NCBI RefSeq assembly: GCF_014396385.1
Contig: NZ_CP060716.1
Location: forward strand, 1-64,000
From: Leucobacter denitrificans
Lineage (GTDB): Bacteria; Actinomycetota; Actinomycetes; Actinomycetales; Microbacteriaceae
Direction of reading: 5' to 3'
DNA length: 64,000 nt
Positions within the stretch are counted from its first letter, which is position 1, and each line of letters opens with the position of its first letter. The position numbers were made by a program, and so were the translations under genes. Shown one piece after another: positions 1 to 64,000 of this stretch. Below the pieces are notes generated by a model that worked only from the letters and a program-made list of their open reading frames with translations, was not told where the DNA came from and ran no database searches.

Positions 1-371
1 TGCTTGACCCCATTGCGGATAAAGCTCTCACGGGTGCTGCGTTGGTGGGTCTCGCGATTATTCTCGAGCTGCCCTGGTGGGTTGTGATTATCGTGCTCGT
101 GCGAGAGATCGGCGTCACCATCCACCGCTTGATGATTGCGAGTGACGTAGTCGTCGCGGCTGCATGGATGGGCAAGTTGAAGACTGTCGTCCAATCCGTC
201 GCGATTACGCTTGCGCTCATGCCGCTCGCTCACTTCCCGGGAGTCGTCGGCATCGTGTTTACTTGGGTGAACATCGTTACGATGTCGGCTGCCGTAGTGC
301 TCACGATTCTCAGCGGCATTGATTACGTGGCGTCGTTTATGAAGTCCCGAAAGGCCGCGGGGCGTGGGTAA
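1..371 (+). CDS. pgsA: CDP-diacylglycerol-glycerol-3-phosphate 3-phosphatidyltransferase, C-terminal part
   Basis: Only the last 122 residues lie in the window; the reading frame enters from the left edge. The first visible residues, LDPIADK, match the end of the CDP-alcohol phosphatidyltransferase signature (the last two Asp residues bind metal and act in catalysis). At least three hydrophobic helices follow, as expected for the membrane part of this family. The enzyme makes phosphatidylglycerol phosphate in the membrane. The gene overlaps the next one by 8 bases, and pgsA next to cinA/pncC and clgR is the usual actinobacterial order. The missing N-terminus prevents a check of the first half of the signature. 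Confidence 0.9.
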   Translation, partial: LDPIADKALTGAALVGLAIILELPWWVVIIVLVREIGVTIHRLMIASDVVVAAAWMGKLKTVVQSVAITLALMPLAHFPGVVGIVFTWVNIVTMSAAVVLTILSGIDYVASFMKSRKAAGRG

Positions 372-918
372 GCATCCACCCACCGAACCGCCAGTGTCGC
401 GGCTCGCTGAACAGGCCGTCGCACTTGCAACCAAGCTCGGGATCCGTATTGCGGTCGCCGAGTCCCTGACCGGAGGGCTTGTCGCGGCAACGCTTGTGGC
501 CATACCCGGCGCGTCGAAGGTATTGAGTGGCGGCATCGTGGCCTACGACACCTCGCTGAAAACCACACTCCTCGGTGTTGATCGAGACCTCTTGCAGAAG
601 ACCGGGCCGGTGGACAGCGCAGTAGCGACGCAGATGGCTGTCGGCGTGCGCGACGCTTGCGCAGTAGAAACGCCTGATGGAAGGCGCAGCGCTGACCTCG
701 GAATCTCAACGACAGGAGTCGCAGGTCCCGATCCCGATCCACAGACGGGACAAAGCGCTGGAACCGTCTGGATCGGCGTCAGTTCAAGGCTCGGGGAGCG
801 CTCAAAGCTACTTCCGCAGGTTCTGGGAGATCGGCAGTCAGTGCGGGACGCAGTTGTCTCGGCCGTGATTCTGCTGCTGGTCGAGGAACTGACAGAGATT
901 GCGGTGGATTGCGCCTAG
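364..918 (+). CDS. pncC: CinA C-terminal family nicotinamide-nucleotide amidase
   Basis: A 184-residue protein consisting only of the CinA C-terminal (PncC) domain; it lacks the N-terminal MoaB-like domain of full CinA. The AESLTGG motif at residues 32-38 holds the family's catalytic Ser (Ser34), and STTGVAGPDP near residue 120 is the second conserved loop. Known members deamidate nicotinamide mononucleotide to nicotinate mononucleotide in pyridine-nucleotide recycling. The start is GTG, inside the end of pgsA (8-base overlap), so the two are probably translationally coupled. It is cytoplasmic. The link to recA further on is positional only. Confidence 0.9.
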   Translation: MGKHPPTEPPVSRLAEQAVALATKLGIRIAVAESLTGGLVAATLVAIPGASKVLSGGIVAYDTSLKTTLLGVDRDLLQKTGPVDSAVATQMAVGVRDACAVETPDGRRSADLGISTTGVAGPDPDPQTGQSAGTVWIGVSSRLGERSKLLPQVLGDRQSVRDAVVSAVILLLVEELTEIAVDCA

Positions 919-950
919 CTTTGGGTGGGCTGAGAATTTTGGCAAAATGT

Positions 951-965
951 GAGTCGATCTGACTC
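951..965. promoter_or_regulatory. inverted repeat in the pncC-clgR gap
   Basis: GAGTC-GATCT-GACTC, perfect 5-base arms. It lies 33 bases after the pncC stop and about 150 bases before clgR. It could be a weak operator or a short hairpin; no T-run follows, so a terminator role is unlikely. Confidence 0.3.
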
Positions 966-1017
966 AAGTTCAGGAATTCTTGGGAATACACACGGTAGTC
1001 TCTTGGTTATCTCTAGT

Positions 1018-1032
1018 GTCACAATATGTGAC
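1018..1032. promoter_or_regulatory. candidate operator upstream of clgR
   Basis: GTCACA-ATA-TGTGAC, perfect 6-base arms, centred about 87 bases before the clgR start. The half-sites are in the opposite order to a Crp site (TGTGA-N6-TCACA), and the site does not resemble published ClgR boxes, so the binding protein is unknown. Confidence 0.4.
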
Positions 1033-1111
1033 GGTGGGTGCCGAATGGTTCTCCGCCAGGTAAGGTAAGTGCACAGCCGAAATGGTTTTGCAGAATACGA
1101 GGAGGTTGCAC

Positions 1112-1432
1112 ATGGTGCTCATGCGTCAAGAGATTGGTGACGTGCTCCGAGACTTCCGTCTGCAGAAGGGGCGCACGCTCCGCCAGGTTGCGGGCGATGC
1201 GAGTGTTGCACTCGGTTACCTCAGCGAGGTTGAACGCGGTCAGAAAGAAGCATCGAGCGAGATTCTCGCTGCCGTCGCCGACGCGCTCGATACGCCATTG
1301 TCGGTGGTCCTTGGTGAGGTAAGCGAGCGTCTCGCTATCGTTGAGGGGCTTTCGATGCCTATGCCAAGTCGTGTACCTGACACAGTTCCTGCCGAGTTGG
1401 TGTCTGGCTACGGCGAACTCGTTTCGCGCTAG
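1112..1432 (+). CDS. clgR: ClgR-type XRE transcriptional regulator
   Basis: A 106-residue protein with one XRE helix-turn-helix at about residues 8-65. The stretches KGRTLRQVA and [15 protein letters not shown] match the ClgR family closely. ClgR activates clpP1P2, clpC and other proteolysis and envelope-stress genes in Corynebacterium, Streptomyces and Mycobacterium, where it also sits next to pgsA. The start was placed at ATG 1112 because GAGGAGG at 1099-1105 lies 6 bases upstream; ATG 1121 is a weaker alternative, and the upstream ATG at 1082 has no such site. Oddity: the C-terminus ends in VSR rather than the small apolar residues that serve as a Clp degron in several ClgR proteins. Confidence 0.85.
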
Positions 1433-1437
1433 GGTCG

Positions 1438-1659
1438 ATGCGGCATCGCGCGTTTCGCAAAGCAGTGGCTGAGGAGTTTGGGGAAGCCCACTCAGGCGTA
1501 CTGATGCGCGACTATTGGATCGCCTCGCTCGGGAGTACTCCCGACGAGGCGCTTTCTCATGGTGTAACTCCTCGTACGGTCTGGGAGGCTTTGTGCATTG
1601 AGTTTGAGGTGCCCGAATCGCGCCGTCACGGCCGAAGCCTCGACGATCCGCGCGAATAA
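1438..1659 (+). CDS. DUF3046 family protein
   Basis: A 73-residue protein of the actinobacterial DUF3046 family, recognised from the central D-W-x-A-x-L-G block, the GVTPRTVWEALC helix and the short length. The family is almost always next to recA in Actinobacteria and has no proven function. It starts 5 bases after the clgR stop and is probably co-transcribed with it. No signal peptide or membrane segment is present. A role in the DNA-damage response is only a guess from position. Confidence 0.85.
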   Translation: MRHRAFRKAVAEEFGEAHSGVLMRDYWIASLGSTPDEALSHGVTPRTVWEALCIEFEVPESRRHGRSLDDPRE

Positions 1660-1695
1660 GTCTTCCGTGCTTCGCGACACGCGGTCGCGAACTAT

Positions 1696-1711
1696 TCGAA
1701 TATGTGTTCGA
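1696..1711. promoter_or_regulatory. LexA binding site (SOS box) of recA
   Basis: TCGAATATGTGTTCGA, a TCGAA-N6-TTCGA palindrome close to the actinobacterial SOS consensus TCGAACRNNTGTTCGA. It lies 199 bases before the recA start. LexA, encoded at 24591-25253, is expected to bind here and repress recA. Confidence 0.9.
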
Positions 1712-1909
1712 AGAGTGTTATCGTCTTCCACAGGTGGGTAACTGGTAGAAATTCTCCACAGTTTGATCAAATTGGCTCCGAATGTCAGAGGTCAAGCGTA
1801 GGGTCTGAAACCAGAAGCCCCGTGCCTTGTCAGCAGCACTTTGGTGATGCCGTGACAGTCGGTAGGCAGCAACCCAGCGGTACACCGCGCGAACATAAAG
1901 GAAGACATC

Positions 1910-2971
1910 ATGGCAGCACCAAAGGATCGCGAGAAGGCTCTCGAATCAGCTCTCGCGCAGATCGATCGCCAGTTTGGCAAGGGCGCAATCATGCGCATGG
2001 GTAGTCAGGAACGCCAGCCGGTCGAGATTATCCCCACGGGTTCGGTCGCGCTCGATGTTGCGCTCGGCATAGGTGGACTCCCGCGGGGCCGCATTATTGA
2101 GATTTACGGGCCGGAGTCGTCGGGTAAGACGACGCTTACGCTTCACGCCATCGCGAATGCACAGCGTGGTGGAGGCATTGCTGCTTTTATCGACGCAGAG
2201 CATGCGCTCGATCCTGAGTACGCCCAGAAGCTCGGAGTCGATATCGATGCTCTGCTCGTTGCACAGCCAGATACCGGTGAGCAGGCTCTTGAGATTGCCG
2301 ACATGCTTATTCGTTCGGGGTCTGTAGACCTCGTCGTCATCGACTCCGTTGCGGCACTTGTGCCAAAGGCCGAGATTGACGGCGAAATGGGTGACAGCCA
2401 CGTTGGGCTGCAGGCGCGACTCATGTCGCAAGCGCTTCGAAAGATTACTGGCAGCTTGAACTCGACAAAGACCACTGCGATCTTTATTAACCAGTTGCGC
2501 GAGAAGGTCGGTGTCTTCTTTGGCAGCCCAGAGACCACTTCAGGCGGTAAAGCGCTGAAGTTCTATGCCTCGGTGCGACTTGATATTCGTCGAATTCAGA
2601 CCCTGAAAGACGGGCAAGAAGCGGTGGGCAACCGCACTCGTGTGAAGGTTGTGAAGAACAAGATGGCACCGCCCTTCAAGCAGGCCGAGTTCGACATCCT
2701 GTACGGCAAGGGAATCTCGCGTGAGGGTTCACTCATCGACTACGGAGTGGAACATGGGTTCATTAAGAAGAGCGGCGCTTGGTACACCTACGAAGGCGAT
2801 CAACTCGGTCAGGGCATGGAGAACTCGCGCAGGTTCCTCATTGAGCACGCAGATATTGCGGCCGAGATTGAAGAGAAGATTCTCACAAAGCTTGGAGTGA
2901 ACGGGCGCAGTGCTGAAGAGCCGACTACTGAGGTCGCGGCCGAGACTCCGAAACTCGCAGCGAGCGCGTAG
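1910..2971 (+). CDS. recA: recombinase RecA
   Basis: Full-length 353-residue RecA with no intein. The Walker A motif GPESSGKTT lies near residue 66, with [10 protein letters not shown] (Walker B) and the [10 protein letters not shown] loop region downstream. RecA forms filaments on single-stranded DNA, performs strand exchange and triggers LexA self-cleavage. GGAAG sits a few bases before the ATG. The upstream gap of 250 bases holds an SOS box at 1696-1711. recX follows after 2 bases. Confidence 0.99.
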
Positions 2972-2973
2972 TC

Positions 2974-3690
2974 ATGGCTGTGCGGTTTCTGCCGAGCCCT
3001 GAGGATCGGCCCCGGCCGCCTCGCGAGGAGCGTGGAGATCTCGCAGAGGTCATTGAGTTCCGCACGAAACTTCAGGGTTTCAGGTCAAGCGAGGAGCAAG
3101 AGGCTGATAAGGAGCCTGTTCCGGTAGCTTTGGAGCTGCCACCGGTCGGAAGCGAGGAGCGGGTTGCGCGCGACGACGCTGCTCCGGTGGCTTTAGAGCA
3201 GCCGTCGGCAGGTGCAGCTGCAGTCAAGCTTCTTGCGCGGCGCGCGCTGTCGAGCGGAGAACTGCGTCGAGCGCTCCTTGACGCAGAGTTTCCCGAAATC
3301 GACGTGGAAGAGGCTATCGCGGAGTGTGAGTCGTCGCTTTACCTGGACGATACAGACCTCGCGCGTTCTGTGACCTACAAGCTGCGCGACAGCAAGGGCG
3401 AGAGTCGCGCACGCATACGCCGAAAGCTGCGCGAACGGTTGCTGCCTGACGTAGCGATTGAGGCCGCGCTGGCCGAGCTAGACGATGAGGAAGAGTACGA
3501 GCTTCTTCAACAAACCGCGTCAGACCGAGCACGGAGAATGGTAGATCTCGACAGACAGGTTGCGGAGCGACGGCTGCTCGGATTTCTCGCGCGACGAGGA
3601 TGGGTAGGGGAACGAGCGAGCCGGGCGGTGAGAGAAGCTCTCGACGAATTGGGAGTCGGCTGGGTTAGGGGTTCAGTGCGCTTTCAGTGA
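2974..3690 (+). CDS. recX: regulatory protein RecX
   Basis: A 238-residue RecX that modulates RecA filaments. The RecX three-helix repeats occupy roughly residues 80-238 (for example ALSSGELRRAL and AARSVTYKL-like blocks). Residues 1-75 are an acidic, Pro/Ala-rich extension not needed for the fold, with an imperfect internal duplication (PVPVALELPP near residue 48, APVALEQPS near 69). It begins 2 bases after recA, so the two are co-expressed under LexA control. Family members usually have 150-200 residues, so this one is long because of the N-terminal tail. Confidence 0.93.
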   Translation: MAVRFLPSPEDRPRPPREERGDLAEVIEFRTKLQGFRSSEEQEADKEPVPVALELPPVGSEERVARDDAAPVALEQPSAGAAAVKLLARRALSSGELRRALLDAEFPEIDVEEAIAECESSLYLDDTDLARSVTYKLRDSKGESRARIRRKLRERLLPDVAIEAALAELDDEEEYELLQQTASDRARRMVDLDRQVAERRLLGFLARRGWVGERASRAVREALDELGVGWVRGSVRFQ

Positions 3691-3694
3691 CGGT

Positions 3695-3722
3695 CTGACC
3701 TCCAGCAACGCCCAGGTAGAAT
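3695..3722 (+). promoter_or_regulatory. promoter of miaB
   Basis: CTGACC (3695-3700), a 16-base spacer, then TAGAAT (3717-3722). The ATG follows 7 bases after the -10 hexamer, which suggests a leaderless or nearly leaderless transcript, although TGAGG in those 7 bases could act as a weak ribosome site. Confidence 0.6.
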
Positions 3723-3729
3723 TGAGGCC

Positions 3730-5262
3730 ATGCTTACCGCCGAGGCCACCATTATCGAACCATCGCCCGCAGCGCTCCGTTCCGACGGCACTCCGCGTAG
3801 CTATGCTGTTCGCACGCTCGGTTGCCAGATGAACGTGCACGACTCAGAGCGCATGTCTGGGTCGCTCGAGGCAGCAGGCTACGTCGCTGCCGAGAAACCT
3901 GAAGATGCCGATGTATATGTGATTAACACGTGCGCGGTTCGTGAGAACGCCGCGAACAAGCTGTACGGCAGCCTCGGTAATTTGGCGAAGACCAAGCGTG
4001 CCCGCGAGGGCATGCAGATTGCCGTTGGCGGCTGCCTCGCGCAAAAGGATCAGGGCGAGATTGTTGATAAGGCGCCATGGGTAGACGTCGTTTTCGGCAC
4101 GCACAACATGGGCTCGCTTCCCGCGCTTCTCGAGCGTGCACGCCACAACGCTGAGGCTCAGGTAGAGATACTTGAAGCACTTGAAACGTTCCCTTCTATG
4201 CTTCCGACAAAGCGCGAATCAGCGTCGAGTGGTTGGGTGTCTATTTCTGTGGGGTGCAACAACACTTGCACGTTCTGCATCGTTCCATCCCTCCGCGGCA
4301 AAGAGAAAGACCGTCGCCCCGGTGCGATCCTCGCTGAGGTGCAGGCCCTCGTCGACGACGGGGCAGTCGAAGTGACGCTGCTGGGTCAGAACGTCAACAC
4401 CTACGGAGTCGAGTTCGGTGACCGTCAGGCATTCGGCAAGCTGCTGCGTGCAATGGGCGAGGTCGAGGGTCTCGAGCGGGTTCGGTTCACGAGCCCTCAC
4501 CCGGCCGCATTCACTGACGATGTCATTGCTGCGATGGCCGAAACACCGAACGTCATGCCCTCGCTCCACATGCCGTTGCAGTCGGGTTCAGACACCATTC
4601 TCAAGGCCATGCGCCGCTCCTACCGATCGAAGAAGTTCCTCGGAATCCTCGAAGAGGTCAGGCGCCAAATCCCAAATGCGGCGATCACCACCGACATCAT
4701 TGTTGGCTTCCCTGGTGAGACCGAAGAAGACTTCCAAGAGACGCTCAGAGTCGTCGAAGAGTCGCGGTTTGCGAGCGCATTCACCTTCCAATACTCGATC
4801 CGCCCGGGAACACCCGCCGCGACAATGGAGAACCAAGTGCCTAAGGAGTTCGTGCAAGAACGCTTTGAGCGCCTCACCGCACTGCAAGACCGCATTTCCT
4901 TTGAAGAGAACCACGCCCAGATTGGTCGCACCGTCGAGGTGCTCGTTTCTGCCGGTGAAGGCCGAAAAGACGGTGCAACACACAGGCTCTCGGGTCGCTC
5001 AGAAGACAACCGGCTCGTGCACTTCGCGATTCCCGAGGGTGCCGAGGTGCCGCGACCGGGCGACACCGTCACTGCGATTGTGACATCGGCTGCGCCATTC
5101 TTCATCATTGCCGACGACACTTCGCAGTACTCGGTAAGGCGAACGCGTGCGGGTGACGCCTGGGACCGGAGGCAGGCCGACAGCTGCGGCGTGCCCGCGC
5201 CGTCTGGTGGTTCTTCTGGCGCTGTAAACCTCGGTCTGCCAACCCTTCGCGTCGGCGGGTAA
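3730..5262 (+). CDS. miaB: tRNA (adenosine(37)-N6)-dimethylallyl methylthiotransferase MiaB
   Basis: A 510-residue radical-SAM methylthiotransferase that adds the 2-methylthio group to i6A37 of tRNAs. The N-terminal domain binds the auxiliary 4Fe-4S cluster through Cys32 (LGCQMN), Cys68 (NTCAVREN) and Cys102 (GGCLAQ). The radical-SAM cluster motif is Cys176-x3-Cys180-x2-Cys183. A TRAM domain follows near residues 395-460. About 40 residues of Gly/Ser/Arg-rich tail after the TRAM domain are variable. The substrate is made by MiaA, encoded just downstream. Confidence 0.97.
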
Positions 5263-5263
5263 C

Positions 5264-6145
5264 GTGCCGACACTCTGGGCGGTGGTCGGCGCGACTGGCA
5301 CCGGCAAGTCTGCCTACTCGCTCGATCTTGCTGAAGAGCGAACTCGCGCAACGGGTATTCCCGCCGTTATCGTGAACGCCGATGCAATGCAGCTGTATCG
5401 AGGCATGGATATCGGCACGGCAAAGCTGCCAGTAGAGGAGCGTAGAGGCATCGAGCACCGGCTGTTCAATGTTCTCAACCCCACCGAGGAAGCGACGGTT
5501 GCGTGGTATCAGCCCGAGGCGAGAGCTGCACTCGTCGAGGCATTCTCTCGCGGCGCAGATGCGATTCTTGTCGGTGGGTCGGGGCTTTACGTCTCGAGCG
5601 TAATCTTCGACTTCCAGTTTCCGCCGCGCGACGAGAAGCTGCGTGCCGAGCTTGAAACTGAGTACGAAGCAGCGGGTGTCTCCCCGCTGCTTGAGCGGCT
5701 TCGAACACTAGATGCGGCAGTCGCAGAGGCGGTTGACGCACAGAACCCAAGACGGGTGATTCGGGCGCTTGAAGTAGCACTGCTCGGTGGTGATGCTCAG
5801 GTCACGCTCCCGACCGAACCGAAGGTGTGGCACGAAGACACGCACATCGTTGGCATAGCGTGTGGACGAGAGGTGCTCGTGCAGCGTCTCGAGGAGCGTG
5901 TTGAACACATGTGGGCCGATGGAATGGTCGACGAGGTGCGTTCGCTTATTCCACACGGTATTCGCGAGGGCAAGACCGCCAGCCAAGCTATCGGGTACGC
6001 ACAGGCCCTCGCTCAGATAGACGGGCGGCTGAGTGAACGAGAGGCGATTGAAGAGACGCAGCGCCTCACGCGCAGGTACGCACGCCGTCAGGTGAGCTGG
6101 TTTAAGCGATACCCGGGCATCGAATGGGTTACGCCTGCGCGCTAG
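5264..6145 (+). CDS. miaA: tRNA dimethylallyltransferase MiaA
   Basis: A 293-residue enzyme that transfers a dimethylallyl group to A37 of UNN-reading tRNAs, supplying the substrate for MiaB. The P-loop GATGTGKS is at residues 9-16; NADAMQLYRGMDIGTAK and the later TASQAIGYAQ block are family signatures. The start is GTG, one base after the miaB stop, so the two genes are coupled. Its last 17 bases overlap the end of the convergent gene at 6129-6878. It is cytoplasmic. Confidence 0.96.
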   Translation: MPTLWAVVGATGTGKSAYSLDLAEERTRATGIPAVIVNADAMQLYRGMDIGTAKLPVEERRGIEHRLFNVLNPTEEATVAWYQPEARAALVEAFSRGADAILVGGSGLYVSSVIFDFQFPPRDEKLRAELETEYEAAGVSPLLERLRTLDAAVAEAVDAQNPRRVIRALEVALLGGDAQVTLPTEPKVWHEDTHIVGIACGREVLVQRLEERVEHMWADGMVDEVRSLIPHGIREGKTASQAIGYAQALAQIDGRLSEREAIEETQRLTRRYARRQVSWFKRYPGIEWVTPAR

Positions 6146-6878
6146 CCTCACGCTCACGAATCGTGGTGACGTCGTCGGCAGTTCCAGCCCATGCTGCAGC
6201 GTAATCGAGCGCACCCGTCGCGAGTCGCACCGGCACCTCGACCGGGAGCAGCGACTTCATGACGGCGAAGGCGTCTTGAAGCTCCTCAGTACCGAACTGG
6301 CTGCCAAACGGAAACTCGATGCGGCCCGGGGTGTTGCCTGAGGCGAGCGTGCGGAAGCGTTTGACGCGCGACGAAGGATCGCTGATCGCAGCGCAATCTG
6401 TGATGCCAATGGTGATGTTCGCCGTATTCACACCGGCACTGAGCATCGCGCGCCCAGGCGCCCCAAATAGGGTGTGCTGTGCGCGTGCCCTGAGCGCTGG
6501 GGCGGAATCGAGTGCCCACACCCCACTCACAGCAGTGAGTGGAATTACCGTGTCACCGGCGACCGTAATGCTCGAGCTCGTGATCTCGAGCACTGCGCCG
6601 TCTGGCCCGACGAAGCGCTCGGCTTTGCGCACGATCCGCCATACCCGAATGAGCGTAAGAACTGCCAACACCGAGAGCACAATTGCGGCGTACCTGAGTG
6701 ATGGCCGCGCGATGCCGTGTGGCCCCCACAGCAGCCAGGGAAGGAACGAGAGCGCGAGCAGCACAATTGCAACGATCGCGACGTTTCGACGGGCGCGTTT
6801 GGCCTCTGCTCGACGCTCTGGCGTCACCCGAAAGGAGCGCCCGGCGGCCGCTGGAGATGGAGAGGTGGGGTTTGTCAC
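6129..6878 (-). CDS. membrane protein of the FHA/FtsK locus, unknown function
   Basis: A 249-residue protein, family not recognised. An N-terminal basic region (residues 1-32) precedes two membrane helices at about 33-53 and 62-82, followed by a soluble domain of some 160 residues on the same side as the N-terminus. GTG start; it overlaps the stop of the upstream gene (6875-7486) by 4 bases, so it is the last gene of a coupled five-gene operon. Its 3' end overlaps the miaA 3' end by 17 bases. The soluble part has a short beta-rich stretch (FVGPDGAVLEITSSSITV) resembling a PH-like strand pattern, but this is not a firm assignment. Confidence 0.75.
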   Translation of the reverse strand: MTNPTSPSPAAAGRSFRVTPERRAEAKRARRNVAIVAIVLLALSFLPWLLWGPHGIARPSLRYAAIVLSVLAVLTLIRVWRIVRKAERFVGPDGAVLEITSSSITVAGDTVIPLTAVSGVWALDSAPALRARAQHTLFGAPGRAMLSAGVNTANITIGITDCAAISDPSSRVKRFRTLASGNTPGRIEFPFGSQFGTEELQDAFAVMKSLLPVEVPVRLATGALDYAAAWAGTADDVTTIREREASAQA

Positions 6879-7486
6879 TTCACGCCCACTCGATCACCAA
6901 ACACGGTCTGGTAGGTCTCAAAGTCTGCGCCCTGGAACGTGACGAGCTCCCACTGTGGGTCTTCGCGAAGATCGAACGCGTAGGTGCCCACGTAGGCCAC
7001 ACGATCTTGGTGAGAGGACCAGCCTTCGACAATGAGGTTGCCTTTCTCGGCTCCCTCATTCATCGACCCGATGACCGCGGCATCGCGCGTGCGAACGAGG
7101 TTCTGAAATTCCGCCCCCTGCTGTGATGTGCCGGGAAAGAATGCGCGGTACCCGCGCCGCAGCCGCGACCCGGTCTGCTTCCTGAAGAATCGGGGAGAGA
7201 ACTGCCAGCCGAGGAACATGGGAAGCACAGCAATTACAGGAAGCGCGAACAGGCCAATGAGCACCCCGAACCGAGACCCCACTCGTTGGTTCAGTGTTGC
7301 GGCTGTGTCTTGGTGCTCCGCAAAGTCGGCGCTCACTTCGCGCGAGTTGATGAGCAGCAGCAGCCACGCCAGAAGAATGAGTGCACCGATCCCAAAACCG
7401 ATTGCGAGCACGGCGGGTGACCTGCGCACCTCAATCTCGGGGTGCCGACGCAGACGTGTCGCGATGTCTGGGTTCTTCGAACTCAC
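6875..7486 (-). CDS. two-TM membrane protein of the FHA/FtsK locus
   Basis: A 203-residue protein, family not recognised. Two membrane helices (about residues 24-48 and 74-96) flank a short loop; the remaining 105 residues are soluble. GTG start at 7486 was chosen because GAGGAGG lies 7 bases upstream within the end of the previous gene and GTG overlaps that gene's TGA; the longer frame to 7549 has no ribosome site. The C-terminal domain and that of the next gene could interact with the FtsK-like protein at the membrane, which is inference from the operon only. Confidence 0.75.
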   Translation of the reverse strand: MSSKNPDIATRLRRHPEIEVRRSPAVLAIGFGIGALILLAWLLLLINSREVSADFAEHQDTAATLNQRVGSRFGVLIGLFALPVIAVLPMFLGWQFSPRFFRKQTGSRLRRGYRAFFPGTSQQGAEFQNLVRTRDAAVIGSMNEGAEKGNLIVEGWSSHQDRVAYVGTYAFDLREDPQWELVTFQGADFETYQTVFGDRVGVK

Positions 7487-8220
7487 TGCATTGCCTCCTC
7501 GGCAGTCTGGTGGGTGATGTGTACGTCGACTGGAACACTGCCGAGCCAAATACGGTCGCCGTGACGAAGGGATATCTGTCTGCCGCTTCGAAGAGCGAGC
7601 ACCGAGCCATCGCGCTCAACCGACGACCCATTCGCGGAGCCCGCATCTGAAATCGACGCAGCCTGCCCGTGCACCTCGATGATGGCATGTGCGCGAGAGA
7701 CCGACTTCGACTCGTCAGGAACCTCGATTGCCTGGGCGCCCGAGTTACGCGCAGTTGCCTCGGGACGGCGGCCGAGCACCGCGGTGCCGTCGATCTTCAC
7801 ACGTGAACCATCGTGCAACTGCAGCTCGATGACTCGGGTATCGGCGCTCGCGAGCTTGGGTCGCGGCGGTGGTGCAACGAGCGGCGCGGCTGCGCCGGGT
7901 CGTGGATCTGAGACCCGTTGCGACGCGTGGGTGCTCGGTAAGTCGGGAAGTGCGGGTACCTCGGGGAGCAGGAACTGCTCGATACCTCCGCGCGGCGGGG
8001 TCGGTGCGTTCGCCGCCGCGGGTGTCGCGGGGTGCGGCGCGGCATGGGAACCCGCGTGCAGCGTCGATTGCAGAGTGGGCCTCGAGGTCGTCGAGCGGGG
8101 AGCTACGACGATCTGACCGCAGTTCATGCAGTACATCGAATTCGGTCGAGCCTGCGTGCCGCAGTAGGCGCACTCGGCGCGGGTTGAAACGAACGCGGTA
8201 TTGATGGTTGAGTCGCTCAT
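7483..8220 (-). CDS. zinc-ribbon and FHA domain protein
   Basis: A 245-residue cytoplasmic protein. Residues 17-34 form a CxxC-x10-CxxC zinc ribbon (Cys17, 20, 31, 34). A disordered Pro/Ala-rich linker covers about 40-135. The C-terminal FHA domain (about 140-240) shows the usual phosphothreonine-binding landmarks: GRRPEA, SRAHAIIE and GSANGS. FHA domains dock phosphothreonine partners. No Ser/Thr kinase or phosphatase gene lies in this window. The ATG overlaps the stop of the FtsK-like gene by one base (TAATG), so its synthesis is probably tied to that protein. Confidence 0.88.
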   Translation of the reverse strand: MSDSTINTAFVSTRAECAYCGTQARPNSMYCMNCGQIVVAPRSTTSRPTLQSTLHAGSHAAPHPATPAAANAPTPPRGGIEQFLLPEVPALPDLPSTHASQRVSDPRPGAAAPLVAPPPRPKLASADTRVIELQLHDGSRVKIDGTAVLGRRPEATARNSGAQAIEVPDESKSVSRAHAIIEVHGQAASISDAGSANGSSVERDGSVLALRSGRQISLRHGDRIWLGSVPVDVHITHQTAEEAMQ

Positions 8221-11200
8221 TACTGCCTCACATCCGGTGTGCGGATCGGAACCCACTGCCCATCAAGGTGGGCAACGCCTGCGCCCGCCGACCGAGTACC
8301 GATCATGAACTTCGGAATCTGTGTGCCAAACAGAGTCATTCCGATCATGGCGTGCATGGGCGTGAGTACGATGCCCCTTCGGTAACGCTTCGCCTGAGCA
8401 AGCGCCCCGCCAAACAGAGACGACGACGCTTCCGATTCGACCGCGACAGCGATCGACACGCGGGTTGCCACACCCGAGATTCCGAACTCGATCGGTTGCT
8501 GCTTCATCATCTCAGCGTCGTCGACGAACAGCGTGAGCGGTCCGTTCGCAGACGCGGCCTCCAGCTCTTCAACGATCGAGGTGAATGATGCGGCGTCGAG
8601 CGAGAGGTCGCTGAGCACCGTGATGCCCTCGGCCTCGGCGAGCTCGGTGAGCACAGATGCTCTCGGCGCGACGACGAGAGCCGTGCGGCCCGCGGCATGC
8701 AGTTGATGCAAGAGCGTCGCGAGAACAGTGGATCGGCCACTACTGCGATTGCCCGCTGCAACAAACCCAGTGAGCTCATCCCAGCCCACGGTGAGGCGGG
8801 AAAGCTCATCGCCACCGACTCCATACACGAGTCCGTCGGCCGGGAGCCCGCGGTGCGTGGGGAGCGTGAACGCCTGTTGCAGACCGATGTAGGCGGGCAG
8901 CGGATCCACACGGAACGCGGTCGGCAAGCGATCGAGCTGCGGGAACTGCTCGTAGTAGTCGCGTGAGGTGTCGATATATTGGCGAAGCATTGCGGTTTGG
9001 GCTTCGCCACCGGTATCGCGTGAAAGCATCGCGAGCTGCGTCTCTTTGCCGTCTGAGCCCGAGAGCATGCGCCCAGGAACGAGGTTCGCGGGGAGCTCTC
9101 GAATCATGACGCCTGCGGCACGGTAGTCGTTTGGATCGCGCAGTGGGAGGAGGTACTGCGTATCGATCGCGCTCGCAATCTTGTCGCCAGTGAAGGTGCG
9201 ATCCGCTGTCATTATCAGCCTGATGCCAACCGCAGGACCCTCACGAAGCACCCGCATGATCTGCTCACGGAACACGACCAACTGGTCGGCTCCGAACGTT
9301 CCGGTGAGGCGCTCCCAGCCGTCGATCGCAACGATCGCGTAGGCGAGAGCCTCTTCCGGAGACGAGCGCTTCCGCTGTTCCGCAATCGAACCGACACCCG
9401 CCGCTGAAAGGGCCGCTTGTCGCCTCGCAAGATCGGCGAGCAAGCGTTCCATGAGGCGGGGGAGACGCTCGTGATCCACCTGGGAAATCACGGCACCACA
9501 GTGCGGCGCACCAGCGAGCGGAAGCAATGCACCATTGCCGTAGTCGGCAACATAAATATGAAGGTTTGATGGGGAGTACCGCATGACAGCCTGTGCAAGG
9601 ATAGTGCGAAGCGCCGAAGTGCGACCAGATCGCGCTCCACCAATGAAGAGCAGGTGCCCCTCTTCCGCGGGGTTCCAGAGCAGTGGGCGTTGGGTCTGCC
9701 TCGCCGGGAGGTCTTGCAGACCGAGAATAATCTCGCCCTCGCCGATCGGATCTGCAGCGAAGCGATCGATGGGAAGTACCTCGGGGAGGGGCTGCAGCCA
9801 GGGTGATGGGTTGCGCTCGATGCCGCCCAAACGTGCCGCATTGATTGCGAGTCCGACGAGTGCGCGGAGGTCGGTGTCGTCGTGGTCGACAGGCCCGTGG
9901 TTTTCCTGCTTTGGCGGGAACTGAGGCGCAGAACCAATACGATCCCAGCTCAACTCGGCGACCGGGAGCGTGGTGACTGTGGACTGCTGAGCGCCACGCT
10001 TCAAGCCAGCGACGCGCGCGGTCTGGAACGGTACCGGGTGCCCGCCGACAGCAGACCGCACAAAGCCGCGGCCGGGGAGCGACGGCGGGATGAGCGCGGC
10101 GTCTGGCGTTCCCAAAATATCGGTCGAGTCAGACCGGTCGGTGACGCGAAGCGACACACGAAGGTTGATGTTTGACTGCATTTCGGGGGTGACGACGCCA
10201 GAGGGGCGCTGTGTGGCAAGTACTAGATGCACGCCGAGCGAGCGGCCCACGCGGGCGATGCGCACGATGCCGTTGATGAACTCCGGAAGTTCGGCCTTCA
10301 GCTCGGCGAACTCGTCGATGACCATGACGAGCCGTGCGAGCCCATTCTGTGACGCCGCTTCGGGATCCCGTTCCCAGGCCGCATCGAGATCCTTTGCACC
10401 GAGTTCACCGAGCACGCGCTCACGTCGTTTGAGTTCGGCATCGAGACTCGCCAGCGCGCGCTCAGTCTCACGAGCGTCGAGGTTGGTGACCATGCCGACA
10501 GTGTGCGGCAGTCGCTCGCAGTCTGCGAACGCTGACCCGCCCTTGTAGTCGACGAGCACAAAGTTCATTGCATCGGGACGGTTCGCGAGGGCGAGGGAAA
10601 CGACGAGCGTTTGGAGGAACTCTGACTTGCCGGAACCCGTCGTGCCTGCTACAAGTGCGTGAGGCCCATCTTTTGCGAGGTCAATTGCGAACTCGCTCTC
10701 TGCGGTCGCACCAACTGTGATGAACGAGCGCCTCGGCGATGCGTTCCAGCGTTGAAGCAACGATTCGCTCGAATCCAGGTCGATGCCTGTGACGTCAACG
10801 TAACGCACCGACGTGGGGAGCGCGCCCTCATCGCCAGCGCCAGATACGTGGTCGATTGAGCAGAGCGAGCGCGCAATCGCGTCGGCGTCTGCGAGCGAGA
10901 GACCATCGATAAGCACACGGGGAATAAAGGCATCGTCTGACTCAAGTCGCGCGAGCGAGTGGTCAGCATCATCGATGATCACGACCGATCGACACTCCTC
11001 GGGAAGTCGGGAGCGGTCAGAATCGAGCGCAATGACGTGCACGCCCACCGAGGTTCCGTGCGCGAGCACGTCAATCATTCCAGGCAAACGCCTGAGATCA
11101 CGCGCACCGTCGATTAGCACGACGATATGCTCAGCAATCGATGCGCCCTGCCCCACCCGCATTCGGTTCTCAACGACCGAAGCAAGTTCTCTGAGTCGGT

Positions 11201-12563
11201 CGCGGCGAGTGTCATCGGTGTTCCCGATCATTGCCGCAGGGCCAGAGTCGGGCGTGACGTGGGGGAGCCAGGAGGTCCAGCCCCACTCCTGCTCGCTCTC
11301 TTCGCCGCACAGCACGACAACGCGCAGGTCTCGCGGCGACCGAAGCGTCGTGAGCGACGCGATCATCGATCGCGCAACCGAGCGTACTGACTCGGTGCTG
11401 CCGCCGATACCGACGGGGCCGGCGGCAAGGTTCACGCTCACTGGCACAGGCGAGACACCGACCGCGACCGCATCGTCGCTGCGCGCGCCACCCTGGAATA
11501 CCGCGTCAAGTGGCAGCTCGCCGACACCGATTCGACTCACGAGCGCGTCGCTGTCGCCCTGGCGTCGCTCCCATAGTCGTGAGAGCGGCCTCAGTGCGAT
11601 GTCTTTGATTCTCAGTGGATCGGGATGCGCGTACCAAGAATCTACGCGCTGTGTGCGCACGAGTTCGGCGATGCGAGACTTCGCCTGTGAGACCTCCTCG
11701 ATCCACTGTGCCTCGGTGCGCTCGCCCTTCTTTCGCGCAAGCTTCTTGTTCACGAGATACGAGCCGATCACCATGATTGGGGACGCGGCGGCCATGAGGA
11801 GCATCACCGGGCGGTTGAAGACCGTCGCCATGGTGACGCCGAGAATGACTGGGATCACCGCAGACAGCCACGGGAGTGGGGACTTGTCTGAGTCTTCGGG
11901 CTTCTCGCCCGGCATCGTGACGGTTGGTGCAGACTCGCTCGGACGAATGCGCGACGGGCGGTTAAACGCTCGCATGCCCTGAGGGTCGGGTGCAATATCG
12001 GCGTCAGGAATCGGCTCCATGCCGATACGAATAAGCGATGAGCCAACTTGAATGACGTCGATCGGCGCGATCTGGGTTGCCTCGTGTACCTCGGTTCCGT
12101 TCACCCAGAGCTTCGACCCTGCCGAGGGCTCGATTGCCGCGAGCAAGGGGAGTGGACGACCGTCTTCTGGCGTCACTCCGAGCGCGGTCGCACCCACGAT
12201 CACACTTGCGTGTGCCTCCGCGAGGTGTGGATCGGCAATTCGCAGATGAGCGCCAGCACCCGAACCAATGATGAAACGATCTTCACCCGTCAGAGTGATC
12301 GACTGACCAGCGAACGGGCCACCGACGACCTCGAGCCGCGGAGTACCCTCTGCGGGAGGCGCCTGGCGCTGCGGTGGGATCACTGATCCACTGAGCAGCG
12401 CGGTGTCTGCAATTGGCACGTGAGGCGCTTGTTCCTGCGGCACTCCGCCGACGATGACGGGGTCAACCCCGAGTGCCGATGAAAGCTGTGCCACGGTCGT
12501 GGCATCGTCGACGGGAACCAGTACGGTTCGTTCGCGGTCTGAGTGCGCGACGGTCAATCGCAT
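8220..12563 (-). CDS. FHA and triple FtsK/SpoIIIE-domain ATPase, EssC/EccC-like
   Basis: A 1447-residue membrane ATPase with the layout of type VII secretion motor proteins. Residues 1-60 form a small ubiquitin-like/wing region, about 76-180 an FHA-like domain (IIGSGAGAHLRI), and 232-271 two close membrane helices. Three FtsK/SpoIIIE ATPase domains follow. Domain 1 has an intact Walker A (GTTGSGKS near residue 638) and Walker B (MVIDEF near 748). Domains 2 (GGARSGRTS near 974) and 3 (GNRSSGRST near 1274) have Arg in place of the Walker A Lys. The start is ATG 12563 with AAAGGCGGA upstream; the longer frame to 12839 overlaps the preceding gene. In EssC/EccC the first ATPase powers export of WXG100 proteins; none is visible here, so the substrate is unknown. 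Confidence 0.9.
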   Translation of the reverse strand: MRLTVAHSDRERTVLVPVDDATTVAQLSSALGVDPVIVGGVPQEQAPHVPIADTALLSGSVIPPQRQAPPAEGTPRLEVVGGPFAGQSITLTGEDRFIIGSGAGAHLRIADPHLAEAHASVIVGATALGVTPEDGRPLPLLAAIEPSAGSKLWVNGTEVHEATQIAPIDVIQVGSSLIRIGMEPIPDADIAPDPQGMRAFNRPSRIRPSESAPTVTMPGEKPEDSDKSPLPWLSAVIPVILGVTMATVFNRPVMLLMAAASPIMVIGSYLVNKKLARKKGERTEAQWIEEVSQAKSRIAELVRTQRVDSWYAHPDPLRIKDIALRPLSRLWERRQGDSDALVSRIGVGELPLDAVFQGGARSDDAVAVGVSPVPVSVNLAAGPVGIGGSTESVRSVARSMIASLTTLRSPRDLRVVVLCGEESEQEWGWTSWLPHVTPDSGPAAMIGNTDDTRRDRLRELASVVENRMRVGQGASIAEHIVVLIDGARDLRRLPGMIDVLAHGTSVGVHVIALDSDRSRLPEECRSVVIIDDADHSLARLESDDAFIPRVLIDGLSLADADAIARSLCSIDHVSGAGDEGALPTSVRYVDVTGIDLDSSESLLQRWNASPRRSFITVGATAESEFAIDLAKDGPHALVAGTTGSGKSEFLQTLVVSLALANRPDAMNFVLVDYKGGSAFADCERLPHTVGMVTNLDARETERALASLDAELKRRERVLGELGAKDLDAAWERDPEAASQNGLARLVMVIDEFAELKAELPEFINGIVRIARVGRSLGVHLVLATQRPSGVVTPEMQSNINLRVSLRVTDRSDSTDILGTPDAALIPPSLPGRGFVRSAVGGHPVPFQTARVAGLKRGAQQSTVTTLPVAELSWDRIGSAPQFPPKQENHGPVDHDDTDLRALVGLAINAARLGGIERNPSPWLQPLPEVLPIDRFAADPIGEGEIILGLQDLPARQTQRPLLWNPAEEGHLLFIGGARSGRTSALRTILAQAVMRYSPSNLHIYVADYGNGALLPLAGAPHCGAVISQVDHERLPRLMERLLADLARRQAALSAAGVGSIAEQRKRSSPEEALAYAIVAIDGWERLTGTFGADQLVVFREQIMRVLREGPAVGIRLIMTADRTFTGDKIASAIDTQYLLPLRDPNDYRAAGVMIRELPANLVPGRMLSGSDGKETQLAMLSRDTGGEAQTAMLRQYIDTSRDYYEQFPQLDRLPTAFRVDPLPAYIGLQQAFTLPTHRGLPADGLVYGVGGDELSRLTVGWDELTGFVAAGNRSSGRSTVLATLLHQLHAAGRTALVVAPRASVLTELAEAEGITVLSDLSLDAASFTSIVEELEAASANGPLTLFVDDAEMMKQQPIEFGISGVATRVSIAVAVESEASSSLFGGALAQAKRYRRGIVLTPMHAMIGMTLFGTQIPKFMIGTRSAGAGVAHLDGQWVPIRTPDVRQ

Positions 12564-12594
12564 TGGCGCTCCGCCTTTCGTTCGCTCGGCATAA

Positions 12595-13644
12595 TCATCG
12601 GGCTCCGAGTTTGTCCATGAGTTCGGTGAACCCCGTGGTCGCACCGCCCGGAGTCTCTTCAGCTTCAGGCGGCGGCGTCGGTAGCGTGAGTTCAAGCTTG
12701 GCACGTTTTGTGCCGACACCCGGTGCAAGCGGTGGTGGATCGTCAGAGAGCGTAACCGAAGCGACCGTCTGTCGGCCGTCTTCTGCGACGATCTGAATAG
12801 CGAACTGGTCAGTTGACGGTGCACCCGGGTCGGGAACATAGTGGATCTCGCCGCCCGGAGTGCAGGTCACACCGCCGTACAGCGCCTCACCGCACTCAGA
12901 AATAATGAGGCCTGAGCCTGACGTTGGGGTAGCGACGAGATGATCGACTTCAAGGCTGAGTTCGCCCGGTTCAGAAGTAATGTGCACGCCGTGAAAAGGG
13001 GCTGCCTCGCTTCGCGAAACATTGAGCATCACCTTAAACGTTTTCGAAACGTTCTCGATGTCATCGCGCACTCGCAGATCCACCTCGACAAGCCCGTGCC
13101 CATCGCGGGCCGCCGTGTACACCAGGTGAGAACCGGTTACGCGCGCGCTACCGAGATCTTCTGGAGCGACGTTGCCGACCTCGATCGATGCTTCACCCGC
13201 ACTGCACAGACCACACGTCAACCCCAGGGGCGACAGCGGAATCAGTGAGACAGCGCCAGCCGGGACTGGGAAACCGAGTGTCGTGTCAGGGGCCTCAGGT
13301 AATGCGGGCTCTGCGAGCCGGATGACGTAGTCGAGGGTGACCTCTCGGCCACCGTTCAAAAGTCGCACCGGAAAACGGACTGGCTCAATCTCTGCGTCGT
13401 AAGCGCCGCCTGTGACTGTGAAGCTCTCGGAGGAGCACGCGGTCACAAAATCGCTCGCACCTGAGATCTGCGAACAGTCTGCGTAGTGCCACCCAGCAGC
13501 CGGACGAACCTCAAGCTCACCGTTCAGCGGCACCTCAACCACGCTGGGCCCCGAAGCAAAATCTGCTGAGGTTGACACCGCTCCGGTGGTGGTTGCTACA
13601 GCAAGGCTCGCGGCCAGTAATGCGGTGCTGAGCAGTGAGGGCAT
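12595..13644 (-). CDS. exported Ig-like/beta-sandwich protein, first gene of the FHA/FtsK operon
   Basis: A 349-residue protein with a Sec signal peptide (about residues 1-27, hydrophobic core LLSTALLAASLAVATTTG). The rest is beta-rich with several Cys that could form disulfides (DCS, ACS, TCGLC, ECG, VTC). Repeated Ig-like sandwich domains are likely, for example around HLVYTAARDGHGLVEVDLRV. There is no C-terminal membrane anchor or sorting signal. It is the first gene of the minus-strand operon and ends 31 bases before the FtsK-like start. It may be a surface component or a substrate of the motor; the sequence does not decide this. A GGAAG ribosome site lies upstream of the ATG. Confidence 0.75.
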   Translation of the reverse strand: MPSLLSTALLAASLAVATTTGAVSTSADFASGPSVVEVPLNGELEVRPAAGWHYADCSQISGASDFVTACSSESFTVTGGAYDAEIEPVRFPVRLLNGGREVTLDYVIRLAEPALPEAPDTTLGFPVPAGAVSLIPLSPLGLTCGLCSAGEASIEVGNVAPEDLGSARVTGSHLVYTAARDGHGLVEVDLRVRDDIENVSKTFKVMLNVSRSEAAPFHGVHITSEPGELSLEVDHLVATPTSGSGLIISECGEALYGGVTCTPGGEIHYVPDPGAPSTDQFAIQIVAEDGRQTVASVTLSDDPPPLAPGVGTKRAKLELTLPTPPPEAEETPGGATTGFTELMDKLGAR

Positions 13645-13744
13645 GCAGAGGAACTTCCGGTAGATCAGCGTGGGTACCCCATAATGGTAGAGCGGATTTG
13701 GTTCGCGCAGGAGTCGACGTGCGCGAATTGACGGAAGGAGCGCG
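13645..13744. promoter_or_regulatory. divergent promoter region of the envelope locus
   Basis: One hundred bases separate the minus-strand operon from the plus-strand pair. It holds the palindrome GGGTACCC (13672-13679) next to an AT-rich CATAATGG stretch that could supply -10 elements for either direction. A shared regulator is possible but no strong operator is seen. Confidence 0.4.
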
Positions 13745-14260
13745 GTGCGCGAGCAGATTGAAATGGGTCGTGAGCCCGGTCAACCGACTCTGCTCGCAGG
13801 CGGACCAGCGCCAGCACTCGGCACTGGTCGAGACGTTCTTCCTTCACTCGAGGAGGTCGCCGAAAAGCCAAAGCCGATGTGGCGACACCCGGCATTCATT
13901 GTGTCAGCGATACTCACCATTCTCGCTCTACTCGCTGCTGCCGCGTTTGCCGCGTATGCACTCTTCGGGCCAGGCAACGGTGAGGTCAAGAGTGCCGCGA
14001 TCGAAGTCGTTGATGGCAATGCGCACGTGACCTGGGAGTCGTCTGACGCAGTCGAGTTCTTTGTCGTCACGAATGGCCAGCCAGTCGACCTCACTCAGCT
14101 CGTTGCGGGCGAGAACGAAGCTTGGATTCCCGCGGCCCTCAACCTCTTCACCCAGTCGAGCTGCTTTGTGGTGCGGCCTGAATCAGCGAGCGATGAAGAA
14201 GTGTCACTCGACGGCAGCGCGTTGCAAAGCCAGCGGGCCTCAAGCGTGTGTGTGGGCTGA
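13745..14260 (+). CDS. membrane-anchored protein with extracytoplasmic beta domain
   Basis: A 171-residue protein. An acidic/Pro-rich N-terminus (about 1-46) precedes one membrane helix at about 50-75. An outside domain of 95 residues follows, with the strand pattern of a fibronectin-III-like fold (AHVTWESSDAVEFFVVTNG) and two Cys that could pair. The GTG start is supported by GGAAGGAG 4 bases upstream. It is divergent from the FHA/FtsK operon and followed at 16 bases by a lipoprotein gene, so it likely belongs to the same envelope system. Function unknown. Confidence 0.75.
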   Translation: MREQIEMGREPGQPTLLAGGPAPALGTGRDVLPSLEEVAEKPKPMWRHPAFIVSAILTILALLAAAAFAAYALFGPGNGEVKSAAIEVVDGNAHVTWESSDAVEFFVVTNGQPVDLTQLVAGENEAWIPAALNLFTQSSCFVVRPESASDEEVSLDGSALQSQRASSVCVG

Positions 14261-14276
14261 TTTCTTGCGCGGTGAC

Positions 14277-15041
14277 ATGAGTGTGCAATTGCGTCGGGGC
14301 ATAGCGCTCGCCGCAGTTGTGATTGCCGGATCACTGCTCGTGTCGTGCTCGAAGGAAGAGCCGGAACCGGTTCCCAAACCAGAGGGCATTGATCTCGAAG
14401 CGGCGGCCGAAATTGGTGCGAGTGGAAATGGGCTCTGGATTCTCGATGGGGTATCGGCCGCGGGGCGCGTGATCGACGCAATGCGTGCGGCTGACGGCGG
14501 CACGATGACGGCAAGTGTTCACGAGATGATCCCGGTCGAACAGGGAGATCCGCTTCCCGGCCGCAACATCAGCGTCGTGAGTTCGACCGACGGTACAAAC
14601 TTGCAAGCATCTTTTGTCGTTGGTGATCAGACCGGTGAGCTCGTTATCATCGGCAACGACGTGTGGGTAAAGGGTAACGGGGCGTTTACCGAGCGGATCG
14701 GCGCGGGCGACGGCACCGACGAGTTCGTGTGCATGGCTCGCGGATCCACCTCGATCGCCGAGTTCGAGACGCTCGCAAAACCCGCCGAGTTTCTGCGATC
14801 CACACTCTCTGGCCTCGAGATCGGCACGCTATCTCCTACCGAGGCAGAACCCGACCTACAGTCCCTAGTGCTCGGCGTGAGCGCGGCGCCGATTGGATAC
14901 GTTACAGTCGCGGCGCAGGGCCCGCCGCTCCCTCACCAGATCTCGGCGTTTGACGTTACCGGGAGCGTCGAGGCGCAGTTCACCTGGGGGGACGTGTCCG
15001 AGATTCAGGCGCCAGACGGCGATGCGAGCGGCTGCGGGTAG
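14277..15041 (+). CDS. lipoprotein, possibly of the LppX/LprG-like fold
   Basis: A 254-residue lipoprotein. The signal sequence ends in the lipobox LVSC (Cys near residue 23). The mature part has alternating strands such as SVVSSTDGTNLQASFVVGD and LVIIGNDVWVKGNG that recall actinobacterial LppX/LprAFG lipid-carrier lipoproteins; this is a pattern match, not a proven homology. ATG 14277 was chosen because it opens the signal peptide; longer frames would put about 70 residues before it. The ribosome site is weak, so translation may depend on the upstream gene. Confidence 0.78.
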   Translation: MSVQLRRGIALAAVVIAGSLLVSCSKEEPEPVPKPEGIDLEAAAEIGASGNGLWILDGVSAAGRVIDAMRAADGGTMTASVHEMIPVEQGDPLPGRNISVVSSTDGTNLQASFVVGDQTGELVIIGNDVWVKGNGAFTERIGAGDGTDEFVCMARGSTSIAEFETLAKPAEFLRSTLSGLEIGTLSPTEAEPDLQSLVLGVSAAPIGYVTVAAQGPPLPHQISAFDVTGSVEAQFTWGDVSEIQAPDGDASGCG

Positions 15042-15046
15042 GCCGA

Positions 15047-15052
15047 TAGACT
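15047..15052 (+). promoter_or_regulatory. -10 element of a leaderless gene
   Basis: TAGACT, followed after 7 bases (CGTTTGC) by the ATG at 15060. No ribosome-binding sequence fits in this space. Confidence 0.55.
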
Positions 15053-15059
15053 CGTTTGC

Positions 15060-15392
15060 ATGACCGATGCGGTGAGACGGGAGCGGTGTGCCGAGGTAGC
15101 CGCAGCAGTAATGGTGTTGATCCCCTCGATTCTCGAGGGACGCGGAGACCCAGACAAACTTGCTAATGCGCTGCCTGCGGTTCAGCGAATCCAGACGGTT
15201 ATCGATGCAGGGTCAGCGGGCATTGACGATGAACGCTATCTCGCCTGGCTGCGGGTAGCGCCCGCGAACATTCGTGCGCTCGGTGACGCTGTCGAAGCGG
15301 GAGACGCAGATGCAGCCTTCGCTGCCTTTCGAGATCCAAGCGGTGGATTGCACTTGCTCTCTGCTGGCTGCGAAGGCTGCGTCGGCTGGTAA
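15060..15392 (+). CDS. small cytoplasmic protein with C-terminal CxxC, unknown
   Basis: A 110-residue, mainly helical protein with no signal peptide; family not recognised. The C-terminus carries a Cys pair (GCEGCVGW) that could bind metal or heme or be redox-active. It starts as a probable leaderless message 18 bases after the lipoprotein gene. It may belong to the envelope locus or be independent of it. Confidence 0.6.
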   Translation: MTDAVRRERCAEVAAAVMVLIPSILEGRGDPDKLANALPAVQRIQTVIDAGSAGIDDERYLAWLRVAPANIRALGDAVEAGDADAAFAAFRDPSGGLHLLSAGCEGCVGW

Positions 15393-15410
15393 CCGTTATC
15401 GGGCTCACCG

Positions 15411-16484
15411 CTACCGAGTTCGCCGCGACTTGCGCGAACTCTCGATTGCGTTCAGTGCCCCTGCGATTGCCCCGAAGAGCACCGCGCCGATCGGCCAGAC
15501 GATCCACGAGCGATCCCACGCATCGCCGATAAAGCTCCATGCGAGGAAGATTACGGTGAGCAGCGGCCAATAGATTGAGGCGACCGTGCCAACGAGGCTT
15601 CGTTCGTCTTCATCAGGTGCGCCGGTTGCGGGATCGGGTCGGCCGGACCGTGTGAGTGCCTCTGCGGTGTCTGCTGCCCAATTGCTCGGCAGGAAGATGA
15701 GGAGGCCTGCCGCGACCATGATCAGAGTGCAGGCCGCTCCGACTCCGCTCCAAGAGTCGGATGCCGCGTCCGTGAACGTAGGAAGCAATGCAATCGTCAG
15801 CACGGGTGCGGCCGAGAGGATCCACAACACGATCGCGACCTGCAATCGCACCGTGCGCCTGCCGGAATGCTCGGCCTCGAGCGACTTCGCCCAACGTTCG
15901 ACGCTGAGCGAACGCGTGAACTTGCTACTCGTAATGCGATCGAACTGCGCAAGTTGCTGGCTGCGGCGGACGAATATCAAGACGCCCGAGGTGACGAGGA
16001 TGAGGAGCGCGAGGAGTCCGATGAGTGCACCCGCCCGCTCGTCGAATCCGAACATGCCCGAGGCGCCCAGGGGAGCGAGTGAGACGAGCAGTGCTGGCGA
16101 GATGACGCAAAGCGCGACGCCGAGAGCGAGTCTCGGTTCGGTTTTACGGCGTGCATTCGCGTACCCCTCGGCCTCTTCCATGGTGATTGGTGCGTAGGTA
16201 AGTGGTGCGGGTGCTGGAGCAGAGGGTTGTGATGGTGCTGGTAGCTGGTTCGCGGCGGGTGGATGGATTTCCTGACTGATGCCGAGCGCGGGTGCGACCT
16301 CATCGAGGTTGCCGAACTCAGTTATCACGCGCCCAACGGCCTCGTTTTCTGAAGCGCCCTGCGAGAGGTACCCCGCATACGCGTCCTCCATCATGGTCTG
16401 CAGCTCAGCTTTTGCCTCGAGCAGACGGGGAGTCTGCGGGTACGTGCTGAACATGGTTTCTAAGTAAGCGGTGATGACGTTCAT
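15411..16484 (-). CDS. HAAS domain membrane protein, partner of the PadR regulator
   Basis: A 357-residue protein. Residues 1-70 match the HAAS/permease-prefix domain (short helical, with MEDAYAGYLSQG and EAVGRVITEFG). A Pro/Ala-rich linker (about 73-105) follows. About six membrane helices then make up the rest. Such proteins nearly always sit directly after a PadR-type regulator; their role is thought to be in envelope sensing or regulation but is not settled. The ATG overlaps the PadR stop by 4 bases, so both are co-translated. Confidence 0.82.
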   Translation of the reverse strand: MNVITAYLETMFSTYPQTPRLLEAKAELQTMMEDAYAGYLSQGASENEAVGRVITEFGNLDEVAPALGISQEIHPPAANQLPAPSQPSAPAPAPLTYAPITMEEAEGYANARRKTEPRLALGVALCVISPALLVSLAPLGASGMFGFDERAGALIGLLALLILVTSGVLIFVRRSQQLAQFDRITSSKFTRSLSVERWAKSLEAEHSGRRTVRLQVAIVLWILSAAPVLTIALLPTFTDAASDSWSGVGAACTLIMVAAGLLIFLPSNWAADTAEALTRSGRPDPATGAPDEDERSLVGTVASIYWPLLTVIFLAWSFIGDAWDRSWIVWPIGAVLFGAIAGALNAIESSRKSRRTR

Positions 16485-16813
16485 GATGGTGCTCCTTCAA
16501 TGAATCGATCGACGACGGTCTTCGTGAGTTTCCACTCAGCAATCTTTTGTGCCAGGTGTGCGTGGCCCTGTTCGGTGATTTGGTAATACATTCGAGGTTT
16601 TCCCGAGTCTGAAATGGCTGAATATGAAGTGACGAGCTCGGCCGACTCAAGACGCTTGACAGCCGAGTACAGCGTGGTTTGCTTGATCGTGTAGTCTTCG
16701 CCAGCGACCGAGCTGATTTTCTGCGCGAGTTCGTACGCATACGACGGCTGGGTGCGGAGTAGTGAGAGCAGCATGATGTCGATATACCCGCGAATTGCAT
16801 CTGGACTAATCAT
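16481..16813 (-). CDS. PadR family transcriptional regulator
   Basis: A 110-residue winged helix-turn-helix repressor of the PadR family: [18 protein letters not shown] opens the domain, and [18 protein letters not shown] is the recognition helix and wing. ATG 16813 was preferred over an upstream GTG because GAGAGGAG lies 6 bases before it. It is the first gene of a two-gene operon with the HAAS membrane protein and probably represses itself through the strong inverted repeat at 16858-16882. The inducer is not evident. Confidence 0.9.
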
Positions 16814-16857
16814 TGGGACTCCTCTCAATTCTTCTGGGCTTTATCTCGTTACGACGA

Positions 16858-16882
16858 ACGTACTACGTGTGGCGTAGTACGT
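16858..16882. promoter_or_regulatory. PadR operator
   Basis: ACGTACTAC, 7-base spacer, GTAGTACGT: perfect 9-base arms, 45 bases before the PadR start. Such a strong dyad next to a PadR gene is very likely its own binding site. Confidence 0.85.
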
Positions 16883-16942
16883 CAAGCAATTGTTTCGATT
16901 TTTGCCGTAGCGTATATTTCATCGTTTGAGAGGATCAGCACT

Positions 16943-17815
16943 ATGCCAGTACTCAAGTTCACCAAAGGTCACGGCACCGGTAACGACTTTGTGCTGTACT
17001 CAGACCCCGAAGGCGTCGCGCCACTCACCCCACATCTCGTGCGCACACTGTGCGACCGCAGGTTTGGAATCGGGGCAGATGGCGTGATTCGTGCGGTGCG
17101 ATCCCGGGCAATTCCCGACGGAGCCGATTCTCTTGCCGAAGAGCCAGACGCAGAGTGGTTCATGGACTATTGGAACGCCGATGGCACTACAGCGGAAATG
17201 TGTGGCAATGGTATTCGCGTGTATGTGCACTACCTCATCTCACAGGGGCTCCTCACGCTCGATGACAGCGAGTCCGTAGCCATCGGTACTCGAGCCGGAG
17301 TAAAAGATGTTGCGAGGGCAGGAGACGGGTACACGGTAGACCTTGGGCATTGGCAACTCGGCATCGATCGGCTCGTAACTGCTCAGGGGCTTCGCGTGCC
17401 GAGGCCGGGCGTCACCATCGATCTCGGTAACCTTCACGTCGTGACCGCGCTCGCGGGTGAGTCGAAGCTTGACTCCCTCGACCTCACGCAGCTTCCCGCG
17501 CTCGACCCAGCACCAGAAGGAGGGGCCAACGTCGAATTCGTCGTTCCAGAAGAGCCGCTCATCGAAGACGGTGCGGCACGCATCAACATGCGCGTGTACG
17601 AGCGGGGAGTGGGCGAGACCCTATCCTGCGGCACCGGCGCGACTGCGGCGGCACTTGCTTTCCGCCACTGGGGTGGATCGGGAATGCCGAACACCTGGAA
17701 TGTGACGGTACCGGGCGGTCAACTCACTGTTCGCATGTTCGACAGCGCAGACGGTGAGCGGGTCTCACTCGCGGGCCCGGCGACGCTGGTCTATAGCGGC
17801 GAGTTCGCTATTTAG
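16943..17815 (+). CDS. dapF: diaminopimelate epimerase
   Basis: A 290-residue enzyme interconverting LL- and meso-diaminopimelate for lysine and peptidoglycan synthesis. The two catalytic Cys are present: Cys87 in MCGNGIRV and Cys229 in [11 protein letters not shown]; the [11 protein letters not shown]-terminal signature is intact. GAGAGGA precedes the ATG by 8 bases. Its last 8 bases overlap the stop of the convergent methyltransferase gene. Presence of dapF shows that the strain makes meso- or LL-DAP at least for lysine. Confidence 0.97.
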
Positions 17816-18431
17816 CTTCGCTCTTGGTTGCGCGGAGCACGTGGAACCCCTTTTTGCGTGCAACGCGCTCAACGTCGAGAGATTCGAAGGTCTCGCCGAT
17901 CCACCGCTGGAGTGAATCGGCCCCAAGATGCTTCGCGACAACGAGGAACGCTGAGGCGCCCGGCGCAAGACGCGGCAGCCAGGTTGCGAGAATTTCGTGC
18001 AGCACGGCCTTGCCGACTCGAATGGGAGGGTTCGAGCGAATCTCGGCGAACTCAATGTCTTCGGGCACTTGCTCCGGGGTACACGCATGCACGTTCGTGA
18101 GCCCGAGTCGCTTCGCGTTCTCAGCGGTGAGTTCAATCGAGCGCGAGTTCACATCTATCGCCCAGACCTCGCGGTCTGGGTGCTCCAGGGCCGCTGCGAG
18201 AGCAATGGGGCCCCAGCCGCAGCCGATATCGAGAATCGGACCTGAGGGCGAAGCCGTGCCGTCAAGTGGAGTGACCGTTGCGAGCAGAATCGACGTGCCC
18301 TGGTCGAGATGCTCGGGGCTGAACACCCCTCCGGCAGTGACGAGACGTCTCGGGGCGCCGGCAAGGTCGACTTCGATCTCGCGGGGAGTGAATTCGCCTG
18401 ACGGGCTCTCAGAAAAGTAATGCTGGGTCAC
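17808..18431 (-). CDS. RsmC-like class I methyltransferase
   Basis: A 207-residue SAM methyltransferase. Motif I (DIGCGWGP, about 67-74), motif IV (SNPPIR near 132) and the layout match the C-terminal domain of RsmC/RlmG, which methylate guanine N2 in rRNA. The protein lacks the N-terminal half of RsmC, as in many actinobacterial members, so the exact rRNA site cannot be named. GTG start with GATACT 6 bases upstream on its strand, suggesting a leaderless message. It overlaps dapF tail-to-tail by 8 bases. Confidence 0.88.
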
Positions 18432-18505
18432 GAGACAAGTATCTCAGTGTGAGCAGCGCCCGCATGCCTGCAGCGAACACTGGGAGCGATGTCTGGGGCG
18501 CGACG

Positions 18506-18511
18506 TACACT
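18506..18511 (+). promoter_or_regulatory. -10 element of hflX
   Basis: TACACT, with the ATG of hflX 8 bases later and no ribosome-binding sequence between; the gene is probably leaderless. Confidence 0.5.
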
Positions 18512-18519
18512 AAAACCAG

Positions 18520-20067
18520 ATGACTGAATTTTCCGAAGAAACAGAGAATGGCGACGAGAGCACCGATCCACTCGATCGGCTGCTTCGTCGCACGAGCAAG
18601 CAGGGCGCGACGGTGCTGCGCGACCTGCAGCAGGCACAGGCCCTGGGCGATGCTGCCCACGATGAGCTCGGCGAGGGACTAGACGAGATTTATATGGAGC
18701 GCGAAGAGCGCGCCTCACTCACCCGCGTAGCCGGCCTTTCCACAGAGCTTGAAGATGTCACAGAGGTCGAATACAGACAGCTGCGACTTGAAAATGTCGT
18801 CTTGATCGGCGTCTTTTCGTCAGAACGCTCGCGCACCGCGGGTGAATCGCTCGAGCAGGCCGAGAACTCACTCCGCGAACTCGCAGCCCTTGCTGAGACA
18901 GCGGGCGCGAAAGTGCTTGACGGCGTATTGCAGCGCAGGCCATTTCCTGATCCCGCGACCTATTTCGGCAAGGGTAAGGCTCACGAGTTGGCAGATCTCG
19001 TCAATTCCCTCGGCGCTGACACAGTAATCGCCGACTCCGAACTGGGGCCGAGCCAGCGCCGTGCGCTCGAAGATATCGTGAAGGTCAAGGTGGTAGATCG
19101 CACCACGGTAATTCTCGATATCTTCAGTCAGCATGCAAAGAGTCGCGAGGGCAAGGCCCAGGTCGAGCTCGCTCAATTGGAATACCTCTTGCCCAGGCTT
19201 CGCGGCTGGGGCGAGTCGATGTCGCGTCAGGCCGGTGGGCAGGTGGGCGCTGCCGGTGCTGGTATGGGGTCGCGCGGCCCCGGTGAGACGCAGATTGAGT
19301 TGGATCGGCGAAAGATCCGCACCCGCATGGCGAGGCTGCGGAAACAGATCGCAGGTTTTGCCCCAGCACGTGCTGCGAAGCGAGCGAACAGAAAGCGCGG
19401 CGCCGTGCCCTCGGTCGCAATTGCGGGATATACCAACGCCGGAAAATCGAGCCTGCTTAATCGCCTGACGGGCACGCAAGAACTGGTGCAGAACCAGTTG
19501 TTTGCGACGCTCGATACCGCGGTGCGACATGCAGAAACCGCAGACGGCCGCAGTTTTACGTATGCAGACACGGTCGGGTTCGTTCGCAACCTGCCGCACC
19601 AACTTGTTGAGGCATTTCGCTCGACGTTTGAAGAGGTGGGGGAGTCCGACGTGATTCTCCACGTCGTTGATGCGTCCCACCCAGATCCTGAGGCTCAGCT
19701 GCAGACTGTGCGAGACGTGATCTCTGAGGTTGACGCCCAGGCTATTCCAGAAGTCGTTGCGTTCAACAAAGCAGATCTCATTGATGACTCGCGACGTATG
19801 CTCTTGCACGGGCTCGTTCCAGACGCGGTGTTTGTTTCGGCGCGCACGGGTGAGGGCATTGAAAAGCTCAAAGCGCGGATCGACGCTGCGTTGCCCCTGC
19901 CCGACCGAGAGATTACAGCCGTCATTCCCTACGACCGAGGCGATCTTGTTGCAGAGCTTCACGAGCGAAACCGCGTGCTCGAGACGGACTATGAGGAAGC
20001 GGGAACTCGAGTTCACGCATTTGTCACGGCAGAGATGTTCGCAAAGCTCGACTCGTATTTGGTGTAG
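18520..20067 (+). CDS. hflX: ribosome-associated GTPase HflX
   Basis: A 515-residue GTPase of the OBG-HflX group, which splits or rescues stalled ribosomes. The N-terminal HflX domain includes DPATYFGKGKAHELADLV and GPSQRRALED; a Gly/Arg-rich linker contains GPGETQIELDRR. The G domain has G1 GYTNAGKS (about residue 303), G3 DTVGFVRNLP and G4 NKAD. An acidic N-terminal tail of some 70 residues is extra. In Microbacteriaceae it is typically close to dapF and lexA, as here. Confidence 0.96.
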   Translation: MTEFSEETENGDESTDPLDRLLRRTSKQGATVLRDLQQAQALGDAAHDELGEGLDEIYMEREERASLTRVAGLSTELEDVTEVEYRQLRLENVVLIGVFSSERSRTAGESLEQAENSLRELAALAETAGAKVLDGVLQRRPFPDPATYFGKGKAHELADLVNSLGADTVIADSELGPSQRRALEDIVKVKVVDRTTVILDIFSQHAKSREGKAQVELAQLEYLLPRLRGWGESMSRQAGGQVGAAGAGMGSRGPGETQIELDRRKIRTRMARLRKQIAGFAPARAAKRANRKRGAVPSVAIAGYTNAGKSSLLNRLTGTQELVQNQLFATLDTAVRHAETADGRSFTYADTVGFVRNLPHQLVEAFRSTFEEVGESDVILHVVDASHPDPEAQLQTVRDVISEVDAQAIPEVVAFNKADLIDDSRRMLLHGLVPDAVFVSARTGEGIEKLKARIDAALPLPDREITAVIPYDRGDLVAELHERNRVLETDYEEAGTRVHAFVTAEMFAKLDSYLV

Positions 20068-20087
20068 CGAGGCCGTGTAACACTTCG

Positions 20088-20144
20088 TAGCGTGCGGTAA
20101 CAAGGTGAAATTAGCGTGCGGAACAGGTACCTGGTTCTGTAATT
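20088..20144 (+). promoter_or_regulatory. candidate regulatory region and promoter of metE
   Basis: Contains a direct repeat, TAGCGTGCGG at 20088-20097 and again at 20112-20121, each followed by AACA(A)GGT. The second copy runs into a palindrome, GAACAGGTACCTGGTTC (20121-20137). TAATTT at 20139-20144 could be the -10 hexamer. A repressor overlapping the promoter would fit methionine control, but this is inference. Confidence 0.45.
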
Positions 20145-20181
20145 TTGCTCTCGTCACACTGCACCAACGAAGGGCCACCAC

Positions 20182-22500
20182 ATGTCTGCATCGCAGCTGC
20201 CACACGCAACCATCCTTGGGTACCCCCGCATCGGCCGTCGCCGCGAGCTGAAGCGTGCCGTTGAGGCGTATTGGAAAGGATCCATCTCCGAGACCGAACT
20301 CGAGACCGCTGCGAAGGATCTTCGTGCGGCAACCCGTGCTCGTCTCGTTGAATTGGGATTGAGCGCTTCGAGCGGTGCGGTACCAGAGAGCTTCAGCTTC
20401 TACGACCAGGTGCTCGATGCCACTCTCGCGCTCGGTGCGATTCCTTCGCGCTTTGGGCAGGTCGAAGGTTCAGACCTCACCAAGTATTTCGCGCTCGCTC
20501 GCGGCAATGCCGATCACCAGCCGCTCGAGATGACGAAGTGGTTTGACACGAACTACCACTACAGCGTTCCCGAGATCGACGAGCGCACCCCATTTGTCGC
20601 GAATCCCACGGCGCTTGTGTCGCTCGTCGCCGAAGCGCGTGAACAGGGCATTGAGACGCGGCCGGTGCTCGTAGGGCCGGTGACCTACCTGCTGCATGCG
20701 AAGCCTTCGGATGATGCGGCCGAAGACTTTGCGCCGATTGATCGTTTGGACGATGTCGTTGCAGCCTATGCAGAACTGCTTTCAGCGCTGACCGCTGCTG
20801 GCGCAGGTTGGGTACAGCTCGATGAGCCAGCGCTCGTGTCGGATTCGCTCTCTGTTCCTCGTAAGCAGACCATCGAACTCGTTGAGCGCGCTTACGCGAA
20901 ACTGGGCGGATCTTCAGATCGCCCGCAGATTCTCCTCACCACTCCATACGGTGATTCGTCGCAGTCACTCGCGCGTCTCGGTGCGCTTCCGGTCGAGGCG
21001 GTGCACGCCGATCTCGTTCGTGGATCACTGCCCGAGACCGCGATCGCCGACGGTTCGCTCGCGCAGGCGTTCGCAGACACCCAGCTCCTCGCTGGTGTTG
21101 TTGACGGCCGCAACATTTGGCGCACTGATCTTCGCGCGGCCCTCGCCCAGGCGGAGAGCTTGCAGAACGCTGGAATTGCGACCGTTATAGGCACGTCCAA
21201 TAATCTCCAGCACGTACCGCACGACGTGAACGATGAGTCAAAGCTTGACGCCAGACTCAAGTCCTGGCTTGCATTCGCCGATCAGAAGGTCGAACAGGTT
21301 GCGACGCTTGCTCGCGGGCTAGAGGGCGGTGCCGCCGCTATCGAGTCAGAGCTCGCCGAGGTGGATCGCGTGCTCGCAGATCGCCAGTCCGCTCCAGGTG
21401 TGCGGGTTGGCGCGATCCGCGGTCGCGTTGCCGCCGCGAGTGATGCCGACCGCACCCGTGTGAGCGAGGGTGAACGACGCGATGCACAGCGTGGGCTCAA
21501 CATACCGCAGCTCGCAACGACGACGATTGGGTCGTTTCCGCAGACCGCTGAGATTCGCAAAGCGCGCTCGGCGTTTGGCAAGGGGGAGATCGACGAAGTC
21601 GCATACGAGGGTTTCTTGCGCGAGGAGATCGAGCGCGTGATCCGCCTGCAAGAGGAGATCGGGCTCGATGTGCTTGTGCACGGCGAGGCCGAGCGCAACG
21701 ACATGGTGCAGTATTTTGCCGAGCTTCTCGATGGTTTCGCCGTGACTGAAAATGGCTGGGTGCAATCGTACGGTAGCCGTGCGACCAGGCCCTCAATTCT
21801 CTGGGGCGATGTCTCGAGGCCCGCACCGATGACCGTTCGCTGGTCTTCATACGCTCAGTCGATCACTGACCGTCCGGTGAAGGGAATGCTCACCGGCCCA
21901 GTGACAATTCTCGCGTGGTCCTTTGTTCGTGACGATCAGCCGCTTGGAGACACAGCTTCGCAGGTCGCTCTCGCGCTTCGTGACGAGATTGACGACCTCG
22001 TCGAGGCAGGAATCGGCATCGTGCAGGTCGACGAACCGGCCCTGCGCGAACTACTACCGCTCGACGCAGACCGCCAATCCGCCTATCTCGACTGGTCGGT
22101 GGCAGCGTTCCGCCTCGCTACCGGTGGCGCCGCCCCCGAGGTGCAGATCCACACCCACCTGTGTTATTCGGAGTTCGGCCAGATTATCGACGCGGTCGAT
22201 GGCCTCGACGCCGACGTGACCTCGATCGAGGCTGCGCGCAGCCGCATGGATGTTGTGGTGCCGCTTGGCGAGCACGGCTATTCTCGCGGTATTGGCCCGG
22301 GTGTGTATGACATTCACTCGCCTCGCGTTCCGAGTGTCGAAGAGCAGACCGAACTCATTCGAATTGCGGCAGACAACATCAAGGGTGAACTGCTCTGGGT
22401 GAACCCCGACTGCGGTCTGAAGACTCGTGGGTACAAGGAGACCGTGGCGAGCCTCACCAATCTCGTGCAGGCTGCCAAGGCCGTACGCGCGAGCGTCTAG
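20182..22500 (+). CDS. metE: cobalamin-independent methionine synthase
   Basis: A 772-residue two-domain MetE that methylates homocysteine with 5-methyltetrahydropteroyl-polyglutamate. The zinc site in the C-terminal barrel is intact: His659 and Cys661 (IHTHLCYSEF) and Cys744 (NPDCGLKTR). TIGSFPQTAEIR at about residue 448 marks the start of the second domain. GAAGGG precedes the ATG. It heads a coupled series with a MetE-like protein and metF, so de novo methionine methylation genes are made together. Confidence 0.98.
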   Translation: MSASQLPHATILGYPRIGRRRELKRAVEAYWKGSISETELETAAKDLRAATRARLVELGLSASSGAVPESFSFYDQVLDATLALGAIPSRFGQVEGSDLTKYFALARGNADHQPLEMTKWFDTNYHYSVPEIDERTPFVANPTALVSLVAEAREQGIETRPVLVGPVTYLLHAKPSDDAAEDFAPIDRLDDVVAAYAELLSALTAAGAGWVQLDEPALVSDSLSVPRKQTIELVERAYAKLGGSSDRPQILLTTPYGDSSQSLARLGALPVEAVHADLVRGSLPETAIADGSLAQAFADTQLLAGVVDGRNIWRTDLRAALAQAESLQNAGIATVIGTSNNLQHVPHDVNDESKLDARLKSWLAFADQKVEQVATLARGLEGGAAAIESELAEVDRVLADRQSAPGVRVGAIRGRVAAASDADRTRVSEGERRDAQRGLNIPQLATTTIGSFPQTAEIRKARSAFGKGEIDEVAYEGFLREEIERVIRLQEEIGLDVLVHGEAERNDMVQYFAELLDGFAVTENGWVQSYGSRATRPSILWGDVSRPAPMTVRWSSYAQSITDRPVKGMLTGPVTILAWSFVRDDQPLGDTASQVALALRDEIDDLVEAGIGIVQVDEPALRELLPLDADRQSAYLDWSVAAFRLATGGAAPEVQIHTHLCYSEFGQIIDAVDGLDADVTSIEAARSRMDVVVPLGEHGYSRGIGPGVYDIHSPRVPSVEEQTELIRIAADNIKGELLWVNPDCGLKTRGYKETVASLTNLVQAAKAVRASV

Positions 22501-22508
22501 GAGTAGCC

Positions 22509-23660
22509 GTGACACAAGCAGTGTGGCCGGAGGGGGTGCTGCCAACCGAGCAGGTTGGCTCACTCCCGCGGCCCGCTCGGCTGCAGCGTACGGTGCTCGA
22601 TGCAGAAATCGGCGTGGTTTCGCAGGCAGAACTTCGTGAGGAACAAGAACTCGCCGTGAAAGACACGATTGAGCGACTCACGCAGACTGGATCGCCGATT
22701 GTGAGTGATGGTGAACAGCGGCGCCAGAGTTTCGCGAGCTATCCGCTCGCGAGTGACAGCGTTGAGGAGGGGCCTGTTTTCGCGGTGTTTGCCGATGGAC
22801 ACCACCGCGTTGTACCGAGCCTCGCGCGTGCACCATTCAGGTTTCACTCGTGGGCTGCAGATGATGTTCGGGCCGCCAGGCAATACACCGAACTGCCGCT
22901 GAAGCAGGCCGTGATCTCACCGTCGATGCTGTCGCTCATGGTGCCAGAGACTGGACTCGACGGGTACTCGCGTGGCGAATTTCTTGGAGATGTCGTCGAA
23001 GGCTGCGCTGAGGACATCCGGCGATGCTTCCGAGCCGGGGCGATCAGAGTCTCCATTGATTTCACCGAGGGGCGTTTGGCGCTGCGCCGTGATCTCAGGG
23101 CACCGTGGGCAGGGCCGCAAGCCCTTGCTGGATTCATCGATCTGTTGAATCGAGTGCTCGACAGGCTGAGCGACACCGAGCGAAGCGCGGTTGGCGTGCA
23201 CACCTGCCCCGGAAACGACAACGACTCGGCGCACAGTGCAGATGTTGATTACGCCGAACTCATTCCCGAGCTCTTCCAGATCGAAGCCGGCTACTTTCTC
23301 GTGCAGGCAGCGAGCGAGCAAGAACCAGACCGCGTGGCGCGATTGGTTGGAAGGGAGCTCACGAGCTTGCGTGGTGCAGGACGTGCGGCACCCCGAGTGC
23401 TCATCGGAGTTACGAACCCCACGAACCCAAAGCTTGAGACAGCCGAGGGCGTGCGTGATCAGCTACTCCGAGCAGCTCGATTCATTCCTGCCGAACTCCT
23501 CGGATCCACCGATGACTGCGGCTTCTCGCCCTATCTTATCGATGACAAGCCGAGACACGGCTCACCAGATTTTGCGCGCGACGTCGCGTTCGCAAAGATC
23601 GCGGCAAGAGTTCGGGGCACCGAGCTCGCGTCCTCCGAACTCGCAGGCAGTGGATCATGA
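22509..23660 (+). CDS. short MetE-like zinc methyltransferase (core-MetE family)
   Basis: A 383-residue protein equal to the catalytic half of MetE. GSLPRP opens the barrel as in MetE. The zinc ligands appear kept: His231 and Cys233 in VHTCPGND and Cys337 in DDCGFSPY. The folate-side DEPA motif of MetE is replaced by SIDFTEGRLA, typical of the short 'methionine synthase II' proteins. Whether it uses methylfolate or another methyl donor cannot be read from sequence. GTG start with GGAG upstream, 8 bases after metE; it overlaps metF by 4 bases. Function in methionine synthesis is likely from context. Confidence 0.82.
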   Translation: MTQAVWPEGVLPTEQVGSLPRPARLQRTVLDAEIGVVSQAELREEQELAVKDTIERLTQTGSPIVSDGEQRRQSFASYPLASDSVEEGPVFAVFADGHHRVVPSLARAPFRFHSWAADDVRAARQYTELPLKQAVISPSMLSLMVPETGLDGYSRGEFLGDVVEGCAEDIRRCFRAGAIRVSIDFTEGRLALRRDLRAPWAGPQALAGFIDLLNRVLDRLSDTERSAVGVHTCPGNDNDSAHSADVDYAELIPELFQIEAGYFLVQAASEQEPDRVARLVGRELTSLRGAGRAAPRVLIGVTNPTNPKLETAEGVRDQLLRAARFIPAELLGSTDDCGFSPYLIDDKPRHGSPDFARDVAFAKIAARVRGTELASSELAGSGS

Positions 23661-24550
23661 GCGCAACCCTGCTCACAGGGAGCGCACCAACGCGGGCGCG
23701 CTTCTCATTCGAGGTGTTTCCCGCGAGGTCAGGAGCGGCAGCGCTCGCCCTTGGGAACTCGGTGCAGCACCTGTCTGCGGTTGGGCCAGACTTCATCTCG
23801 GTGACCTACGGCGCGAACGGCTCAAACCGTGATGCCTCAATCGACCTGCTTACATACCTGCGAAACCACACCGACGCGCTTCCGCTTGCCCATTTCACGA
23901 CCGTGAGTGAAACACGCGAGCAACTGAAGACCCAGATCCACCGCATCATGGACGCAGGAGTGCACGACTTCCTCGCGCTGCGCGGAGATCCGCCGCACGG
24001 CCTCGACGAGCAAAGCCCCGAGATTACGGGGTCGCTCACCTCTGTGGAGCTGACAGAACTTATTGCTGAGGTTCGCGCGGAGCGCCCAGCGTTCACGAGT
24101 GTCGGTCGCACTGCCGTGGCTGCCTACCCAAACGGACACCCGCTGTCGCGATCGAGATCTGCAGACATTGACTGGTTGATCGCGAAGCAAGAGGCCGGAG
24201 CGCAGCTGGCTATTACACAACTGTTCTTCCGCGCTGAGGAGTATCTTTCGTATGTGGATGAGGCGAGACGCGCGGGTCTCACCATCCCGATACTGCCGGG
24301 GCTCATGCCGGTGTCTACAAGCGCGCAGCTTCGAAAGGTTGCCTCTCTCGCGGGGCGACCAGCACCCGTTGAACTGGAGCGGGCGATGGAGGAAGCGGGC
24401 GGGTTTGCACCCGAACTCGGAGTCGAACACACAATTCAGCTCGCCCGTGAGTTGCTTGCAGGCGGAGCTCCGTCGATTCACCTCTATACGTTTAACCGCC
24501 ATGAGCAGGTGTTGGCAGTGCTTGAGGAGCTCAAGCTTCTCGAAGCGTAG
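23657..24550 (+). CDS. metF: methylenetetrahydrofolate reductase
   Basis: A 297-residue FAD-dependent reductase that makes 5-methyltetrahydrofolate, the methyl donor for MetE. FSFEVFPARSG near residue 17, SVTYGANGSNRD, and FLALRGDPPHG are family motifs. The ATG overlaps the stop of the previous gene. It converges on lexA with a 40-base gap that holds no clear terminator. Length fits the family. Confidence 0.95.
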   Translation: MSATLLTGSAPTRARFSFEVFPARSGAAALALGNSVQHLSAVGPDFISVTYGANGSNRDASIDLLTYLRNHTDALPLAHFTTVSETREQLKTQIHRIMDAGVHDFLALRGDPPHGLDEQSPEITGSLTSVELTELIAEVRAERPAFTSVGRTAVAAYPNGHPLSRSRSADIDWLIAKQEAGAQLAITQLFFRAEEYLSYVDEARRAGLTIPILPGLMPVSTSAQLRKVASLAGRPAPVELERAMEEAGGFAPELGVEHTIQLARELLAGGAPSIHLYTFNRHEQVLAVLEELKLLEA

Positions 24551-24590
24551 CCTGTGTTGTCACACGATGTTTGGCCGGTGGCCGCGGGAT

Positions 24591-25253
24591 TTACACTGAC
24601 CGGAATACCGCGACAACCTTGCCAAGCACTTCTGCATGATCACCGAGTATCGGCTCGAACGCGCTGTTTCGGGGGAGCAGCCAGGTATGGCCGTCGCGGC
24701 GTCGGAACACTTTCACCGTGGCCTCTCCATCGAGCATCGCGGCGACAATGTCACCGTTCTCTGCCTCGCGCTGTTGGCGAATGACGACGAAGTCACCGTC
24801 GCAAATAGCTGCGTCAATCATTGAATCGCCAACGACCTTGAGCATGAACAATTGCCCATCGCCGACAAGCTGTCGGGGGAGCGGAACGACCTCTTCGACC
24901 TGCTGATCTGCCGTAATAGGAACACCCGCAGCGATCTGCCCAACGAGTGGCACGTACGCGGTCTCTTGCGCTTCGGTGATCGGTGCGTCGGTGATTGCGC
25001 TGGTGGTTGAGGCAAGCTCGATAAGAATTTCGAGTGCGCGTGGTCGATTTGGATCGCGACGAATGTACCCGCCGAGTTCGAGCCTCGAGAGCTGGTGCGT
25101 GACGCTGGAGAGTGAGGAAAGGCCGACGGCGTCACCGATCTCTCGCATGCTCGGAGGATAGCCACGGGTTTCGACAGAACGTGCGATGCACTCGAGAATT
25201 GCCTGCTGTTTCTCGGTCAGGGGCTTCGCGGGGCGTGATGCGGTATCGCTCAT
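24591..25253 (-). CDS. lexA: SOS repressor LexA
   Basis: A 220-residue LexA. The N-terminal winged helix (about 10-75) includes [21 protein letters not shown]. The self-cleavage site is Ala109-Gly110; the catalytic dyad is Ser144 (GDSMIDAA) and Lys181 (GEATVKVF). It represses recA and itself until RecA filaments trigger cleavage. ATG 25253 is preceded by GAGAGGAC; frames beginning further upstream have no support. The divergent gap to the LysM gene carries SOS-box sequences. Confidence 0.97.
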
Positions 25254-25338
25254 CGCAGGTCCTCTCGTGTCGAATGTCGGAGGTGGGTGATTAGGTGACC
25301 GTGTAGTTCGAAACCCTAGCCGCAATGTTCGATGCGAG

Positions 25339-25354
25339 GCAAACATTCGTTCGA
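25339..25354. promoter_or_regulatory. weaker SOS box near lexA
   Basis: GCAAACATTCGTTCGA, matching the right half of the SOS palindrome fully and the left half in part, 86 bases before the lexA start. It may serve lexA autorepression. Confidence 0.5.
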
Positions 25355-25411
25355 GTGTCGTCTCAAAAAGCTCGAAACTTGTTCGAATATGAGGCTTGCA
25401 ATTGCGAACTA

Positions 25412-25427
25412 TCGAAGATATATTCGA
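25412..25427. promoter_or_regulatory. SOS box between lexA and the LysM gene
   Basis: TCGAAGATATATTCGA, the same TCGAA-N6-TTCGA layout as the recA box, 55 bases before the LysM gene. Extra TCGAA/TTCGA half-sites with 5- and 7-base spacing lie at 25372-25386 and 25424-25440. Confidence 0.8.
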
Positions 25428-25481
25428 AACAGGTGTTCGAGTAACTGAGTTGCTTCGAACACGAAACGAGAGGAACACCTC

Positions 25482-25886
25482 ATGACCGCACTTGCAAACG
25501 TCACACAGATCGAGTCGATCCGCGTTCAGGCGCCCACGACCAAGTTGCGACTCACGCGTCGCGGTCGAGTGGTTTTCGGGGGTCTCGCCACGATCCTGGT
25601 ATCGGTGGCACTCGGCCTCGCTGCAACGCTTGGCGCCACCGGCGCAATTGCGAGCAATTCGCAGAACGCTCAAGAATTTCCTTACGTGCTCGCGTTGCCG
25701 GGTGATTCGCTCTGGAGTATCGCTACTGAGCTCGATCCAGCAGCCGATCCGCGTGAGGTAGTGAACGATATCGTTCGGCTGAATCAGATGTCTGACTCAG
25801 AGATCCAGGCTGGTGAAGCTTTCGCGGTTCCACTTCGTTACGCAGACGTGAATCGCGTGTTCCCTGCGACAGAACTCGAAGGCTGA
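25482..25886 (+). CDS. LysM-domain membrane protein, probable SOS cell-division inhibitor
   Basis: A 134-residue protein: basic N-terminus, one membrane helix (about 29-55), then a single LysM domain (about 67-115) containing [13 protein letters not shown] and VRLNQM. It is divergent from lexA across SOS boxes. The same arrangement is seen for YneA of Bacillus and Rv2719c of Mycobacterium, which delay division after DNA damage (DivS of Corynebacterium sits likewise but is unrelated). Sequence identity among these is low; position, size and layout are the evidence. GAGAGGAA precedes the ATG. Confidence 0.85.
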
Positions 25887-25918
25887 ACGCCCTGAAATTG
25901 TCTGGTCGTATCGCTCGC

Positions 25919-25924
25919 TAGAAT
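25919..25924 (+). promoter_or_regulatory. -10 element of hisC
   Basis: TAGAAT, with the GTG of hisC 6 bases later. This supports the GTG as start and a leaderless message; TTGTCT at 25898 is a possible -35. Confidence 0.6.
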
Positions 25925-25930
25925 TGCAGG

Positions 25931-27004
25931 GTGGCTGAACTGAGCGATCTTCCCCTCCGCGCCAATCTTGTTGGCAAGACTCCATACGGTGCACCCCAGG
26001 CTGCGGTGCCTGTTTCATTGAACGTCAACGAGAACACTCATCCGCTTCCAGAGGCTTTTATTACTGAAGCAGCTGCCGCAATCGCTGAGGCGCTCAGGGG
26101 AGTGAACAGATACCCCGACCGCGAGTTTCTCGAACTGCGTGCGGCCCTGGCGGATTACCTTGACGCGGGTTTGGTCCCAGAGCAGATCTGGGCGGCCAAC
26201 GGGTCGAATGAAGTGCTCCAGCAACTGCTCCAGGCGTTTGGTGGCCCCGGCAGAACCCTCTTGAGCTTCACTCCGACATATTCGATGTACCCATTACTCG
26301 CAGACGGTACAGATACGAAGTGGGTTGGGGTTCCACGAAATGCCGACTTCACGGTGACACCTGAACTTGTCGTCTCCGCGATCCGAGAGCACAACCCAGA
26401 CATTGTGATCTTGTGTAACCCGAATAATCCGACGGGCACCACGCTCAGCGCTGAAACAATACTTGCTGCCTATGATGCATTCGACGGAATGCTCATTGTC
26501 GACGAGGCTTACCACGAGTTCAATGCTGGCGCCGAGAGCGCTGTCGACTTACTGCCTGGCAGGCACCGACTCGTCGTGAGTCGCACGATGAGCAAGGCCT
26601 TCGCGTTTGCTGGCGTGCGACTCGGATACCTCGCTGCTGACGCAGCTGTGATCGATGCGCTGAGACTCGTGCGGCTGCCGTACCATCTCTCTGCGCTCAC
26701 CCAAGCTGCCGCAATTACAGCAATCCGTCACTCTGGCGCGATGCTTGGCACGGTCGGTGAGATCCGCGAACAACGAGATCGTCTTGCGGCAGCATTGAAC
26801 GAACTTGGTTACACAGTTCACCCTTCGGGCTCAAACTTCTTACTCGTTGGCGGCTTCGCCGATCCAAACGCGGTGTTCGAGACGCTTCGCGAGCAGGGCA
26901 TTCTCATTCGAAACCTCGATATTCCGGGGCACCTGCGCATCACTGCTGGTACCGAGTCAGAGACGACCGCAGTGATCGAGGCGATCACTGCGCTTACCGC
27001 CTAA
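25931..27004 (+). CDS. hisC: histidinol-phosphate aminotransferase
   Basis: A 357-residue PLP aminotransferase of class I/II that converts imidazole-acetol phosphate to histidinol phosphate. The PLP lysine is Lys222 in [20 protein letters not shown] and VDEAYHEF are the other cofactor motifs. GTG start set by the -10 element 6 bases upstream. It is followed by hisB with its own promoter. HisC-type enzymes may also act on other keto acids, so histidine synthesis is the main but not sole possible role. Confidence 0.95.
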
Positions 27005-27058
27005 ATCTGCGCGCGAGGCGCAAGGCTCCGCAGGGAGTGAGTGTTCAACACGACACGG

Positions 27059-27064
27059 TAGGAT
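27059..27064 (+). promoter_or_regulatory. -10 element of hisB
   Basis: TAGGAT, 7 bases before the ATG of hisB; probable leaderless start for the hisB-hisH-priA group. Confidence 0.5.
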
Positions 27065-27071
27065 CGAAGGT

Positions 27072-27680
27072 ATGACTGAAGGTGCCCGCATCGTGACCCG
27101 CACACGCTCGACGAGCGAATCCTCGATTGAAATCACCCTGAACCTTGATGGCACGGGTGAGTCGACCATTGAGACTGGCGTTCCGTTTTTTGACCATATG
27201 CTCACCGCATTCGCGCGGCACTCGCTCGTTGACCTGAACGTCAGCGCTCAGGGCGACACTCACATCGACATTCACCACACCGTCGAGGACACGGGAATTC
27301 TGCTCGGCCAAGCGATTCTCGAAGCGCTCGGCGACAAGAGCGGCATCTCGCGGTACGGCGACGCCCTCGTGCCACTCGATGAAGCACTCGCGCAAGCAGT
27401 GATCGACATCTCTGGCCGCCCCTATCTTGTGCACTCTGGTGAGCCGACGGGCTTCGAGTACCACTTGATTGGTGGTCACTACACGGGCTCGATGGTGCGT
27501 CACTTCTTTGAGGCGCTTACCTTGAATGCTCGCCTGACCGTTCACCTGCGTCTCATTGAGGGCCGAGATCCACACCACATTGCAGAGGCAGAGTTCAAAG
27601 CCTTTGCTCGCGCATTCCGCCAGGCGAAGGCACAAGACCCGCTCGTCACCGGAGTTCCCTCCACCAAGGGAGCCCTGTGA
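27072..27680 (+). CDS. hisB: imidazoleglycerol-phosphate dehydratase
   Basis: A 202-residue monofunctional IGP dehydratase (no phosphatase domain, as in Actinobacteria). The metal-binding His/Glu clusters are present: [23 protein letters not shown] and the late [14 protein letters not shown]. It catalyses the sixth step of histidine synthesis in the cytoplasm. Its stop overlaps the GTG of hisH. Confidence 0.97.
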
Positions 27681-28318
27681 ATGGAGCCGATGCACCTCGG
27701 GTAGTGGTGCTCAACTATGGCTCAGGCAACATCCACTCGGCCGCCAAAGCGCTCGCTCGCGCCGGAGCTGCGGTAGAAGTCACGGGTGACGCAGACAGGG
27801 CAATGGAAGCAGACGGCTTGTTTGTTCCTGGTGTTGGAGCATTTGATGCCGTGATGCAGCAGCTGCAAGCGATTCGTGGTGATCAGATTATTGATCGCCG
27901 GCTGGCGGGCGGTCGGCCCGTTATGGGAATTTGCGTTGGCCAGCAGATCATGTTCGAACGGGGAATTGAGCGTGGCGTCGAGACCGAGGGTCTCGGGGAG
28001 TGGCCGGGTGTCGTTCATCAACTCGATGCACCGGTGCTGCCCCATATGGGCTGGAACACGGTGACGCCACCGCAGGATTCAGTGCTCTTTAGAGGCATTG
28101 AACGTGAGCGGTTCTACTTTGTGCACAGCAACGCGGCTACTGAATGGACACTTGAGGGTCGCACGGCTGCGACCATGCCCCGGGTAACCTGGGCCGAGTA
28201 TGGCGAGCCCTTTATTGCGGCCGTCGAAAATGGTCCATTGTGTTCAACCCAGTTTCACCCAGAAAAATCAGGCGAGGCCGGAATCCAGCTGCTCCGCAAC
28301 TGGATCGCGTCGCTCTAG
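27677..28318 (+). CDS. hisH: imidazole glycerol phosphate synthase, glutamine amidotransferase subunit
   Basis: A 213-residue class I glutamine amidotransferase. The nucleophile is Cys86 in MGICVGQQ, and [10 protein letters not shown] near the end carries the His-Glu of the triad. It supplies ammonia to HisF, which is not encoded in this window. GTG start overlaps hisB by 4 bases; priA follows after 22 bases. Confidence 0.96.
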
Positions 28319-28340
28319 TTCGTTTCACCAAGGAGTACTG

Positions 28341-29090
28341 ATGACAGAGCTCGCCTCACGGCCAAAATTGCAGCTTCTTCCCGCGATCGACATGGTCGAC
28401 GGCAAGGCGGTGCGCCTGACCCAGGGCGAGGCCGGCACCGAAACGAATTACGGCAGCCCCGTCGACGCCGCGCTTGATTGGGTTGAGCAGGGCGCTGAGT
28501 GGATCCACTTGGTCGACCTCGACGCCGCGTTTGGGCGGGGGAGTAACGTCGACGTCGCGAAGAAGATCATTTCGCGCGCCGGCAAACAAGTCAACATTGA
28601 GTTCTCTGGTGGAATTCGCGACGACCGGAGCCTTGAACACGCCCTTGAGATGGGCGCAAAGCGCGTGAACTTGGGAACCGCAGCGCTTGAGAATCCTGAA
28701 TGGACCCGTGCTGTTATCGCTCGGTTCGGAGAGCAGATTGCAGTCGGACTCGATGTGCGCGGAGAAACGCTTGCTGCGCGCGGGTGGACTGAGGAGGGCG
28801 GAAACCTCTGGGAGGTGCTCGAGCGCCTCGAAGCCGCTGGATGCCCGCGATACGTCGTCACAGATGTCACCAAAGACGGAACAATGCGCGGGCCGAATAT
28901 TGACCTGCTCACGAAGGTTGCAGCACGCACTGACAAGCCTGTCATAGCCTCCGGAGGCATCTCGAGCCTAGACGACCTTGCTGCGCTGAGAGACATTGTT
29001 TCGCACGGCATCGAGGGTGCGATCGTCGGCAAGGCGCTATACGACGGGGCATTTACCTTGGCGGCAGCCCTTGATGTAGCGGGTCGGTAA
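28341..29090 (+). CDS. priA: bifunctional HisA/TrpF isomerase PriA
   Basis: A 249-residue (beta/alpha)8 isomerase. [15 protein letters not shown] holds the first catalytic Asp, and [17 protein letters not shown] the second. Actinobacteria use this single enzyme, PriA, for both ProFAR isomerase (histidine) and PRA isomerase (tryptophan); assignment as PriA rather than plain HisA rests on lineage and the [10 protein letters not shown] loop. AAGGAG lies before ATG 28341; an upstream in-frame start would overlap hisH. Confidence 0.9.
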
Positions 29091-29104
29091 CACGCGAGAT
29101 CACG

Positions 29105-29986
29105 ATGGCGATCAAGAAGCTACCCTCGACGGGTGACACGCCACGCAACACTGGTGTGCCCGAAAGCCTCGTGCCTGGCGGCGAGGCCGATTCCGCGGGG
29201 TTTCCCTGGGCTGGCAGAACGTTTGACCATCACGAGACGGCCTTTGCGGGAGACGATGGAGATACCCCGGCGGCGCTCGCGGCTGCGGTTCGTGACATGC
29301 GTGAGGCGGCGGCTCAGTACCGTGAGGCTCAGAACCAATTAAGCATTGAGCGGCTCGCGGCAACACGATCCACAGTGCTCCTTGAGCTCTCACAATCTCG
29401 GGTGCTCGTTCCGCTGCTTGCAGAAGCGGGAGACATCGGTGAGACGCCTGATGGCAAGATTGTCGAAAAGACCCAGGAGCTTTCGATCGTAACTGTTGAG
29501 GGCCCAGACGGCAGGCGTGTTATGCCGGTCTTCTCCTCGACCGAAGCAATGCGAAATTGGAACCCAGAGTCACGTCCGATTCCGGTGCCTGCGCCACAGG
29601 CCGCGCTGGCCGCTGCGCAAGAGGGCACCGATCTCATTATTGTGGATCCGGGAATGGCAGACTCTCAGTTCGGTGTTCGCCGCACTGAGTTACAGGCGGT
29701 CGCGCTCGGTGAGCCGCGCGTTCCTGCGTGGGCAGATCCCGAGGTGCGCACCGCGTTCCTTGCGGGCGCCTCAGGTGAGAGCCAGGTGAGTGCTCTCGCA
29801 CTGTTGCCCGGGGATCCCGATGGCACGCTCACGGCCGCCGAGACAGATGTCTATCTCATTGTCGAGGCCGGGCTCGATCGAGAGCAGCTCACCGAACTGC
29901 TTTCACGGCTCCAGGTCAATTGGGCGAATAGTGCGCTCATTGCCGAACGAGTCGACTCGATGCGGTTCGTGCCCAGAGCTCAGTAG
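29105..29986 (+). CDS. SseB family protein
   Basis: A 293-residue protein with the SseB N-terminal-type domain in the middle (ALTVEGPDGRRVMPVFSSTEAMRNW-like block, residues about 120-210) and a second related half. It is cytoplasmic by sequence. SseB proteins lie between the his cluster and infC in many Actinobacteria; their role is unclear. It starts 14 bases after priA. Confidence 0.85.
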   Translation: MAIKKLPSTGDTPRNTGVPESLVPGGEADSAGFPWAGRTFDHHETAFAGDDGDTPAALAAAVRDMREAAAQYREAQNQLSIERLAATRSTVLLELSQSRVLVPLLAEAGDIGETPDGKIVEKTQELSIVTVEGPDGRRVMPVFSSTEAMRNWNPESRPIPVPAPQAALAAAQEGTDLIIVDPGMADSQFGVRRTELQAVALGEPRVPAWADPEVRTAFLAGASGESQVSALALLPGDPDGTLTAAETDVYLIVEAGLDREQLTELLSRLQVNWANSALIAERVDSMRFVPRAQ

Positions 29987-30047
29987 GCGACGCGACCGCT
30001 GTTACCCTAGAGGGGTTTCAGAAATCCGGGTTCGAGAGGATGTTGCC

Positions 30048-31610
30048 ATGAGCACCGCGAAACCAGCTGCCCCTCCAGCCCGCGCCGAATGGACAGGGCA
30101 AGTCGGGTTCATTCTTTCAGCAGTCGGGTCCGCTGTCGGGCTCGGCAATATCTGGCGTTTCCCCGGCGTCGCGTACGAGAACGGTGGCGGCGCGTTCCTC
30201 ATTCCGTACATCGTTGCCCTGCTTACCGCTGGCATTCCGATCCTGTTTCTCGACTACGCAATCGGTCACCGCTACCGCGGCTCGGCCCCACTCGCGCTTC
30301 GCCGAATCGCAGGAAAGCTGGGTGAGGGAATCGGGTGGTTCCAGGTGATGATCTGCGTGTTTATCGCGATCTATTACACTGCGGTGCTCGCGTGGGCCTC
30401 AAGCTACTTTGTGTACTCATTCGATATCAGGTGGGGTGACGATGCCACCGGATTCTTCGTGAATGAGTATCTACAGCTCGCCGACGCGCCGTTCACTCTG
30501 CACTTCGTGCCGTCGGTGCTTATCCCACTTGTCATTATGTGGATCGTCACCCTCATTGTGCTCGGCGCTGGAGTGGTAAAGGGCGTGCAGCGCATGAATG
30601 TCATCGGCATTCCGCTGCTCGTGGTCGGGTTTCTCGCCCTCGTGATTCGCGCACTCTTCCTTCCGGGGGCAGTGGATGGACTCAACGCACTCTTTACTCC
30701 AGACTTCTCGGCGCTCCTAATTCCCGGAGTGTGGGTAGCCGCGTACAGCCAGATCTTCTTCTCGCTTTCGGTCGCATTTGGCATCATGCTCACCTATTCG
30801 TCGTACCGCAGGCGCAAGTCGAACCTGACGACCCCTGGACTCGTCGTTGCGTTTAGCAACTCGTCATTCGAGATCCTTGCAGGAGTCGGCGTGTTTGCGA
30901 CACTCGGTTTCTTTGCGCATCAGCAGGGTATCGGGGTGGGGGACCTAGAAGGCCTTACGGGTGTGGGTCTTGCATTCATGACGTTCCCCGCAATTGTCTC
31001 TGAAATGCCGGGCGGCCCAATCTTCGGCATGCTGTTCTTTGGGTCACTTGCGATTGCAGGCCTCACTTCTATGATCTCGATTATGGAGGTGATCCTTGCC
31101 GCGATCATGGACAAGTTCGGACTCACACGACTCCAAGCGACTTATCGCATTGGCGGAGTACTCGCAGTGATCTCAATTGTGCTGTTTGGCACCACTTCGG
31201 GCCTCACCGCTCTCGACACGATCGACAACTGGGCAAACAATATTGGAATCGTCTCGTCGGCAGTGGCGATGACAATTACGGTGTTGTGGATTCGCGGTTC
31301 AGGGCGCATGCTCGCTGGGCACCTCAGTGCACTATCGACGTTTAAAGTCGGAAGAACGTGGCTGTTCTTCGTGTCGATCCTTGGGCCCGTAGTGCTCGGA
31401 TACATGCTTGTCGCGACCATTATCGGTTTGATTGCAGAGCCGTACGGCGGCTACTCAGCGGGCTACCTGCTCATTGTTGGCTGGGGCTCGGTCGTTTTGA
31501 TGATTGGTGGATCGCTGATCCTCACCAGTCGCCGTTGGCGCTACAACCCAGATAATTTTGAACCGTGGCCGCAGGTCAATGCTGCGTCGCGGCAGGGAGG
31601 TGCAAAATGA
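30048..31610 (+). CDS. metP: NSS-family sodium symporter, methionine/alanine importer MetP
   Basis: A 520-residue membrane protein of the neurotransmitter:sodium symporter family with about 12 helices. The first helix signature, VGSAVGLGNIWRFPG, forms the Na+ and substrate site. The small partner gene metS overlaps its stop, which identifies it as the two-part MetPS importer known from Corynebacterium glutamicum, which takes up methionine and alanine. ATG 30048 has GAGAGGA upstream and opens the conserved N-terminus. It lies between sseB and DUF1844, which are closer neighbours in related genomes. Confidence 0.92.
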   Translation: MSTAKPAAPPARAEWTGQVGFILSAVGSAVGLGNIWRFPGVAYENGGGAFLIPYIVALLTAGIPILFLDYAIGHRYRGSAPLALRRIAGKLGEGIGWFQVMICVFIAIYYTAVLAWASSYFVYSFDIRWGDDATGFFVNEYLQLADAPFTLHFVPSVLIPLVIMWIVTLIVLGAGVVKGVQRMNVIGIPLLVVGFLALVIRALFLPGAVDGLNALFTPDFSALLIPGVWVAAYSQIFFSLSVAFGIMLTYSSYRRRKSNLTTPGLVVAFSNSSFEILAGVGVFATLGFFAHQQGIGVGDLEGLTGVGLAFMTFPAIVSEMPGGPIFGMLFFGSLAIAGLTSMISIMEVILAAIMDKFGLTRLQATYRIGGVLAVISIVLFGTTSGLTALDTIDNWANNIGIVSSAVAMTITVLWIRGSGRMLAGHLSALSTFKVGRTWLFFVSILGPVVLGYMLVATIIGLIAEPYGGYSAGYLLIVGWGSVVLMIGGSLILTSRRWRYNPDNFEPWPQVNAASRQGGAK

Positions 31611-31747
31611 CCCCGATCGCGATTGTCTTTCTCGTGATAGCGCTCATCATCATCTGGGGCGGAATGTTCGCGAGCATCATTATGCTGAGTCGTAAAAGCG
31701 AAATTGACGTCTATCCAGGCGGAGGCAAAGACGTCTTCGGGGATTAG
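31607..31747 (+). CDS. metS: methionine/alanine importer small subunit MetS
   Basis: A 46-residue protein with one membrane helix (about 4-26) followed by a short cytoplasmic tail (SRKSEIDVYPGGGKDVFGD, truncated form of the family end). It matches MetS, needed for activity of MetP in Corynebacterium. The ATG overlaps the metP stop by 4 bases. Its stop lies 2 bases from the convergent azlD stop. Confidence 0.9.
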   Translation: MTPIAIVFLVIALIIIWGGMFASIIMLSRKSEIDVYPGGGKDVFGD

Positions 31748-31749
31748 TC

Positions 31750-32076
31750 TCAGAAGAAGTTGACGAGCAGTACGTAGCAGGCGGTACCGGCTGCGACGCT
31801 GAGCAGCACCCGTCGCCGGCAGGTGAGATGCACTGCCACGGTGACTGCGGTGGCTACGAGCACCATCCACCAATTAGAGCCTCGAACCTGGAACTCTCCA
31901 ACGAGTACCACCACTGCGAGGATGAGGATGATGCCAGCGGGCATCCACTCACCGAGGGACTTCACAAGTTTCGACTTGCGAAGCTTTGCAAGCATGGCAA
32001 ACGGGAGCGCGCGAAGACCGAGGGTGATCAATCCGCCGAAGGCAATCGCAGCAATGAGGTACATCGTTTCACTCAT
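31750..32076 (-). CDS. azlD: AzlD family branched-chain amino acid exporter subunit
   Basis: A 108-residue protein with three or four membrane helices and the conserved GGLITLGLRALPF start of the AzlD/BrnE family. With AzlC it forms an exporter; the Corynebacterium pair BrnFE exports isoleucine, leucine, valine and methionine. Its ATG overlaps the azlC stop by 4 bases. Confidence 0.9.
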   Translation of the reverse strand: MSETMYLIAAIAFGGLITLGLRALPFAMLAKLRKSKLVKSLGEWMPAGIILILAVVVLVGEFQVRGSNWWMVLVATAVTVAVHLTCRRRVLLSVAAGTACYVLLVNFF

Positions 32077-32783
32077 GCGTGATCACCTGTTCGTGTTCGT
32101 GCTGCAGCAATGGCATACCTCGTTGCGAGAAGCACAGCGAATATAAGCAGCGCAGCAAGCATCGCGTTTGCCGGGTACAGTACGAGAGCAACTGACACCG
32201 AGAGCCCCGCAAGTATCGCGGATGGGAGCTCTCGTTTTGACCGAATCGCATCAAGCGTCATAACTATGAAGGTTGCAGCAAGCGCAAACTCGAATCCATG
32301 GATTGGCTCGTCGAGCGCTGACGCGATCGTGATGCCGATGAGCCCGCCGCCAACCCAGTATGCCTGCATCATGAGCTGGCCCGTGAGTATGCGTGCAGAA
32401 GTGAGCGAAGCCCGGTTCATCAGTGAGTACGTCACGTAGGCCTCATCGATGAGCGCGTACACCGAGTAGGCGCGGGGCAGTCCCTTCCGTACCTGGTTAA
32501 GCGGAAACGAGAAGGCGTAGAACACGTGCCTGAAGTTGAGCGCAAAGACCGTGACTGCAATAGTCACAAGCGGCACTGTGCTTGCAAGCATGCTGACGAG
32601 CAGGAGCTCGACCGATCCAGCAAAAATACCAATCGAGAGCGCGGGCGCGACCCACAGCGGAAGGCCTGCCTGCACGACAAGAATGCCGAGTGCTATTCCG
32701 AGTGGAAAAATAGCGATGCCGACGCTCAAGGAATCGGTGATGCCTGATCGCACCTCCTGCTTCACAGGAGCTTTCTCAGTCAT
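32073..32783 (-). CDS. azlC: AzlC family branched-chain amino acid exporter
   Basis: A 236-residue protein with five to seven membrane helices, matching AzlC/BrnF: LGIALGILVVQAGLP and ALNFRHVFYAFSFP are conserved stretches. It is the large subunit of the exporter with AzlD. In Corynebacterium the homologous genes are controlled by an adjacent Lrp; here no regulator is adjacent, though an Lrp gene is at 51744. Confidence 0.92.
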   Translation of the reverse strand: MTEKAPVKQEVRSGITDSLSVGIAIFPLGIALGILVVQAGLPLWVAPALSIGIFAGSVELLLVSMLASTVPLVTIAVTVFALNFRHVFYAFSFPLNQVRKGLPRAYSVYALIDEAYVTYSLMNRASLTSARILTGQLMMQAYWVGGGLIGITIASALDEPIHGFEFALAATFIVMTLDAIRSKRELPSAILAGLSVSVALVLYPANAMLAALLIFAVLLATRYAIAAARTRTGDHA

Positions 32784-32798
32784 TCAGAGGTGGGGGAA

Positions 32799-33164
32799 CT
32801 AGTTCACCGGACCTGTGTACTTCTCGCCAGGGCCCTGGCCAATAGCGTCTGGGATTGGCGACGCCTCGCGGAATGCGAGCTGAACCGAACGCAGACCGTC
32901 ACGCAAGCTACGTGCATGCATGTCGCTGATGTCAGGAGCGCCTGCAGTGATGAGTCCCGCGAGGGCGTTGATGAGCTTGCGTGCCTCATCGAGGTCGATT
33001 TGATTTTCTGGATCGTCGGCAAGGCCGACCTTGACCGCTGCGGCACTCATAAGGTGCACGGCTGCAGTGGTAATCACCTCAACCGCAGCGACATCAGCGA
33101 TGTCTCGTGTTGCCTGTGCAACGTCTGACTCGTCGTTCGTCGGAAGTGCGTATTGATCGCTCAT
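32799..33164 (-). CDS. DUF1844 domain protein
   Basis: A 121-residue cytoplasmic protein of the DUF1844 family, recognised by AAVHLMSAAAVKVGL and LDEARKLINALAGL. The family sits upstream of infC in many Actinobacteria and is of unknown function. It is divergent from infC across a 247-base gap. The ribosome site is weak. Confidence 0.88.
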   Translation of the reverse strand: MSDQYALPTNDESDVAQATRDIADVAAVEVITTAAVHLMSAAAVKVGLADDPENQIDLDEARKLINALAGLITAGAPDISDMHARSLRDGLRSVQLAFREASPIPDAIGQGPGEKYTGPVN

Positions 33165-33199
33165 GAAAGCGCCCCTGTCTGTGTCGTCTTGGGTGTGCT

Positions 33200-33411
33200 A
33201 AGCTTGGTGAGGTTGTCGGCAGAATTGCCGATGCTACGGAAGAGGAGATTCTCCCACCCGGCACCACTCCAGGTTACCGGGTAGTTGGCACTCCGCCGCA
33301 CATGCGGCAGCTTAAGGGTGTGGGTACGCGTGCGTTCCCGATCTCAATTTCCGTGAGCCTAAACACAAATGTTTAGGGTTCTTTCATCACACGAGATCAG
33401 AGGAGCAGGCG
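33200..33411 (+). ncRNA. structured 5' leader of infC-rpmI-rplT
   Basis: The sequence before infC holds several strong hairpins: TCGGCA-GAAT-TGCCGA (33216-33231), ACCCGG/CCGGGT arms near 33257-33281, CCGCA-CA-TGCGG (33295-33306), and a last one at 33358-33377. Such leaders let IF3 or L20 control the operon in other bacteria. The boundaries are estimates. Confidence 0.55.
33358..33384 (+). terminator. attenuator-like hairpin in the infC leader
   Basis: CCTAAAC, 6-base loop, GTTTAGG, followed by GTTCTTT. The 7-base perfect stem and short T-rich tail, only 35 bases before infC, look like a conditional terminator rather than an end of the upstream gene, which is divergent. Confidence 0.55.
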
Positions 33412-34008
33412 ATCAGCGAGCCCCGTACGAATGACCGAATTCGCGTTTCCGAAGTGCGACTGGTTGGACCCAGTGGCGAGCAGGTCGGAGTCGTGCCGAT
33501 CGATACTGCCCTGCGCCTAGCAGCGGAGGCGGATCTTGATCTCGTCGAGGTTGCCCCGAACTCGAAGCCGCCCGTGGCGAAAATCATGGACTTCGGCAAG
33601 TACAAGTACGAGGCGGCTCAGAAGGCGAAGGAAGCCCGTCGTAATCAGGCGAACACCGTACTCAAAGAGGTACGTTTCCGCCTGAAGATCGATAAGCATG
33701 ACTACGAAACCAAGCTGAAGCGCGCGATCGGCTTCCTGTCGCAGGGCGACAAAGTGAAGGCGATGATCCTCTTCCGTGGCCGCGAGCAGTCACGCCCCGA
33801 GCAGGGTGTGCGCTTGCTCCAGCAGTTCGCCGAAGACATTGTCGAGTACGGCACCGTCGAGTCGAATCCCCGCATCGACGGCCGCAACATGGTGATGGTG
33901 ATTGCACCTGTGAAGAACAAATCCGAGGCAAAGGCAGAGCAGAATGCTCGGCGCGCCGAGGAGAAGGCCAACAGGCGGGCTGACAAGCCAAGCCAGTCGG
34001 CTGACTAA
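33412..34008 (+). CDS. infC: translation initiation factor IF-3, ATC start codon
   Basis: A 198-residue IF-3. The family N-terminus ([20 protein letters not shown]) is in frame only from the ATC at 33412; AGGAG at 33401-33405 lies 6 bases upstream, and no ATG, GTG or TTG exists in frame between the leader hairpin and residue 15. The GTG at 33454 would remove the first 14 conserved residues. IF-3 rejects non-standard start codons, so a rare start gives autoregulation, as known for AUU in Escherichia coli. rpmI and rplT follow. A basic tail rich in Lys/Ala (about 165-198) is extra. Confidence 0.9.
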
Positions 34009-34061
34009 GACCTCAACGACATAGCCGCCTAGGTGGCAGACCCACAACAAGGAGAAAACCG

Positions 34062-34256
34062 ATGCCAAAGCAGAAGACCCATTCGGGGGCCAAGAAGCGC
34101 TTCAAGCTCACCGGCTCCGGCAAGCTGATGAAGCAGCAGGCCGGCATGCGCCACAATCTCGAGGTGAAGTCCTCACGCCGCAAGCGTCGTCTGAACGCTG
34201 AGCAGGTGCTCGCTAAGGGCGACGCCAAGCAGGCAATGAAGCTCCTCGGTCACTAA
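34062..34256 (+). CDS. rpmI: 50S ribosomal protein L35
   Basis: A 64-residue basic protein, complete L35: [20 protein letters not shown] at the start and [14 protein letters not shown] near the end. AAGGAG precedes the ATG. It sits between infC and rplT as in most bacteria. Confidence 0.98.
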
Positions 34257-34297
34257 GCACGGCCCGACGAACCCAAAGTCTTTAAGGAAGAACTGAA

Positions 34298-34684
34298 ATG
34301 GCAAGAGTAAAAAGGGCCGTAAACGCCCACAAGAAGCGTCGCGTTATTCTTGAGCGCGCCGAGGGCTACCGCGGGCAGCGTTCACGCCTGTACCGCAAGG
34401 CAAAAGAGCAGGTCATCCACTCGCTCGTCTACTCGTACAACGACCGCCGCAAGAAGAAGGGCGACTTCCGTCGCCTGTGGATCCAGCGTATTAACGCTGG
34501 TGCACGTGCAAACGGCCTCACCTACAACCGCTTCATCCAGGGCCTGAGCCTTGCTGGTGTTGAGGTTGACCGTCGCATCCTCTCGGAGCTCGCAACGAAC
34601 GATCCAGCAACGTTTGCGTCGCTCGTCGAGACCGCGAAGAAGGCTCTTCCTGCCGACACCTCGGCTCCGAAGGCTGCAGCGTAA
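34298..34684 (+). CDS. rplT: 50S ribosomal protein L20
   Basis: A 128-residue L20 with a long basic N-terminal arm ([22 protein letters not shown] region) that binds 23S rRNA during assembly, and a globular C-terminal part. In other bacteria L20 also represses its own operon through a leader RNA. A strong terminator lies 11 bases after the stop. Confidence 0.98.
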
Positions 34685-34694
34685 CCTCTGCTTT

Positions 34695-34734
34695 AAAAGT
34701 CCCGTCACCAGGCTCGCCCGGTGACGGGACTTTT
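34695..34734 (+). terminator. rho-independent terminator of the infC-rpmI-rplT operon
   Basis: A perfect 15-base stem (34695-34709 with 34720-34734) around a 10-base loop, ending in TTTT. The A-run on the other arm gives it symmetry, but no convergent gene is near. Confidence 0.95.
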
Positions 34735-34757
34735 GTGTGTCCGGCTGCTCGCATCGT

Positions 34758-34763
34758 TATGCT
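34758..34763 (+). promoter_or_regulatory. -10 element of the TrmH-type methyltransferase gene
   Basis: TATGCT, 6 bases before ATG 34770, giving a probable leaderless message right after the rplT terminator. Confidence 0.55.
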
Positions 34764-34769
34764 GATCGA

Positions 34770-35573
34770 ATGAGCTTCGAGATCCTCGACAACCCGAAAG
34801 CCGGTCGTGTAAAGCGTGCTGCAGCACTTTCGCGTAAGAAGGAGCGCCTCGAGTCTGGCAAATTTCTCGTGGAGGGGCCGCAGGCGGTTCGCGAGCTGCT
34901 GATGCATCGTGCCGACCTGATCGAGACGGTGTTCGCTACGACGGGCAGTGAATCGTGGCAGTTGGAGATCGATCGCCTCGCGTCTGAAGTTGAGGTATCG
35001 ATTGAGCGGGTGACCGAGGATGTTCTCGCAGCGATTGCCGAAACCGTGCAGCCGCAGGGCGTGGCAGCGGTCGCGCGTATTCCTGAGACTTCACTCGAGC
35101 ACGCGTTCGAAGGCGCAAGACTTGTAGCGGTACTCCATGAGGTTCGCGATCCAGGCAACGCCGGCACCGTTCTGCGTGCTGCTGATGCCGCGGGCGCCGA
35201 CGCCGTGATCTTTTCTGGTGACTCGATCGATCCGTGGCACCCGAAGGTGGTGCGATCCACAACCGGTTCGCTCTTTCACTTGCCAGTCGTCGTCGAGAAA
35301 TCGCTCGAGAGTGTGCTCTCTGCCGCGCGCGAGGCGGGGCTCGAAACGATTGCTGCGGATGTGCGCGGGGCGGAACTCACCGGCGCGACAGATGACCTGG
35401 CGGGCCCCATCGCCTGGGTGTTTGGCAATGAGGCCCGAGGTCTCGAAGAGGCACACCGCACGTCAATCGGTCGCTCGCTAAAGCTCCCAATCTTCGGAGC
35501 CGCCGAATCGCTCAACCTCGCGACAGCGGCTAGCGTGCTGCTCTACGAAACCGCGTTCGCGCAGCGTCGCTAA
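34770..35573 (+). CDS. TrmH/SpoU family RNA 2'-O-methyltransferase
   Basis: A 267-residue SPOUT enzyme. Residues 1-100 form a substrate-binding domain; the C-terminal knot has motif 1 (HEVRDPGNAGTVLRAADA), motif 2 (FGNEARGLEE) and motif 3 (ESLNLATAASVLLYE). It methylates a ribose in rRNA or tRNA; the position cannot be told. ATG 34770 is supported by the -10 element before it. It is next to pheST in many Actinobacteria. Confidence 0.93.
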   Translation: MSFEILDNPKAGRVKRAAALSRKKERLESGKFLVEGPQAVRELLMHRADLIETVFATTGSESWQLEIDRLASEVEVSIERVTEDVLAAIAETVQPQGVAAVARIPETSLEHAFEGARLVAVLHEVRDPGNAGTVLRAADAAGADAVIFSGDSIDPWHPKVVRSTTGSLFHLPVVVEKSLESVLSAAREAGLETIAADVRGAELTGATDDLAGPIAWVFGNEARGLEEAHRTSIGRSLKLPIFGAAESLNLATAASVLLYETAFAQRR

Positions 35574-35581
35574 TCAGGCAG

Positions 35582-36889
35582 CTAACTGGCAGATTCGTCG
35601 CTGTTCTCGCCGAATAGTGCGGCCCCGAGTATCTCCCCGGGTTGAAACCCGGGGAGCATTGCAAACACAGCGGAACCCGTGTGCGTGACCCACTCGTTGA
35701 GCAGATCTGCCTCATCGAGTCGCTGTTGAATTGGAACAAACTGGGTGAGTGGATCTCGCTGATAGCACCCGAACAGCAGGCCCGCTTCATGGCCGTCATC
35801 GTAATTTGAGGTACGTCTCACGATCCGTTCGCTCGGATCGGTCGAGTGCGCGCGACGAATATGTGCCGCCGAGGAAATCACCGGCAAGCCGTTTGGTGCC
35901 TTCGCGTCGAAGTCAACCTCGGCGTGCTCTCCACCGCCGGGATTGGTGAGCGGAGCGCCATCGGACAAAGTGCGCCCAATGGTCACCTCGCGACCGGGCC
36001 TGTCGACCCGATCCCAGGTATCGAGCTCCATGCGAATTCGCCTGAGCACAAATGCAGAGCCGTTCCGCAACCATGATGGGCCGCTCTCGCGATCGATCCA
36101 CGTCAGTGCGTCGAAATCGTGATCCTCAGGTGCTGGGTTTACTGTTCCATCAACCTGTCCCATGAGATTTCGCATCGTGGCACCCGGCGCCTCGGTGCCC
36201 CTCGATTGCCGAAACCCTTGCTGCGTCCACGCCAATTCGGCAAAGCGATCCACATCGCGGTGCAGCATGCGTGCCGCGTGCGAGATTGGCAGTGGATCGT
36301 CAGCTTGCACGATGAACAACAGGTCTCCGCCGTCGTAACCGCCTCCGAGCTGATCAAGGGAAAAGGTCGGGAGCGGCGCGAGCCACTCTGGGCGTTCAGC
36401 AGGGGCGACCCGATCCACAAGGGTCTGACCGACACCAACCGTGATCGTGAGCCGTGCGGGACGAGCCGCGAGCTCCCTTTCGGGGTCAGCGAGCGGCGCA
36501 GCTCCTGCCGTCAGCGCCTCGATGTCGCCTGTGATGATGCGAAAGAGTCGAACCAGTGCAGCCCGATCGGTGTCTTCTCGCAGACCGTATGAAACGTAAC
36601 GAGTGTGTGCCGCGGGAACAGAGACGATGCCAGCCTGGTGGGTGCCATGACAGGGGAGTGCCTCACCACCAAACCCTGGGAACCCGCCCGTATCGCCGAG
36701 AGACGGCATCGTTTCTGGATCGTATGGCTCACTCTTCCATGTGCTCCCAGCGAGCGCGTAACCACCCGCGGTTCCGGCGGCTGCTCCGACAAGTGCACCA
36801 AGGCCAGCGCCAACCGCGCCTCCCGTGACGAAGGCGCGGCGGCTGACTTTTTGCGGCGATGTCGTACTAGGTCGCTCAGTGGCCGTCAT
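35582..36889 (-). CDS. TAT-exported DyP-type peroxidase
   Basis: A 435-residue heme peroxidase. The N-terminal twin-arginine signal is KVSRRAFV followed by a Gly/Ala-rich hydrophobic stretch. The DyP family motif GxxDG is present as GQVDGT, with a later HIRRAHS that likely gives the heme His region. The start is taken as ATG 36889, overlapping the end of the PCuAC gene by 14 bases; ATG 36907 is an alternative that only lengthens the n-region. DyP enzymes of this type use peroxide on dyes, lignin-like compounds or unknown substrates. It lies in a copper operon, as in Streptomyces. Confidence 0.9.
   Translation of the reverse strand: MTATERPSTTSPQKVSRRAFVTGGAVGAGLGALVGAAAGTAGGYALAGSTWKSEPYDPETMPSLGDTGGFPGFGGEALPCHGTHQAGIVSVPAAHTRYVSYGLREDTDRAALVRLFRIITGDIEALTAGAAPLADPERELAARPARLTITVGVGQTLVDRVAPAERPEWLAPLPTFSLDQLGGGYDGGDLLFIVQADDPLPISHAARMLHRDVDRFAELAWTQQGFRQSRGTEAPGATMRNLMGQVDGTVNPAPEDHDFDALTWIDRESGPSWLRNGSAFVLRRIRMELDTWDRVDRPGREVTIGRTLSDGAPLTNPGGGEHAEVDFDAKAPNGLPVISSAAHIRRAHSTDPSERIVRRTSNYDDGHEAGLLFGCYQRDPLTQFVPIQQRLDEADLLNEWVTHTGSAVFAMLPGFQPGEILGAALFGENSDESAS
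35633..35656. repeat. perfect inverted repeat inside the DyP gene
   Basis: CTCCCCGGGTT-GA-AACCCGGGGAG, 11-base arms. It encodes part of the LPGFQPGE stretch near the end of the DyP protein and lies 60 bases past the stop of the convergent TrmH-type gene, so it may stop that transcript; no T-run follows in either direction. Confidence 0.5.
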
Positions 36890-37475
36890 GACCGCCGTCG
36901 CTGTCATGACTCTCGTCGTAACTCTCGTTCGCACCCGCGGTGTCCTTCACGAGTGCCGACAACTCGAGGGCTGACCCATCAGTGAAGCCGAGTTCGATCG
37001 ACACCTCGTCGCCGGGGAGCAACGGATCTGTGATCCCCATGAGCATGATGTGATTGCCGCCCGGTTCGAGCAGCAGTGATCCACCTGCGGGAATGATGAC
37101 GTCACCAGCAATCTCACGCATCTGACCATTGACGACCTCATGCAGTTCGACGTGTTTTGCCGAATTACTCGTCACCGAAGTGATCGTGAGATCGGCGTCA
37201 CCATGATTCTCCAGCACGGCGAAGACACCGGTCATGCCCTCGCCCGGCTCCATGTCGGCGGCGGTCGCCTTGGCCCAGACGTCGAGCGCGTGCACTTGGG
37301 TGTGTTCGGTTGAGTTGGCAGGTGTGTTTGACGTTGCCGAGGACTCTGTATGTTCGGGAGCCGCTCCTGCAGTGGTACACGCAGAGAGTGCTACCGGAAC
37401 GGTGAGTGTGAACGCGGCGACGGCAGAGGCTATCGCCGCACGGCGCGAACGCTGAGTGCGGAATGTGTGAATCAT
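36876..37475 (-). CDS. PCu(A)C copper chaperone lipoprotein
   Basis: A 199-residue lipoprotein, lipobox LSAC near residue 33. The PCuAC domain (about 65-175) has the copper-binding pattern H-x(n)-M ... H-x-M: HVELHEVVNGQM and GGNHIMLM. A His/Asp-rich tail (SHDSDGGHDGH) may bind more copper. These proteins deliver Cu(I) to cytochrome oxidase or other enzymes outside the membrane. It lies between CopC and the DyP peroxidase. Confidence 0.92.
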   Translation of the reverse strand: MIHTFRTQRSRRAAIASAVAAFTLTVPVALSACTTAGAAPEHTESSATSNTPANSTEHTQVHALDVWAKATAADMEPGEGMTGVFAVLENHGDADLTITSVTSNSAKHVELHEVVNGQMREIAGDVIIPAGGSLLLEPGGNHIMLMGITDPLLPGDEVSIELGFTDGSALELSALVKDTAGANESYDESHDSDGGHDGH

Positions 37476-37479
37476 CGAG

Positions 37480-38199
37480 TTAGCCTTCCGAGTCTGAAGG
37501 CCAGGCGCTCGGTGCAGAATCTGTGGGAGCCGCAGACTTCTTACGCTTGCGAGTGAGCAGTGGGATCACGATCGCAGCGATCACCAACACCGCAGCTGCG
37601 ATACCTACCGGCAGAATCCAGTCGGTACTGCTGTCTTCGCCACCTGTCGTCACCGCGTCATGATCGCCGTGTGCATCGCCCTCGTGCGAGTGGTCTTCGT
37701 CACCGTGGTCATGGTCGGCCTCTGCGTCGCCCGACTCGTCACCATGGTCGTGCCCATCACCCTCTGGAAGGACTTCGATTTCGCCCGGAGCGCCGTTCTC
37801 GATGTGGAAGCTGAAGCCGCCCTCGATGGGGTGGCCATCGCTCGAAACCACGCGCCACACGGCATTGTATGTGCCGTCGGGAAGGCCAGGGGTAACGGCC
37901 TGTGTCACATCGGGACCTGAAACCTCGGGTTCGCCAGAGGTGACGTCTGCGTCTGCCGCATCGGTTATGAGTACTTCAGTCCCCATCTCGAGCACATTGT
38001 TACTAAATGTCATGCGCACTGCTTCTGTTGCACCAGACTCGTCGGTGACTACCACTGTGTTGACGAGTTGGTCGTGAGCGAGGGCCGGTGATGCGGGGGC
38101 GAAGAGTGCGGCGAGTACGAGTGCGAATGTGCCCGCGATGCCAAGAGCTTTGATGCGTGTAAGCCGTCTTTGTGGGGCAATTTGTGTGTGCGAATGCAT
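37480..38199 (-). CDS. CopC family copper-binding protein with C-terminal membrane anchor
   Basis: A 239-residue protein. After a signal peptide (cut after ASPALA) the mature N-terminus AHDQ begins with the copper-ligand His. The CopC fold follows, with SSDGHPIEGGFSFHI giving the second site. A His/Asp/Glu-rich linker (about 145-180, many HDHGDE repeats) leads to one membrane helix (about 192-213) and a basic tail. This CopC-TM form is common in Actinobacteria. AAGGA lies 6 bases before the ATG. Together with PCuAC and DyP it forms a periplasm-facing copper/heme group. Confidence 0.92.
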   Translation of the reverse strand: MHSHTQIAPQRRLTRIKALGIAGTFALVLAALFAPASPALAHDQLVNTVVVTDESGATEAVRMTFSNNVLEMGTEVLITDAADADVTSGEPEVSGPDVTQAVTPGLPDGTYNAVWRVVSSDGHPIEGGFSFHIENGAPGEIEVLPEGDGHDHGDESGDAEADHDHGDEDHSHEGDAHGDHDAVTTGGEDSSTDWILPVGIAAAVLVIAAIVIPLLTRKRKKSAAPTDSAPSAWPSDSEG

Positions 38200-38263
38200 G
38201 TGTGATCCTTCTATAACTGTCTTCGAAGCTGTGTAGATTGCCGCCAGTGTTGCGGCCGAGAGA

Positions 38264-38860
38264 TCAGTAGGAGACAGGAGGACCGCGCAGCGTACGTGCG
38301 CAACGTGTAAGAAGTTGGACCCTTAGCGCCGGTGCATCGATCGAGACAATTTGCGGTACAGGGGCGAGGATCTCGGTAGGCGCGATTGCGTGTGGGAACG
38401 CCCGGCCCAGCATGCTGCCCAAAGCCATGATCGCGCGCTCGCCGCGGGCGATGAAGGCAGCAGAAATAATGGCGGCAAGACCGTGCAAGATCCACATCGT
38501 TGCATCGGCTGCGCCGGCTTCGATAACTCGCGGAACAAACTGCTCGAGGGCCGCTAGGTGCGCGGCGTGTGATCCGGCCGGAAAGTCACCGATCGGACCG
38601 GAGGCTGTAGAGGTTGACGCGCCGATGCCAGCGAACACCCAGTGGTAGAAAAATTGACTCACGCCGACTGCGATAGCCACGCGCCAAACTGACCCGGACC
38701 GCCCGGCGAGTGCGACGCACAGGGGGAGCGCGATGATTGCCGTGACAAGCATTGCGATAGGAGTCACGGTGCCGCCGGCCAGGGCGTGCGAAGCGGCGGC
38801 AAGAACGGTTGCGATCGCAGCAAACAGCATTCCGCGCCCCGTGCGAGTAGCGCGGCTCAT
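38264..38860 (-). CDS. multi-pass membrane protein upstream of CopC, unknown
   Basis: A 198-residue protein with four to five hydrophobic helices; family not recognised. A His-containing loop (FFYHWVFAG, GSHAAHLAALEQF) lies outside the first helices. ATG 38860 was preferred; GTG 38881 and an ATG at 38914 are alternatives. It is on the same strand as the copper genes with a 64-base gap to CopC, so it may be the first gene of that operon. A metal-related role is only suggested by position. Confidence 0.65.
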   Translation of the reverse strand: MSRATRTGRGMLFAAIATVLAAASHALAGGTVTPIAMLVTAIIALPLCVALAGRSGSVWRVAIAVGVSQFFYHWVFAGIGASTSTASGPIGDFPAGSHAAHLAALEQFVPRVIEAGAADATMWILHGLAAIISAAFIARGERAIMALGSMLGRAFPHAIAPTEILAPVPQIVSIDAPALRVQLLTRCARTLRGPPVSY

Positions 38861-38948
38861 GCTGTGTTGTCGCTCGGCCACGCCCGCAAGTCTAACGGTC
38901 GCTAGTGACACCAATCTGAGTCCGTGTCTCGAAGTGTCGAAGGGGCGA

Positions 38949-38954
38949 TAGGAT
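38949..38954 (+). promoter_or_regulatory. -10 element of pheS
   Basis: TAGGAT, 8 bases before GTG 38963. It selects that GTG over the upstream GTG at 38924, which would lie before the promoter. Confidence 0.55.
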
Positions 38955-38962
38955 TGATTCTT

Positions 38963-40015
38963 GTGTCAGACAGCACCTCAAACCCCAATCCGATCTCGCA
39001 GGGAGCGGTAGATGCCGCTATTGAAGAAGCCCTCGCAGCCTTCGCTGCTGCGGCCTCTGTTTCTGAGCTCAAATCTGCTCGCACTGAACATCTGGGCGAC
39101 GACTCTGCAATTGCCAAGCTGAACTCGCTCATGCGGCAGGTGCCGAAAGATGAGAAAGCTGCAACCGGCAAGCTCATGGGCCAAGCTCGGGGTCGCCTTG
39201 AAGGTGCATATAAGGGCCGTGAGACAGAACTTGCTGCTGCGGAAGCAGCTGCGCGGCTCGTGGCCGAGACAGTTGATGTCACTGAGGCGCCAGTGCGTCG
39301 TCGTGCAGGTTCACGTCACCCACTCTCTCAACTGCAAGATGAGATTTCAGACATCTTCATTGGTATGGGTTGGGAGGTCGCTGAGGGGCCCGAACTCGAG
39401 CACGAGTGGTTCAACTTTGACGCCCTGGGGTTCGATCCAGATCACCCCGCGCGCGCAATGCAAGACACGTTCTTTATTGAGCCTGCAGACCGTCATCTCC
39501 TGTTACGCACGCATACGTCACCCGTACAGATTCGGGCTCTACTCGATCGTGAACTCCCGGTATACGTCGTTGTGCCCGGTCGTACGTACCGAACTGATGA
39601 ACTCGACGCAACGCACACACCAGTCTTCAACCAGGTCGAGGGCATTGCCATCGACCGCGGTCTCACCATGGCGCACCTGCGCGGCACGCTCGAGCACTTT
39701 GCCCGTCAGATGTTCGGCGAAGAAGCAAAGATCCGCCTGCGTCCAAACTTCTTCCCGTTCACTGAGCCATCGGCTGAGATGGACGTGTGGCAGCCAAACG
39801 CCAAGGGTGGCGCTCGCTGGGTCGAATGGGGAGGTTGCGGCATGGTAGATCCAAATGTGCTGCTCGCAGCCGGCATTAACCCCGAGGAGTATCAGGGGTT
39901 TGCCTTCGGTATGGGTATCGAGCGCACACTCCAGTTCCGTAACGACCTCAATGACATGCGAGACATGGTTGAGGGAGATATTCGTTTCAATGCACAGTTC
40001 GGAGGCCTGGTCTAA
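38963..40015 (+). CDS. pheS: phenylalanine-tRNA ligase alpha subunit
   Basis: A 350-residue class II aminoacyl-tRNA synthetase subunit. An N-terminal coiled coil (about 1-105) precedes the catalytic domain with motif 2 (YRTDELDATHTPVFNQVEG) and motif 3 (GFAFGMGIERTLQ). The GTG start is placed by the -10 element. pheT begins directly after the stop, giving the usual alpha2-beta2 enzyme. Confidence 0.97.
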   Translation: MSDSTSNPNPISQGAVDAAIEEALAAFAAAASVSELKSARTEHLGDDSAIAKLNSLMRQVPKDEKAATGKLMGQARGRLEGAYKGRETELAAAEAAARLVAETVDVTEAPVRRRAGSRHPLSQLQDEISDIFIGMGWEVAEGPELEHEWFNFDALGFDPDHPARAMQDTFFIEPADRHLLLRTHTSPVQIRALLDRELPVYVVVPGRTYRTDELDATHTPVFNQVEGIAIDRGLTMAHLRGTLEHFARQMFGEEAKIRLRPNFFPFTEPSAEMDVWQPNAKGGARWVEWGGCGMVDPNVLLAAGINPEEYQGFAFGMGIERTLQFRNDLNDMRDMVEGDIRFNAQFGGLV

Positions 40016-42571
40016 ATGAGAATTCCACTCAGCTGGCTCGGTGAATTTGTTGAGCTTCCCGAAGACATCACCCCTGAACAGGTGCACGCCGACCTCGTGC
40101 GCGTTGGTTTTGAAGAGGAGTCGATCCGCAAATTCGACATCTCTGGCCCTGTTGTAGTCGGCGAGGTGCTTTCTGCTGAGCCAGAGCCGCAGTCGAACGG
40201 CAAGACCATTAATTGGTGCCAGGTGCGCGTTGCGCCAGGGGGCCAGTCTGCGGCCGATGGCGGCGCTGACGTTCGCGGCATAGTTTGTGGCGCACACAAC
40301 TTCACTGTCGGCGACAAGGTGGTTGTGACGCTTCCCGGTGCGGTGCTCCCTGGGGACTTCAAGATTGCGGCGCGGAAAACCTACGGACACGTCTCTGACG
40401 GCATGATCGCGTCGGCGCGTGAACTTTCACTCGGCGAAGACCACGACGGCATCATTGTTCTCTCGCGGCTTGGACTCGACCCTGAGGTTGGTAGCGACGC
40501 GCTTGAATTGCTCGGACTCGACCAAACTGCGGTTGAGATTAACGTGACTCCCGACCGGGGGTACGCGTTCTCGATCCGTGGAATCGCGCGCGAGTATGGC
40601 CACTCGACCGGTCGTGTGTTTACCGATCCTGCGAGCCTCGTGCACCCGGTCGACGGCGCAGGGTTCGACGTCAAAATTGAAGATGCTCGGCCGATCCGCG
40701 GTCGCGTGGGGGCTCTCGGGTTCGTGACCCGCGTTGTGCGCGGTATCGACGCGACACGTCCGACACCCGCGTGGATGGTGGCGAGGCTGCAGCTTGCGGG
40801 CATTCGGTCGCTTTCGCTGCCGGTAGACATTTCGAACTACGTCATGCTCGAGCTTGGTAACCCGATCCACGTTTATGACTTCGACAAGCTCGCGGGTGGC
40901 ATCACTGTGCGTCGGGCGATGCCCGGCGAGAAGCTCGTCACTCTCGATGGCCAAGAGCGAGAAATGCACGAAGAAGACCTGCTCATCACTGACGAGTCAG
41001 GCGCAATCGGCATCGCTGGTGTGATGGGCGGCGAGTCGACCAAGTCAGGTGATTCGACGACTGACGTACTTATTGAAGCGGCAACCTTCGATCAGGTGTC
41101 AATCGCCCGATCTGCGCGCCGGCACAAGCTGCCGAGTGAAGCGTCTCGCCGTTTTGAACGCGGAGTCGATCCGCTCGTCTCGCAAGCCGCGGCACAACGC
41201 ATGGTCGATCTGCTGATCGAGCTCGCAGGCGGTACCGCAGATTCTCTTGGTTCGACTCTCGTTGCGCCCTGGCAGCCCGAGGCTGTCTCGCTGCCAATAG
41301 CTCGCGTCAATGGACTGATGGGAACCGACTACTCCGACGCTGAGGTGCGTGGCGCACTTGAGATGATTGGCTGCCAGGTCTCCGCAGTGGATCAGGAGAC
41401 GATCAGCGTAACCGCGCCGTCTTGGCGCTCTGATCTTGGAAGGCCCGCAGATCTTGTGGAAGAGGTCGCTCGAATTGCCGGGTACGACCGCATTCCGTCG
41501 GTGCTTCCTGTCGCTCCCGCGGGTCGTGGGCTCACCCGATCACAGCGTCTGCGCCGTCGCGTCGCAAATATCGTGACCTCGGCGGGTTTCGATGAGGTGC
41601 TGAGCTATCCCTTCGTGAACCGTTCGCAGCTGAATGATTTCGGTGCTGGTGCAGAGGCCGCTGGAGAGTCTGAGGCTCCGATCCACGCCATCAAACTCGC
41701 GAATGCGCTCGACGGTGAATCGCCGTTCCTGCGCCGTTCGCTGCTGCCTGGGCTGGTGACTTCGGCGCAACGAAACGTCTCGCGTGGCCTCACTACGCTG
41801 TCGCTCGTCGAATTTGGTTCGGTCTTTGAAGCAGCCGGAGATCCTCTCGCGTTGGGCACAGATGAGGTACCGCCGCTTGCTGAGAAGCCATCAGATGAGG
41901 TGCTCGCGGCGCTGAATGCCTCGTTGCCCGCACAACCGTACCGGGCAGCAGGGCTGCTCGTCGGCTCGGCAATTGCGAAGCAGGCGGGTGAAGCCGGGCG
42001 GGCATACGACTGGGCCGATGCGCTCGACGCTGCTCGCACCGCGGCCGGTGCTGCTTCTGCTGAGCTCATCGTGCGCCAAGGGTCACATCGCGCTTTCCAC
42101 CCAGGACGCACTGCTGAGTTGCTCATTGCTACTGAGTCGGGCCACGAGGTTGTCGGAGTCGCTGGTGAATTGCTTCCAGAGCTCACCGCGAACTACCACC
42201 TCCCGGGCCGCGTTGCCGCGTTTGAGCTCGATCTTGAGCGCATCATCGAACTTGCACCGCGTGAGCCGCGCACCGCGAACCTTTCGGGGTACCCGGCCGC
42301 GACGCAAGATCTCACGCTCGTTGTTGATGCCGATGTTCCGGCGGGCGACGTGCTGAACACGGTGGTGAAGGGTGCGGGCGAGCTTCTCGAGCACGCTTCG
42401 ATCGTTGACGACTACCGTGGTCAGGGAATTGAAGACGACAAGAAGGCCCTGACCTTCGCGTTGCGATTCCGTTCGAGCGACCGCACGTTGAAGGCAGAAG
42501 AGGCGAGCGAGGCAAAACTTGCTGGCGTTGCTGCGGCAGAGCAGGCATTCGGGGCGAAGCTGCGCGACTGA
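40016..42571 (+). CDS. pheT: phenylalanine-tRNA ligase beta subunit
   Basis: An 851-residue subunit. Domains in order: tRNA-binding EMAP-like fold (about 40-160), B3/B4 editing domain with GVMGGEST and PSEASRRFERGVD, B5, and a C-terminal anticodon-binding fold (YPAATQDLTLVVD). The editing domain removes mischarged tyrosine. It immediately follows pheS. Length is usual for Actinobacteria. Confidence 0.98.
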   Translation: MRIPLSWLGEFVELPEDITPEQVHADLVRVGFEEESIRKFDISGPVVVGEVLSAEPEPQSNGKTINWCQVRVAPGGQSAADGGADVRGIVCGAHNFTVGDKVVVTLPGAVLPGDFKIAARKTYGHVSDGMIASARELSLGEDHDGIIVLSRLGLDPEVGSDALELLGLDQTAVEINVTPDRGYAFSIRGIAREYGHSTGRVFTDPASLVHPVDGAGFDVKIEDARPIRGRVGALGFVTRVVRGIDATRPTPAWMVARLQLAGIRSLSLPVDISNYVMLELGNPIHVYDFDKLAGGITVRRAMPGEKLVTLDGQEREMHEEDLLITDESGAIGIAGVMGGESTKSGDSTTDVLIEAATFDQVSIARSARRHKLPSEASRRFERGVDPLVSQAAAQRMVDLLIELAGGTADSLGSTLVAPWQPEAVSLPIARVNGLMGTDYSDAEVRGALEMIGCQVSAVDQETISVTAPSWRSDLGRPADLVEEVARIAGYDRIPSVLPVAPAGRGLTRSQRLRRRVANIVTSAGFDEVLSYPFVNRSQLNDFGAGAEAAGESEAPIHAIKLANALDGESPFLRRSLLPGLVTSAQRNVSRGLTTLSLVEFGSVFEAAGDPLALGTDEVPPLAEKPSDEVLAALNASLPAQPYRAAGLLVGSAIAKQAGEAGRAYDWADALDAARTAAGAASAELIVRQGSHRAFHPGRTAELLIATESGHEVVGVAGELLPELTANYHLPGRVAAFELDLERIIELAPREPRTANLSGYPAATQDLTLVVDADVPAGDVLNTVVKGAGELLEHASIVDDYRGQGIEDDKKALTFALRFRSSDRTLKAEEASEAKLAGVAAAEQAFGAKLRD

Positions 42572-42658
42572 GTGGCGTGGGGCAGTCGTTCGACAGATGC
42601 CGATCGACTGATGCCTTTCGCAACCGATGAAAAGGGTGAACCTCGGGCCAAGCAAGGG

Positions 42659-42683
42659 TAGTGTGAGTCTCACAGCTCACACT
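42659..42683. promoter_or_regulatory. candidate operator upstream of the NAD(P)-binding protein gene
   Basis: AGTGTGAG, 8-base spacer, CTCACACT: perfect 8-base arms, 20 bases before ATG 42703. TAGTGT at 42659 could be a -10 hexamer, so a bound protein would block it. No regulator gene is adjacent. Confidence 0.5.
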
Positions 42684-42702
42684 GCTCGCGCTGGAGGTCA
42701 AT

Positions 42703-43431
42703 ATGCGGATCGCTGTTGCAGGAGGTACGGGAGTTGTCGGCGCCCACGTTGTGAGAATCGCGGCCGACGCTGGGCATAAGGTTCGCGTGCTCTCGCGGTC
42801 ACACGGGGTAGACCTGGTCACTGGGGCTGGCCTCGACCTCAGTGGAATCGATGTGGTCATTGACGTGAGTGGATCCACTTCACCAAGCGAAGCGATGTCG
42901 TACTTCGAATCGAGTACGCACACTCTGCTGCGCGCAGAGCAAGATGTGGGCGTAAAGCATCACGTTGCCTTGTCAATTGTTGGAGCGGTGGAGCATCCGC
43001 ACGGGTACTACGCAGCGAAGGCTTTGCAAGAGCAGCTCATCGCTGATGGTCCGATTCCGTGGACGATCTTGCGAACGACTCAGTTCTTTGAGTTCGCGGA
43101 ACAAAAGGCCGTTGCTGTATGGCGGTGGGCAGTCGTTGCGAAGTTCTTGTCGCGACCGATTGCGGCGGCATCTGTTGCGCGACGGTTGGTTGAGATTGCC
43201 GAGGGGGAGCCCCGCGGTATGACGCCAGAGTTTGCGGGGCCTGATGAGTTAAGAATGGCCGATCTTGCGCGAATGGTGTTTGAAACACACGGTGACCAGC
43301 GCGGGGTCATCGAGCTTCCGCTGCCGGGCAAGATGGGCCGATCTATGCGTGACGGAGGACTGCTCCCTGGCCCTGATGCCGAAATCGATTCCAAGAGCTA
43401 CGAAGAGTGGCTTGCCGACGGGGCGCACTAA
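42703..43431 (+). CDS. NAD(P)-binding protein of the atypical SDR/NmrA type
   Basis: A 242-residue protein with the dinucleotide-binding GGTGVVGAHVV at residues 7-17 and a Rossmann fold. YYAAKALQEQL carries the SDR-like Tyr-x3-Lys. NmrA-like and DUF-type sugar-nucleotide reductases share this layout; substrate unknown. Best seen as a quinone- or redox-sensing or -reducing enzyme. GGAGGT lies 5-10 bases before the ATG. A palindrome at 42659-42683 suggests induced expression. Confidence 0.8.
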   Translation: MRIAVAGGTGVVGAHVVRIAADAGHKVRVLSRSHGVDLVTGAGLDLSGIDVVIDVSGSTSPSEAMSYFESSTHTLLRAEQDVGVKHHVALSIVGAVEHPHGYYAAKALQEQLIADGPIPWTILRTTQFFEFAEQKAVAVWRWAVVAKFLSRPIAAASVARRLVEIAEGEPRGMTPEFAGPDELRMADLARMVFETHGDQRGVIELPLPGKMGRSMRDGGLLPGPDAEIDSKSYEEWLADGAH

Positions 43432-43471
43432 ACCGGCCGTCCCACAATTTGCACACCCAATGGAGACAAAG

Positions 43472-44401
43472 ATGTCACAACGAATCATTCCGAATATTTG
43501 GTGCACGGGAACAGCGGAGGAGACGGGGGAGTTCTACGCGCGAGCGTTCAGTTCTGCCGGATTCAGCGCGTCGTCGGAGGTGGAGTCACGATATCCGACC
43601 GAGGGACTCCTCGATTTTCAGAAGCCTCTAGCGGGCAAGCCGCTCACCGTCGCCGTACAGATCGAGAACACGCAGTTGATTCTTGTGAATGCGGGTCCGG
43701 AGTTCTCTCCGAACCCATCGATCTCGTTCATGTTGAATTTCGATCCACTCATGTTTGATGGTGACGAATCGCTCGCTCGTGAGCGACTCACCGGGCTCGC
43801 TCGAGAGCTTGGTGTGGGCGGAACTGACCTCATGCCTCTGGGGGAGTACCCGTTCTCCGCGCTGTACGTATGGGTGCAAGACCGATACGGAGTGAGTTGG
43901 CAACTCATGCTCACAAACCCCGAGGGTGACCCGAGACCATTCGTCATACCGGCACTCATGTTTGACGGGCCGTCGCAAGACCGCGCTGCCGAGGCAGCAG
44001 ATTATTACGTGTCGGTTTTCGCGAGTACGCCTGGCGGCACCGAGATTGGCAATCGGTCGCCGTACGGCCAGCCGACCGGAAAGGCGAGCGCCGAAGCACT
44101 CGCCTTCGGTGAGTTCAGAATCGGCGAGCAGTGGTTTATGGCCGCAGATAATGGATCGGGCCAAGACCACGGGTTCACGAGCGGCGTTTCGTTACAGGTC
44201 AACTGCGACGATCAAGCAGAGATTGACCGGTTATGGGAGGCTCTCTCCGCCGTTCCCCAGGCAGAGCAGTGCGGTTGGTTGGTGGATCAGTTTGGAGTGA
44301 GCTGGCAGGTTGTTCCCACCAACATGGGTGAGCTTATGGAGCGGGAAGGCGCATTCGAGCACTTGCTCGCGATGAAGAAGATTGTGATTGTCGATATCTG
44401 A
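43472..44401 (+). CDS. tandem PhnB-like glyoxalase-fold protein
   Basis: A 309-residue cytoplasmic protein with two copies of the PhnB-type VOC fold (about 1-150 and 155-305). Both begin with an IxxNIWC or xPALMF stretch and end with a GVSWQLM/GVSWQVVPT strand, the mark of the '3-demethylubiquinone methyltransferase-like' group. Its reaction is unknown; the name methyltransferase used for this group is not proven. ATG 43472 follows GGAGA at 6 bases; longer frames overlap the previous gene. Confidence 0.85.
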   Translation: MSQRIIPNIWCTGTAEETGEFYARAFSSAGFSASSEVESRYPTEGLLDFQKPLAGKPLTVAVQIENTQLILVNAGPEFSPNPSISFMLNFDPLMFDGDESLARERLTGLARELGVGGTDLMPLGEYPFSALYVWVQDRYGVSWQLMLTNPEGDPRPFVIPALMFDGPSQDRAAEAADYYVSVFASTPGGTEIGNRSPYGQPTGKASAEALAFGEFRIGEQWFMAADNGSGQDHGFTSGVSLQVNCDDQAEIDRLWEALSAVPQAEQCGWLVDQFGVSWQVVPTNMGELMEREGAFEHLLAMKKIVIVDI

Positions 44402-44458
44402 TCTTTCCTCGTCTCGCGATAGCGTTGGGGCACAACGCCACGCCACGAAGGAGTAAGC

Positions 44459-45244
44459 ATGTCAGAACAGGGCAAGTACACAGCAATTCTCACCGAGGTC
44501 AATGGTCGTGTAGCTACGATCACGCTCAATCGTCCCGAAGCGCTGAATGCATTGAACAGCACGCTCGTCAGCGAATTGATCGAGGCAGCGCTTGGGTTCG
44601 ATGCCGATCCAAATATCGGCGCGATTGTCTTGACCGGTTCTGAGCGAGCATTTGCGGCGGGCGCCGACATCAAAGAGATGGGTTCGCTCTCATACTCAGA
44701 CATGCTGCTGGGAGGCCCCTTTCCGTCGTGGGAGGGGTTCGAACGCCTACGTACCCCGGTCATCGCAGCGGTATCGGGGTACGCGCTTGGTGGCGGGTGT
44801 GAGCTCGCGATGATGTGCGACATCATTCTCGCCGCAGACAACGCGAAGTTTGGTCAGCCAGAAATTAACCTCGGCACGCTTCCCGGCTTTGGTGGATCGC
44901 AGAGGCTGCCACGTGCTGTCGGCAAATACAAGGCAGCTGAACTCGTACTAACGGGTCGCCAGATGGGTGCCGAGGAAGCAGAACGTTCCGGCCTTGTGTC
45001 GCGTGTAGTGCCGGCTGCTGAGCTGCTCGAGGAGGCCCGCAAAGTCGCGCAGACTATCGCTGAGAAATCACTCCCTGCGCTGTACGTTGCGAAAGCCGCG
45101 CTCCAGGCAGCTCAGGAGACCCCGCTCGCGGAGGGTCTGAAATTTGAACGCCAAGCATTTGCGGCGTCGTTTGCGACCGAGGATCAGAAGGAAGGGATGC
45201 GAGCATTCGCCGAGAAGCGTGCTGCTGACTTTTCCCACCGCTAA
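44459..45244 (+). CDS. enoyl-CoA hydratase
   Basis: A 261-residue crotonase-fold enzyme. [11 protein letters not shown] and the oxyanion-hole [15 protein letters not shown] are intact, and the catalytic Glu pair lies in [16 protein letters not shown]. It hydrates enoyl-CoAs in fatty-acid breakdown. AGGAG precedes the ATG. An acyl-CoA dehydrogenase is 5 kb downstream, but no other beta-oxidation gene is near. Confidence 0.93.
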
Positions 45245-45283
45245 CGCATGAAAGAATAGGGAGGGTGTCTGAGAGGGGCGGCA

Positions 45284-46356
45284 ATGACTTATAGTGTGGC
45301 GGTCGCGGGTGCGAGCGGGTATGCGGGCGGCGAATTGTTGCGTCTGCTTGCTGAACACCCGGAATTTGAGATCCGCACGGTCACGGGACACTCGAGCGCG
45401 GGCAGGCCGCTCATCGAGTCGCAACCCCATCTCCGCTCACTCGCTCACCTCACCCTCAAAGAGACCACGCCTGAGGTGCTCGATGGGCATGACGTCGTGT
45501 TTTTCGCACTCCCGCACGGGGCTTCTGGCGAACTCACCGAGCAGCTTACGAGCGTCCGACTCGTTGTCGACTGTGGTGCGGATCACCGGTTGGCGAGCGC
45601 TGACGATTGGGCGAAGTTCTACGGGGAGAACACCACCACGCCTGGACGTATGGTGTGCCAGAGCTCATCCTCGCCGAGCAGGCAGCAGACGGAACACCGA
45701 TCTGGACCAGGCAGCGTGAGTATTTGGCGGAGTCGAGTCGCATCGCAGCCCCGGGGTGTAACGCATCGACAGTTGCTCTCTCACTCGCTCCCGGTATTGC
45801 AGCAGGAGTTATCGAAGCGAACGACATCGTGAGCGTGCTCGCAGTGGGTCCCTCGGGCGCTGGCAAGGCGGCTAAAACTCACTTGCTCGGTGCCGAACTT
45901 ATGGGCACCGCAAACCCGTATGCGGTGGGTGGCACTCACCGGCACATCCCCGAAATTCAGCAGTCGCTGAAAGGTGCCGGCGCGACCACTGAGCCGACGA
46001 TAAGTTTTACCCCGGTGCTGGTTCCCATGAGCCGCGGAATACTTGCGACCTCGACGGCACGTCTCGTGCCGGGCACCTCCGCTGAGCAAGTGCGGGCAGC
46101 GTGGGAAGACGCCTACACCGCTGAGCCGTTCATACATGTGCTACCCGAGGGCATATTTCCACGCACCGCCGATACGCTCGGCGCAAATACCTGTCTCATC
46201 GGTCTCGCAGTAGATGAAGCAGCAGGCCGCGCCGTCGTTGTTGCGGCGCTCGACAACCTCGCAAAGGGCACCGCAGGTGCCGCGATCCAGTCTGCAAATA
46301 TTGCTCTTGGAATCCCAGAGACAACTGGGTTGAGCGTGAATGGAGTAGCACCGTGA
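45284..46356 (+). pseudogene. argC: N-acetyl-gamma-glutamyl-phosphate reductase, frameshifted
   Basis: The ArgC sequence is split between two frames. Frame one starts at ATG 45284 ([18 protein letters not shown] fold) and runs well to DDWAKFYG near 45622. The family sequence then continues in the second frame ([14 protein letters not shown], with the catalytic Cys in APGCNAST) to the stop at 46354-46356. Adding one G to the GGGG run at 45623-45626 restores a single 357-residue protein. As read, the first frame ends at 45832 after 182 residues and lacks the active site. It is either a true one-base loss or a sequencing error in the G-run. argJ overlaps its end by 4 bases. Confidence 0.9.
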
Positions 46357-47507
46357 CCGTCACGACACCCAAAGGATTTCGTGCATCTGGCATTGCAGTC
46401 GGCCTGAAGAGCACGGGCAAGCCAGACCTGGCGCTCGTCGTGAACGACGGCCCCGAACCAGCAAGCGCAGCGGTGTTCACGTCGAATCGTGCGCAGGCGA
46501 ATCCGATCATTTGGAGCAAGAAGGTTATTCAGAACGGTCCATCTCGCGCCGTCGTGTTGAACTCTGGAGGGGCCAACTGCTTCACCGGTGAGTTCGGGTA
46601 TGAGACTACGAGATTGACGGCGGTCGCGGTCGCGACAGAGATTGGTGCCGATCCAGAGAACATTCTTGTGTGCTCCACTGGCCTCATTGGGTCGGGGGAT
46701 CAGGTGTTTCGCGACAAGATCGTGACGAATATTCCAAAACTTGTTTCGGCGCTTTCCAGCGAGGATACGGTGGCCGCCTCCGCGATTCTCACAACCGACT
46801 CCGTAGAGAAGACCGCTGTGCACCAGAGCAACGGGTGGTCGATAGGAGCTATGGCCAAGGGAGCAGGCATGCTTGCTCCAGGACTTGCCACAATGCTCGT
46901 CGTGATCACGACCGATGCGGCGCTTGATAGCGATGCGCTTGACCGGGCACTGCGCCGATCCACCGCCGAGAGCTTTGACCGCTTGGACTCAGACGGGTGT
47001 ATGTCCACAAACGACCAGGTGACGCTGCTCGCGAGCGGGGGGTCTGGCGTGACTCCCGACGAGACCGAGTTTGCCGAGGCTCTAGCGCAGGTGTGCGATA
47101 GCCTCGCTGCCCAGCTCCAGGCCGATGCAGAGGGCTCCAGCCACGACATCGACATCGAGGTGCGCGGCGCGGCTTCGATCGAAGATGCGGTCGAGGTTGG
47201 GCGCAGTGTGGCTCGAAACAATCTGTTTAAGGCAGCGATTTTTGGTAATGATCCGAACTGGGGTCGCGTGCTCGCTGCTATCGGTACCACGCAAGCAGAC
47301 TTCGATCCATACGCAGTCGACGTGAGCTTCAATGGGGTGCGTCTCTGTCACGCTGGCGGCCCAGATCGCCCAGTCACCGATTGCGACCTTACGCCTCGCA
47401 AAACGCACGTCGAGATCGACCTTTTCGCGGGTTCGTTCTCTGCGACAGTGCGAACGAACGACCTTACGCACGACTACGTGCATGAGAACTCTGCATACTC
47501 GAGCTAG
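46353..47507 (+). CDS. argJ: bifunctional glutamate N-acetyltransferase/amino-acid acetyltransferase
   Basis: A 384-residue Ntn-hydrolase-type enzyme that recycles or makes N-acetylglutamate for arginine synthesis. The self-cleavage and nucleophile Thr lies in APGLATMLV near residue 185. Other motifs: [10 protein letters not shown] and [16 protein letters not shown] start overlaps the argC stop by 4 bases. argB follows after 8 bases. Confidence 0.96.
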
Positions 47508-47515
47508 GAAAATGA

Positions 47516-48418
47516 ATGACTGACGTCGCACCGCCCGCAAGTCAGAGCTCCGCAGCCGAGAAGGCCGCAGTGCTCATTGAGTCACTTCCGTGGCTCAAGA
47601 AGTTTCGTGATCGCATCATGGTCATCAAATTCGGTGGCAACGCGATGGTCGATGATGCACTACTTCGGGCATTCGCCGAGGACGTGGTGTACCTCAGGCA
47701 TACCGGCATTCGTCCTGTTATTGTGCACGGAGGCGGGCCACAGATTAGCAACATGCTCGAACGCCTTGAGATTGAGAGCGAGTTCAAGGGGGGCTATCGC
47801 GTAACCACGCCCGAAACTATGGACGTCGTACGCATGGTGCTCACCGGCAAAGTGAATCCTGAGCTCGTTGACGAAATTAACGCGCACGGTCCGCTCGCTT
47901 CTGGCACCACGGGCGAAGATGCTGGCCTGTTTATTGGCCGCCGTCGCCCGCCCATCGAGGTCGATGGCGAGACGGTGGATCTCGGTCGCGTCGGCGACAT
48001 CGTTGGCGTACGCCCGGAGGTGCTGCACAGCATGATTGATGCAGGACTCATTCCTATCGTTTCCTCGATCGCCCCTGACGTCGATAACCCGGGGGAGTCA
48101 TTGAATGTAAATGCAGACGCGGCGGCTTCGGCGCTCGCGACGGCGCTGAACGCTGAGAAGCTCGTGATACTCACCGACGTCGCGGGTCTGTACTCTGATT
48201 GGCCGGATCGTGATTCTCTCGTATCTTCGATCACGGCGAGCGAACTTGAGGCGATGCTTCCCTCCCTCGAATCCGGCATGATCCCCAAGATGCGAGCCTG
48301 CCTCGATGCTGTGCGCGGCGGGGTTCCCAAGGCAGCGATTATTGATGGACGCGAGCCGCACTCGGTGCTGCTTGAGATCTTCACTGAGCGCGGCATTGGA
48401 ACTGAAGTCGTCGCTTAG
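47516..48418 (+). CDS. argB: acetylglutamate kinase
   Basis: A 300-residue amino-acid kinase that phosphorylates N-acetylglutamate. KFGGNAM (about 36-42), [11 protein letters not shown] and the late [13 protein letters not shown] are conserved. The N-terminus of about 20 residues is typical of arginine-sensitive forms. The ATG at 47516 is preferred to the one at 47512 in another frame. No argD, argF, argR, argG or argH follows, unlike the usual argCJBDFR order. Confidence 0.97.
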
Positions 48419-48491
48419 TGGCCTCGCAGTTTGGTGGCGGTGCGATCGCTAAGATGGGGGTATCTGATCTCTTGAGTGAAAGGCGGGCCTC

Positions 48492-48812
48492 ATGACCTAC
48501 GTGATTGCACTTCCCTGCGTGGACGTGAAAGATCGCGCCTGCGTCGATGAGTGCCCGGTCGATTGCATCTACGAGGGTGAGCGCATGCTCTACATTCACC
48601 CTGACGAGTGTGTCGACTGTGGGGCATGCGAGCCAGTATGCCCCGTCGAAGCCATCTACTACGAAGACGATCTTCCTTCTGAGTGGTCTGATTACTACAA
48701 GGCGAACGTCGAGTTCTTCGATGAGATTGGTTCGCCGGGCGGGGCCGCGAAGGTCGGTGTTTACGATTTTGATCATCCCGTGGTCGCGGTATTGCCTCCT
48801 CAGGGCGACTGA
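48492..48812 (+). CDS. fdxA: seven-iron ferredoxin
   Basis: A 106-residue ferredoxin with the 3Fe-4S/4Fe-4S pattern: Cys9, Cys17, Cys21, Cys25 in the first half and Cys40, Cys43, Cys46, Cys50 in the second. It matches actinobacterial FdxA, which passes electrons in the cytoplasm. AAGGCGGG precedes the ATG. It is separated from gltA by 145 bases that hold the gltA promoter. Confidence 0.96.
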
Positions 48813-48957
48813 TTTTTGTTCGATGTCGAAATAGTTTCTGTCTCTTTCCGGCATGATCTTGCCATGTTGTTCGTTAAACTCTGAATTGCAGGTAGGGTAA
48901 ATTGGGGCGTCACCCTTACGATGGGTGCCGCCTGTTCAGACCTCATGAGGAGACGAC

Positions 48958-50250
48958 GTGACCGAATCACACCAGGCCCCGGCGAGCGCAACCCTAAGCT
49001 TTCCGGGTGGAACGGCTGAGCTGCCGATCCTTCCGTCTGTCGATGGCCCTGGCGCGATCGACGTCAGCACGCTAACGAAGCAGACCGGCTACACCGCACT
49101 TGACTACGGCTTTGTGAACACAGCATCGACAAAGTCAGATATCACCTACATCGACGGTGAGCAGGGCATTCTGCGTTACCGCGGATACCCAATTGACGAG
49201 CTAGCGCAGGGTTCAACCTTTCTAGAGGTTGCCTACCTGTTGATCTATGGCGAGCTGCCAACGTCGGATCAGCTCGCGGCGTTCGACGAAGAGATCCGCC
49301 GCCACACGCTGCTGCACGAAGACATGCGCTACTACTTTGAGGCTGTGCCGCACACCGCACACCCAATGGCGATGCTTTCGGGCGGCTTGCAGACCATGTC
49401 TACGTACTACGAGAGCTCGCTCGACACTGCGGTTCCCGAGTTCGTTGAGGTGAACACCATTCGCCTGCTCGCAAAGCTTCCCGTGCTTGCGGCGTACTCG
49501 CACAAGAAGTCAATCGGCCAGGCGTTCCTGTACCCGAAGAACGAGCTCAGCTTCGTAGAGAACTTCCTTCGCCTGAACTTCGGCAACCGGGCAGAGAACT
49601 ACGAGATGAATCCGGTGCTTGTTGATGCACTCGACAAGCTGCTTATTCTGCACGCTGACCACGAGCAGAACGCGTCGACTTCGACCGTGCGACTCGTTGG
49701 TTCCACGGGTGCGAACATGTTCTCATCGATCTCTGCGGGCATCAACGCACTTTCGGGCCCACTCCACGGTGGTGCAAACGAGGCAGTGCTTTCGATGCTC
49801 GCGCAGATCCGCGACTCTGGTCAGAGCGTACAGACCTTCGTTGAGAAGGTTAAGAACAAGGAAGACGGCGTGAAGCTGATGGGCTTCGGGCACCGCGTCT
49901 ACAAGAACTACGATCCGCGTGCGCGCATCGTGAAAGACAGCGCCGAGCGCGTGCTGTCGGAGCTTGGAGTGAACGATCCGCTGCTCGCGCTTGCGCAAGA
50001 GCTTGAGCAGATTGCACTCGAAGACGACTACTTCAAGGAGCGCAAGCTCTACCCGAACGTCGATTTCTACACCGGCGTCATTTACAAGGCTATGGGCTTC
50101 CCGACACGCATGTTTACCGTGCTGTTCGCCATCGGTCGTCTGCCTGGGTGGATCGCGCAGTGGCGCGAGGCACGCCTCGATCCGCAGACCAAGATTGGCC
50201 GTCCGCAGCAGCTGTACGTGGGGTCGCCTGAGCGACACCTCGGCCGCTAA
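48958..50250 (+). CDS. gltA: citrate synthase
   Basis: A 430-residue type II citrate synthase. LHGGANEAVL holds the first catalytic His, and GFGHRVYKNYDPRA the second; the Asp lies in NVDFYTGV. It opens the TCA cycle. GTG start with GAGGAG nearby. A hairpin-forming 5' leader (about 48904-48932) lies just after a TAGGGT -10 candidate (48892). Terminator at 50265-50295. Confidence 0.97.
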   Translation: MTESHQAPASATLSFPGGTAELPILPSVDGPGAIDVSTLTKQTGYTALDYGFVNTASTKSDITYIDGEQGILRYRGYPIDELAQGSTFLEVAYLLIYGELPTSDQLAAFDEEIRRHTLLHEDMRYYFEAVPHTAHPMAMLSGGLQTMSTYYESSLDTAVPEFVEVNTIRLLAKLPVLAAYSHKKSIGQAFLYPKNELSFVENFLRLNFGNRAENYEMNPVLVDALDKLLILHADHEQNASTSTVRLVGSTGANMFSSISAGINALSGPLHGGANEAVLSMLAQIRDSGQSVQTFVEKVKNKEDGVKLMGFGHRVYKNYDPRARIVKDSAERVLSELGVNDPLLALAQELEQIALEDDYFKERKLYPNVDFYTGVIYKAMGFPTRMFTVLFAIGRLPGWIAQWREARLDPQTKIGRPQQLYVGSPERHLGR

Positions 50251-50264
50251 GCCGCACAAAGATT

Positions 50265-50295
50265 GAATGCCCCGGGCCGTTGGCTCGGGGCATTC
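50265..50295 (+). terminator. terminator after gltA
   Basis: GAATGCCCCG with CGGGGCATTC around an 11-base loop, directly after gltA and facing the convergent acyl-CoA dehydrogenase gene. The T-run is weak, so it may need Rho or act in both directions. Confidence 0.75.
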
Positions 50296-50348
50296 GTACT
50301 GTTGAAGGGAGGGGTGCTTGCTCGGGAGCTCTTTGGGGATCTGAGCGG

Positions 50349-51575
50349 TTACGCGGCGCGCCGAGGCGTGATCTGAGCTTCCGCCGCTTGGGTGCGATGT
50401 TCGAGTGTGTGGATTTGCCCCGATCCACCGCGTTCGAGGTGCCGAGAAATCACCATGCGCTGAATTTGATTTGTGCCCTCGAAAATCTGCATGATTTTCG
50501 CGTCGCGCATGTATCGTTCGACCGGGAAGTCGCGGGTGTAGCCGGCCCCGCCGAGCACTTGCACCGCGTCGGTCGTGACTCGCATCGCTGAGTCGGTTGC
50601 GAGTAGCTTCGAAATTGAGGCCTCTCGTGAGTATGGGAGACACTGGTCTTTGAGCCTCGCCGCCGCGAGCATGGTGGATCGCGATGCAACGATCGCCGTT
50701 TCCATGTCGGCGAGCATGAACCCAACACCCTGGTGCTGAATGATGGGCTTCTCAAATGTCTCGCGTTGCTTCGCATACTCGAGCGAGACGTCGAGCGCGC
50801 CCTGCGCGAGTCCTGTCGCACAGGCGGCGATGCCGAGTCTCCCGGAGTCTAGTGCGGAGAGAGCGATCTTGAGCCCCTCACCCTCTTCGCCGATGCGGCG
50901 ACTCACGTGCACCCGCACATTTTCGAAGCGGATCGACGCAGTTGGGGAGGCTGAGAGCCCCATCTTGCGCTCGGGAGCATCTGCCTCGATACCGGGAGTA
51001 TCTGCGGGTACAACAAAACAGCTGATGCCCTGGTGGTCACCCGGCTTCCCACTCGTACGGGCCATCACGGTATAGAAGTCAGCGACCCCGCCGTGCGTGA
51101 CCCAGGCCTTGGTGCCGTCGATCACATACTCGTCACCATCACGGCGAGCGGTTGTAGTCATAGCCGCGGGATCGGAGCCGGCGTGGGGTTCAGATAGGCA
51201 GTATGCGCCGAGCGTGGTGCCGTCGAGCATGGCGGGCAGAAGGCGACGGCGCTGCGCTTCAGAGCCGAAGATGGCAATGGGGTAGCAGCTCAGCGCGTGC
51301 ACCGAGACGCCCACGGCGACCGATGCCCAGACCGATGCGATCTCTTCGGTGACCTGAAGATAGACCTCTGCGGGAAGGCCAAGGCCTCCATCTTCTTCCG
51401 GGTAGGCGAGTCCGAGTACACCGAGCTCGCCGAGGAATCGGAACAGATCGCGTGGGAACTGCTCCTCGCGCTCAAACTCAGCTGCCTTCGGGGCGAGTTC
51501 TTTGCGCGCGATATCGCGCACGAGCTCGAGAAGCTCGGCGTGCTCAGAGGAAGTGAAAATGCGTGTTGTAGGCAT
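50349..51575 (-). CDS. acyl-CoA dehydrogenase
   Basis: A 408-residue FAD enzyme. YCLSEPHAGSDPAA binds substrate and flavin, and IFEGTNQIQRMVISRHL carries the catalytic Glu and the family end motif. It desaturates acyl-CoAs. The last ~25 residues are extra. AAGGAG lies before the ATG. It is divergent from an Lrp-type regulator, which may control it in response to an amino acid or its breakdown product. Confidence 0.94.
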   Translation of the reverse strand: MPTTRIFTSSEHAELLELVRDIARKELAPKAAEFEREEQFPRDLFRFLGELGVLGLAYPEEDGGLGLPAEVYLQVTEEIASVWASVAVGVSVHALSCYPIAIFGSEAQRRRLLPAMLDGTTLGAYCLSEPHAGSDPAAMTTTARRDGDEYVIDGTKAWVTHGGVADFYTVMARTSGKPGDHQGISCFVVPADTPGIEADAPERKMGLSASPTASIRFENVRVHVSRRIGEEGEGLKIALSALDSGRLGIAACATGLAQGALDVSLEYAKQRETFEKPIIQHQGVGFMLADMETAIVASRSTMLAAARLKDQCLPYSREASISKLLATDSAMRVTTDAVQVLGGAGYTRDFPVERYMRDAKIMQIFEGTNQIQRMVISRHLERGGSGQIHTLEHRTQAAEAQITPRRAA

Positions 51576-51743
51576 GTCGTGCTCCTTCTGTTTCGACCTC
51601 GATGTCTTGAGATCACCATGTCACGAGAGAACTGGTTGCTCAATATATGTGCGCATTCCTTTCAATGAGTGTGTATGTGATGCGTAGAATTGGGTTATTT
51701 ATGAATGAAGTTTTCGGGGCATGAAAGATTGTGAGGGCTGCCC

Positions 51744-52187
51744 ATGGATGAGGTTGATCGCAAAATTCTCGGAATGTTGCGTGGAAATGCGCGAATGCCC
51801 GCGAGTGAGATTGCGCGCGAAGTTGGTCTCTCAGGAGCGTCGGTCGCGCGACGCATTGAGCGCCTCGAAGCGAACGGCACGATCCGCGGATATGTCACCG
51901 TGATCGATGATGCGACGGCAGGTGAACTTGATGCCTTTACCGAGATCCGGTTGCGGAGCGGGGTTGAAGCGCGAGAGTTCGAAGAGATCGCGAAGGAGGT
52001 GTCCGAGATTCAGCAATATTACACGATCGCCGGCGACCCCGATGGTCTTGTGCGCTTTCGTGCGCGCAATGTGGATCACCTGCAGCAGGTGGTGAACTCG
52101 ATCCGCAAGACACCCATCGTGGCGGGTACCAAGACCCTCATTGTCATGTCGGTGTGGGATCGAAACGTGCTCGACTCACTGTCGTAG
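51744..52187 (+). CDS. Lrp/AsnC family transcriptional regulator
   Basis: A 147-residue regulator: N-terminal helix-turn-helix (DEVDRKILGMLRGNARMPASEIA, truncated here) and C-terminal RAM ligand domain (about 65-145). It is divergent from the acyl-CoA dehydrogenase across a 168-base AT-richer gap with a TAGAAT -10 candidate near 51684. The pair may serve branched-chain amino-acid or fatty-acid breakdown; the ligand is unknown. Confidence 0.93.
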   Translation: MDEVDRKILGMLRGNARMPASEIAREVGLSGASVARRIERLEANGTIRGYVTVIDDATAGELDAFTEIRLRSGVEAREFEEIAKEVSEIQQYYTIAGDPDGLVRFRARNVDHLQQVVNSIRKTPIVAGTKTLIVMSVWDRNVLDSLS

Positions 52188-52291
52188 CTCGTCACATTGG
52201 CGAATTTGCGCCGTTCTATTTCACAAGGATTTCCACAGTCGTCGCGGAAAGGAGATAATAGAGGGGTAAGACCAAACTGCGAGGAGGCGTC

Positions 52292-52462
52292 ATGGCGGCG
52301 ATGAAACCGAGAACTGGAGACGGACCGATGGAAGCGGTGCGCGAAAGCCGCGTCATCGTTGTGCGGGTTCCGTTAGAAGGCGGTGGTCGTCTGGTGGTGT
52401 CAGTAAACGATGATGAGGCCGCGGAGCTTCGCGATGTGCTCGCAGGAGTGCTCGACGGCTAG
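52292..52462 (+). CDS. DUF3117 family small protein
   Basis: A 56-residue protein of the actinobacterial DUF3117 family: MAAMKPRTGDGPMEA at the start and the highly kept VRVPLEGGGRLVV block. GAGGAGG at 52281-52287 lies 4 bases before the ATG. Cytoplasmic, function unknown. A strong terminator follows at 52521. Its neighbours (O-methyltransferase, TatB, Mrp) match the order seen in mycobacteria. Confidence 0.92.
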   Translation: MAAMKPRTGDGPMEAVRESRVIVVRVPLEGGGRLVVSVNDDEAAELRDVLAGVLDG

Positions 52463-52520
52463 AACGTAGTTTCTTGAATGGCGGCTACCGCGTAATAGCG
52501 GCTTCACCGCCTCAAACATA

Positions 52521-52566
52521 AACCTCCGGCAGGTTCAGGGTGAATACCCTCCTGCCGGAGGTTTTT
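52521..52566 (+). terminator. rho-independent terminator after DUF3117 gene
   Basis: A 13-base stem (52521-52533 with 52551-52563) with an inner AGGG/CCCT pair in the loop, ending in a T-run (52562-52566). Confidence 0.95.
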
Positions 52567-52666
52567 GCGTGCATGCTCGGCGTTCTTCCTTATCGTCCCT
52601 GGTCTACGTAAATTTGCTCTACAAGTACGTAAAGGACTCAAGAGTCTTACTGAGTTCGGCAATATG

Positions 52667-52691
52667 ACCGATCCGAAGTCTTCTGATCGGT
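52667..52691. promoter_or_regulatory. inverted repeat before the small membrane protein gene
   Basis: ACCGATC, 11-base spacer, GATCGGT: perfect 7-base arms, 46 bases before ATG 52737. A possible operator; the 275-base gap 52463-52736 otherwise holds only the terminator and a short GACTC-AA-GAGTC hairpin (52635-52646). Confidence 0.4.
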
Positions 52692-52736
52692 TTAGTGTGG
52701 ATTCCTGACCGGTCAATAGAACTTAGTGAAAGTCCG

Positions 52737-52985
52737 ATGAATATGACTCATTCAGCGAAGCGAGAGAATATTGCCTGGATCATTGCGGTGATGCTGACAC
52801 TCATTGCCTTAGGCGTAAGCATGTGGGCGGGCAATAGAGCCGATGAAGCAGCCAGTACGGCGATCGGTGCGGCGGAACGAGTAACGGCACAGTTGAGCAA
52901 CTATACGTTCATTCTCATTATGCTTGCGGGGATTGCTTGCTCAGTAGCAGGAGCGATGACAATCAGGAGAAAGCTCACTCGATAG
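52737..52985 (+). CDS. small two-TM membrane protein, unknown
   Basis: An 82-residue protein with two membrane helices (about 10-30 and 55-75), a short loop rich in Ala, and basic ends. Family not recognised. ATG 52737 or 52743 may be the start; no clear ribosome site is present and an in-frame upstream ATG at 52695 lies before the inverted repeat. The codon use is a little more A/T-rich than its neighbours, so it may be a recent arrival. Confidence 0.5.
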   Translation: MNMTHSAKRENIAWIIAVMLTLIALGVSMWAGNRADEAASTAIGAAERVTAQLSNYTFILIMLAGIACSVAGAMTIRRKLTR

Positions 52986-53056
52986 TGCGCTCCTAGCCAG
53001 CTCGTGGCAGTATCACCGCGTCATATCGCCCAAAACGCGAGAACTTTGTCGAGTGA

Positions 53057-53695
53057 TTACCGGTAACCGTCGAGGCGCACCACGGTGAGCAGCCCGTCAC
53101 CGGCGGGGGAGAGCGACGCCGTGACCGCGTTTGATTCGGCGACAACCGCGAGGAGGTCGCGGAGCGCCTGGGTCGCCTCGTCACGCGATGCTGGGTCAGG
53201 CACTCGACCGTGAGATAGAGCGCCGGGCACAAGGATCGCACCGCCCGGGCGAACAATCCCGAGAGCATGCTCGAAGTACTCGAGCAGCTGCGCCTGGTCA
53301 GCGTCGAGCACCACCAGGTCGTAAGCAGCCAGGTTCAGGCGCGGCATGATGTGACGAGCGTCGCCCTCGACGAGACGTGCCCGAGAAGCGGGAATGCCAG
53401 CCTCGGCGAACATGGCTCTCGCCTCTTTGAGGTACTCGGGTTCGATCTCGATCGACGTGAGAATGGCGTCTGGCCGGTGACGCAGCAATGACAAACCGCT
53501 CACGCCAACACCGGTTCCAATCTCGCAGATAGCGCGAGCGCCAGTAAGCACGGCGAGCGCCGAGAGCTGCGACGATACGCTGCGAGACACAGGCTCGATT
53601 CCAAGCTCGAGCGAAACGCGTCGGGCGCGCACGAGTACGTCAGTCTCCGTTGGGTACTGTTCGGTGTACTGCCAATTCCGTTCGAGCTTGCTCAC
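53057..53695 (-). CDS. O-methyltransferase of the actinobacterial Rv1220c type
   Basis: A 212-residue class I SAM methyltransferase related to catechol O-methyltransferases. EIGTGVGVSGL is motif I and VVLDADQ motif III with the metal-binding Asp. The substrate is unknown. GTG start with GGAGG 3 bases upstream. In mycobacteria the homologue lies near sigE, tatB and mrp; here tatB and mrp are kept but sigE is not seen. Confidence 0.9.
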   Translation of the reverse strand: MSKLERNWQYTEQYPTETDVLVRARRVSLELGIEPVSRSVSSQLSALAVLTGARAICEIGTGVGVSGLSLLRHRPDAILTSIEIEPEYLKEARAMFAEAGIPASRARLVEGDARHIMPRLNLAAYDLVVLDADQAQLLEYFEHALGIVRPGGAILVPGALSHGRVPDPASRDEATQALRDLLAVVAESNAVTASLSPAGDGLLTVVRLDGYR

Positions 53696-53788
53696 GAGAC
53701 CTCCGACTTTCTGTCATGTTTAGGATAGTTGCACAGGGACCTTTTGGGTGCTTGGCTCGCCGAGTGGTCATCGGCCGCCGCGCTGAAC

Positions 53789-53794
53789 TACGAT
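53789..53794 (+). promoter_or_regulatory. -10 element of tatB
   Basis: TACGAT, 6 bases before ATG 53801. It marks that ATG as the start and the message as leaderless. Confidence 0.55.
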
Positions 53795-53800
53795 GATCGT

Positions 53801-54181
53801 ATGGGCGGCCTGACATTCGACAAGATTCTCATCATCTTGGTGATAGCAATGTTTGTGGTCGGTCCTACTCGTCTGCCGATGTATGCGAAAAAACTTGGTG
53901 ATTTTGTGCGCTCGGTCAAGCAGATGGCAGATGGTGCGAAGGATCGGCTTAAAGAGGAGATGGGCCCCGAGTACGACAACGTCGACTGGAAGCAACTCGA
54001 TCCACGCCAGTACGACCCGAGAAGAATCGTGCGCGACGCGCTCATGGAAGACGAGCGCGAGGCAAAGCTTGCGGCGCGACGAGAACGCCTTGAGGAAATC
54101 GCTGCAGCGCGGCGCGCCAAGCAAGGCATTGCAAAAGACGGATCGCCAGTCACGGTTCGGTTCGACGACGAAGCAACCTGA
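53801..54181 (+). CDS. tatB: twin-arginine translocase subunit TatB
   Basis: A 126-residue protein. A short N-terminal membrane helix (about 5-22, ILIILVIAMFVVGP) is followed by an amphipathic helix (RLPMYAKKLGDFVRSVKQM) and a charged coiled tail. This is the TatA/B layout, and the Gly-Pro hinge with a long helix favours TatB. ATG 53801 starts the helix; upstream frames would place 24 residues before it. TatA and TatC are not in this window. It serves export of folded proteins such as the DyP peroxidase. Confidence 0.88.
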   Translation: MGGLTFDKILIILVIAMFVVGPTRLPMYAKKLGDFVRSVKQMADGAKDRLKEEMGPEYDNVDWKQLDPRQYDPRRIVRDALMEDEREAKLAARRERLEEIAAARRAKQGIAKDGSPVTVRFDDEAT

Positions 54182-54204
54182 CCAACAAGGTCTCGTTCAA
54201 GCGC

Positions 54205-55389
54205 TTACGTTGGGCTCAGTCCGAGACTCTTTCCGGCGAGCCCTCTGCCCTGAGCAGCGATTTCGCGCGCGATGCGAATGATCTCAACGGCCGCCGGATC
54301 CTCGGGATGCGAAAGCACGGTGGGCGTGCCGCCGTCGCCTCCTTCACGAAATTGCGGGCTGAGCGGAACGCTGCCGAGCAACCGCACCGCCTGCTGGCCC
54401 TCGGCACTCTCGCTGGCGTTCAGCCGATCCACAACTGCCTTGCCACCGCCCGAGCCAAAAATCTCGAGCACCGAACCGTCGGGCTGAATGAGGCCCGCCA
54501 TGTTCTCAATGACACCGACGACCTTCTGGCCGGTCTGACGCGCGACGAGTGCGCTGCGCACCGCCACATCAGCCGCGGCCTCTTGCGGAGTCGTTACGAC
54601 GAGCACTTCGGCCTGGGGGAGCAGCTGCCCCACGCTGATCGCCACGTCGCCGGTTCCGGGCGGCAGGTCGAGCAGCAGCACGTCGAGGTCGCCGAACCAG
54701 ACGTCGCGCAAGAACTGTTCGATCGTGCGGTGCAGCATGGGGCCGCGCCACGACACGGCAGTGGATCGGGGATCGGCGTCACCAAGGAACATTCCGATCG
54801 AAATGACACGCACACCGTGTGCCTCCGGGGGAAGGATCATGTCGCCGACCCGGGTCGGGGCTTCGGTCACACCGTCTTTGCTCAGCCCCATGATTCCAGG
54901 GATGGAGAACCCAAACACATCGGCATCGACGAGCCCAACGGTGAGTCCTTGGGCTGCGAGAGACACCGCGAGTGAAGCCGTGAGCGACGACTTGCCAACG
55001 CCTCCCTTTCCGCTCGTCACAGTGATGACGCGGGTGAGTGAATCGGGACCGAACTGCATCGGCCTACCGGATCCGCGCACGAGCTCGATGAACGCTTGGC
55101 GCTCCTCGCGGTTCATCACCCCTACGTCGATCTGAGCCTCGCTCACACCCGCGGTGCCAAGGGTCGCCTCGGTCACGTCAGACTCGATGCGCCTCGCCGC
55201 GGGACACCCAGCGATGGTGAGCTTAAGACTGACGTCGGCGACTCCCTGGTCGCTAACACGCACTCGATCCACCATGCCGAGCTCAGTGATCGGGCGGTGG
55301 ATCTCGGGATCAATTACTCGGGCGAGTGAATTCCAGACCTGCTGTTCAATAGCGTTCTGTGGTGAAGTCGGGAGAGGTTCGTCACTCAC
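54205..55389 (-). CDS. mrp: Mrp/NBP35 family ATP-binding protein
   Basis: A 394-residue protein: DUF59/MIP18 domain (about 10-90), then a deviant-Walker P-loop ATPase with SGKGGVGKS near residue 128 and PPGTGD. Mrp proteins carry Fe-S clusters. The CxxC pair that usually lies near ENM is missing (ENMAGLIQPDGS), as in other actinobacterial Mrp proteins, so bridging Fe-S binding may differ. GTG start overlaps the DUF1003 stop by 8 bases. Confidence 0.93.
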   Translation of the reverse strand: MSDEPLPTSPQNAIEQQVWNSLARVIDPEIHRPITELGMVDRVRVSDQGVADVSLKLTIAGCPAARRIESDVTEATLGTAGVSEAQIDVGVMNREERQAFIELVRGSGRPMQFGPDSLTRVITVTSGKGGVGKSSLTASLAVSLAAQGLTVGLVDADVFGFSIPGIMGLSKDGVTEAPTRVGDMILPPEAHGVRVISIGMFLGDADPRSTAVSWRGPMLHRTIEQFLRDVWFGDLDVLLLDLPPGTGDVAISVGQLLPQAEVLVVTTPQEAAADVAVRSALVARQTGQKVVGVIENMAGLIQPDGSVLEIFGSGGGKAVVDRLNASESAEGQQAVRLLGSVPLSPQFREGGDGGTPTVLSHPEDPAAVEIIRIAREIAAQGRGLAGKSLGLSPT

Positions 55390-55975
55390 CGGGCTTCACC
55401 TGATCATGCCGCGTCGAATCTGGGCCCTGTGGCGATTCTGGGCCCATTGCCGACTCTGGTTGCTGCGAGGAACCCTCGACTTCTTCTGCCGCAAGCTCGG
55501 CGAGCAACGCCTTGAGTTCTTGGCGCACAAAGTCGCGATCGGGCAGATCCTTGATCGCGAGCCTTAGTGCGACAACCTCGCGCGCGAGAAACTCGGTGTC
55601 TGCAAGGTTTCGCTCAGCCTGCTTGCGGTCTTGCTCAATCTGCACGCGGTCGCGGTCGTCTTGGCGGTTCTGCGCGAGCAGAATCATCGGCGCAGCATAC
55701 GAAGCCTGCAACGAGAGGATCAGGGTGAGTGCAGTGAACCCGAGTGCAGCGGAGTCGAATCGGAACTCCATGGGGCCGATTGTGTTCCACACAAGCCATG
55801 CGACACAAAACACCGTAAGTAACGCCAAGAACCACGGGGTGCCCATGCCTCGAGCGATGCTCTCGGTCCAGCGACCAAATCGTTCGTTGCTACCAGAGCC
55901 AGAGCGCCGAAGCTCACGGGCGGATCGCGCAGAGCGAGGGGCGTCGAGGCCAGTGTTTCGCTTGAAGAAGCTCAT
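55382..55975 (-). CDS. DUF1003 membrane protein
   Basis: A 197-residue protein of the DUF1003 family: two membrane helices (about 52-72 and 82-104) after FGRWTESIARGMGTPWFL, then a coiled tail that includes QNRQDDRDRVQ, the family mark. Function unknown. The ATG overlaps the stop of the MgtE-like gene by 4 bases. A fixed neighbour of that gene in Actinobacteria. Confidence 0.92.
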   Translation of the reverse strand: MSFFKRNTGLDAPRSARSARELRRSGSGSNERFGRWTESIARGMGTPWFLALLTVFCVAWLVWNTIGPMEFRFDSAALGFTALTLILSLQASYAAPMILLAQNRQDDRDRVQIEQDRKQAERNLADTEFLAREVVALRLAIKDLPDRDFVRQELKALLAELAAEEVEGSSQQPESAMGPESPQGPDSTRHDQVKPGE

Positions 55976-57279
55976 GCCTGTGCCCCCTTTGCGGTGTCGG
56001 TCTGAGCGGTATCGGTTTGGGCGGCGTCGGTTTCATCATCAGCGTGACGCCAGTCGTCTGGAAGCAGGTGATCGAGCACGTCGTCGACAGTTACCACTCC
56101 GACCAGACGCTTATGCTCGTCGACAACGGGCATAGCTACGAGGTCGTAACTCGCAAGTCTTCTCGACACTTCAGCCGCACTCGCGGTAACCGGTACCGCC
56201 TCAATCTCTGAGTCAAGCAGCGCCGAGATGCGCTCGTGCGGCGGGAACCGCAGCATGCGCTGAAAATGCACCATACCGAGAAACTCACCGCTCGGAGTCT
56301 CATACGGCGGATGCGTCACATACACCGCAGATGCCATAGCTGGTGGAATCTCCGCGCGGCGGATCATAGCGAGAGCCTCTGCGACGCTCGACTCGGCCGC
56401 GAGGATGATCGGTGTCGGACTCATGAGGCCGCCAGCGGTGTCGAACTCGTACTCGAGGAGCCTTCGCACGTCTTCCGCTTCCTCTGGCTCCATCAGGTCG
56501 AGAAGCTCTTCACCCTGGGCCGTCGGCAGCGCAGAAATGAGGTCCGCAGCGTCGTCAGCATCCATCCGATCCAGAACATCGGCGGTTCGAGTCGACGGAA
56601 TGAGGGCGAGAATCGAAAGCTGATCGGTCTCGCTCATCTCTTCAAGCGCATCGGCAACGCGCTCATCTTGCAGCTCATCGATTACCTTCGCGATGCGGTT
56701 GGGTGGAAGCTCGAGCAACGACTCTGCGAGGTCCGCCGGCTTGAGATCCACAAGCGTCTGCACGAGCAGCTCCGCCGAATGATGCTCATCTGACTGGCTC
56801 GGACGCTGGATGTCGCCCCACCGCACCGTGCGCGCGGGGCCACGACCAAAGCCAGACGCGGTCTTCGGCAGTCGCACGAATAGTTCTGAAACCACCCATT
56901 CGCCAGATCGGGTGCGCTCAATCGCCGCATCTTCAACGACGGCAGGGCTCGCAGATTGGCCTGGTTTCTCGGGAAGGAGGGACACGCGCATGCCGATCAT
57001 CTCGGCAATCATGCGCGATTCGCTGCGGCGCTGTTCGAACCGGCGAATATTAATGAGGCCCGTCGTGATCACCTGGCCCGACCCAATCGAGGTCACGCGC
57101 CCGATGGGCACGAATACTCGACGTTTACCCGGAATCTCGACGATGAGGCCAACAACGCGCGGCGCCGTCGAAGCACGGTATACGACAAGCACGTCGCGAA
57201 CCTTGCCAATCCGGTCACCCACAGGATTGAAAACGCCGCGGCCCGCAAGCCGACCGACAAAAACCCTAGAAGTAGTCAC
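55972..57279 (-). CDS. PRC-barrel, MgtE N-terminal and CBS domain protein without membrane part
   Basis: A 435-residue cytoplasmic protein. Residues 1-80 and about 105-155 look like PRC-barrel parts, about 160-285 the MgtE N-terminal helical domain (ADLAESLLELPP, LDRMDADDAADLISALP), and about 285-410 a CBS pair. The transmembrane pore of MgtE is absent, so it is a Mg2+ or nucleotide sensor rather than a channel. The last 15 residues repeat TDTAQ. GTG start 6 bases after TACCTT on its strand (57291-57286) suggests a leaderless message. It heads an operon with DUF1003 and mrp. Confidence 0.9.
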   Translation of the reverse strand: MTTSRVFVGRLAGRGVFNPVGDRIGKVRDVLVVYRASTAPRVVGLIVEIPGKRRVFVPIGRVTSIGSGQVITTGLINIRRFEQRRSESRMIAEMIGMRVSLLPEKPGQSASPAVVEDAAIERTRSGEWVVSELFVRLPKTASGFGRGPARTVRWGDIQRPSQSDEHHSAELLVQTLVDLKPADLAESLLELPPNRIAKVIDELQDERVADALEEMSETDQLSILALIPSTRTADVLDRMDADDAADLISALPTAQGEELLDLMEPEEAEDVRRLLEYEFDTAGGLMSPTPIILAAESSVAEALAMIRRAEIPPAMASAVYVTHPPYETPSGEFLGMVHFQRMLRFPPHERISALLDSEIEAVPVTASAAEVSRRLASYDLVAMPVVDEHKRLVGVVTVDDVLDHLLPDDWRHADDETDAAQTDTAQTDTAKGAQA

Positions 57280-57387
57280 CCCTCTAAGGTATCGTTCGCC
57301 GCGCGCTCAGGCTGCACAAATCGTGAATTCACAAACGTGCACCCGGTATACGGCCCAGTGGATCAGTAGCTGTGGAAGAATCAAGGC

Positions 57388-57876
57388 ATGAGTAGCCCGG
57401 GTTTTTCCTCTTCGCGCACGCCACTGCCCCCTGAACTGCCGACGGGGGAGATCATCTCGACGTACGACAAGTACCTCGATGCAAAGCACGCGGTAGACAT
57501 TCTCGCCCGCAGCGGGTTCCCTGTGCAGCAAGTGTCGATCGTCGGCAACGATGTGCGCAGTGTCGAACGGGTGACGGGCAGACTGAGTTACGGTCGCGTC
57601 GCATGGATGGGTGCGCTCTCGGGTGCGTACCTCGGACTCTTCCTCGGGTTGCTGCTGTTTATTTTTCAGCCGGACAACGCGGGTATCGGCGGGGTGTTCC
57701 TCGCCGCGATCGTCATCGGTGCTGGGTTCGGCATGCTCTTCGGTTTGCTTTCATACGCACTGAACCGTAACCGCCGAGATTTCTCGTCGGTCATGCAGAT
57801 GGTCGCGACTCGCTACGACCTTGTCACCGATCCATCGCACCTGCACGAAGCGCGCCGAATACTCACCCAGGCTTAG
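57388..57876 (+). CDS. general stress protein 17M-like membrane protein
   Basis: A 162-residue protein. TYDKYLDAKHAVDILARSGFP opens the GSP17M-like (YflT) domain; two membrane helices follow at about 70-90 and 98-120. Kept next to the MgtE-like gene in Actinobacteria. AAGG lies before the ATG. Its stop is 5 bases from the convergent pepP stop. Confidence 0.9.
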   Translation: MSSPGFSSSRTPLPPELPTGEIISTYDKYLDAKHAVDILARSGFPVQQVSIVGNDVRSVERVTGRLSYGRVAWMGALSGAYLGLFLGLLLFIFQPDNAGIGGVFLAAIVIGAGFGMLFGLLSYALNRNRRDFSSVMQMVATRYDLVTDPSHLHEARRILTQA

Positions 57877-57881
57877 TAGCC

Positions 57882-59261
57882 CTAGGCGGAGCGTCGCCTC
57901 GCACTCTGGATCCACCGCTCAACGTCGTCGGCGGTGCGCGGAATCTCAGCTGAGAGATTCACGCACCCGTCTTCGGTGACGACAATGTCGTCCTCGATCC
58001 GCACGCCGATGCCGCGCAACTCCTCTGGCACCGTGAGGTCGTCGGGTTGGAAGTACAACCCGGGCTCAATCGTGAACACCATGCCGGGTTCGAGCTTTCC
58101 ATCAAGGTACAGCTCGCGCTTTGCTTGCGCGCAGTCGTGCACGTCGAGACCCAGGTGATGGCTCGTGCCGTGAACCATGTAGCGACGGTGATACGCGGTG
58201 CCGTCGGGCTCGGGGAGCAGCCCCCACTCGCGTGTGTACCGCTCGATCACGGCCATCGCGGCATCGTGCACATCGCCGAAACGAATGCCGGGCTTGACGA
58301 TCGCGCGCGCCGCATCTGCCGCATCGAGCACCGCTTCGTAGACGCGCCGCTGCGGCTCGGTGAACGTACCCGAGATGGGCACCGTACGCGTGATGTCAGC
58401 GGTGTAGAGGCTATCAAGCTCGACACCGGCATCAAGGAGGAGAAGGTCGCCCTCACGAACCGGGCCATCGTTGCGGATCCAGTGAAGTGTGCAGGCGTGC
58501 GCGCCTGCAGCAGCGATCGTTTCGTAGCCCACCTCATTGCCGTCGAGGCGCGCGCGGTGGTTGAACACGCTTTCGACGATGCGCTCGCCCCTGGGGTGTG
58601 ATGTTGCCTCGTTAAACGACGCGAAGACCTCGGTGAAGCCTTTCGCAGTCACGTCGACAGCGGCCTGTAGCTCTGAAATCTCGAACGCGTCTTTAGTAAG
58701 TCGCAGCTCAGAAGCTGCGCGCGCCAACGAGTCGTCTTCGAGCGTGAGGTCGCCATCTGCAGCGACAAACTCGTCGAGGTGCGCGGTCTCGAGGCCGAGT
58801 AAAGCCGCGACCTGCGCAAGCGAGGGCCTGGGTCCGATCCAGAACTCACCGATTTCGGGGTTCGCGAAGAATTCGTCGCTATCGCGCCCCGCGCGCTCGC
58901 GGAAATAGAGCTTTGCTGCGCCACCGGGCTCAATTGTCAAGATCGCTCCGGGCTCAGAGTCAGAGCCCCACCCGGTGAGGTGCGCGAATGCGCTGTGCGC
59001 ACGAAACGGGTAGAAAGTGTCGTTCGAGCGCTGCTTGAGCTGTCCAGCAGCAACGACGAGTCGAGTGGCGGGGAACTGCGCAGCAAGACGCTCACGACGT
59101 AGCTTCGCGTATGGTGCAGCGGGTAGCTCTGCTGGTAGCTCATCGACTCGCTCCGCCCAGTGCGACGAAATGTAGTCAAGGAAGTTGTCTGAAGTTGGAG
59201 TGGTGCTCCGGTTGCTGTTGTCGATCTCAGCTTCGTGGGTAGCGTTCGCCTGCTCGGTCAT
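57882..59261 (-). CDS. pepP: Xaa-Pro aminopeptidase (aminopeptidase P)
   Basis: A 459-residue M24B metallopeptidase that removes N-terminal residues before proline. An N-terminal creatinase-like domain is followed by the pita-bread fold with the metal ligands in DAGVELDSLYTADITR, GTSHHLGLDVHD, TIEPGLYFQ and GVRIEDDIVVT. The start is ATG 59261 after GAGGATGGGAGC. Cytoplasmic. Confidence 0.95.
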   Translation of the reverse strand: MTEQANATHEAEIDNSNRSTTPTSDNFLDYISSHWAERVDELPAELPAAPYAKLRRERLAAQFPATRLVVAAGQLKQRSNDTFYPFRAHSAFAHLTGWGSDSEPGAILTIEPGGAAKLYFRERAGRDSDEFFANPEIGEFWIGPRPSLAQVAALLGLETAHLDEFVAADGDLTLEDDSLARAASELRLTKDAFEISELQAAVDVTAKGFTEVFASFNEATSHPRGERIVESVFNHRARLDGNEVGYETIAAAGAHACTLHWIRNDGPVREGDLLLLDAGVELDSLYTADITRTVPISGTFTEPQRRVYEAVLDAADAARAIVKPGIRFGDVHDAAMAVIERYTREWGLLPEPDGTAYHRRYMVHGTSHHLGLDVHDCAQAKRELYLDGKLEPGMVFTIEPGLYFQPDDLTVPEELRGIGVRIEDDIVVTEDGCVNLSAEIPRTADDVERWIQSARRRSA

Positions 59262-59297
59262 GCTCCCATCCTCCCATCTCGACCTGAGGGTCGGGAA

Positions 59298-59303
59298 TAG
59301 ACT
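59298..59303 (+). promoter_or_regulatory. -10 element of the PHP gene
   Basis: TAGACT, 6 bases before ATG 59310; no ribosome site can fit, so the gene is probably leaderless. Confidence 0.6.
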
Positions 59304-59309
59304 GAAGCA

Positions 59310-60167
59310 ATGACCAGCAGCGCGGTGGAGTTAAGTGGTGGATACGACCTCCACACCCACTCACTCATTTCAGACGGCACGACGAGGCCCGCAGAGATCG
59401 CGGCGGAAGCGGCTGCACTTGGCCTCGAGGGCTTCTCGCTCACTGACCACGACACGATCGAAGGCTGGGACGAGGCGCGCACGGCAGCCCGCGCTCACGG
59501 TATTGATTTCTTGCCGGGCATCGAGGTGACAACGCGGCACAACTGGAAGTCGCGGCACCTGCTCGGGTACGGCGTCGATCCACGCGCTGACGAGCTTTTC
59601 GAGGGGTTGCAACGCGTGCGGGATGCTCGCTTTACCCGCGCTCGCCGCATGGTCGAGCTGCTCGCCGCAGACTTCGATATTTCGTGGGAGTACGTCATGG
59701 GAAGCACCGAGACGATCGCGGTTGGTCGGCCGCACATCGCCGATGCGCTCGTTGAGGCAGGGTATTTTGCGGATCGGAGCCAGGTGTTCGCCGAGGTGCT
59801 GCACCCGAGGTCGCCCTACTATGTTCCAACCTATGCGCTTGAGATGCCTGACGCGATCGCGCTCGTGCGACGGGCAGGCGGGTTGCCGGTTTTGGCTCAC
59901 CCAGTTGCAGTGCGTCAGAGTACGCCAGTTACGCCCGCAATCGTGCGAGAACTTGTCGAAGCTGGGCTGTGGGGTATCGAACTTGAGCACCCAGAGAACC
60001 GAGAAGATTGGCTCCCGCCACTTCGTAAGGTGGCAGCTGAACTCGGGTTAGAAGTCACCGCTTCGAGCGATTATCACGGCGAGGGTAAACCAAACAGGCT
60101 TGGCGAAAAGCGTTCGAGTCGCGACCTTGTTGAGCGCATTCGCTCGCAGGTCGCGACTCCGCAGTAA
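59310..60167 (+). CDS. PHP domain phosphoesterase
   Basis: A 285-residue PHP enzyme. Metal-binding motifs: DLHTHSLISDG, LTDHDTIEG, LPVLAHPVAV and SSDYHG. Close relatives are 3',5'-nucleoside bisphosphate phosphatases that clear pAp. The stop is 11 bases from the convergent helicase stop. Confidence 0.9.
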   Translation: MTSSAVELSGGYDLHTHSLISDGTTRPAEIAAEAAALGLEGFSLTDHDTIEGWDEARTAARAHGIDFLPGIEVTTRHNWKSRHLLGYGVDPRADELFEGLQRVRDARFTRARRMVELLAADFDISWEYVMGSTETIAVGRPHIADALVEAGYFADRSQVFAEVLHPRSPYYVPTYALEMPDAIALVRRAGGLPVLAHPVAVRQSTPVTPAIVRELVEAGLWGIELEHPENREDWLPPLRKVAAELGLEVTASSDYHGEGKPNRLGEKRSSRDLVERIRSQVATPQ

Positions 60168-60178
60168 ACGGGGGAGGC

Positions 60179-61711
60179 TTAGGCCTCGGGCTGAGGCTCA
60201 GCCGGCGAAGCCTGCGCACCAGAGTCTGGTGCACTAGCTGCCGCAGAATTGTTGGTGCGACGGCGGCGACGGCGGCGCCTCGGCGCTTGCTCCTCGCCCG
60301 AACCTGCCTCGCCCGGCAGCGGTGCACCGGGCTCGCCCTTGCCCTCAAGGTCGTGGCCGTGCTGTTCGTGACCGTGCGCTTCACCGCGCCCGCCGCCGCG
60401 TGGGTTCGCGTCGCGAGTGCGCTTGCGATTGCGGGTGCGTGAGCGGCTTGATCCACCGCCAGACCCCGCGCCCTCTGCGCCTGAGCCCTCGCGCTCCTTT
60501 CGCGGAGCGCTTTCTTTCACCGGAGTCGCCTTGAGGCGGCCCTTCGAGCCCTCAGGGATGTTGAGTTCACTGTAGAGGTGCGGCGATGACGAATAGGTCT
60601 CCACAGGCTCGGGCACCCCAAAATCGAGCGCCTTATTAATGAGCGCCCACTTGTGCATGTCGGCCCAGTCGACGAACGTTACGGCGATACCGGTTCGCCC
60701 CGCACGACCGGTGCGACCGACCCGGTGGAGGTAGGTCTTTTCGTCGTCGGGAACGGTGTGGTTAATTACGTGCGTGACGTCATCGACATCGATTCCGCGG
60801 GCCGCAACATCGGTCGCGATGAGAATGTCTTTCTTGCCTGACTTGAACCCAGCCATCGCGCGCTCGCGCTGATCCTGATTGAGGTCACCGTGCACAGATG
60901 CTGCTGAGAAGCCGCGATCCACAAGCTCTTCTTGCAGCTTGGCCGCCGCGCGCTTCGTGCGCATGAAGATGACTGTCTTGCCGCGACCCTCAGCCTGCAG
61001 AATTCGACCGATGACCTCGTCTTTGTCGAGGGCGTGCGCACGGTACACCTTGTGCTCAATGTTCGCCTGCATCGCGCCCTCGTCGGGGTCTGAAGCGCGA
61101 ATGTGGATCGGCTTCGACATAAACCGCCTCGCGAGTGACACGATTGTGCCGGGCATCGTTGCCGAGAACAGCATGGTGTGCCTGGTAGCGGGAGTCTTTG
61201 AGAAGAGCTTTTCGATGTCGGCGAGGAAGCCGAGGTCGAGCATCTTGTCTGCCTCGTCGAGCACCATTTCGCGCACGTTTGCGAGATTCAGCACACGCTG
61301 GCTCGCGAGGTCGAGCAGACGGCCGGGGGTGCCGACAACGATCTGCGCACCCGCCTTGAGCTGGTCGATCTGGCCCTCGTAGGCCTTGCCGCCGTAGATC
61401 GGCACGACGGATGCGCCGCGGTTCTTCGCAGCAAGCTCAAGATCTTCAAATACCTGCACCGCTAGTTCGCGCGTTGGCACGACGACCAGTGCCTGCACAC
61501 CCGGCTCGGGATTCTCGCCCACGCGCTGAAGCAGCGGAAGGCCGAAGCCGAACGTCTTGCCGGTGCCTGTCTTCGCCTGGCCGATGATGTCTTGGCCAGT
61601 GATTGCGAGAGGGATTGTCTGTTCTTGGATTGGGAAGGCATCGACGATGCCCTTCTCTGCAAGTGCGTCGACCATGTCTTGATCTACGCCCAATTCGAGG
61701 AATGTGGTCAC
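60179..61711 (-). CDS. DEAD-box RNA helicase
   Basis: A 510-residue RhlE/CsdA-like helicase. Motifs: Q (FPIQEQTIP), I (AKTGTGKT), Ia (PTRELAVQ), II (VLDEADKML), III (SATMP), VI (HRVGRTGRAGRTG). Residues about 400-510 form a basic, Gly/Arg-rich, disordered tail with an Arg8 run, likely for RNA binding. GTG start. In mycobacteria the homologue rhlE lies beside the ferritin-like gene, as here. Confidence 0.95.
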   Translation of the reverse strand: MTTFLELGVDQDMVDALAEKGIVDAFPIQEQTIPLAITGQDIIGQAKTGTGKTFGFGLPLLQRVGENPEPGVQALVVVPTRELAVQVFEDLELAAKNRGASVVPIYGGKAYEGQIDQLKAGAQIVVGTPGRLLDLASQRVLNLANVREMVLDEADKMLDLGFLADIEKLFSKTPATRHTMLFSATMPGTIVSLARRFMSKPIHIRASDPDEGAMQANIEHKVYRAHALDKDEVIGRILQAEGRGKTVIFMRTKRAAAKLQEELVDRGFSAASVHGDLNQDQRERAMAGFKSGKKDILIATDVAARGIDVDDVTHVINHTVPDDEKTYLHRVGRTGRAGRTGIAVTFVDWADMHKWALINKALDFGVPEPVETYSSSPHLYSELNIPEGSKGRLKATPVKESAPRKEREGSGAEGAGSGGGSSRSRTRNRKRTRDANPRGGGRGEAHGHEQHGHDLEGKGEPGAPLPGEAGSGEEQAPRRRRRRRRTNNSAAASAPDSGAQASPAEPQPEA

Positions 61712-61882
61712 GTTGCGTCCTGTTCTGTTCGATTGTGCATTGCTACGCGTCCATCGATCAGGGCGCAGCTGTCGCGGCTCCAGCGGCAGCGACGAAATAC
61801 ATACGTGCGAGGCCAGTCTAGTTCGAGACGCGCAATTTCCCCGTGATTCCCGCGGTATTCCTCGGACTCGGTGCTGCGACGG

Positions 61883-61888
61883 TACACT
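61883..61888 (+). promoter_or_regulatory. -10 element of the ferritin-like gene
   Basis: TACACT, 6 bases before GTG 61895; selects this GTG as start and points to a leaderless message. Confidence 0.55.
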
Positions 61889-61894
61889 TACAGC

Positions 61895-62614
61895 GTGTTC
61901 GAGTGGATCAGAGGGCTGCGCGCAAAACAGGCGCCGTCGCGTCGGCTGCAGTCTCGCGACGAAGAGAATGAAGCCGAACGCGTTGACTTATCTGAGTTCG
62001 CACCAGGCATTCTGCCGTTCCTTGGCCTCACCGCCTACCTGCAACTCGAGCTCTATGAAGCGGCGACCAGGGGAGTCTCGGGCGCAGCAACCCTCGAGGC
62101 CAAGGAGACCCTGGCCCGAGTCGCTGGCGAAACGCTCGCGAAGCACCAGAAGTTTGCCGACGAGATTCGCAGGCGCGGCCACGAACCGCACACCATCATG
62201 CGGCCCTACACGAAGGTCATCGACGATTATGTCGAGCGGATCGACGCTGACGACTGGCACCAGCACGTGCTCTCGCTCTACCTTGTCGGCGGATTGTTTG
62301 ACGGGTTCTTCGCGAGTCTCGCTGAGGGACTCAAAGATTCGTATCGCACTGAGGGAATATCGATCCTCGGCGGTGGTGAGGGGCGAGAAGCGCTTCGTGG
62401 TTTGCTCGCACAGGCGCTTGAGGAAGACCGGAAGCTGTCGCACTGGCTCGCAGTCTGGGGGCGGCGTCTCGTCGGAGACACGCTTCTAGTGTCACGCGCG
62501 GTGCTCGCGCTGAGTGAGAAGCGTGAGTTCGTCGAGAGCGAGGTCGAGCCAGTGTTCACCGAGCTCATCGCCGATCACATTCGTCGTATGGACGGGCTTG
62601 GCCTCACCGCATAG
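61895..62614 (+). CDS. ferritin-like fold protein, MiaE-like
   Basis: A 239-residue helical protein of the actinobacterial 'ferritin-like fold-containing' family, distantly like tRNA hydroxylase MiaE. LQLELYEAATRG and LAKHQKFADEIRRRGHE carry Glu and His residues fit for a di-iron site. Function not shown; since miaA and miaB are present, hydroxylation of ms2i6A is a possible but unproven role. GTG 61895 chosen from the promoter; an upstream GTG at 61871 would lie before it. rlmC follows after 9 bases. Confidence 0.82.
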   Translation: MFEWIRGLRAKQAPSRRLQSRDEENEAERVDLSEFAPGILPFLGLTAYLQLELYEAATRGVSGAATLEAKETLARVAGETLAKHQKFADEIRRRGHEPHTIMRPYTKVIDDYVERIDADDWHQHVLSLYLVGGLFDGFFASLAEGLKDSYRTEGISILGGGEGREALRGLLAQALEEDRKLSHWLAVWGRRLVGDTLLVSRAVLALSEKREFVESEVEPVFTELIADHIRRMDGLGLTA

Positions 62615-62623
62615 GCGGCGCTC

Positions 62624-63814
62624 GTGAATACGTCGATCGACCTGAGCCCACCTCACTGCGACTATTTCGCTGCGGGAGTGTGCCGCTCATGCACCTTCAT
62701 TGAGACGCCAATCTCGGCGCAACTCGAGGAGAAGCAAGCCCGCTGCACTGAGTTTCTGCCGGGCATACCGAGCGAGGCCTGGCTTCCGCCAGTAGGTGGG
62801 GGTGTGAGAGCGTTTCGAAACCGTGCGAAACTCGCTGTAGGTGGCGAGGCTGGTGACGTGACGCTCGGCATCCTCGATCGTGAATGGTCGGGGGTGGATC
62901 TCAGTGAGTGCCTCATTCACGAGAATGTCATTCGCTCTGTGACTCCGACGCTCAAGGCTCTCGTAAACGATTCTGGGATTGAACCGTACCTCGTTCCAAA
63001 ACGCCGTGGCGAACTGAAGTACGTGCATGTTACAGCGAACCTCTCGAGCGAGCTGATGGTTCGATTCGTGGTGCGCACCGAACACGGGCTTGGCCTCATC
63101 AAGCGCCAACTGTCAAGGATTCGCCAGGCTCTGCCGAACGCCGTTGTGATCTCTGTCAATCTGCTGCCAGAACACAAGGCTGTGCTCGAAGGAGAGCGTG
63201 AGGTGACACTGCACGGCGAAGCACTCGCCATGCAGCTTGCCGGCGAGACGCAAAAGATCACACTGCACCTGCGCCCACAGAGCTTCTTCCAAACCAACAC
63301 GCAGGTGGCGACCGCGCTCTACAATCAAGCGTCACAGTGGGTGGATCGCATAGACCCCGCCTCGGTATTAGACCTTTACTGTGGCGTCGGGGGATTCGCG
63401 CTGTTCACTGCGAGTGGTGCAACGGGCTCCCGCAGGGTGCTCGGTGTGGAGGTAAGTGAACAGGCGATTCGATCCGCAAAGCGGAGTGCGAAAGAGGCGG
63501 GGATCCCCGCCCAGTTTTTCGCGGCGGATGCGACTGATTTCGCGGTCTCACTAGCGCGCGAAGAAATGCCCGAACTGGTCATTGTGAACCCGCCACGGCG
63601 CGGCATTGGCGAAGAACTTGCGGGGTGGATCGAGCGCTCGCCGATCCACCATGTCATCTATTCGAGCTGCAACCCGGCATCGCTCGCACGCGACCTCGAG
63701 CGCATGCCGTCGCTACATGTGAAAGAAGCACGGCTCTTCGACATGTTCCCGCATACGGGTCACTTGGAAGTTGCCGTGCTTCTCGAGCGCGTGAGTGCCG
63801 CTCAGGTTAGCTGA
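62624..63814 (+). CDS. rlmC: 23S rRNA (uracil(747)-C(5))-methyltransferase-like protein
   Basis: A 396-residue TrmA/RumA-family enzyme without the N-terminal TRAM domain, as in RlmC. The 4Fe-4S ligands are Cys12, Cys20 and Cys23 plus a Cys in LSECLIHE. SAM motif DLYCGVGGFAL, catalytic VNPPRRG and YSSCNPASLARDL are intact. It likely makes m5U747 in 23S rRNA; the exact base in Gram-positive bacteria can differ (RlmCD makes two sites). GTG start. Its last 8 bases overlap the convergent DUF3107 gene. Confidence 0.92.
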   Translation: MNTSIDLSPPHCDYFAAGVCRSCTFIETPISAQLEEKQARCTEFLPGIPSEAWLPPVGGGVRAFRNRAKLAVGGEAGDVTLGILDREWSGVDLSECLIHENVIRSVTPTLKALVNDSGIEPYLVPKRRGELKYVHVTANLSSELMVRFVVRTEHGLGLIKRQLSRIRQALPNAVVISVNLLPEHKAVLEGEREVTLHGEALAMQLAGETQKITLHLRPQSFFQTNTQVATALYNQASQWVDRIDPASVLDLYCGVGGFALFTASGATGSRRVLGVEVSEQAIRSAKRSAKEAGIPAQFFAADATDFAVSLAREEMPELVIVNPPRRGIGEELAGWIERSPIHHVIYSSCNPASLARDLERMPSLHVKEARLFDMFPHTGHLEVAVLLERVSAAQVS

Positions 63815-64000
63815 CGAAGCCCACCTTGCGCGCTGCGTCGGTGCCGATCTCAACATACGTGATTGCGGCGCGATTCACGAGGAAATGGCGACCTTTGGTG
63901 TCGGTCAGTGCCACGATTCCCTCGGCCTCGGCCTGGATCAGCTCGCGGATCTCGTCTGCCGAGGCGTCGGTCTCGAACGAAAGCTCGCGCGCCGACTGAT
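63807..64000 (-). CDS. DUF3107 family protein, C-terminal part
   Basis: The last 64 residues of a small protein of the actinobacterial DUF3107 family (Rv3208A/TB9.4 type): DEIRELIQAE, TDTKGRHFLVNRAAITYVEIG and a KVGFVS end. The N-terminus lies beyond the right edge. In mycobacteria this gene neighbours the ferritin-like and rhlE genes, as here. Function unknown. Confidence 0.9.
   Translation of the reverse strand, partial: QSARELSFETDASADEIRELIQAEAEGIVALTDTKGRHFLVNRAAITYVEIGTDAARKVGFVS

What the first reader, a model, noticed from the sequence alone, without database searches (positions are those of the whole stretch)
6129..15041. Compact envelope locus with an EssC/EccC-like FHA/FtsK motor but no WXG100 gene
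A five-gene coupled operon encodes an exported Ig-like protein, a 1447-residue FHA-TM-FtsK x3 ATPase, a zinc-ribbon/FHA protein and two membrane proteins, with a divergent anchored protein and lipoprotein. It has the motor of type VII secretion without visible WXG100 substrates, EccB/D/E, mycosin or EsaA/EssA/EssB. It sits between miaA and dapF, which are much closer in relatives. It could be a minimal secretion machine with an unknown substrate, possibly the exported first-gene product, or an envelope-building system.
Basis: partly seen in the sequence, partly recalled or inferred. Interest (0 to 1): 0.85.

Follow-up and report, generated by a model that had tools for sequence, protein, structure and literature searches.

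The report
Type VII secretion motor, cargo elsewhere
This is the engine and envelope half of what looks like a type VII protein secretion system; its small WXG100 cargo genes are not missing but lie elsewhere in the same chromosome, and its set of helper proteins, shared by scattered relatives, looks like an undescribed version of that system.

Summary
The minus-strand operon (13644-6129) encodes an exported Ig-like protein, a 1447-aa FHA/FtsK motor of the EssC/EccC family, a zinc-ribbon/FHA protein and two membrane proteins; d1 (anchored), d2 (lipoprotein) and d3 diverge from it. The genome also carries a matching WXG100 module (esx1, esx2, esx3, a toxin-like gene) from C1:2,250,961, 161 kb away if the contig is circular. 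In 150 family genomes, motor orthologues, the Ig protein and this esx1 type occur in the same 17; esx1 lies within 8.8 kb of the motor in 15 of the other 16. A MAG, L065, has all 12 genes in one cluster, cargo directly after d3, where the window locus ends. Nine of nine further genomes with d1 have esx1. This genome has no EccB, EssB or mycosin match and no EccD over its cut-off. A second, phylogenetically distinct motor with its own WXG100 lies at C1:2.15 Mb. Best reading: a type VII secretion system, sister to T7SSd-like actinobacterial systems, with its own envelope proteins and possibly a fused ubiquitin-like domain: probably a new subtype, with the cargo separated here.

The parts
12595..13644 (-). 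g1: exported protein with bacterial Ig-like (Big_9) domain, 349 aa; 16 invariant columns in the 15 aligned homologues, six of them Cys
   Evidence: found in 16 of 16 orthologous loci; same 17 of 150 genomes as the motor
8220..12563 (-). g2: EssC/EccC-like FHA-TM-FtsK motor, 1447 aa. First ATPase domain has canonical Walker A GTTGSGKSE (from residue 640) and Walker B; the second (GGARSGRTS) and third (AGNRSSGRS) have Arg for Lys
12366..12563 (-). g2 residues 1-66: possible ubiquitin-like (beta-grasp) domain fused to the motor (tentative)
12006..12356 (-). g2 residues 70-186: FHA fold; the GR and Ser of the phosphothreonine site are missing
7483..8220 (-). g3: CxxC...CxxC zinc ribbon plus FHA domain with intact GR...SxxH, 245 aa
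   Evidence: homologues over 180 bits in 10 of 16 loci
6875..7486 (-). g4: membrane protein, 203 aa, two hydrophobic segments
   Evidence: homologues in 5 of 16 loci and in L065
6129..6878 (-). g5: membrane protein, 249 aa, two hydrophobic segments
   Evidence: homologues in 7 of 16 loci and in L065; in L048 one 481-aa ORF matches both g4 and g5
13745..14260 (+). d1: single-TM anchored protein, 171 aa, no Pfam match
   Evidence: found in 16 of 16 loci
14277..15041 (+). d2: lipoprotein, 254 aa, invariant lipobox Cys24
   Evidence: found in 14 of 16 loci
15060..15392 (+). d3: 110-aa protein; the locus ends here, where L065 continues into esx1
   Evidence: found in 7 of 16 loci and in L065, 55% identical

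Best explanation
The locus is the machine half of a type VII secretion system. Its cargo half (WXG100 proteins esx1, esx2, esx3 and a large toxin-like substrate) sits from C1:2,250,961 onward in the same chromosome. Proposed working: WXG100 hairpin proteins carrying a C-terminal YxxxE signal dock on the FtsK-type motor, whose first ATPase domain is intact, and are driven through the cytoplasmic membrane alone or as partners of the large substrate. g1 (Ig-like, outside), d1 (one membrane helix) and d2 (lipoprotein) form the envelope part that EccB/D/E or EssA/EssB/EsaA form in other types. g3, which keeps a phosphothreonine-type FHA site, brings in a phosphorylation signal, and a ubiquitin-like domain fused to the motor replaces free EsaB. 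SHOWN: gene content, co-occurrence, shared cluster in relatives, the split here, motif states. INFERRED: secretion itself, direction, assembly and the role of each helper.
For: Own genome has esx1/2/3 and a toxin-like ORF from C1:2250961 onward. Motor orthologues (48% identity or more), g1 (E up to 1e-4) and esx1 (45% or more) fall in the same 17 of 150 family genomes; the other 14 genomes with an esx1 hit reach 35% at most. esx1-motor gap is 0.8-8.8 kb in 15 of 16 others and 24.1 kb in one. L065 holds all 12 genes together, matched by 8 window and 4 L013 genes: motor 66%, esx1 93%, others 36-70%. Check on new genomes: 9 of 9 with a full d1 have esx1 at 65% or more; 0 of 3 without. The split recurs: in G426 esx1 is about 52 kb beyond the motor (coordinates). 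The 19 window-type motors in the tree form one clade at SH-aLRT 100. W-x-G and YxxxE in esx1. The large cargo ORFs of relatives end in TNT (3 of 5 scanned) or in Ntox15, ADP-ribosyltransferase and glutamine-deamidase domains.
Against: No secretion was shown. The cargo is not beside the motor here, so use of this cargo by this motor rests on relatives. The toxin-like ORF at L013 changes reading frame inside its linker, so the main substrate may be dead. Circularity of the contig, hence the 161 kb, is assumed (2.24 Mb within the contig otherwise). EssC and EccC model cut-offs are not reached. WXG100-type N termini of the large cargo ORFs are sub-cut-off matches, seen in 4 of the 6 scanned. The ubiquitin-like domain rests on weak fold matches.
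Confidence: 0.88

Rival explanations
1. One reading: a minimal secretion or envelope-building machine without WXG100 partners, perhaps exporting g1.
For: No WXG100 gene lies in the interval; g1 has a signal-like N terminus and is the first gene; no EccB or EssB and no EccD over cut-off in the genome.
Against: Every genome examined that has the full system also has this esx1 (17 of 17; 9 of 9), usually nearby. g1 is present in all 17 with the motor, as expected of a component.
Confidence: 0.05
2. The system is a relic in this genome: the cargo was separated and the main substrate is broken, so the motor has little left to do.
For: The toxin-like frame ends at L013:16346 and similar coding continues from 15875 in another frame; cargo is far from the motor; both same-genus genomes lack motor orthologue, g1 and esx1.
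Against: All 8 machine genes and esx1-3 are open frames; esx1 is 93% identical to that of L065; D1 Walker motifs are intact. A frame change in a repeat-rich linker can be a sequencing error.
Confidence: 0.15
3. The motor works with the WXG100 of the second type VII locus (C1:2.15 Mb).
For: That locus has a WXG100 gene beside its own FHA/FtsK motor.
Against: The two motors are 31% identical and lie in different, fully supported clades; the two WXG100 proteins give no BLASTP alignment, though a profile search links them.
Confidence: 0.03
4. The ATPase is a DNA translocase.
For: It shares the FtsK_SpoIIIE fold.
Against: It scores 559 bits against EssC and 71 against FtsK PRK10263 (cut-off 1566); a better FtsK_SpoIIIE match sits at C1:2402663 (225 bits against 121); several of its partners look exported or membrane-bound.
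Confidence: 0.01

Closest known systems
T7SSd (Actinomycetota: Olsenella, Bifidobacterium), Garrett, Higginson and Palmer 2024, PMC11217815 (abstract, parts 2-4 of 7 and the Discussion read)
   Same: FHA-bearing EssC-like motor, WXG100 protein, an exported Ig-like protein, a single-TM protein, toxin candidates nearby. Motors of two Bifidobacteriaceae (L093, L094) fall in the sister group.
   Different: By the paper T7SSd has a membrane Ser/Thr kinase (TsdD), a 1654-aa Ig protein (O. uli) with a C-terminal TM helix, and no ubiquitin-like protein. Here: no kinase motif in the 64 kb window, a 349-aa Ig protein without C-terminal hydrophobic helix, zinc-ribbon/FHA g3, lipoprotein d2, d3, g4, g5, and a possible ubiquitin-like domain fused to the motor.
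T7SSb (Bacillota EssC/EssB/EssA/EsaA/EsaB)
   Same: FHA-TM-FtsK motor closest to the EssC model; the motor FHA lacks phosphothreonine residues, as the paper reports for EssC; toxin cargo with small helical partner proteins.
   Different: No EssB/YukC in any of 17 genomes; EssC model cut-off not reached; the other components differ.
T7SSa / ESX (EccB-EccC-EccD-EccE-mycosin)
   Same: FtsK-type motor and WXG100 proteins; TNT-type toxin domains and one weak PPE match (0.008) in cargo of relatives.
   Different: No EccB or mycosin match and no EccD over cut-off in this genome; 2 of 17 genomes carry EccB, EccD and an EccC elsewhere as well.
The second motor locus of the same genome (L014, C1:2.15 Mb)
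   Same: FHA-TM-FtsK motor beside a WXG100 gene.
   Different: 31% identical motor in another clade; no g1/d1/d2/g3 found in the 19 kb fetched; canonical FHA motif.

Membership tests
Type VII secretion (general) | EccC/EssC-type FtsK motor | tested here: met
   EssC 559 bits, EccCa 394, EccCb 285 (all below the curated equivalog cut-offs); PDB hits EccC, YukB, EccC5
Type VII secretion (general) | WXG100 partner | tested here: met
   esx1 at C1:2250961, PF06013 78.5 bits, same 17 of 150 genomes as the motor; far from the motor in this genome
Type VII secretion (general) | motor-dependent export of the WXG100 protein | not testable with these tools
   needs experiment
T7SSa | EccB | tested here: not met
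   none in G000; 2 of 17 genomes, G017 and G056
T7SSa | EccD | tested here: not met
   two weak matches in G000 (16.5 and 16 bits, cut-off 94.95); over cut-off only in G017 and G056, 2 of 17
T7SSa | mycosin | tested here: not met
   no match at E 1e-5 in G000. Elsewhere 0 of 17 reach the cut-off (278.75), but 13 genomes have subtilases at 227-263 bits, one of them (G017) beside EccB/EccD, so the cut-off is strict and for the relatives it is open
T7SSa | EccE | not tested
T7SSb | EssB/YukC | tested here: not met
   0 of 17 genomes at E 0.01; the control rings in B. subtilis
T7SSb | EssA, EsaA | not tested
T7SSd | membrane Ser/Thr kinase TsdD at the locus | tested here: inconclusive
   a strict motif (HRDxKPxN type) finds none in the 64 kb window and one in 3 of the 19 window-type stretches scanned (16 loci, window, L065, L068); it also found none beside the Bifidobacteriaceae motors L093 and L094, so the motif can miss a kinase
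T7SSd | large Ig-like TsdI with signal peptide and C-terminal TM | tested here: not met
   g1 is 349 aa, Ig-like, with no C-terminal hydrophobic helix
T7SSd | motor inside the TsdC clade | tested here: inconclusive
   Bifidobacteriaceae motors are in the sister group, not inside; Olsenella was not in the tree
FtsK DNA translocase | match to the FtsK equivalog | tested here: not met
   71 bits against a cut-off of 1566; a better FtsK_SpoIIIE match elsewhere

The most novel reading that the evidence does not exclude
This is an undescribed subtype of type VII secretion in Actinomycetota (Microbacteriaceae and one further family of the order). It uses a motor with a fused ubiquitin-like domain and its own envelope set: Ig-like g1, single-TM d1, lipoprotein d2, zinc-ribbon/FHA g3 and optional d3/g4/g5. 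Its cargo module of three WXG100 proteins plus a polymorphic toxin can be detached from the machine and still be served by it.
Probability: 0.6. Interest if true: 0.62.

Novelty: new variant of a known kind. Interest (0 to 1): 0.5.

Why it matters
Type VII machines differ in most parts besides motor and WXG100 protein (PMC11217815), and how the rest of the channel is built is open. A small, well-bounded set whose core (motor, Ig protein, esx1) is found together in 17 genomes of 14 genera gives a tractable case for asking what a type VII channel needs, and whether a fused ubiquitin-like domain and an Ig/lipoprotein pair can replace EccB/D/E or EssA/EssB/EsaA. It is also a warning for locus-based surveys: the paper that defined T7SSc-j found no clear EsxA gene for T7SSi, and here the missing WXG100 gene was simply elsewhere in the genome.

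Tried and rejected
Rejected: a system without WXG100 partners; a DNA translocase; membership in T7SSa or T7SSb; a LppX/LprG-type lipoprotein for d2, my own lead from memory (no Pfam or PDB support; one of 11 members matched DUF7537); use of the L014 WXG100. padR and the adjacent membrane gene (15411-16828) are not part of the system as far as seen: they are in 0 of 16 relative loci.

Led nowhere or limited: Pfam and PDB profile searches for the motor N terminus gave only weak ubiquitin-fold hits. The fold search rows for residues 1-69 are weak one by one, and no EsaB/YukD entry was among the 50 rows shown by either search. The g1 structure could not be predicted: every attempt met a full queue. 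The tree is a quick LG+G4 search, rooted by me on two EccC rows, with long branches flagged; 12 of 69 collected rows (duplicates and near-copies) were dropped beforehand, and L069, a window-type row, was left without its label, so the printed 'changes 2' is a labelling slip. Gene calls in relatives are mechanical ORFs, often with over-long starts; in L068 this hid esx1 until. Flanks were at most about 10 kb, so absences there are not genome-wide. The kinase test was a motif only. EccE, EssA and EsaA were not searched. Papers: searches. Opened: PMC11217815 (abstract, parts 2-4 of 7, Discussion, one term search; supplements not available), and passages only of PMC6106888 (says Pontimonas salivibrio, Microbacteriaceae, has no type VII systems) and PMC5552033 (lists T7SS proteins among predicted regions of Rathayibacter toxicus, Microbacteriaceae, without detail in the passage). 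The others were seen as listings. That this subtype is not in print rests on those searches of an open-licence library only.
Full report
What is there. The genes are as described. On the minus strand g1 (13644-12595), g2 (12563-8220), g3 (8220-7483), g4 (7486-6875) and g5 (6878-6129) follow each other, with a 31-base gap between g1 and g2, g2 and g3 meeting at base 8220, and 4-base overlaps at the last two junctions. g2 matches the EssC model over residues 200-1299 with 559 bits, EccCa with 394 and EccCb with 285, each under the curated cut-off. Its first ATPase domain has canonical Walker motifs; the second and third have Arg in place of the Walker A Lys, as in most of the 33 motors aligned. 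The block sits between miaA and dapF, 10.8 kb apart here. In the two same-genus genomes the gap is 48 and 130 bp, and at most 132 bp in 15 of 18 other genomes.

The missing WXG100 genes are in the same genome. A WXG100 family search of the genome gives four places: C1:2150385, beside a second FHA/FtsK motor of 1567 aa, and three at C1:2250970-2252083. The latter are consecutive genes, here esx1 (97 aa, 78.5 bits), esx2 (173 aa, 30.7 bits) and esx3 (103 aa, 22.8 bits, under the 27.3 cut-off), followed by a toxin-like ORF with a sub-cut-off WXG100_2 match.

Which motor do they belong to? I searched 150 genomes of the family with three queries. Motor orthologues at 48% identity or more over most of the protein: 17 genomes (in G135 as two pieces); the next EssC-like match is 41%, while short FtsK matches reach 54% over some 200 residues. 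g1 at E up to 1e-4: 17 genomes. esx1 at E up to 1e-8: 31 genomes, of which 17 at 45% identity or more and 14 at 35% or less. The three sets of 17 are identical (chance of such an agreement for two random sets: about 1e-22, ignoring relatedness). In the 16 other genomes esx1 is 0.8-8.8 kb from the motor in 15 and 24.1 kb in one; in the window's genome it is 161 kb away across the contig's ends if these join, else 2.24 Mb. As a check on other genomes, a d1 profile over 396 genomes of the order found 14: one of them a fragment with a stop (G078), four from the first set, and nine new ones, four of these in another family. All nine have esx1 at 65% or more; G078 and two d1-negative genomes chosen for comparison have none. 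In G426 esx1 lies about 52 kb beyond the motor, and in G366 on another contig, so separation of cargo and machine has probably happened more than once.

The undivided form. In L065, a MAG with the closest motor (66%), the order is tox, esx3, esx2, esx1, d3, d2, d1 on one strand and g1, g2, g3, g4, g5 on the other, all adjacent. All 12 are matched by genes of the window (8) or L013 (4): g1 45, g2 66, g3 36, g4 43, g5 49, d1 50, d2 42, d3 55, esx1 93, esx2 53, esx3 70, first 420 residues of tox 55%. The window locus ends directly after d3, where the cargo begins in L065. The WXG100 gene of the second locus gives no BLASTP alignment with esx1, and that motor lies in another clade.

Conservation of the parts. 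In the 16 orthologous loci, g1 and d1 are found in 16, d2 in 14, g3 in 10 at more than 180 bits (weaker FHA matches in 4 more), g5 and d3 in 7, g4 in 5, and tox in 8; miaA, dapF, padR and the neighbouring membrane gene in none (the fetched flanks are limited, so counts are minimum values). Outside this group, motors at 30-41% identity often have a WXG100 gene next to them but no g1, d1 or d2 was found there. Three members of the second family of the order that I fetched (L118-L120) have g1, g2, g3, d1, d2 and d3, and L120 also has esx1, esx2 and tox adjacent.

Known components. EccB is in 2 of 17 genomes and EccD over cut-off in the same 2, next to a separate EccC; EssB in 0 of 17. In the window's genome there is no EccB or EssB and only two 16-bit EccD matches (cut-off 94.95). 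No mycosin match at E 1e-5 in the window's genome, but 13 of the other 16 have subtilases under the mycosin cut-off at 227-263 bits; the one in G017 lies beside EccB and EccD, so the cut-off is strict and a mycosin-like protease is not excluded for these genomes.

Cargo. Of five large ORFs after esx3 scanned in relatives, three end in TNT domains (one of them with a glutamine-deamidase domain as well), one has Ntox15, ADP-ribosyltransferase and glutamine-deamidase domains, and one shows no toxin family; WXG100_2 matches in four of the six ORFs (L013 included) are all under that family's cut-off, and one PPE match is weak. This suggests toxin delivery between bacteria, an inference. In the window's genome the ORF 14160-16346 of L013 changes frame in its Pro/Gly/Ala-rich linker, and similar coding continues in ORF 15875-17074, which has no Pfam match.

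Phylogeny. In a tree of 57 motors, the window type is one clade of 19 rows with SH-aLRT 100, sister (with one long-branch row) to a broad actinobacterial group that contains Bifidobacteriaceae motors; EccC proteins and the second motor of this genome fall elsewhere. Garrett et al. 2024 (PMC11217815; parts read are named in Tried and rejected) define T7SSc-j beside T7SSa and b. Their only new actinobacterial type, T7SSd, has WXG100, FHA motor, kinase, a single-TM protein and a large Ig protein with a C-terminal helix, and no ubiquitin-like protein. The window type shares the motor layout, a single-TM protein and an exported Ig-like protein in general terms but differs in the details tested and has further parts. 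The names Microbacter-, Agromyces and Leifsonia do not occur in that paper's main text, and no paper in the library holds type VII secretion, WXG100 and Microbacteriaceae together; two hold type VII secretion and Microbacteriaceae, and their passages do not describe this system.

Verdict. The claim that makes it striking, a type VII motor without WXG100 partners, does not. What remains is a type VII system of a probably undescribed subtype, split into machine and cargo in this genome.

Noticed in passing
L014:9377-15048 (G000:C1:2150376-2156047): A second, only distantly related type VII-like locus: WXG100 gene, 1567-aa FHA/FtsK motor with canonical FHA motif, and a YiaA/B-type membrane protein; upstream a 621-aa alpha/beta hydrolase-like protein and two lipoprotein-like genes.
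   Followed up: partly
L013:14160-17074: The toxin-like cargo gene appears as two overlapping frames, changing in a Pro/Gly/Ala-rich linker; described only.
   Followed up: partly
L013:17068-18915: Small ORFs behind the cargo gene look like immunity or orphan toxin-tail genes; one has a weak TNT match (E 0.061).
   Followed up: partly
window:15411-16828: A PadR regulator gene overlapping a gene for a membrane protein, lying with the locus between miaA and dapF but absent from all 16 relative loci.
   Followed up: partly
L053, L058, L059: In three relatives an ORF with a Ser/Thr kinase motif lies within about 10 kb of the motor, a possible source of the phosphorylation read by g3.
   Followed up: no
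L060 and L069 (Arenivirga flava, G135): The motor gene is split over two frames in this record; mutation or sequence error not told apart.
   Followed up: no
L121 (G078:C12): A genome with remnants only in the stretch fetched: a d1 fragment with a stop, pieces matching d2, d3 and tox, no motor or esx1 there; no esx1 in the genome at E 1e-8.
   Followed up: no
G111, G040, G023, G079 and nine other genomes: Mycosin-like subtilases under the family cut-off in 13 of the 16 other genomes with the system, but not in the window's genome.
   Followed up: no
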